A DNA stretch of 24,008 nt from a virus. The stretch lies in the IMG/VR virus record IMGVR_UViG_3300028840_002442, positions 1 to 24,008 of that record. One strand, written 5' to 3'. The number at the start of each line of letters is the position of its first letter. Positions within the stretch are counted from its first letter, which is position 1. The position numbers were made by a program, and so were the translations under genes. Below, piece after piece: positions 1 to 24,008 of this stretch. The notes beneath the pieces are model-generated. The model worked only from the letters and a program-made list of their open reading frames with translations, was not told the origin of the DNA and ran no database searches.

Positions 1-474
1 CCATGGGTTTGCGCCGATGTGAGCATTAAGTGAATTTGCGGCCGAGGTTACCGTGAAACGGCGAATCGTATAACTCATGTCACCGACTCGCGGGCGGCGC
101 TCCCATTCCCGCCAGCCGCTGATAGTGCACCCTTTACCTCGTTCAATCATGTGCCGCATCGTCCAGGAATTCGCCGAGCGCCCGCCGCCTTGCTTGCGGG
201 TTAGAGTGCACAACCCGTCCACTGAAAGGCCCACGGCATATCGCCGACCTCGTTCGTGCGGTGTAACCGTAATGCGATATTGATCGCCGACTGACATTTC
301 CGCAAGACCGACATATAACTGAGGCCGTTTACTCGTGGCCCGATAGATCGGACACGCACCGTGCCTGTCGGCTTCAATTTTTACCGTTACATGATGACCG
401 TCGAGCCGTAGCGATTGGGCTTCAGCGGAGCCTGCCCACGCTAAAGCCGCGGCGAGTAGAATCATGGATCTCAC
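1..474 (-). CDS. Secreted beta-rich protein, C-terminus cut off by the window edge
   Basis: The reading frame is open from a GTG at 474 to base 1 (158 codons, no stop), so the gene is incomplete. The GTG is chosen because AGGAGG (481-486) lies six bases upstream; an ATG at 465 would be 15 bases away. The product starts with a short positive N-terminus, a hydrophobic stretch and a small-residue site (AGSAEA), which fits a Sec signal peptide of about 19 residues. Later parts read SVDGL (about 84-88) and ISGWR (about 118-122) followed by an FTVTSAANSL segment. From memory this pattern matches a family of secreted bacterial proteins with a conserved VDG...I.GWR...FT core; its function is not known to me. 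It overlaps the end of the C39-like gene by 53 bases and closes the lysis/cell-wall block seen here, so a role at the cell envelope is a guess. Confidence 0.6.
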   Translation of the reverse strand, partial: MRSMILLAAALAWAGSAEAQSLRLDGHHVTVKIEADRHGACPIYRATSKRPQLYVGLAEMSVGDQYRITVTPHERGRRYAVGLSVDGLCTLTRKQGGGRSANSWTMRHMIERGKGCTISGWREWERRPRVGDMSYTIRRFTVTSAANSLNAHIGANPW

Positions 475-1069
475 AGGAATCCTCCTTCCACCAGCTGGTG
501 AGTTTTGGCGGCACCCAAGGAAGCGGCGCCGGACCTTTTGGCACGACGCACCAGCCACCGCCGTGGATAGTGTGCGCGGCCACGAATCGATCCCGTGGCC
601 ATTCGTCAATTTTGTGCGTTGAATTATTGTCTACTACGTAAAACCGTTGCCGGTCATCGCTCATGCCAACGACCGTTTGCATGTGGTGCGACGTGAGCGT
701 AACCGCGGCCCACCTACCATTGCGCAGTGCCCACTCGATCCACGGAAGCGTGTCGCCTTCGATGTTCCAGGCTTCAATACCGCGAGCCCGTAAATCCTGG
801 TTGACACGCTCGGGCCACGATCCACCGCGACACGCTGGGCCGTATTTAGACGCATGTAACATGTGGGCCATGTTATCGCCGTTCGCGCCGCCTTGGTGTG
901 CGCCCATCAGTGCGATCGCGCAGTAAACGCATGAGCCATCTTCGTTACGATACTCGGCCCGCTGCCGAGCCGGCACCACGTTGTTTGGATCCCAGCCGAA
1001 GGCCGAGTGCGCAAGTAGGCCGACGGCCAGTGCCGCGCCGAGCAGTGTCGCCAAAACGTGTCGGATCAT
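422..1069 (-). CDS. Secreted papain-like (C39-type) cysteine peptidase domain protein
   Basis: The start is taken as the ATG at 1069, which overlaps the stop of the upstream gene as ATGA; the longer frame to 1165 would lie inside that gene. The 215-residue product begins MIRHV, then a hydrophobic segment to about residue 25 (LAHSAFG), a clear Sec signal peptide. The mature part has a papain-like triad order: Cys47 in GSCVYC, His128/129 in TSHHMQ and Asn148 in VVDNNS, as in C39-like peptidases. The substrate cannot be read from the sequence. Its place after the tail-fibre genes and next to another cysteine hydrolase suggests cell-wall or envelope degradation during lysis, or processing of a surface protein. 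Extra cysteines (50, 80, 174, 199) could form disulfides after export. Fold assignment is fairly good; the role is inferred. Confidence 0.6.
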   Translation of the reverse strand: MIRHVLATLLGAALAVGLLAHSAFGWDPNNVVPARQRAEYRNEDGSCVYCAIALMGAHQGGANGDNMAHMLHASKYGPACRGGSWPERVNQDLRARGIEAWNIEGDTLPWIEWALRNGRWAAVTLTSHHMQTVVGMSDDRQRFYVVDNNSTHKIDEWPRDRFVAAHTIHGGGWCVVPKGPAPLPWVPPKLTSWWKEDSCEIHDSTRRGFSVGRLR

Positions 1070-1539
1070 CGAACCCTCCAGAAATCCGGTGCGCGAATCA
1101 GTAAGCCCGGCGCCACCTCCCACATCTCGGTTCGGTCCAGCAAAACGGCACCCGCGTATTGCCACGCGCCGAATGCAAACTCAGAACAAAACCAGTTTTC
1201 ATTGACTTCCGCGGAACGCCGCGAAATAAACCGCAGTACAGCCGGGTAATCGTATGGGCACCCGACCCGCTCTTCGGCCCATTCCCATGCCAGGTCATTG
1301 ACGCTTTCGAGGATCCCCGCCGGCAAAGGTAGTACCACGTGATATCGCTCGGCAGCGCCGTCTTGCTCTTCGTTAAACGGCCGCTTAATGACGCCTCGGA
1401 ACTCCCGAGCCTCAATCACTGTATCACCACGCCGCAACGCAACGTGACTGTACGGTGATCGTGTTTGCCACTTGATCAGGGTCCCGACCAAGCCGCTGCC
1501 ACGGTAAAACAGAGTTTCAACTCGTTCAAAGTCGCTCAT
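1066..1539 (-). CDS. YiiX/NlpC-P60-like permuted papain-fold hydrolase, putative endolysin or tail-associated peptidase
   Basis: The 157-residue protein has the circularly permuted NlpC/P60 order typical of YiiX/YaeF-like enzymes: His first (SPYSHVAL, H32), then an acidic residue (VIEA, E44) and the Cys late (ENWFCSEFA, C118). The motif around the Cys, with CSE followed by small and aromatic residues, is typical of this group. Members cleave amide bonds in peptidoglycan peptides or lipids. There is no signal peptide or membrane segment, so release would need a holin or delivery on the virion. It overlaps its upstream neighbour by four bases (ATGA, 1536-1539) and its downstream neighbour in the same way, so the three genes are translationally coupled. 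An endolysin or a tail-tip wall hydrolase are both possible; the sequence does not separate them. Confidence 0.65.
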   Translation of the reverse strand: MSDFERVETLFYRGSGLVGTLIKWQTRSPYSHVALRRGDTVIEAREFRGVIKRPFNEEQDGAAERYHVVLPLPAGILESVNDLAWEWAEERVGCPYDYPAVLRFISRRSAEVNENWFCSEFAFGAWQYAGAVLLDRTEMWEVAPGLLIRAPDFWRVR

Positions 1540-2339
1540 GAGGTCGCTTTTGTAACGTCGGCTGTCACCGTCGCGTCATCGCTCGCCAGCGTGACGACTT
1601 TACCTGTGGACCGTTTGACTTGCAGGTCATAGTGCCATTTCGCATAATCGACAACCACACCGCTTGGGTTGCGAGCCGTCCATGTTAGCTTGGCCATCTC
1701 GGCCGGCGTGCAAGTGACACGCACCGTGTTGGCCGTGGCGTCGGATACCCACGTACCGTTATCGCTGGTGCCAGCTGCCTCGCCGTTGATGTAAAGCAGC
1801 CCGCCTGTTTTTGTGATTTGAACCTTCGCCGCGCTGTCGGCATCGTCCGTCGACTCTTTGACAGTGAACCAACCCTCGGACACATCGTCCACGTCCATGC
1901 CGCTCCACGTAATATCGAGCGTATCGCCGCGGAGAATCGTAATCTCTTGGGCGCTGGCGGCTGCCTGCGAAGCGGCGGGTACTGACAGCGACACAACAAG
2001 GCTCGTCGAACCGAGTTGGCTGAGCGCGGCAGTAGTAAACGCGCTAACAGTCACATCGTCTGCGCTCGGGCAGTAGTCGGACACGAGCTCTGGGTCGGTG
2101 TCGTCGGTATGCTGCAGTACGCCACCGGCAATCTGGACACCGCTTTCGTCCTCGGCAACGAACATATACGTACCCGTTTCCAGGTTTGTGACGGTAACGT
2201 CATACCACGTAGCGTTGCTGGTATGTGCCGTCGCCGAGCCCGACGCGTCAGGCGTCCCGGTATTTGTCCCCAGTAGCCAAAATTTGGCTGTAAGGGTCTC
2301 GTCTGGGTCCGCCTGGAAACTTACTACGCATGCAGCCAT
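1536..2339 (-). CDS. Beta-sandwich tail appendage or baseplate-like structural protein
   Basis: This 267-residue protein is rich in Thr, Ser, Asp and Val with almost no charged helix, as in phage beta-structural proteins. The N-terminal part (about 1-80) reads as an immunoglobulin-like or fibre-shoulder domain (WYDVTVTNLETGTYMFVAED). A second domain starts near residue 130 with ILRGDTLDITWSG and ends with YDLQVKRSTGKVVTL followed by ATVTADVT. That ending resembles the BppU-type N-terminal domain, which attaches receptor-binding parts to the tail tip. The gene lies seven bases after the small gene that follows the tail fibre and overlaps the hydrolase gene by four bases, so it is most likely part of the adsorption apparatus. 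Exact position in the virion is inferred from order. Confidence 0.55.
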   Translation of the reverse strand: MAACVVSFQADPDETLTAKFWLLGTNTGTPDASGSATAHTSNATWYDVTVTNLETGTYMFVAEDESGVQIAGGVLQHTDDTDPELVSDYCPSADDVTVSAFTTAALSQLGSTSLVVSLSVPAASQAAASAQEITILRGDTLDITWSGMDVDDVSEGWFTVKESTDDADSAAKVQITKTGGLLYINGEAAGTSDNGTWVSDATANTVRVTCTPAEMAKLTWTARNPSGVVVDYAKWHYDLQVKRSTGKVVTLASDDATVTADVTKATS

Positions 2340-2346
2340 CGGTCAC

Positions 2347-2760
2347 TCACTTGTCGGCGTGTGCCACGTGTGGTTCAATCGTGATTAGGTTTTGCTCATC
2401 AATCTGAGACTTAGCTTTCGCTAACTCCTCCTGCTCTTTCTCGACACACCCGCGTTGCGCGTTGGTGTAGATCAGTTCGGCGGCCACCTCGTATGCCAAC
2501 TCTTGCCGCGTCGGCTGATAGGTTTCAATTATTTGGGTCTGCCCGGTTGGATTCCCCTGCGGATCCAGGACCGGGTTCTCAACCCGTGAGTACGTCGGAT
2601 GCGCCCGATGTGCCGGTTTGCGACACGTCAGCGGCACGGGCGTCGTTGGGTCGTCTTCCGACGGCTTCCAGCCGCCTCGATACGACAGACCATCGACCAC
2701 CTGCTGTCGCAAGGCCGCGGGGTACCGCACAATCAATTCACGCACTACGGAAAGGTCCAT
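2347..2760 (-). CDS. Small phage protein downstream of tail fibre, function unknown
   Basis: I do not recognise this 137-residue protein. It starts with a helical segment (MDLSVVRELIVRYPAALRQQ), has a proline-rich middle (about 35-75) and ends with a charged helix likely to form a coiled coil (about 90-125, VEKEQEELAKAKSQ). It has no signal peptide or membrane segment. It lies 11 bases after the tail-fibre stop and seven bases before the appendage gene, inside the adsorption block. Small proteins at this place in other phages can be fibre assembly chaperones or minor structural parts, but nothing in the sequence proves either. The start ATG at 2760 is the only good one. Confidence 0.5.
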   Translation of the reverse strand: MDLSVVRELIVRYPAALRQQVVDGLSYRGGWKPSEDDPTTPVPLTCRKPAHRAHPTYSRVENPVLDPQGNPTGQTQIIETYQPTRQELAYEVAAELIYTNAQRGCVEKEQEELAKAKSQIDEQNLITIEPHVAHADK

Positions 2761-2771
2761 GATGACTCCAG

Positions 2772-4517
2772 TTAAGTTAACGCAGTAAAGCCAAACGTTT
2801 CTAAAACGGCCAACGCGGACGCAATCGCCGCGCGGGCTTCCGTGTCTTGTGTTGCGCCGCCAGTAGGATCAGCGATATGTGATTGCTGAGAAGCAGGAGT
2901 TGCTCCGAGGAATGCAATTTTATCTGTTGAGTTTGTTCCGATTTGAGTGCCGGCTGAATTTCCAACGAGAACATCACTACCATCAGCTAATTGAACCGAT
3001 CCACTTTGATTGATTGCGAACCCGTTAACCGTGCCAGCGTTGTTCCAGAATTTAAGATTACCGCTCGCGTCTGTCCCGAGCCAGGTATTTTGACTACTAC
3101 CGTCACCTGCAATTCCAAGTTGAAAGTTTGACGACCCTTTGATGAACACTCGGGTGTCCGCAGTGCCGTCTCCAACCGATAACTTATGAGCCGGACTTGA
3201 CGTTCCAACTCCGAAATTATCCATCGTGTACCCGTCACCATCTGCCCACAGCTGTGCACGTGTTCCAGTCCCATTGCCCTTCAGTACAAAATATCCCCGA
3301 CTACTGGCAATGCCTAATTGTGCCCGCATAGCATTTCCAGACACCAGCTTGGCTAAATATTGTCCGTCTTCGATCATCACGTAGTAAGATGCCGAATCCC
3401 CAGCATACACGTCGCCCCATTTGTTGCTGGACGTGCCAAGCGTTCCACTTCCCGTCAAATTCCCAGACGCATCAACTGTGAAAATCGGAGTAGAACCATC
3501 CGTTGAACACTCCAAAAAGTTTCCGTCTTCACTCGTGACATTTGTCACGTCGCGATGAAGATGAAGAAGTGCACCGGCTTCGGAATACGCAGACGCACCG
3601 TCAACATCACGTTTCACTAGCAACGTATCGAAATCTCGATTTGCACCGAGGGGTTGCTGTGTTGTAGTACCGATAACCACATCGCCTAATGCCCCCGAGC
3701 CATCACGATACACCTGGTTAATTTGCAAAAACGGCAATCGATTGTATCCAGCCACTTCGAAAATCGTTGCACCATCGCCCACCCATGACCACGCTTGCCA
3801 CTTTGTGCCGTATTTCGTGAGTGTTAAACCGTCAATATCTATAGAACCACCTGTCCCCAACGTCACCTTTTTCGACGCATCAACTGCCAAAACATCACCG
3901 CCAGTGTTCCCATAGCTGTTGATGTTGATGTAGTCTGCGGTTTGGACGATGGCTCCTTCGAGGATCTGGGTGATGTCAGCTGCATTATTCGATACAACTT
4001 TTACTGATTGTCCACTGGCCGGTGCTGTTACAATAAGACCCGCACCAGCACCCGCTTGCATTGTGATTACATCGGGCGTAAAAAAGACACCAGTGTCGCT
4101 GTCACCATGATGACGTAGGCTGTCGGAGACGTAATGCACACCTAGTGTCTCAGAATTCCCATTCACGGAAAACAGTGAGCCGTTCCACGTCGGCCCGCCG
4201 CCAGAGAATCCGCCCGCACCGTCGTTGATCTGGATGTCATTCGCCGACCCGCCGGGCGAAGTCGACGCGCCCAGTTCGACCCACGCGGCCGCGCCTACAC
4301 TCGCATCCGTGCACCGGTACCACGTTAGACCGACCGTGTCGTACCAACCGCTGCCCACCTCGTAACCCTCGGACGAATCGTCCAGCACGCCGGGGGCACC
4401 GGTACCGGTGAGGTTGTCCTTGCGCATGTGGAGTTTCTCGTCGGCATCGACGATCAGCGTACCCGGGCCGGAAACCCCGAGGACCTTTTTATCTTCACGT
4501 ATGGTCGATGCCCACAT
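2772..4517 (-). CDS. Tail fibre / receptor-binding protein
   Basis: The start is set at the ATG at 4517 (MWASTIREDKK), just after the stop of the upstream gene; the longer frame to 4595 would overlap that gene. The product has about 581 residues and is dominated by Gly, Ser, Thr, Asp and Asn with many short beta repeats, like trimeric fibre shafts. Near the N-terminus it carries a segment common in fibre proteins (TVGLTWYRCTDASVGAAAWV). The C-terminus (KIAFLGATPASQQS, then TEARAAIASALAVLETFG) matches the usual tail-fibre ending of many siphoviruses. The stretch from about 2.79 to 4.2 kb is visibly more AT-rich than its neighbours, which fits exchange of host-range genes. Its role would be binding the host surface. 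Confidence 0.75.
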   Translation of the reverse strand: MWASTIREDKKVLGVSGPGTLIVDADEKLHMRKDNLTGTGAPGVLDDSSEGYEVGSGWYDTVGLTWYRCTDASVGAAAWVELGASTSPGGSANDIQINDGAGGFSGGGPTWNGSLFSVNGNSETLGVHYVSDSLRHHGDSDTGVFFTPDVITMQAGAGAGLIVTAPASGQSVKVVSNNAADITQILEGAIVQTADYININSYGNTGGDVLAVDASKKVTLGTGGSIDIDGLTLTKYGTKWQAWSWVGDGATIFEVAGYNRLPFLQINQVYRDGSGALGDVVIGTTTQQPLGANRDFDTLLVKRDVDGASAYSEAGALLHLHRDVTNVTSEDGNFLECSTDGSTPIFTVDASGNLTGSGTLGTSSNKWGDVYAGDSASYYVMIEDGQYLAKLVSGNAMRAQLGIASSRGYFVLKGNGTGTRAQLWADGDGYTMDNFGVGTSSPAHKLSVGDGTADTRVFIKGSSNFQLGIAGDGSSQNTWLGTDASGNLKFWNNAGTVNGFAINQSGSVQLADGSDVLVGNSAGTQIGTNSTDKIAFLGATPASQQSHIADPTGGATQDTEARAAIASALAVLETFGFTALT

Positions 4518-4522
4518 GTGGC

Positions 4523-4777
4523 TTACCCCATATGCTCTTGCAGCTTTACCACGTCCTTTGCCAGGCCGTTCAATACCCGGCCACGCTCTCGGCAAGTGTC
4601 TTTAATCTCACCGATATCCTGCGACAGGCCGTTTGACACCTTTGCCTCGAGAACCGATAACTTGGTATTGACTTGCATCACCCACGGCAGCACCCGACTA
4701 ACCAGGAAGCAGATCACGCCTTGCGTGCATGCCACCAAAATCTCGAGCCAGTTTTCGCCCAGGAAGTCCATGGTCAC
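4523..4777 (-). CDS. Small single-span membrane protein with coiled coil, possible holin
   Basis: The 84-residue product has one hydrophobic segment (about residues 9-34, from NWLEILVACTQG to LPWVM), followed by a charged helical tail (about 38-80) with heptad-like Leu and Val spacing. The start ATG overlaps the stop of the tape-measure gene as ATGA (4774-4777). One span plus a charged tail fits a class III-type holin, a spanin-like inner-membrane part or a tail-tip membrane protein. A holin between tape measure and fibre is unusual; most lysis genes here lie further downstream. The membrane segment is clear, the role is not. Confidence 0.6.
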   Translation of the reverse strand: MTMDFLGENWLEILVACTQGVICFLVSRVLPWVMQVNTKLSVLEAKVSNGLSQDIGEIKDTCRERGRVLNGLAKDVVKLQEHMG

Positions 4778-7700
4778 CTCGGTTGTGAATGGCCGCCCAT
4801 CGTTGTTGCGGCCACAGCGGTCGCGCCGGCGTTGGGGCTGAAAATCGTCTCATCGAGCATACGCTCGTTTGCCTCCGCGCCGCGGCTAGTGTTCTGTGCG
4901 ATCTGCTCGAGCACCTCGGTCAATTGGTTCAAATCCGGTAGCTGGATCCCTGACGCCTGCTCGCCGAGCTGCTGCTGTAAATCCCGCTCGACACTCGCCA
5001 GGCTTTCAACATCGCCCAGCGGTAGCCGCCCACCGTGGTGCACCCGGCGAGCTCGTTTAGCCGCGTCGATCGCACGTTGCCGGGCCGCCGCTTGCGAAGA
5101 CGGCACCGAGCCGCCAAGGTTGCCCCGCAGCTTGTCGGCAATCTTCCGATTTGCTTCCGACTGTGGGCCGGAATCACCCGATGGCCCGAGGTCGATCGTG
5201 CGAGAAGCCTCCTGTGAGGCCTCTTGCGCAACGCTATTGGCGATCGACTCACGGAACGTGTCAGGCTTCTTGCGTAAACCACGCACACGCTCCTTGGCCG
5301 CAGCCGCTTGATCAAAGGCCTTGCGGGCCATCCCTAGCTGATACTGCCGGATGGCTTCCGGGTCGAAGGTTTCTTCGACCGGCGAGATCGCGTCGATCCC
5401 TTCCATTGGGCGCGATGGCAGTTGGCCTGGCGGCTTCGGTGTCGGTGCCTGGATCCCTTCGTCCGGCGCCGAAAGCGAGATCTCGGAGGCAGCCGCCGCT
5501 TCGTCGGCCATCTGCTGGAAAGACGCCTCGCGTGCCGCGTCAGCTTGTTCAGTCGCTTCGCGGAAACGGGCCGAGGCGGCAGCTGCACGTTCTTGGGCTG
5601 TGCCTTCGCCCGGGGGCGTCGGCTTCTCGTCCACGATTTGCTGGATTGCGTCGGCCGACGGTAAAACACTCGCGGGATCGAACGAAGGTAGCACGTCGGT
5701 AAAACCGCCGGCCGGCGCCGCCGGCACCTCTTCGCCTGCCACCTTGGCGAAGGTCCGGTCGTACATCGCGTCTTTGGCCGCGGTGGCATTGGCCGCTTCG
5801 GCGAAAGACTCGGCCGCGCGCTCCTGCGGGCTCTTCTCGATCGGCTTTGGCGGTTCGGGCGGTGTCGCCGGCTTTTCAGTCACCGCGGGAGGCGGCGGCG
5901 CCACCGGCTGCGCTGCGCTGGTCGTTTCAATCGGGCCATCGATCACCACCTTACGGGCGTCGATCTGTACGGTATCGGCCGAGGTCACCCCGATCGTCGT
6001 TGACTCATCTACTTGCTTGACGACCGGCTCGGGGACCTCGAGCGACTTTTTCGCCGGCTCTTCCTCGTCGCTGCCGAAAAACGACCCGATAACCTGACTG
6101 GCCAGGCCTGCTATACCGGCCGTTGCCACACCGCCCATCGCGGTGCCGCCGAGGTTGATACCTTCTTTCGCTTCGGCGGGTTCTACCGCCGTCGTCGTAC
6201 TCGCCGCCGCTCGCTTTTGTTTGATCGATTCCAAAGTTTGGAGTGTATCGTCGATCAATTCCAGCTGAGCCTGTTGGTCTTTGGATAGGCCCCGCTGTCG
6301 TTCAGCCTCGTCAAACTGGCCGCTAGTCAACGCCTCCATCTGCGACTCGACCGATCGCTCACTCCAATACCTCGCCTTCCAAGGGTTAGGGAAACGCGGG
6401 AACACCATATTGTGCCGGCGATACAGGAGCTCGCGTTGTGCCTCTTCGGCTGGATCCCCGCCAGCGTCCACACCGCGGAAAAACCGTCCCATAGGTCCGG
6501 CGAGCGGAGTAGACATGTCTGCAACATCCGGGAGGCCTTGAGCAGTGCGTTTGAGCACCCGTTCAAGCTCGTCGCGAACCGTGGCTTTGTACCCGCCTTC
6601 ACTGGCCAGGTCGTACGCTTCAACGCCCGCCCCGAGCTGCTGCGCTTCTTCGGCGACCTGCAACGGCTGCGAGGCCTCCAGTAGGTTCTTTAAGATCTGC
6701 TCGTAGTTTTTCGGGTCCGGTTTAATGTCGCCAAGCGCCCGCTGAAACCGCTCTGCCGCTTCAGACCCTTCATCCGTCAGGAACGATCGGATCACCGGCT
6801 TGACAGCACCTCGGAACGAGGCGCTTTGCAGGCCGTCGCCGCCCTGGAAGAACAACCGCTGTAATTCGGGACTTTGTTGCACGGCGGCCACACGTTCAGC
6901 AAACGTGCGCAGCCCGGTGCCCTTGCGGACCACCGTTTGCCCCGGCTCTTCGGTCAGCTGCGACTCGATTTCTGCAAGCTCTTTTGTGGCCCGAGCCACT
7001 CGCTTTTGCTCACGTTCGACCTGGTCTTTGTAATCCTTTTGCGTTTGGGCAATGTCGTACTCGATCGCCTCGGTGTCGATCAGCTTCGCGGGGGCCAGCC
7101 CGCGGCTCTTTCGCCATCCCTGATCTTGCGATCGCTGCAGATTGGTTTCTTTCGCTTCAGCCAGGCGTTTCTGTTGCCGACGCAGTCGCTCATCCTTCTC
7201 GGCTTCCGCATCGACCAAGTCTTCTTTCGAGTCCTGAATAGACTCACGTAGTGACGCTTGCCGCTCAATTAATTCCTTTCGTTTAGCCTCTGTCACACCG
7301 CCTTCGATGCCGACGCCCAGAATGTCTTTTTCCGGCATCATGCGTTCGAGCTGCACAGCCATGTTTGCGACAGCCGTTTTGGTAAGCGAGCCGCTAGGGT
7401 CCTTGATCGCACCACCGATTGCCGCAAACGCGGCGCCCGCTTCGATGACCGCACGGACCCGATCCTCTTCGGTGTCTACCGCTGTCGCGCCCGCGATACT
7501 AGCGGCGGCCTCTTTGAAAGCACTTGGCTCGACAATACGGGCTTTTTGCTGCACACCGATCACCAGGCCGATCGTTTCTGCGATCTCCTTGGGTGTTTCC
7601 GCCTTGATCATGCTAGCGATATCGGCTACCGCCGATGCAAACTCTGGTAGCTCGCCAGGTCGCGTTTTGAATAGCGGCGCCGTCTGCTCGAGAATCGTAC

Positions 7701-8640
7701 GTGTCAACGCCTGGTCGCCACCTGTGGCCGACAGCATGCCCGAGGTCGCCTGGAAGAGGCTCCGGGCATCCTTTAAGCCTAATCGCTCTTGCAGTCCCTG
7801 GATCGCATCTAAAAACGTGGTTGCCTCCTCGGTCGGTACTGGTCCGAGGTTCAGAATAGTGGCTGCCTGTGCCTCAGCGACCGTCATTTGGGCGTCACGC
7901 TGCTGATTTGCAACCTCATTCGCGCCTTCCATCGCCTGGCGGAACAGGTTGATCGCACCGGTGACCGTGGTGTAGGCGGTAAAGAGCCCCATAACTTTTC
8001 CGGCCAGGCCAGTAAGGATGCCGCCGTGTTTTTCATGGGCGCTACCCAGGTCTTCGGTTGCTTCTTCGGTGTCGTGCTGTGTCCGCCGGATGTCTTCCAA
8101 GCGAGCGACATACTCACCCTGCGACAGCTGACCACGATCGAGTTGGCGGTTCAAATCTCGCAGCTCGATTTCGAGTCGTCCCACGCCCGAAGCAGCGCCG
8201 AGCGACGCCTGTTTAGCGCGATTGAGTTCGCGGTCGTACTGGGCCTGATTGATCGCGCCCGTTTTCAACTGCCGATCGAGCCGCGTCAAATTTATCTCGT
8301 ACGCCTGCATTGGATTCGCAGTGGCCGCAAACTTCTGTGCCAGGCGATCCATGGCTTGGGTATGCACTAATGCCAGCTGGGTATTCTGCTTGGCAGCCGC
8401 GTCGAGCTTCGCGAGCTCTTCACGGAAGCGTGCCACCGGCGTTTGAACCGACTTAACCACGCGATCAGCGTACCGCTGCATGTCGCGAATCGCTCTGGTC
8501 GTCTTCTGCCCAGCCCGTGCGGACTCTTCACCGACGGCGCGCAGTTTTTCCTTTAGTTGCGTCTGACTCTTCTGGAGTTTCTCCAGCTCAGCCACAACTT
8601 TATTGACGCCGACAAGTTCAGCAGAGAAGCGTACGCTCAT
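4774..8640 (-). CDS. Tail tape measure protein
   Basis: At 1288 residues this is the longest gene in the window, placed directly after the tail chaperone, as expected for the tape measure that sets tail length and lies inside the tube. The N-terminal 200 residues and the region about 455-560 are strongly helical and charged (coiled coil). A glycine-rich hydrophobic stretch (about 828-855, GGTAMGGVATAGIAG) could contact the membrane during DNA ejection. A long Pro/Ala/Glu-rich part follows (about 890-1110), then another helical end. By the usual rule of about 0.15 nm per residue, the tail would be near 190 nm. The start ATG overlaps the stop of the -1 frame of the upstream chaperone gene as ATGA. 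No lysozyme or peptidase domain is evident. Confidence 0.85.
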   Translation of the reverse strand: MSVRFSAELVGVNKVVAELEKLQKSQTQLKEKLRAVGEESARAGQKTTRAIRDMQRYADRVVKSVQTPVARFREELAKLDAAAKQNTQLALVHTQAMDRLAQKFAATANPMQAYEINLTRLDRQLKTGAINQAQYDRELNRAKQASLGAASGVGRLEIELRDLNRQLDRGQLSQGEYVARLEDIRRTQHDTEEATEDLGSAHEKHGGILTGLAGKVMGLFTAYTTVTGAINLFRQAMEGANEVANQQRDAQMTVAEAQAATILNLGPVPTEEATTFLDAIQGLQERLGLKDARSLFQATSGMLSATGGDQALTRTILEQTAPLFKTRPGELPEFASAVADIASMIKAETPKEIAETIGLVIGVQQKARIVEPSAFKEAAASIAGATAVDTEEDRVRAVIEAGAAFAAIGGAIKDPSGSLTKTAVANMAVQLERMMPEKDILGVGIEGGVTEAKRKELIERQASLRESIQDSKEDLVDAEAEKDERLRRQQKRLAEAKETNLQRSQDQGWRKSRGLAPAKLIDTEAIEYDIAQTQKDYKDQVEREQKRVARATKELAEIESQLTEEPGQTVVRKGTGLRTFAERVAAVQQSPELQRLFFQGGDGLQSASFRGAVKPVIRSFLTDEGSEAAERFQRALGDIKPDPKNYEQILKNLLEASQPLQVAEEAQQLGAGVEAYDLASEGGYKATVRDELERVLKRTAQGLPDVADMSTPLAGPMGRFFRGVDAGGDPAEEAQRELLYRRHNMVFPRFPNPWKARYWSERSVESQMEALTSGQFDEAERQRGLSKDQQAQLELIDDTLQTLESIKQKRAAASTTTAVEPAEAKEGINLGGTAMGGVATAGIAGLASQVIGSFFGSDEEEPAKKSLEVPEPVVKQVDESTTIGVTSADTVQIDARKVVIDGPIETTSAAQPVAPPPPAVTEKPATPPEPPKPIEKSPQERAAESFAEAANATAAKDAMYDRTFAKVAGEEVPAAPAGGFTDVLPSFDPASVLPSADAIQQIVDEKPTPPGEGTAQERAAAASARFREATEQADAAREASFQQMADEAAAASEISLSAPDEGIQAPTPKPPGQLPSRPMEGIDAISPVEETFDPEAIRQYQLGMARKAFDQAAAAKERVRGLRKKPDTFRESIANSVAQEASQEASRTIDLGPSGDSGPQSEANRKIADKLRGNLGGSVPSSQAAARQRAIDAAKRARRVHHGGRLPLGDVESLASVERDLQQQLGEQASGIQLPDLNQLTEVLEQIAQNTSRGAEANERMLDETIFSPNAGATAVAATTMGGHSQPR

Positions 8641-8771
8641 AATCTCACGCTACGTGCATCGTCCAACAGGACTGCTACGGCTTGCTCTCCTCGACTGGGG
8701 CTGTAGTGATTTCGTCCGGCGTACCACCCGAAGAAGTCGAGCCAGCGGGCGCTTCCAATTGGGATTCGATT
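8637..8771 (-). CDS. -1 frame extension of the tail chaperone (gpGT-like product)
   Basis: If ribosomes slip back one base on the A run at 8770-8778, translation continues for 44 more residues, starting NRIPIGSARW and including DFFGWYAGRNHYSP. The TGA at 8637-8639 overlaps the tape-measure ATG (ATGA). The extension is rich in Trp, Tyr and Phe, unlike the Arg-rich product of the remaining frame. In lambda and many other long-tailed phages the longer of the two chaperone products binds the tape measure. The combined product would have about 333 residues. Confidence 0.6.
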   Translation of the reverse strand, partial: NRIPIGSARWLDFFGWYAGRNHYSPSRGEQAVAVLLDDARSVRL

Positions 8772-9541
8772 TTTTTTTGCAGTGCGATCCACTCGCGGTA
8801 CTTAAAAAAGTCAACGATTGCGTTAAGCATGATGCTTGCCACGTCAGTCGACATCCAACCTGGGCGGATCTTATCCAGTGTCGATAAGATCGCGTGGTCG
8901 ACCCGATAATTGATAGCCAGCGCGCGGCAAACCATCTCGAAGGCAAACTGATCTTGCTCGGGCGTAAAGTCCTGGGCGAGCACCGCCCCCTGCGATTCGG
9001 CCGAGGTGTCGATCAGATCCCATAGCTTGCCCGAGTCGTCCCAAAACTCGCGATAGATCTCACTCACGCCGACGACCGGCTTATCTTCCTTATCCCAACC
9101 GAAGGCCGCCGGTAAACGGCCACGAGGATTGTCGAGCGACCGGGCGATCGGCACGATCCACGCATGGTCGTACGCGTCGACGACCGGCAGCCCGTCTATC
9201 GTGTCGTGCCGCTCGAGATCGGTTGGCGTAGGCGGCTGGTCGGTTAACCAACCGATCCACCGTTTCGAGCCGTCGCCGATTTTGCGCCACGTTTGATTTT
9301 CGGGATCGTACCCCAAGTGGCGCGGCAACGTGCCGTTCAGCGGCACAGGGAATAGCATAACGCCGGACATCCCCTCGGGGCCGGCGTTGATGTTTTGGGC
9401 GATGACGCGCTTTGGGATCGTGTGGCAATCCCGCAACGCGCCATCGCAGCCGCGGTGGCGAAGTTCATGCGCAAGAAGCCGGCCAGAAGATGCCAGCTCC
9501 TTCTCTTTAGTATTGGGTAAGAAGTGCCAAAAAGCGACCAT
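8675..9541 (-). CDS. Putative tail assembly chaperone (gpG-like by position), shorter zero-frame product
   Basis: This 288-residue protein lies between the probable tail tube and the tape measure, the place of the lambda G/T pair. I do not recognise its N-terminal part (MVAFWHFLPNTKEKEL, then two Cys near 32 and 39). The C-terminal third is helical and acidic. Near its end, codons CAA AAA AAA ATC form a run of nine A (8770-8778), and the -1 frame stays open to the tape-measure start. The zero-frame product ends with a Ser/Thr/Pro-rich tail (EITTAPVEESKP). It probably binds the tape measure and recruits tube subunits during tail assembly. The family is uncertain; the frameshift signal and gene order are the main evidence. 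Confidence 0.6.
   Translation of the reverse strand: MVAFWHFLPNTKEKELASSGRLLAHELRHRGCDGALRDCHTIPKRVIAQNINAGPEGMSGVMLFPVPLNGTLPRHLGYDPENQTWRKIGDGSKRWIGWLTDQPPTPTDLERHDTIDGLPVVDAYDHAWIVPIARSLDNPRGRLPAAFGWDKEDKPVVGVSEIYREFWDDSGKLWDLIDTSAESQGAVLAQDFTPEQDQFAFEMVCRALAINYRVDHAILSTLDKIRPGWMSTDVASIMLNAIVDFFKYREWIALQKKIESQLEAPAGSTSSGGTPDEITTAPVEESKP
8771..8777 (-). promoter_or_regulatory. Predicted -1 programmed frameshift site (A AAA AAA)
   Basis: On the minus strand the zero frame reads CAA AAA AAA ATC, which holds the classical slippery heptamer A AAA AAA. It lies about 100 bases before the end of the tail chaperone gene, where long-tailed phages usually place this signal. I did not find a convincing downstream hairpin or pseudoknot by eye, although CCAATTGG and GC-rich segments follow it. 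Confidence 0.6.
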
Positions 9542-9560
9542 AACCGCGGCTTACTTTCTG

Positions 9561-10481
9561 CTAGGGGATGGCGACTCCGGTGGTGACCGTGAAGAGGTCC
9601 TGACCGGCCGCCGGACGCTCCAAATGGACCTCTAAGGTGGCCGAACCTGGGCTGCTCGCGCTACGCCGTTTCTTCAGTACGCCCTTGGTGGCGGCGAACT
9701 TAATGTGTTCGGTTTGATTGTCGGCGTAGTTGATGCTGGCACGCTTACGCTTGCGCAGGTACCAGTCAAAGCCTGTCACCTCTTCCCCCTCGAGGCTATA
9801 CTGAGCCGCCGTTTCGATGTCGTGCGTTTCAATCGTGATCACCGGCCGGTAGGTCTTGATACACACAAAACTCGGGGCCGTTTCGCCGCCGCTGGCGATC
9901 TTCTCGACCACAACGTTATTGTTCCACGTGACCGAAGTCACGCCGCCCAGCTCGCTGGAGTTGATAACCGTTTTGCCCAGCGTATAGAGGCTGTTAACAA
10001 CCGGGCTGGCGGTGATCGCTTCGTCGGGCGTCATTACCAGCGACGCATTCGACCCGTTATAGGTCGCATGCAGTTGCAGCGTCGACCGCGCCTCTTGCCC
10101 TTGGCTGACCGAGATCTGATCCCAAAACAGCATGGCGTTTGATTGCAATCGATACTGGACATGGGCGCCGGTCGTTTCGTCGATCCGGAATGCCGCCTCT
10201 TCCGCTTCACGGAACCACAGGTCGACGTTTTCGGAAGTGCAATCACGCGCGACCGAGTCCTTATCGCACAACGTAAAAATCTTATCCATATCCAGCGTCG
10301 GGACACTGAACACCGGCGACTGCATTGCGGACCCGACGAAACTAGGCACATAGTCACCAGCTGTAAACTGGGTCAGATCTTCGATGTTGGTTTCGACCGC
10401 TTGATCTTCACACTGAGCCACATACGTGGATCCGATTTTGATGCCGGCCGGGTAAAAAAGGACATTAGTGCTCCCAGACAT
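9561..10481 (-). CDS. Probable major tail tube protein
   Basis: The start is placed at the ATG at 10481 (MSGSTNVLFYPAG), with a TGGAG ribosome binding site just upstream; the longer frame begins inside a terminator hairpin and is unlikely. The product has about 306 residues, is rich in beta-forming residues and has no signal peptide. Its position after the neck genes and before the tail chaperone and tape measure is that of the tail tube subunit. The C-terminal third has a basic stretch (WYLRKRKRASINY, KKRRSASS) that may face the lumen or neighbouring subunits. Upstream, 10495-10606 is a structured leader with an intrinsic terminator, so expression may be specially controlled. I do not recognise the family from primary sequence, so the call depends on order and size. 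Confidence 0.5.
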   Translation of the reverse strand: MSGSTNVLFYPAGIKIGSTYVAQCEDQAVETNIEDLTQFTAGDYVPSFVGSAMQSPVFSVPTLDMDKIFTLCDKDSVARDCTSENVDLWFREAEEAAFRIDETTGAHVQYRLQSNAMLFWDQISVSQGQEARSTLQLHATYNGSNASLVMTPDEAITASPVVNSLYTLGKTVINSSELGGVTSVTWNNNVVVEKIASGGETAPSFVCIKTYRPVITIETHDIETAAQYSLEGEEVTGFDWYLRKRKRASINYADNQTEHIKFAATKGVLKKRRSASSPGSATLEVHLERPAAGQDLFTVTTGVAIP

Positions 10482-10494
10482 GCCGAACTCCAGA

Positions 10495-10526
10495 ATTAAA
10501 ATGGGGGACGCGATTCGCGCCCCCAT
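10495..10526 (-). terminator. Intrinsic terminator or attenuator before the tail tube gene
   Basis: In minus-strand sense, ATGGGGG pairs with CCCCCAT around an inner CGCG/CGCG stem, followed by TTTAATT. The U-rich tract ends about 14 bases before the start codon and next to the TGGAG site, so no promoter fits between them. Transcripts must read through it to reach the tube gene. Confidence 0.7.
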
Positions 10527-10606
10527 CAAAGGCTCGACATGGATGACATCCGAAGACTGGCCTGTCGACCGGATGCCGGCCGCGAATATCCGCGGCCCCC
10601 TGGTTA
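10495..10606 (-). repeat. Structured leader cassette, copy B
   Basis: In minus-strand sense it starts TAACCAGGGGGCCGCG, which forms a perfect stem with CGCGGCC. Then come GGCATCCGG, a variable middle, GTCGAGCCTTTGATGGGGG and the terminator hairpin. The same blocks in the same order occur at 12809-12932. Loops and the middle differ while stem arms are kept, as expected for a conserved RNA or a binding site. In this copy GGCATCCG can also pair with CGGATGTC (one G-U pair), giving a second hairpin. Confidence 0.7.
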
Positions 10607-10613
10607 TTGTTTT

Positions 10614-11129
10614 TCACATTCGTGCGCGACGCTGCTCACGATTGCGGTTAAGTTTGCTCTCCGTGACTCGTTGGTAAAGTGCCTGCAACTCGTCGGATTC
10701 CTGACGCGTTGTACGTGTGAGCTCGTCGCCGAGCGGTGGGTGTTTCAGTTTGTAAGGTCGAATACGGATGTACCGCGGCGTCGGCAATTGCAGTGTCACT
10801 CGCGTCGGGTACGCCCGCGGGTATAGCCGTTGACGCACCGCGGCGCGCGTGTCGCCCGAATACACCAGCGGCAAAAGGCCGCCGCCCGGTACTGGGTACC
10901 GTTGCCCGCCTCGACGGATCCATCCGCGTTTTTTGCGTGCCAGGTACGCCGGTGTTCGCGCCTGGTAGTGATAAAGGTCCTCCGCGCCCGTCTCGAAGTG
11001 ACGCATTTTGAAATGCCGGTCCCAATACTGACCGACCGCAAAGAACCCTTCGCGGCTCGCTTCGCGCAGCGCCCGTGTAGAAACCTCCTCCGAGGTAACG
11101 TCGAATCGCAATCGCAAGTCGGCAGACAT
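10614..11129 (-). CDS. Putative tail completion / minor tail protein
   Basis: This 171-residue, Arg-rich protein (calculated charge clearly positive) lies between the neck genes and the tail tube. The N-terminal part is helical (TRALREASREGFFAVGQYWD), the middle has Gly and Pro (GGQRYPVPGGGLLPLVYSG) and the end is a charged helix. The position matches lambda Z or HK97 gp10-like proteins that finish the tail before joining to the head. I do not see a diagnostic motif. It lies three bases after the upstream stop. Structured leader copy B follows directly downstream. Confidence 0.45.
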   Translation of the reverse strand: MSADLRLRFDVTSEEVSTRALREASREGFFAVGQYWDRHFKMRHFETGAEDLYHYQARTPAYLARKKRGWIRRGGQRYPVPGGGLLPLVYSGDTRAAVRQRLYPRAYPTRVTLQLPTPRYIRIRPYKLKHPPLGDELTRTTRQESDELQALYQRVTESKLNRNREQRRARM

Positions 11130-11132
11130 CCA

Positions 11133-11654
11133 TCACCCTACTGAGTCCCCAATAAACAGCTGCCACGACTGATACCAGAAGTCCCGCTCTGGCTCGGCCA
11201 CGCTTCGCTCGCTGATCGGTGTGCGAATCGCCGGCGTTGCCATTTCGATTCCGGCCAGCGGTAGCGTGTATGTACTGCCGCGCCCCTGATTCGCCGCAAT
11301 CCACTCCATCAGGTCGCCCATGAACGTCACGAAGTAGCGTTTGCTCAACTTGTGGGCCGCGTTTGCCGTCCGCCCGCTGGCCGCATATGGAACAGCTTTT
11401 TCGAAGTACGCCACTTCGATAGCGCCGACGGCTTTCAATTCGTAAACGCAATACTTCTGCCACCGCACGTCTGCCTCGCGGATCACGAAGTACGGCATAG
11501 CCGCCATCGCGTCGACCAAGTCTTCGTAGTGATCGTCGGCAATGCGATTGTCGATCACATTTTGCACCGTCGACTCGCCAACTCGCGTTGCCACGCTCGG
11601 GCTCGTGCAGTTCGCTATCAGTGTTTCGACACCGCCTAACCATTCGTCGATCAT
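11133..11654 (-). CDS. Putative tail terminator or neck protein
   Basis: The 173-residue product has mixed alpha/beta character without signal peptide or membrane segment. The start ATG overlaps the stop of the preceding gene by four bases (11651-11654), so the two are coupled. In the lambda-like order, a protein of this size between head-tail joining and tail tube genes is often the tail terminator (gpU-like) or a neck part. Segments that stand out are AVGAIEVAYFEKAVPY and SKRYFVTFMGDLMEWI. Function is inferred only from order and size. Confidence 0.45.
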   Translation of the reverse strand: MIDEWLGGVETLIANCTSPSVATRVGESTVQNVIDNRIADDHYEDLVDAMAAMPYFVIREADVRWQKYCVYELKAVGAIEVAYFEKAVPYAASGRTANAAHKLSKRYFVTFMGDLMEWIAANQGRGSTYTLPLAGIEMATPAIRTPISERSVAEPERDFWYQSWQLFIGDSVG

Positions 11655-12010
11655 CGCATTGAGCCGCTTACTGACGGCACGCTTCTTCGTTGGAAATTCA
11701 CGCGGTACGTAAGCGGCCGAACCTCAACGTCGAACTGATATAAGTAAGGCCGCTCACCATCCGCCAACGTCACACTGCAACCACGGCTCGGCGCTTCGTC
11801 TAAGTCCGACCGCTGTAATAACACCTCGAGCTCTTCCACCAGCCGCTGCCCACCTCGGTCGTCATATTCCATCCGTTGCCGATGGCGCGTTAACGCGTTG
11901 ACGGTGGCATTTTTGCCGTTGGCATACGTGTAGGTGATCTCTACCGCCTGGTTATCCGTGTTGAAAACCAGGTTGCTATTACACGCTGCTTCGAGGGTTG
12001 AAAGTGACAT
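11651..12010 (-). CDS. Putative head-tail joining protein
   Basis: This 119-residue protein starts MSLSTLEAACNSNLVF, has a beta-rich first half (AVEITYTYANGKNATV) and a basic end (NFQRRSVPSVSG). It follows the 12.1-12.8 kb structural gene after a gap that holds a strong GC hairpin ending about ten bases before the ATG. It is coupled to the next gene by an ATGA overlap. In lambda-type maps the head-tail joiner (gpFII) or adaptor lies here. There is no clear family motif, so the role is inferred from order. Confidence 0.4.
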   Translation of the reverse strand: MSLSTLEAACNSNLVFNTDNQAVEITYTYANGKNATVNALTRHRQRMEYDDRGGQRLVEELEVLLQRSDLDEAPSRGCSVTLADGERPYLYQFDVEVRPLTYRVNFQRRSVPSVSGSMR

Positions 12011-12020
12011 GTTTCAAACA

Positions 12021-12057
12021 GCCCGCCCCCCAGGAAGCAAAAGCCCAGGGGGCGGGC
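12021..12057 (-). terminator. GC-rich hairpin before the head-tail joining gene
   Basis: GCCCGCCCCC (12021-12030) and GGGGGCGGGC (12048-12057) form a perfect 10-bp stem with a 17-base loop. On the minus strand it is followed only by CTGTTTG-like sequence, so a U-tract is weak. It may terminate inefficiently, block ribosomes or protect the mRNA 5' end. Confidence 0.5.
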
Positions 12058-12086
12058 ACTCCGTCCCGACCGACCATCAAGGAGGA

Positions 12087-12794
12087 TCAAACGGTTGTCT
12101 TGTAGTCGACGATCACTTCATCGATCGTAACTGCGTTCGTGTTGTTGTCGCTCGTCTTTTGGATCTGAACGACTGGTTGCAACCCGTCGCTGTAGGCGTT
12201 CATGTTGAACACCGTGCCGTCGCATACACGACGCAACGAGCCGTAGCTGTCGGACATGAAAAACTGCACGGCAGCCTTGCCGCCCAGCGACAGTTGCGGC
12301 GCCTCACGGGTGTAAATCCCCGTGCCAAAATCGATCGCGAATCGCTTGAAACTCGTGCTCAGCGTATCGCCGGTCGCCTTATCATCGGTGTCCGTCGTAC
12401 CGTCGTCAGTTTCGCACACGACGTTGTTGTTTCCGATCAAACGGAAATGCGCATGCGCGGTGACGGCATCCGGATCGTCATTGCGAGCGGACCACATGCC
12501 CCACGCGACCGACGTTGCTGTGTCGAGCGTGGCAGCCGAAACCTTGAGTACCATCTCCATGCGGAGCAGCACGTCAATATCGAATGCCAAAACGTCGCCA
12601 AACGATAGGCAGATGTTTTGCACCTCAGTGGTGTTGTCCATCGTCAGTGCGAGGCCGCCCAGGTTTGCTCCGACATACGTCGGTGTGCCGGCAGCTGACG
12701 TGTCAGTAATCACCCACGGGCTTTGCGATGCGGACCCGGCGGGCTGGTTGTATCCACGGAAGACCCAGTGGAATCTTCGAGTCTGTAGTGACAT
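12087..12794 (-). CDS. Virion structural protein after the capsid gene, possibly head decoration
   Basis: The start is set at the ATG at 12794 (MSLQTRRFHWVFRGYN), with AAAGG a few bases upstream; the frame to 12815 would begin in the leader. The product has 235 residues and reads as a beta-rich structural protein: many Asp, Thr, Ser and Val, no signal peptide. It follows the protease-capsid gene, where decoration proteins (lambda gpD type) or other head proteins are often found, but it is much longer than gpD. An acidic loop (DDGTTDTDDKATGD, about 130-143) is notable. Structured leader copy A with an intrinsic terminator sits immediately upstream, as for the probable tail tube gene, which hints at separate control of an abundant protein. 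No family is recognised. Confidence 0.45.
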   Translation of the reverse strand: MSLQTRRFHWVFRGYNQPAGSASQSPWVITDTSAAGTPTYVGANLGGLALTMDNTTEVQNICLSFGDVLAFDIDVLLRMEMVLKVSAATLDTATSVAWGMWSARNDDPDAVTAHAHFRLIGNNNVVCETDDGTTDTDDKATGDTLSTSFKRFAIDFGTGIYTREAPQLSLGGKAAVQFFMSDSYGSLRRVCDGTVFNMNAYSDGLQPVVQIQKTSDNNTNAVTIDEVIVDYKTTV

Positions 12795-12808
12795 CGAACC
12801 TTTTCTCC

Positions 12809-12847
12809 AAAACAAAACGGGGGCACGCGATTACTCGCGAACCCCCC
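12809..12847 (-). terminator. Intrinsic terminator or attenuator before the 12.1-12.8 kb structural gene
   Basis: In minus sense, GGGGG is paired with CCCCC around an inner TCGCGA...TCGCG stem, followed by GTTTTGTTTT. The U-rich tract ends about 14 bases before the start codon, with GGAG directly following, so the gene must be transcribed by read-through. Confidence 0.7.
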
Positions 12848-12932
12848 ATCAAAGGCTCGACGTGATGGCGTCTCGAAGGAGTGGCCGCTCCTGCCGGATG
12901 CCAGGCCGCGAGTTAACGCGGCCCCCTGGTTA
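12809..12932 (-). repeat. Structured leader cassette, copy A
   Basis: This copy shares with 10495-10606, in order: TAACCAGGGGGCCGCG, CGCGGCC, GGCATCCGG, GTCGAGCCTTTGATGGGGG, a CGCG stem, CCCCC and a T-rich end with GGAG. It has an extra small hairpin, AGGAG/CTCCT, in the variable middle. It fills most of the gap between the capsid stop (12961) and the next start. Neither copy seems to encode protein. Confidence 0.7.
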
Positions 12933-12960
12933 AACGCTCAGGAACCTCTTCAAAAAAGGA

Positions 12961-15558
12961 TCACTCGCCGTCATCCAAAATCGCATAGCGATACGTTTTC
13001 ACTGCCGCGCCGACTCGCCCCTCGAGGCTCACCCACGTGGTCTTGTTTTTCGGTTCATACCAACGCTCGCGCCGACCGCGGGTACCAAAGCCGCGGAAGT
13101 AAGCACGGATCACGGTCGCTCGACGGAACTGCGTCGGATCTGCAAACGCGTACCACTTTTTCGTGCTCGACGCATTCAGGGCGGGCTCGGGGATCACGTC
13201 AACCTGACCACGGTACAAACCGATATTTGCCGTCGTGGCCGCGACCTTCGATTCCCGCAGCTGCTCGTAGGTCCAGAAGGTTCGGCGTGCCGCTTGCGCT
13301 ACCGCACCCGTCGGGCATAACAGCGTGTTCAGCGTCGCCTCGATCGTTTGCGTCGTATCGATCCCCGTTTGAGCCGCCAGCTTCGTCTCGAGCGCAGCCC
13401 ACTCGGTGTCGCTCGGGGCCGCGCCCGAGTCTTGGTGATTGCTGTGGTTCGTGTCGTCGAAGAGGTCGTACTCATCGAGTAGCGCCACGTTTCCGGTAAT
13501 TAGGTTCAAGCAGAGTCGATTGACCGTAGTTTCCCATGCCTCACCCAACGCATAAGCGTCTTCGGTAATCTGGTTCCGATCGTCGTTGGCAATCAGCACT
13601 GGTGTGAAGCCGATGGCATTGCCGAAGCGTCGCAGGTACAACCACGAAAGGCACTCTTCGGAAATACTCAGCTGCTTGAAATCTTCAGCGTCCATCACCT
13701 CGTCGAGCTGATCCGTCGTGCCTTTATTCACGATCGGCACACTCTTGAAGTTCGGTAACCCGCTGGCATACTCCGCCGTCCACAGACGGTACTTTTTGTC
13801 CGCCAGTTGGATCGCGTCGTCAATAATCACGTTCGCCAAGTTGCTGAGCAAGTTAGGAAACGCTCCGGGCCTCGCGTACGGGATGTCGCCGCCGGAAGCC
13901 AGAATACCGTCTTCTGGTGAGAGGCTGGCGACCTTCCGATCGGCGCCCGGCACATCCATTGCTCGCGCGGCAATGTCCTCGGGCTCTTCCCACTCACTGG
14001 CTGCAGCACCCTGGAAACGTAGAGACTGCTTGGCGAAGTGCAATAGCGGCGCGTTTGCCAGCCGCTTGACTTCGGGCCGCGCATTTAGATCGTGTCGCTG
14101 ATTCGCGCGCATGATACCATACGCCATGGCGTCAACCGCGTCGGCCGCCCACTGGTCTTCGCCTTCGCCGGTGACGTTGACGGTGCCCTTCTTTACCGGC
14201 GGTTCCTGCTCGCCGGCCTTCTTCAGCCAATCGCTTGCGATTTCGGCGTGCGAGCGATCGCTGGCCTTGGCATCTTTCAACATCTCGGCGGTGACGACCG
14301 GCGTTTCACGCCCCTCGTTCAGTAGCGTCGCACTGGCCTCGAGGTCTGCCCATCGCTTTGCCTCGGCGGCTCGCGCCTCGGCCCGCGCCTCTTCGAGTTC
14401 GCGGTGGTGAGCATCGACCACGTTAGCCGCCGCCTTCGCCGGGTCGGGCGTGCCATTGGTCAGCGCCTTGAGGATCTCGTCCTCGCCTTTCGGCACGGCT
14501 TGGCCGCGCGCATCAAACCACGCCGCCAGAACACCTTGACAAGTTGCGCCGTCATCCTCCAGCGATGCAATCAGGTTACGGGCGAACAAAGCCGCCTTAA
14601 TCTTATCGTTCATTCGTTCGGACTCCTGTGCCCTAATGCCCGTACGAGCGGCCACACCAGCCCGATTCCGGTTTCGTTCTTGTTCAAACACGTCCTCGAT
14701 CAGACGCACGTCGTCGATCATCCCGACGGCCTTCGCCGCCTCCGCAAGCATCACCGAACCGCGACCGAATGATGCCTCCACCTCCGCGACCGTCTTACCA
14801 CGGTCTTCGGCCACCGCATTCACGAACATTCGGTAGGCGCCGTCAATTCGATCTTGGATCGACTTCTTCCGCTCGGCGCTCAGCTCCTCGTATGCGTTGC
14901 CGGCCGCCTTGAGGTCGCCAGCGCGAAACACGTGGAACTTGATGCCTGCATCATCCGCGGCCTTCGTGATGTTTTTCAGAATCGTGTAAACGCCAATCGA
15001 GCCGACCTCGGTAGACGGCGACGCAAATACCTCGGTCGCTGCCGCGCCGATGTAATAGGCCGCCGATGCCATCATATTTCGCGCGACGACAACGACCCGC
15101 TTACCCTTCTCGCGAGCTCGCTTAATCGACTGCCGCGCCTCTTCAGTGCCACTGACCACGCCACCAGGCGAGTCGACTTCAATTAGGATCGTTTGCACGC
15201 AAGGGTTATCGCCGGCCCGTTCCATTTCGGCCGCAAATTGCTGCGTGCTCGTGCCGCCGGAACACTGCATCATCAGGTTCATGCGCGGCCCAAGCGTACC
15301 GAAGAGTCGCATGACCTGCACACCGTCAACGATCACCGGCCCGCCTTCTTCGTCACCTTCGCCAGCCAAGTCGGCAAATAGCGAACCGCGTTGCTCGGCG
15401 ATCGTCGCGCGTATATGCTCTTCATCGGCTACCCAGCCGTTTGCGCGCAGCTCGAGAAACTCCACGATCTGCTCGAGCTTCGGCTCATAAATCGCCCATG
15501 GTTCATTGAGCGCAGAGCGGACGATATTACGCGCCTTGTAATCACGACTTTGCGGCAC
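12961..15558 (-). CDS. S49 (SppA-like) prohead protease fused to major capsid protein
   Basis: This 865-residue protein joins two head functions. Residues about 75-290 are an S49 peptidase: IEVDSPGG (127-133), the nucleophile motif NMMASAAYYIG with Ser165, EVGSIGVY (184-191) and Lys217 in AGDLKAAGNAYEELS. The Ser-Lys distance of 52 residues equals that of known SppA enzymes. Residues about 310-450 are helical and charged and likely serve as scaffold. From about 470 to the end the sequence reads as a HK97-fold, Mu gpT-like capsid protein (LLSNLANVIIDDAIQLADKKY, RRFGNAIGFTPVLIANDD). Self-cleavage would release mature capsid. Protease-capsid fusions are known in some phages, but in lambda these are separate genes (C, nu3, E). 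It overlaps the portal gene by 17 bases. Confidence 0.85.
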   Translation of the reverse strand: MPQSRDYKARNIVRSALNEPWAIYEPKLEQIVEFLELRANGWVADEEHIRATIAEQRGSLFADLAGEGDEEGGPVIVDGVQVMRLFGTLGPRMNLMMQCSGGTSTQQFAAEMERAGDNPCVQTILIEVDSPGGVVSGTEEARQSIKRAREKGKRVVVVARNMMASAAYYIGAAATEVFASPSTEVGSIGVYTILKNITKAADDAGIKFHVFRAGDLKAAGNAYEELSAERKKSIQDRIDGAYRMFVNAVAEDRGKTVAEVEASFGRGSVMLAEAAKAVGMIDDVRLIEDVFEQERNRNRAGVAARTGIRAQESERMNDKIKAALFARNLIASLEDDGATCQGVLAAWFDARGQAVPKGEDEILKALTNGTPDPAKAAANVVDAHHRELEEARAEARAAEAKRWADLEASATLLNEGRETPVVTAEMLKDAKASDRSHAEIASDWLKKAGEQEPPVKKGTVNVTGEGEDQWAADAVDAMAYGIMRANQRHDLNARPEVKRLANAPLLHFAKQSLRFQGAAASEWEEPEDIAARAMDVPGADRKVASLSPEDGILASGGDIPYARPGAFPNLLSNLANVIIDDAIQLADKKYRLWTAEYASGLPNFKSVPIVNKGTTDQLDEVMDAEDFKQLSISEECLSWLYLRRFGNAIGFTPVLIANDDRNQITEDAYALGEAWETTVNRLCLNLITGNVALLDEYDLFDDTNHSNHQDSGAAPSDTEWAALETKLAAQTGIDTTQTIEATLNTLLCPTGAVAQAARRTFWTYEQLRESKVAATTANIGLYRGQVDVIPEPALNASSTKKWYAFADPTQFRRATVIRAYFRGFGTRGRRERWYEPKNKTTWVSLEGRVGAAVKTYRYAILDDGE

Positions 15559-17194
15559 TGGTCGCCTCCCGTTTCTTCTCGTCGGGCTGTTGCCCGTCTT
15601 CGGCCATCGCTTGCTCTTGCGTGGCCCAGTCCAGCTTGACCTCGAGCATCTCGGCTACGCCACGCTCGATCGCCTGTTGCAGGAGCACGCGAATCCAGTG
15701 CAGCCCACGGCGAGCGCACTCGATCTTGAGTGTCGTTAAGCCGGCACCCAGCTTGCCCTTCGCCGCCTCGGTTTCTTTGAACGGATCAAGAAGGTCGCGA
15801 CCAGGCCCGATCGAGTCGAATCGCTGGTAGGTCCGTTCGTCGGCCTTGAATTGCGCCGGCCGTAGTGTTTCGTACAGCCCTGCAGCTGCGGCTAAACGGT
15901 TGAACTCGCGGCGTATCGGCAACGCCACCTGAGCGCCAAACCACTGTTGCAATGGCCGGACGTGCAGGTCTTCGTCGAGCTTCGCAGCGCGAACGCTGGA
16001 ATAGTTGGTGCTTTCATAGTCGCCGGTCAGTGTATACACACTGACGCCAGCGCCAGCGGCTGTGTCACGATCAAGCAGCTTGAAAAAGTTCTGCGCCTGG
16101 TTGTTCGGCCGCTGGCTCTCGACCATCTCGACCGACTCATCTAACCCACACTGGATTGCTAACGGTGAATTGCCGAGTTTCACCTCTTCGTTGCCATACT
16201 CATCTTCGCTGTCGTCGTCATCATCCAACATGCCCAGTAGGCCGGACAAGTGCGGTGTTTTCGTCTTGTGAATCAGTGCGAGCAAGGCACCTTTCACTGC
16301 CGACTTCAGCTCGGCATCCAGGAACGAGTCGCGATCAAAAGAGGTTTGCGCAACGGCATCCAACCACGATGCCCCAATTGACGCACTTGGCCGGTGAAAC
16401 AAACAGAGATCAATCACGCGATCGGCCGGCACTCGCGTTGAATGCGATAGGTCGTAAGTTGACGCGTACGAATCGTACGGGTGCGCGTCCATGAAGTGAT
16501 ACGCAACGATCCGGTTTGCTGGGTCGACTTCGACCCCGTTTACGATCTTATTTTGCCCACCTTCCGCCGGCCGATCGAGAGTGGTGTCGAGCTGATCGCG
16601 TTCAATCAGTTGGTAGCATAGTGGGATCAGGGTCCCCGGCTGGCGCTTCACCACACGCATCAAGAAGCCGTTGCCCACCTGTACGCATTCGCGCAATAGG
16701 TCGCGTTGTAACTCGGGGCCGGTTCGCTTCCCTTCGACGTCGATCTGTTTCTCGTCGTGCCACCAAGTTTCGAAGAGGTCGTCAGCCTCGAGAGCAAACC
16801 GTAGCCGCGGATTCAAGTTGCCGGCCTTGGCTGCCTTTAGCTCTTTCAGGATTCTCGTCGCTTCCCAAGGTGCAAACGGCCAGCTAAACGTCTGCACGCC
16901 GCAGCCTACGACCAGATCAGCAAGCGCCTGCACAATCCGCTTGATCTGCGCGGTGTTGAGCACCTGCGCACGAATACGGCGGTGCATCAGATCGTGTGAC
17001 TCGGCGATTTGCATATCGCCAGTCGCCGCTTGCGGCTGAAAGGCTTCAGTACGGCGATCGCGACGCGCCCAGCGATAAGCCTCGGCAGTCGCATTGATCG
17101 GCTGCCGCTGCACCGCGACTTGCGTCGCAAGTTGCTCCGCTCGCTGTCGTGCAGCGTCAGAGCGAAACAGGTTTTTGATCGCCTTGAAAACCAT
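15542..17194 (-). CDS. Portal protein, lambda gpB family
   Basis: The 550-residue product is close in length to lambda gpB (533). The N-terminal part (YRWARRDRRTEAFQPQAATGD, then LMHRRIRAQVLNTAQIKRIVQAL) has the Arg-rich segment followed by the helix expected in lambda-family portals. The middle has the wing and stem features, including VIDLCLFHRPSASIGASW and an acidic patch DDDDDSEDEYGNEE. The portal forms the dodecameric ring through which DNA is packaged and ejected. The start overlaps the stop of the upstream small gene by one base (TGATG), and the end overlaps the protease-capsid gene, as in a coupled head operon. The C-terminus is Gln/Glu/Lys-rich. Confidence 0.85.
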   Translation of the reverse strand: MVFKAIKNLFRSDAARQRAEQLATQVAVQRQPINATAEAYRWARRDRRTEAFQPQAATGDMQIAESHDLMHRRIRAQVLNTAQIKRIVQALADLVVGCGVQTFSWPFAPWEATRILKELKAAKAGNLNPRLRFALEADDLFETWWHDEKQIDVEGKRTGPELQRDLLRECVQVGNGFLMRVVKRQPGTLIPLCYQLIERDQLDTTLDRPAEGGQNKIVNGVEVDPANRIVAYHFMDAHPYDSYASTYDLSHSTRVPADRVIDLCLFHRPSASIGASWLDAVAQTSFDRDSFLDAELKSAVKGALLALIHKTKTPHLSGLLGMLDDDDDSEDEYGNEEVKLGNSPLAIQCGLDESVEMVESQRPNNQAQNFFKLLDRDTAAGAGVSVYTLTGDYESTNYSSVRAAKLDEDLHVRPLQQWFGAQVALPIRREFNRLAAAAGLYETLRPAQFKADERTYQRFDSIGPGRDLLDPFKETEAAKGKLGAGLTTLKIECARRGLHWIRVLLQQAIERGVAEMLEVKLDWATQEQAMAEDGQQPDEKKREATSAAKS

Positions 17195-17565
17195 CAGTCC
17201 TCGAGCACTATCAGCAAAATCTTGACCTCGGCCGAGTTGGCGCGGGCTCGCAAGGTAGTGAGGCCCGACAGGCGGAATGGAAAATACTCGCCGGCTTTGA
17301 GCTTCAGAAACTCCTGGTCGCCACCGCCATCGTTCGTGCCGAGTTCCACATAGTTGGTTGCGTCCAGGTTCTTACACCAGCAAACACCCGGGGTAGTGAT
17401 GTCGGTCAACGCGATCGTTTCCCAACTGGTCCCGATCTTTAGGAAGCCAGGACCACCGCCGCCGGCCGTCGCCTGGTCGATCTGTTGCGTGCCGCCAAAC
17501 GTCGGCACGATCAACGTGCCATTCGTTGCGGCCAAACTCGCAGACACTGAAATTTCGTTCGCCAT
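17194..17565 (-). CDS. Small beta-rich phage structural protein, function unknown
   Basis: This 123-residue protein has a Gly-rich N-terminal half (GGTQQIDQATAGGGGPGFLK) and a beta-rich second half with NLDATNYVELG and FLKLKAGEYFPFRLSG. That second part looks like a small beta-sandwich seen in phage head or fibre proteins. It lies between the gpW-like and portal genes with one-base overlaps on both sides (TAATG and TGATG), so it is in the head operon. It may be a head decoration or connector part; no diagnostic motif is visible. Confidence 0.5.
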   Translation of the reverse strand: MANEISVSASLAATNGTLIVPTFGGTQQIDQATAGGGGPGFLKIGTSWETIALTDITTPGVCWCKNLDATNYVELGTNDGGGDQEFLKLKAGEYFPFRLSGLTTLRARANSAEVKILLIVLED

Positions 17566-17777
17566 TACACATCGACCGTTCGGATAGGCTTGATCACTGG
17601 TGTGCCACTTTCACGCGCGGCGGCCAGTTCCCAATACTGAATCTCTTCTCGTAGTTCGCGCAGTTTTAGCATCCGTTGCCGATGGTCCATGCGCTCATAT
17701 TCCTCGGATCGCCCCTGGGCGATCTCAAGATACGCGTCTTCGAGCTCGGATAGAATTGCGGATGCGGTCTGCGACAT
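17565..17777 (-). CDS. gpW-like head completion protein
   Basis: The 70-residue product (72 if the GTG at 17783 is used) is almost all helix: SELEDAYLEIAQGRSEEY, then RMLKLRELREEIQYWELAAA. Size, helix pattern and position between large terminase and portal match lambda gpW, which seals the packaged head and provides the site for the joiner. Sequence similarity to gpW is limited to the pattern of Leu/Ile and the LREEI helix, so the family call rests partly on order. Neither start has a strong ribosome binding site. The three palindromes upstream (17824-17915) separate it from the terminase block. Confidence 0.55.
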   Translation of the reverse strand: MSQTASAILSELEDAYLEIAQGRSEEYERMDHRQRMLKLRELREEIQYWELAAARESGTPVIKPIRTVDV

Positions 17778-17823
17778 TGGCACCGCAAGTCTACAGGTCG
17801 CACCCCCGAATCCGTGACAAAGG

Positions 17824-17915
17824 ATTACCAGTTCCTGGTACCGAATTCCAAGAAAAGTAAAAAAGGTACCAGGAACTGGTACCCCTTTCGTTTCACCGTA
17901 CCAGGAACTGGTACC
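17824..17915. repeat. Three near-identical 19-bp palindromes
   Basis: The unit GGTACCAGGAACTGGTACC has perfect 8-base arms around a 3-base centre. Copies lie at 17824-17842 (inverted, centre TTC, first two bases differ), 17865-17883 (exact) and 17897-17915 (first base differs). Centres are 41 and 32 bases apart, close to four and three helical turns, so all would face one side of the DNA. The third copy touches the stop codon of the zinc-protein gene. This fits either repeated operator sites or repeated RNA hairpins. Confidence 0.8.
17853..17883 (-). terminator. Intrinsic terminator formed by the middle palindrome
   Basis: In minus sense, GGTACCAG-TTC-CTGGTACC is followed directly by TTTTTTACTTTT, a strong terminator form at the end of the terminase block. 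The first palindrome, encoded downstream, is complementary and could pair with the middle one instead, giving an alternative structure. Confidence 0.65.
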
Positions 17916-18356
17916 TTAGCGCTCGCCAATCGTCCCGGCCTTTTGTCGCCGAGTCATCTGATGATAGATTGCGCCGGCATGCGAGGCCGAGATGACCGTG
18001 TTCCAGCGGCACCGCGGGCACACCAGTTTGATGCCCGCATCGACCCGCCTATGCTGTACGGCTTCACAGTAAACGGCTGTCTTGTCGGTCGAGCATTCAG
18101 GGCAGTGCTGCGGTTCTCGTGGTACCTGTTTTCCCCAGTGCTTGCGGCGCACGCCCGACTCTTTACAGCCGGGCACCTTGCATTTATAGTTTGTTCGGTT
18201 GTTCCGTGTGGAATAGGGTTTCATTCGCGCGTAATGAACCCGACACCACGGAACGCCGTCGTCGTCAATCGGTGCCGGCTCTCGTTCCTGTTGCGGTTTC
18301 GGTTGCGGTTTCTCAGTCCCCAAGTCTTCGCTATCCACTTTGATCGGATCACCCAT
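17916..18356 (-). CDS. Zinc-ribbon protein between large terminase and gpW-like gene
   Basis: The 146-residue protein has an acidic and Pro/Gln-rich start (about 1-35), then two likely zinc sites. Site one is C38-H41 with C59 and C64 (WCRVH, KCKVPGC). Site two is C85-C88 with C113 and C116 (CPEC, CPRC). A further Cys lies at 97. Basic segments (GVRRKHWGKQ, QMTRRQKAG) follow, so nucleic-acid binding is plausible. The gene lies 40 bases after the terminase stop with a GGAG site. Its role is not known to me; it might assist packaging, act on late transcription, or bind the palindromes at its 3' end. The two zinc ribbons are clear; the rest is inference. Confidence 0.6.
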   Translation of the reverse strand: MGDPIKVDSEDLGTEKPQPKPQQEREPAPIDDDGVPWCRVHYARMKPYSTRNNRTNYKCKVPGCKESGVRRKHWGKQVPREPQHCPECSTDKTAVYCEAVQHRRVDAGIKLVCPRCRWNTVISASHAGAIYHQMTRRQKAGTIGER

Positions 18357-18396
18357 CTTTCAATTCTCCACGTTAATCACCCAGACATTGCCCGTT

Positions 18397-20337
18397 TCAT
18401 CGTTCCCCTATCACACCGTCCGGCCGAGGTTTCTGCCGCTTCTGCGGCCTCGGCCATTGGTTTTCGTCCCACCCGACATTCTCGCCGAAGCTATCAACGA
18501 CCATCTCCGCCATTGCCCTTGAATACGTCTCGCCATCCCAAAAATCATGGCCGAGCGTGCTATCCCGCTCACGCCACTCCGCCTTATATCGCCCGTCTTT
18601 GCCGCGGATAAACACTAGAGGCTCATTCACCACTTGCTTCAGATAGAACTTGCCAACCTCGATTGCGTCACGAGTGACATACCACGCGCCCGGCTTGTCG
18701 GGGCTCGAGCGAAACCGGCCGGCTAAGTCGGCCCGAAATACCTCTGGGTTGATGTTCCATAGCTCGAGCCCACCTTCATAGACTTTACCTTTATCCCGCT
18801 TTGCGTGTTGTACCTCGGTCATCTTGTACTTCTGGTCCGGCTTCACTTGGGCCTCACCCCTGACGATCCGCACACGCTCTTGATCGTGTTCCCTCAGTGA
18901 CCGCCGCCAATTATGCACATCCATAGTACGATGCTGCCCATCAATGCCGAGCAGTGCAACCTTCAATTGCCTCCGGCCTCGAGGGTTGACGTCGCCACCC
19001 ACAATCGGAAACGACCGGCGCAACACGTACTCCCAGATCTGCTGTAGATCGGATTTAACCAAATCGCCGTCATCACCTTCGGATCGCTCGAATACGAACC
19101 AATCGACCAGCGCCGATGTGCAATTGCCCCACCAGCCACGCACGGTCACGTAGACTTCGCGCTCTTGCACGTCTCCACCGGCGGTAAGAAACCAAGTATG
19201 AAGCGGTACCGTGCCACGTTCGTGCGTGTATGCCAGCCTGGTACCGAGCTCACGCCATGTCGGCATCTTGCCGCGCTGGCGGTGACAAAGCCCGAGCACG
19301 TTCTGAAAGAAATCGGGCAACTTGCCGTCACCTCGAGCCGTCAGATACTCGGCCGCGATGTCGCCAAAACTGTAGTGGCTATGGATACGCCACAAGTGGA
19401 ACCCAACGCTTCGGCCGCTGGCGTGCTTCTTACTGGCCACCCACCTGCCGTTCCGAACAAAGGTGGCCTTTTCGTCGTTCGTAATCCGGCAACCCGACTT
19501 GCACACATAGTGGGCTGTTTGTCGCGCGGCATCCGGTGGTAACCACTGTCCATGCTTGTCCTTCAGGCCGGCGAATCCGCACCGGCCTGCGAGCGGACCT
19601 TCAGCGTGAGTGAAGAACCTTAATTCCTGTTCGACACCGCAATGCGGACACGTTGCCCACCAGCGGCGCTGATCCGATTCGGCCTCCATCTGCTCGATAC
19701 GTGAAACCTCGGGCAGCGGGGTACTCTCATCCAGGATTAGCGAGCGGTAGAACGCTTTCACACGCTGGTTCGACGCTTCGATCGGATCCTCGTTGCCCCG
19801 CCCCTCGAATACGTCAACCTCCGAGCGGAAGACGTATTTACACCGCCGGCTGCGCAAACGCGAGCTCGATCTGGGCCACGCAAGATAGACCCGCATTTCA
19901 CCAAGATCACACCACCGGGTGTTCCATTGGCGTTTTACTGGAATAGGGATACCTGACGCAGCCGCCAGCGAGTATAACCGATCGCGAAACTCGACTGCTT
20001 CGTCGCGTCCCGGCAAAACGCACATGGCCGGTGCCGGCGAATTCTCAGCGAGGTAGAGCAGTACCGCACAAAGCAGGAGCGTCTTACCACTCTGCGTGCA
20101 GGCCTTGATCCGCACAAACCGTACGTCGGGATCCGCACAAACCTCTGCCACCTCTGCAAACCATGGCCGAGCCGACAGCTCATAAGGTCCGCGCGCAGAT
20201 TCATATTCCTGAGTTAACCGCACGCGTCGAGGCAACCACTCTACGGGTGTTTCACGCCGACGTGGCCGCCAACCCTGCCCCAGGTGTCGTCGCAATCGAT
20301 TTTTAGCGTTAGTCCTCGTCGCCGTTCCCTTCTTCAT
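18397..20337 (-). CDS. Terminase large subunit, GpA family
   Basis: The start is taken at the ATG at 20337 (MKKGTATRTNAKN), which gives 646 residues, near lambda gpA (641); the frame to 20451 would lie inside the upstream gene. The protein has a Walker A-type ATPase motif ACTQSGKT (79-86), a Walker B region SEVDVF (172-177, normally DEVD in this family), a zinc-like CPHC (230-233) plus later Cys residues (RCGF, CKSGC), and the C-terminal nuclease half with GGDVQ and LGIDGQHR. GpA-type terminases cut concatemeric DNA and drive it into the prohead through the portal. It overlaps the Nu1-like small subunit gene by 29 bases. Its basic N-terminus would bind the small subunit. Confidence 0.9.
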   Translation of the reverse strand: MKKGTATRTNAKNRLRRHLGQGWRPRRRETPVEWLPRRVRLTQEYESARGPYELSARPWFAEVAEVCADPDVRFVRIKACTQSGKTLLLCAVLLYLAENSPAPAMCVLPGRDEAVEFRDRLYSLAAASGIPIPVKRQWNTRWCDLGEMRVYLAWPRSSSRLRSRRCKYVFRSEVDVFEGRGNEDPIEASNQRVKAFYRSLILDESTPLPEVSRIEQMEAESDQRRWWATCPHCGVEQELRFFTHAEGPLAGRCGFAGLKDKHGQWLPPDAARQTAHYVCKSGCRITNDEKATFVRNGRWVASKKHASGRSVGFHLWRIHSHYSFGDIAAEYLTARGDGKLPDFFQNVLGLCHRQRGKMPTWRELGTRLAYTHERGTVPLHTWFLTAGGDVQEREVYVTVRGWWGNCTSALVDWFVFERSEGDDGDLVKSDLQQIWEYVLRRSFPIVGGDVNPRGRRQLKVALLGIDGQHRTMDVHNWRRSLREHDQERVRIVRGEAQVKPDQKYKMTEVQHAKRDKGKVYEGGLELWNINPEVFRADLAGRFRSSPDKPGAWYVTRDAIEVGKFYLKQVVNEPLVFIRGKDGRYKAEWRERDSTLGHDFWDGETYSRAMAEMVVDSFGENVGWDENQWPRPQKRQKPRPDGVIGER

Positions 20338-21013
20338 CTTCTTCGATCGTGTCCGCGATTTCCTCGTACGCGCTGTCGAGCAGCGTTTGCACTTCGTTGT
20401 AGACCTGACGTCGAGCGTCGGCTGACATCGACACAGGAAGCAGCTGCACAACGCGTTCCGGTAGTGGTTCTAAAATCGCTTTGGCCGCAGCAATGTGTTG
20501 CAGGCAGATTCTCGCCACCTCGTCTACATCAGCCATCTTTCCCGCCACAACAAGCGCCTCTTGCTTTTTAGCCTCGAGGTCCAACCGGGCAATCTCGCGC
20601 TTGAGTTCGCGAATTTCATCATCACCCTCGATTCCACCAGTGGCCGGCTGGCGAGTAGCCAGCCACGCTTGTATCTCGCTGACAGGTAAAAAACCATCCT
20701 GCTTGCCGGGGGAAGCCGGTCTTCCTGGCCAGCCTGGCTCGGTCGCCCACCGCTGTATAATTCGCACCGGGTCTTTGCCTCGCATCCCCAACGCGCGCGC
20801 GAGCTCGGCATACGTCCGGCATACAAACCCTGTTGGCGTCGTGCCTATCTGCTCGGCGTAGCCGTGTTCCACCAGCCAGGTATTCACCGCTTCTAAGTTG
20901 AACCGCTTTTTTCTGGACTTGCCTTCCCACGGTAGTCCTTTTTTGACCAGCGACTGCAACTGCGCGGCATTAATCCCTAGGTGTGACCGTAACTTAGTAA
21001 ATGACAAGATCAT
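20309..21013 (-). CDS. Terminase small subunit, Nu1-like with two winged-helix modules
   Basis: The start is set at the ATG at 21013 (MILSFTKLRSHLG), with GGAG nine bases upstream; a TTG at 21028 is possible but less likely. The 234-residue protein has two MerR/Nu1-like DNA-binding modules: residues 9-48 (LGINAAQLQSLVKKGLP...RFNLEAVNTWL) and 67-119 (TYAELARALGMRG...FLPVSEIQAWL). A coiled coil follows (about 130-155), then the Nu1-type tail (KKQEALVVAGKMADVDEV, LEPLPERVVQLLP) and an acidic end. Nu1-like proteins recognise the packaging site and recruit GpA, which is the next gene. Two DNA-binding modules in one chain is more than lambda Nu1 has. Confidence 0.75.
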   Translation of the reverse strand: MILSFTKLRSHLGINAAQLQSLVKKGLPWEGKSRKKRFNLEAVNTWLVEHGYAEQIGTTPTGFVCRTYAELARALGMRGKDPVRIIQRWATEPGWPGRPASPGKQDGFLPVSEIQAWLATRQPATGGIEGDDEIRELKREIARLDLEAKKQEALVVAGKMADVDEVARICLQHIAAAKAILEPLPERVVQLLPVSMSADARRQVYNEVQTLLDSAYEEIADTIEEDEEGNGDED

Positions 21014-21014
21014 C

Positions 21015-21497
21015 TCACATCGCTCCAAACCTGTAGACGATAGGTCCGTCGCCCGTTTTTCGGACCCGTTGTCCAGTCTCCACCGCCTGCCGCGCTTTGG
21101 GTGACAAACCGAGTTCCGCCGCGAAAGCCGCCAGCGATCGCGACAGCTGATGAAAATCGATCATCCGCGGGTTGCGCTTGTTCTCGAGGCCGGCGGCGGT
21201 GTGATGTTTCACGATTTGCCCTTCGTGTCGAAGCGCGTGCAGGCACTCCCACCACAGCCCGTAAGTCACCGCGTATCGCTGGATCGTTTCCCAGCGGTGT
21301 TCGGTTGGTATGCCTTCCGCCTCGCAGGCCTCTATCACCAGGTCGAAAAACTGTTCGGTCGTTTTCAGAGTCGCTTCGCGCGTACACTGCTGGTCATCCG
21401 CCTCGGACGGAAACATGCCTCGTAGCGCGCCTCTCACCTTCGACAACTGATCAGATAACATTCGCTCAGCGCGCTCGAGCTCATCCCGCTTGCCCAT
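21015..21497 (-). CDS. P27-family-like small terminase subunit or DNA-binding protein
   Basis: The 160-residue product has a charged helical start, a central WETIQRYAVTYGLWWECLHALRH helix region and a C-terminal LSRSLAAFAAELGLSPKARQAV motif. The last part is typical of P27-type small terminases (ELGLTP-R). It starts at an ATG with AGGAGG eight bases upstream. A small CCCCT/AGGGG hairpin (about 21512-21528) lies before that site. It is the first gene of the leftward late operon and ends three bases before the Nu1-like ATG. Two different small-terminase types side by side is unusual; one may have another job, such as transcription control. Confidence 0.65.
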   Translation of the reverse strand: MGKRDELERAERMLSDQLSKVRGALRGMFPSEADDQQCTREATLKTTEQFFDLVIEACEAEGIPTEHRWETIQRYAVTYGLWWECLHALRHEGQIVKHHTAAGLENKRNPRMIDFHQLSRSLAAFAAELGLSPKARQAVETGQRVRKTGDGPIVYRFGAM

Positions 21498-21552
21498 CGA
21501 TCCGCCCTCCTACCCCTGTCTAGGGGGTTCTTCCATCTCCCGACCTTTGGGG

Positions 21553-21581
21553 TTGACGACCGTAGGCCGTTCGGGTAGAAT
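21553..21581 (+). promoter_or_regulatory. sigma70-like promoter for the rightward two-gene operon
   Basis: TTGACG (21553-21558) and TAGAAT (21576-21581) are separated by exactly 17 bases. The predicted start near 21588 lies just before two hairpins and about 85 bases before the first ATG. It points to the GP88-like gene. Confidence 0.65.
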
Positions 21582-21590
21582 GTAGTAGAT

Positions 21591-21646
21591 TCGGTGGCCA
21601 CGGGGGGCCACCGAGGCCGGTCGGTGGCCACGGGGGCACGACCGGC
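21591..21646 (+). repeat. Tandem hairpins and 30-base direct repeat in the rightward leader
   Basis: TCGGTGGCCACGGGGG occurs twice, at 21591 and 21621, exactly 30 bases apart. Hairpin one: CGGTGGCC (21592-21599) with GGCCACCG (21606-21613). Hairpin two: GCCGGTCG (21616-21623) with CGACCGGC (21639-21646). Both begin at or just after the predicted transcription start, so they could be operators or an RNA switch. Being next to the small-terminase gene, they could instead be part of a packaging site. Confidence 0.65.
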
Positions 21647-21671
21647 TGTCACCCCTGTGAAAGGTCATGTC

Positions 21672-22274
21672 ATGTATCGCTTCCGAGCCGTCACCCTCCA
21701 CGGATGTACCATCAGCCATGGCAACCAGAAGGTCGGACACACAGCCAACGTTAGCCTGTTGCCAGGCGCTAGCTGCCCCGACGATATCCCCTGCAAGCGC
21801 GATTGTTACGAGGCAAAGGCCTTGCGAATGTATCCTACCGTCCGTCGCGCTCGTCAACGAAACTGGAAGTTGTGGCGATCGGATCCCGACAGCTATTTTC
21901 GCGGGATCCGCGAGTACCTGACGCGATACACTCCCAAATGGTTTCGTTGGCACGTTGGCGGCGACATCCCGTCGCAAGACTACTATACCGAGATGAAGAA
22001 AATTGCCCGTGAATTCCCCGGTACTAACTTCCTGTGCTTCACAAAAAACCACGACCTGAGTTTTGCTGGTCGCCCGCAAAACCTGGCTATTATCCTGTCG
22101 ATGTGGCCTGGTTGGGGCTCCACACGTAAAGACCTGCCCCGCGCGTGGATGCAAGACGGCACAGAAACCCGGATCCCTGACAGTGCTATACCTTGCACTG
22201 GTTCCTGCGAAAACTGCGGCATGTGCTGGAGTTTGCCAGTTGTTAAAAAGGACGTTGTTTTTAACCTGCACTAA
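21672..22274 (+). CDS. GP88-family-like cysteine-rich phage protein
   Basis: The start is the ATG at 21672, with GAAAGG seven bases upstream; the GTG at 21594 would lie within the leader hairpins. The 200-residue protein carries a Cys cluster C35, C41, C45 (SCPDDIPCKRDCYEAK), a RWHVGGDI motif (92-99) and a final cluster C175, C179, C182, C185 (PCTGSCENCGMCW). This layout matches from memory the phage GP88 family, whose function is not established; the Cys spacing could hold zinc or an Fe-S cluster. LCFTKNH (121-127) is another landmark. The gene is followed after 26 bases by the DUF523-like gene on the same transcript. It runs opposite to the structural genes. Neighbouring sulfur-chemistry genes suggest a metal or sulfur role, but this is not proved. 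Confidence 0.65.
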   Translation: MYRFRAVTLHGCTISHGNQKVGHTANVSLLPGASCPDDIPCKRDCYEAKALRMYPTVRRARQRNWKLWRSDPDSYFRGIREYLTRYTPKWFRWHVGGDIPSQDYYTEMKKIAREFPGTNFLCFTKNHDLSFAGRPQNLAIILSMWPGWGSTRKDLPRAWMQDGTETRIPDSAIPCTGSCENCGMCWSLPVVKKDVVFNLH

Positions 22275-22300
22275 CCTAACTCATCCGGTGGTATTAAGCC

Positions 22301-22690
22301 ATGAAAGACAACATTCTCATCAGCCGCTGTATCCTCGGTATCCCGTGTCGGTATCACGGGCAAAAGTACCGTATGGGAAAACGGATCGGGCGCCCTTCGC
22401 TGGTCGCCCGCCTTCAGAAACGATATAACCTGATTGACATCTGCCCCGAGGTTGACGCTGGCCTGACCACGCCGCGGCCACCCACGCGCATCGTGCGCGG
22501 CCGGTGGATTTGCGAAGGGAAAGACGTCACCGCCATTTTTCGACGCGGAGCCCAGTTGGCGGTGCAAGCCGCGATCGAACATGAAGCCGAAAAAGCGTAC
22601 CTTTTGAAACTGTCGCCCGCCTGTGACAGCAACTTCGGCTGTGCTGCCTGCGCCCTTAAGAAGCACGGGGTGACAGTCATTTCGGTTTGA
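22301..22690 (+). CDS. DUF523 / TudS-like protein, putative thiouracil-type desulfidase
   Basis: The 129-residue product keeps the main DUF523 blocks: ILISRCILGIPCRYHG (C10), ICPEVDAGLTTPRPPT (C48), GKDVTAIFRRGAQ and LLKLSPACDS (C108), ending HGVTVIS. The three cysteines C10, C48 and C108 are those that bind a [4Fe-4S] cluster in TudS, a DUF523 protein shown to remove sulfur from thiouracil. It is shorter than usual (about 150): the loop after the third Cys, normally with YDGTFSG, is missing and replaced by NFGCAAC. It forms an operon with the GP88-like gene and ends 12 bases before the stop of the converging ParB/PAPS-reductase gene. A strong terminator follows. Family is firm; substrate in this phage is unknown. 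Confidence 0.8.
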   Translation: MKDNILISRCILGIPCRYHGQKYRMGKRIGRPSLVARLQKRYNLIDICPEVDAGLTTPRPPTRIVRGRWICEGKDVTAIFRRGAQLAVQAAIEHEAEKAYLLKLSPACDSNFGCAACALKKHGVTVISV

Positions 22691-22702
22691 TGACATCTGA
22701 CC

Positions 22703-23713
22703 TCACTCAGCCGGTGACCCTTCGTCACCGGCTTTCTTCTTTTCCATCTCCTCACCCTTGTCAGCCAGCTCGGCAAACGACACACCTATATTCCAGGTGC
22801 CAACGCCAAGCTGCTCTTCCATTTTTGTCAACTCAACCCAAACATCGGGGAACTCACGCCGGATCGCAGTATAGGCAATCGGGCGCTGGCCCGGGCAAAT
22901 TCGACACGCCGTTCGGCACAAACCACGAGAGTAGCCTGGCCAAAGCGGCGCACCTGATTCCGCCAGTATCCGCTCGCCTGAACCCTTGTCCGCGAAGTAG
23001 AGCGGTTGAAAGAACCGGACGTCCTTAATCCGCTCTACCAGCAGCCAGCGATCGGTGCGAGGTGTGCTGCGAGCCGCCTTCTCTTGCAGCCGGCCGCCAC
23101 GAAGCACAACCATAGTGCCCGGCTCAAACGACAGGAAATACGGATCCATGCCCGCGTGTAATACCTCGTGGCAATAGGGATGTGCAAAATGCGGCCACTC
23201 CCCTTTGTCCAGGATGTGGTCGATCATATTCTCTTCTGATCGACAGATCACCAGCGGCGCCCCTATCCACGCCGAAAACTCACGCAGAAACATCTCCATA
23301 CCAACGAAGTCGGCGCCCATGTCGCAGAACGCCAGCCGTAGATCCGCTGTAGGGAAGTAACGTTTTGCCCACACGGCCGCAGCTGAGGAGTCCTTGCCGC
23401 CTGAAAACTGAATCACCAGGATCTTGCCCTCGAGCTCGGCCTGCTCATCTTCAGATGGCCTAAGATCGTCTAGAGTTGCCCCGCGGATCACTTTAGGCTT
23501 GTCCTTCTGCGGCTTCTCGTCATCTTGTCCGACTCCCCACCACTCCCCGAGGTCATTAAGCACCTCCTGTACTGCCTCGTTAGTGGTTTCGACATCCTGA
23601 AGCAATGTGGCCAGCCGCTCTGTATTCGCCTCGGCCAGCTCGGCCAGTGGATCCAATGTGGCCAAAAGCACCTTCGCCTCCTCTTCAGTCACATCTAGCA
23701 CTAACACAGGCAC
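22703..23713 (-). CDS. PAPS-reductase/DndC-like ATP pyrophosphatase with the end of a ParB-like domain
   Basis: The frame from a GTG at 23713 gives 336 residues. Residues 1-42 (PVLVLDVTEEEAKVLLATLD, LATLLQDV) are the second half of a phage ParB-like domain whose first half is in the next frame upstream. From about 97 it is a PAPS-reductase-type domain: PP-loop FSGGKDSS (103-110), then AFCDMGADFVGMEMF. Cysteines C181, C266, C270 and C273 (GLCRTACRICPGQRP) could hold an Fe-S cluster as in DndC-like enzymes. Enzymes of this superfamily activate a target with ATP, often for sulfur transfer. ParB and PAPS-reductase partners occur in IbrA/IbrB and in phage fusions. AGGGGAG lies six bases before the GTG, so restart after the break is possible. 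A one-base loss near 23745 is more likely. Confidence 0.75.
   Translation of the reverse strand: MPVLVLDVTEEEAKVLLATLDPLAELAEANTERLATLLQDVETTNEAVQEVLNDLGEWWGVGQDDEKPQKDKPKVIRGATLDDLRPSEDEQAELEGKILVIQFSGGKDSSAAAVWAKRYFPTADLRLAFCDMGADFVGMEMFLREFSAWIGAPLVICRSEENMIDHILDKGEWPHFAHPYCHEVLHAGMDPYFLSFEPGTMVVLRGGRLQEKAARSTPRTDRWLLVERIKDVRFFQPLYFADKGSGERILAESGAPLWPGYSRGLCRTACRICPGQRPIAYTAIRREFPDVWVELTKMEEQLGVGTWNIGVSFAELADKGEEMEKKKAGDEGSPAE
22709..22743 (+). terminator. Intrinsic terminator of the rightward operon, inside the end of the converging gene
   Basis: AGCCGGTGA (22709-22717) pairs perfectly with TCACCGGCT (22725-22733) around a 7-base loop, followed by TTCTTCTTTT. It lies within the last codons (AGDEGSPAE) of the leftward gene, so that sequence serves as both code and terminator. 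Confidence 0.8.
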
Positions 23714-23724
23714 CTTCTGCTCCC

Positions 23725-23931
23725 CTAGCTCTTCGGTACGAAGGTGCCATCGATCAGCTCAAGCTGACCGTCTTCACGCTCTCGCGCGATCACGGCATCT
23801 GCAATCCCCACCTGCTCCAAAACGCCCCGCAGCGCCGCCCGCTGCTCGTCTGGGTGCGTTCGCCAATTCCATGTATTGGGTACCAGCTTGTTAGCCGGCA
23901 CCCGTCGAAGACTCTTGATTCGATCTCTCAC
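23725..23931 (-). CDS. ParB-like domain, N-terminal part, split by frameshift
   Basis: The 68-residue product starts at a GTG at 23931 with AGGAG eight bases upstream. It reads LRRVPANKLVPNTWNWRTHP, then DEQRAALRGVLEQVGIADA and LELIDG, the first half of a phage ParB/sulfiredoxin-like domain. After IDG it runs into FVPKS and stops. In the -1 frame the same DNA gives HLRTEELGEQKVPVLVLD, which is how this family normally continues, and leads without a stop into the PAPS-reductase-like gene. Restoring one C near 23745-23748 (GGCCACC instead of GGCACC) would join them into a 409-residue fusion. No slippery heptamer is seen there. Inactivation, sequencing or assembly error, or an unusual recoding event are the options. 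Confidence 0.75.
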   Translation of the reverse strand: MRDRIKSLRRVPANKLVPNTWNWRTHPDEQRAALRGVLEQVGIADAVIAREREDGQLELIDGTFVPKS

Positions 23932-24008
23932 GTGTCCATTCTCCTATACCCTGACGACGACGACATATAACCCAACCCTAAGTGCGCAATCGGCGCAATC
24001 ACAAAACC
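23928..24008 (-). CDS. Possible C-terminal end of a gene entering from the right edge
   Basis: On the minus strand the frame from 24008 is open for 26 codons (GFVIAPIAHLGLGYMSSSSG, then YRRMDT) and ends in a TGA that overlaps the GTG start of the ParB-like gene as GTGA. The overlap and the protein-like composition suggest a coupled upstream gene, but the stretch is too short to be sure, and no family can be named. Confidence 0.3.
   Translation of the reverse strand, partial: GFVIAPIAHLGLGYMSSSSGYRRMDT

Follow-up and report, generated by a model that had tools for sequence, protein, structure and literature searches.

The window analysed here, the whole 24,008-base stretch of a single IMG/VR virus record (IMGVR_UViG_3300028840_002442), carries three genes of sulfur- or cluster-type families packed into 2.3 kb near the terminase, raising the question of whether these genes work together and on what substrate. 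An earlier note on this DNA had named the three families from the letters alone, and profile searches recovered all of them (PF17338, PF04463 and PF01507/PF02195-like).

Gene layout and a frame break in the window

The GP88 family gene occupies positions 21672-22274 on the plus strand (PF17338, E = 2.7e-25, 90 bits against a cut-off of 24.4) and is followed on the same strand by a DUF523/TudS-like gene encoding 129 aa (22301-22690; PF04463, 77.6 bits against a gathering cut-off of 34.7). Convergent with the latter, and separated from it by 12 nt, is the minus-strand ParB-PAPS gene. Its 3' part (22703-23746) encodes a PAPS-reductase-like PP-loop domain containing SGGKDS (phrog_424, E = 6e-21; PF01507, 16.7 bits, below cut-off), and its 5' part (23725-23931) encodes a ParB N-terminal-like domain of 68 aa (phrog_723, E = 6e-4; phrog_498, E = 5e-4). 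The GP88/DUF523/PAPS group adjoins terminase genes at 21015-21497 and 20309-21028, and profile matches identified a gpA-type terminase large subunit at 18397-20451 on the minus strand. Portal and head-protease genes come after the terminase genes.

The ParB-PAPS fusion described in the earlier note held in part: both domains are encoded, but in the window they lie in different frames. The ParB frame stops early at a TAG after ...LIDGTFVPKS, and the PAPS frame, offset from it, reads HLRTEELGEQKVPV... and, as HLRTEELGEQKVPVLVLDV, matches what relatives carry past LIDG. Comparison with relatives placed a one-base deletion inside the IDGHxR motif, at 23740-23752 on the minus strand, where the window reads GGC|ACC and relatives read GGCCAC or GGGCAC (GGCCACC in L016). 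DGHxR lies in one frame in five relatives (L001, L016, L033, L012 and L023), as illustrated by the single-frame IDGHLR of L016 (ATCGACGGCCACCTG, compared with ATCGATGGCACCTTC in the window). Judged from these alignments, the window's ParB-PAPS gene is split by one missing base in IDGHxR. The missing base is either a real mutation, with a gene that may be inactive here, or an error that the contig may carry. Programmed frameshifting was considered and rejected, because the relatives use a single frame and the window's motif is merely one base short; neither a slippery site nor a recurrence of the break pointing to such a mechanism was found in the window and its relatives.

Linkage of ParB-PAPS with DUF523 in unrelated viruses

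Scans with single window proteins as queries returned few loci, and alignments were needed. A PAPS alignment (A3) searched against IMG/VR with PAPS patterns only gave 22 loci, 20 of them distinct, and DUF523, called by the DUF523 HMM and counted as nearby within 2 kb, was nearby in 16 of the distinct loci, or in 14 of 18 after removal of two loci previously found through DUF523. A second IMG/VR scan built on the window's own subfamily (A6) added three new loci, all three with DUF523. Combining both PAPS-seeded scans, DUF523 lay within 2 kb in 17 of 21 distinct viral loci that were new to DUF523 searches. The exceptions comprised one genome encoding DUF523 elsewhere (L036), one locus in which an N-terminal remnant of DUF523 adjoins a truncated PAPS gene (L041), one PAPS protein unfused to ParB (L042) and one 12-kb fragment with no DUF523 within 2 kb (L037). 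Two close matches were also found among 294 Planctomycetota genomes, both with DUF523 (whole in L086, cut by the contig edge in L085).

Controls gave a different picture. The same genome searches also returned 24 other loci of the PAPS family, none of which had DUF523 within flanks of roughly 1.5 kb; seven GP88 and ParB-only viral loci were likewise without it, and P0002 matched only 15 of 50,697 phage records. Plasmids searched with the PAPS domain yielded nothing but remote PAPS reductases, with identities of at most 32%. Thus the linkage proposed for this region was confirmed for ParB-PAPS and DUF523, whose joint recurrence in unrelated viruses greatly exceeds chance expectation, but did not extend to GP88. 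In total, ParB-PAPS and DUF523 are neighbours in two dozen or more unrelated viruses and prophages, often beside DNA-packaging genes.

The arrangement of the pair varied. Among 22 pairs, 16 were convergent, four co-directional and two divergent, and L086 adds another co-directional case. That a convergent layout would permit opposed control becomes less plausible with this finding, since the same pair occurs in three orientations. The gap was nonetheless small (at most 270 bp in 19 of the 22 pairs), and the 3' ends overlap in many convergent pairs. This retention of proximity through repeated rearrangement suggests that ParB-PAPS and DUF523 form a functional pair, probably a single machine that has not been described before. 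No two of the 20 pairs used for distance comparisons fall together at a 70% PAPS identity threshold; the lowest PAPS identity is 22.5%, and the distance matrices of the two proteins correlate (Mantel r = 0.27, p = 0.0005).

A terminase was close by in most loci and belonged to several Pfam types (GpA, Terminase_6, Terminase_3 and TerL_ATPase/nuclease), and in four loci (L024, L026, L033 and L035) a clamp-loader-like AAA ATPase gene was immediately upstream of DUF523. The Methanoculleus viruses Blf4 and L4768 carry ParB-PAPS (gp05, annotated 'DNA modification methylase'), then DUF523 (gp06), then the terminase.

Conserved features of the paired proteins

The PAPS domain of the window contains the motifs SGGKDS, HPYCHE, RGGR and TACRICPGQ. 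Its SGGKDS had been noted correctly, together with four cysteines, but there are six, three of which (C192, C281 and C284 in P0003 numbering) are invariant across the 21 relatives. In all 21 aligned relatives one cysteine follows the conserved WP motif and ACxxCP is present, and the PP-loop is found in every relative of this alignment that covers the region. No conserved cysteine occurs downstream of CxxC in the 21 sequences. Sulfonucleotide reductases carry their catalytic cysteine there, in a C-terminal motif of the ECGLH type, making it probable that the PAPS protein is not a sulfate-assimilation enzyme. The APS reductase cluster motif consists of a tandem CC plus CxxC; the PAPS domain has a single cysteine plus CxxC at the spacing of this [4Fe-4S] motif, with the second tandem cysteine absent.

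Profile and structure comparisons placed the domain among several PP-loop families. The best PADLOC profile was SspD (E = 1.2e-12 for the window and 2.6e-14 for L008), a profile with no curated cut-off. An AF2 model of the relative L033 (pLDDT 82.8) had APS reductase 2goy as its nearest match (190 residues, Z = 14.7); FAD synthase and GMP synthase scored equally well, and TtuA and NcsA were only slightly lower (Z about 13). The likeness to SspD/DndC thus consists of the SGGKDS PP-loop, the PAPS fold and the PADLOC result, whereas the window enzyme differs in being viral, fused to ParB and paired with DUF523; a scan of ten other window ORFs detected no Dnd/Ssp partner genes, on a contig that may be incomplete. 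The [4Fe-4S] tRNA thiolases TtuA and NcsA share the PP-loop, three cysteines and a similar fold, but the order and spacing of the cysteines differ: CxxC comes first in the thiolases, while in the PAPS domain a single cysteine is followed 89 residues on by CxxC. In addition, ParB takes the place of the RNA-binding part of the thiolases. PAPS-reductase homologues in phages have been noted as unexplained (PMC11437467).

The ParB stretch of the window, which alone scored 12.8 bits against ParB_N, below the Pfam cut-off, shares 53% identity with the L001 ParB protein, and profile A7 matched ParB/Noc chains (E = 1.5e-9). The ParB part also matches the module that phage DNA methyltransferases carry at their N terminus (phrog_498, E values down to 3e-36; PADLOC MTase_II), and ParBc has been described as frequently fused to methyltransferases and as a neighbour of hypermodification genes (PMC12783734). 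The phage fusions of phrog_498 have this N-terminal module in common with ParB-PAPS, but carry a methyltransferase where ParB-PAPS has its PAPS-type PP-loop domain. IbrA/IbrB, a prophage pair of PAPS-reductase-like and ParB-like proteins, likewise encodes both domain types together, but as separate genes, whereas all intact ParB-PAPS relatives use one reading frame. No DUF523 was present in the records of Bacteroides phage BS-TP4 and L042, whose PAPS proteins are unfused.

As had been claimed, the DUF523 protein of the window keeps the three cluster cysteines of TudS, its C10, C48 and C108 corresponding to TudS Cys10, Cys43 and Cys104, and its E50 and S105 correspond to the catalytic Glu45 and Ser101. 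The third catalytic residue of TudS, Ser103 (PMC10611767), is replaced by alanine in the window (A107), by methionine in Blf4 and L017, and by one or other of these two residues in several of the partners; the partner gene of L012 has lost the third cluster cysteine (SPSG). Position 19, the Asp of RYDG in TudS, is Asp in 27 of 28 cellular TudS sequences, but 23 of the 24 viral-type sequences have His, Arg or Asn there (His19 in the window); one of the 24, L016, has no PAPS gene on its contig. Because of the changes at position 19 and Ser103, the substrate site of the viral TudS-like proteins has probably changed. Cys16, invariant in the viral sequences, was rejected as a phage-only feature since several cellular TudS proteins carry it; the replacement of Asp, not Cys16, discriminates viral from cellular sequences.

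Compared with TudS (PDB 6Z92-6Z96) and RudS, the viral proteins share the family, the three cluster cysteines, the glutamate and one serine (PMC10611767), but are shorter, often lack the second catalytic serine, have a near-obligate ParB-PAPS partner and are without DUF1722. Phages are known to encode RudS, a TudS-DUF1722 fusion of a family that removes s4U from tRNA (PMC11417400). We file the window protein as a homologous member of PF04463 and as a putative thiouracil desulfidase at most.

Candidate functions of the pair

The reading we favour, tentatively and with slightly less than even confidence, is that ParB-PAPS and DUF523 belong together as the two near-obligate components of a viral system for adding sulfur to DNA, most likely to that of the virus itself at about the time of packaging. 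The ParB module, as fused by phages to DNA methyltransferases, would hold the enzyme on DNA, and the PP-loop domain, in which the three invariant cysteines probably bind an iron-sulfur cluster, would use ATP to activate an oxygen, either a base carbonyl or one in the phosphate backbone, as an adenylate. The TudS-like partner would then supply or accept the sulfur, by analogy with relatives in which a [4Fe-4S] cluster bound by three cysteines carries a sulfide on its free iron. The earlier suggestion of sulfur on nucleic acid is consistent with SspD as the best PADLOC profile and with the ParB module common to phage DNA methyltransferases, while for the chemistry we infer joint action on DNA, a thio-base or phosphorothioate as the product and the direction of sulfur flow. 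A more specific proposal is doubtful, namely that viral DNA thiolation is widespread and that the TudS-like [4Fe-4S] protein serves synthesis, donating sulfur to a PP-loop enzyme targeted by ParB, with a sulfur-containing base or backbone as the result.

Several observations weigh against the DNA-sulfur model. The chemistry of PP-loop enzymes is not confined to sulfur (TtuA scores no better than GMP synthase and FAD synthase), and the ten other window ORFs included no Dnd/Ssp partner. The altered Ser103 position in the window, Blf4 and L017 and the incomplete cluster motif of L012 count against it as well, as does the broken frame of the window's own ParB-PAPS gene. Finally, TudS and RudS are known only as removers of sulfur (PMC10611767, PMC11417400).

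This last point is also the starting point of the main rival, a writer paired with an eraser or proofreader, in which ParB-PAPS would thiolate DNA and the TudS-like protein would desulfurate misplaced or free thio-nucleotides, thereby barring thio-nucleotides from replication or limiting the mark. Retention of the catalytic residues Glu50 and Ser105 agrees with such a role, and near-obligate pairing would be expected if one gene gave a toxic product and the other served as its safety valve. We nevertheless regard this arrangement as unlikely, since the loss of the Ser103 equivalent in several proteins and the nearly universal replacement of the RYDG Asp argue for a changed substrate or role, and since L012 has kept its partner gene despite the lost cluster cysteine.

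Two further explanations appear improbable, to a like degree. The pair could act in counter-defence, disabling a sulfur-based defence or an s4U sensor by stripping or scrambling the sulfur mark of the host, be it Dnd/Ssp phosphorothioate or tRNA s4U. The nearness of the PAPS domain to SspD, the position of the genes in a poorly annotated slot adjoining the terminase and the described action of phage RudS on tRNA s4U (PMC11417400) fit this possibility, but simple removal needs no ATP-using PP-loop domain, and the presence of Dnd/Ssp in the hosts would have to be assumed. Alternatively, the pair could carry out a DNA hypermodification that does not involve sulfur, with the PP-loop domain adenylating the base and amidating it or ligating a group onto it, and DUF523 serving as an Fe-S helper without sulfur transfer. 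Such a function would suit the comparable scores of the PP-loop relatives QueC, GMP synthase and TilS and the membership of the ParB module in phage DNA modification enzymes, but SspD as best defence profile, the desulfidase family of DUF523 and the three invariant PP-loop cysteines all point to sulfur.

Returning to the DNA-sulfur model, the occurrence of a near-obligate pair of sulfur-chemistry families near packaging genes in unrelated viruses of bacteria and archaea provides a strong lead towards a new DNA mark, and TudS proteins gain a possible second role as sulfur-handling partners. We are not aware of a phage-encoded thio-base in DNA, and in the open-access literature searched we found no paper naming both DUF523 and phosphoadenosine phosphosulfate reductase. 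The hypothesis is directly testable because the cultured lytic archaeal virus Methanoculleus Blf4 encodes the pair; the passages searched in the Blf4 paper contained no DNA-modification or restriction data on this virus.

The reading with which the locus was first described, a single sulfur or cluster island of all three genes including GP88, is highly improbable: the genes lie within 2.3 kb in the window, but GP88 occurred in one of 23 records with the pair, the window itself, and GP88 loci elsewhere were without DUF523 (six loci) and without PAPS. GP88 was accordingly rejected as a third member of the set and is judged a bystander. Its AF2 model (pLDDT 68) gave only weak structural matches, bearing on the question of a TIM-barrel or radical SAM fold; its profile had no significant match to an SPL-like protein, and its cysteine spacing in the window is CX5CX3C, compared with the CX3CX2C-type motif of radical SAM enzymes. 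The description of the GP88-like protein as having seven cysteines in two clusters was borne out, in that these seven, out of nine in the window protein, are invariant in six relatives.

Variants of the ParB-PAPS and DUF523 pair

Among the loci found in searches for relatives of the pair, one viral locus from the PAPS-seeded scan (L041) carries a shortened version, in which a 31-aa DUF523 N-terminus abuts a truncated PAPS gene (positions 5847-6492), an arrangement that looks as if a deletion had brought the two genes together. Other loci carry additional genes. In L024, L026, L033 and L035, a gene encoding a DnaX/clamp-loader-like AAA ATPase, perhaps an accessory component, immediately precedes DUF523 and has the same orientation. 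L028 and L031, from a closely related virus group, have the PAPS and DUF523 genes separated by two extra genes, with products of 259 and 129 aa.

CRISPR and ParB neighbours

Directly after the pair in L012 (IMGVR_UViG_3300009494_000018, positions 5345-7936), a viral contig that also encodes a terminase, are type IV CRISPR genes, with PADLOC matches to Csf2 (2.8e-43) and Csf1 (1.2e-8), and alongside them a second PAPS/CysH-like gene. On a Pirellulales contig (L016, positions 1187-3829), the flanks of a DUF523 gene with approximately 60% identity to that of the window contain a pair of near-identical ParB genes, neither of which has a PAPS domain, and a gene for an SPL-like radical SAM protein.

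Large proteins and terminase genes

Two large window proteins, of 607 aa (2772-4595) and 1288 aa (4774-8640), had no PHROG match at E 1e-5. The window also encodes two adjacent terminase-small-subunit-like genes (20309-21497), which belong to different families, Terminase_4/phrog_83 and phrog_57. In L013, a virus carrying DUF523, the terminase large subunit gene (positions 4125-7496) contains a LAGLIDADG insertion that is probably an intein.
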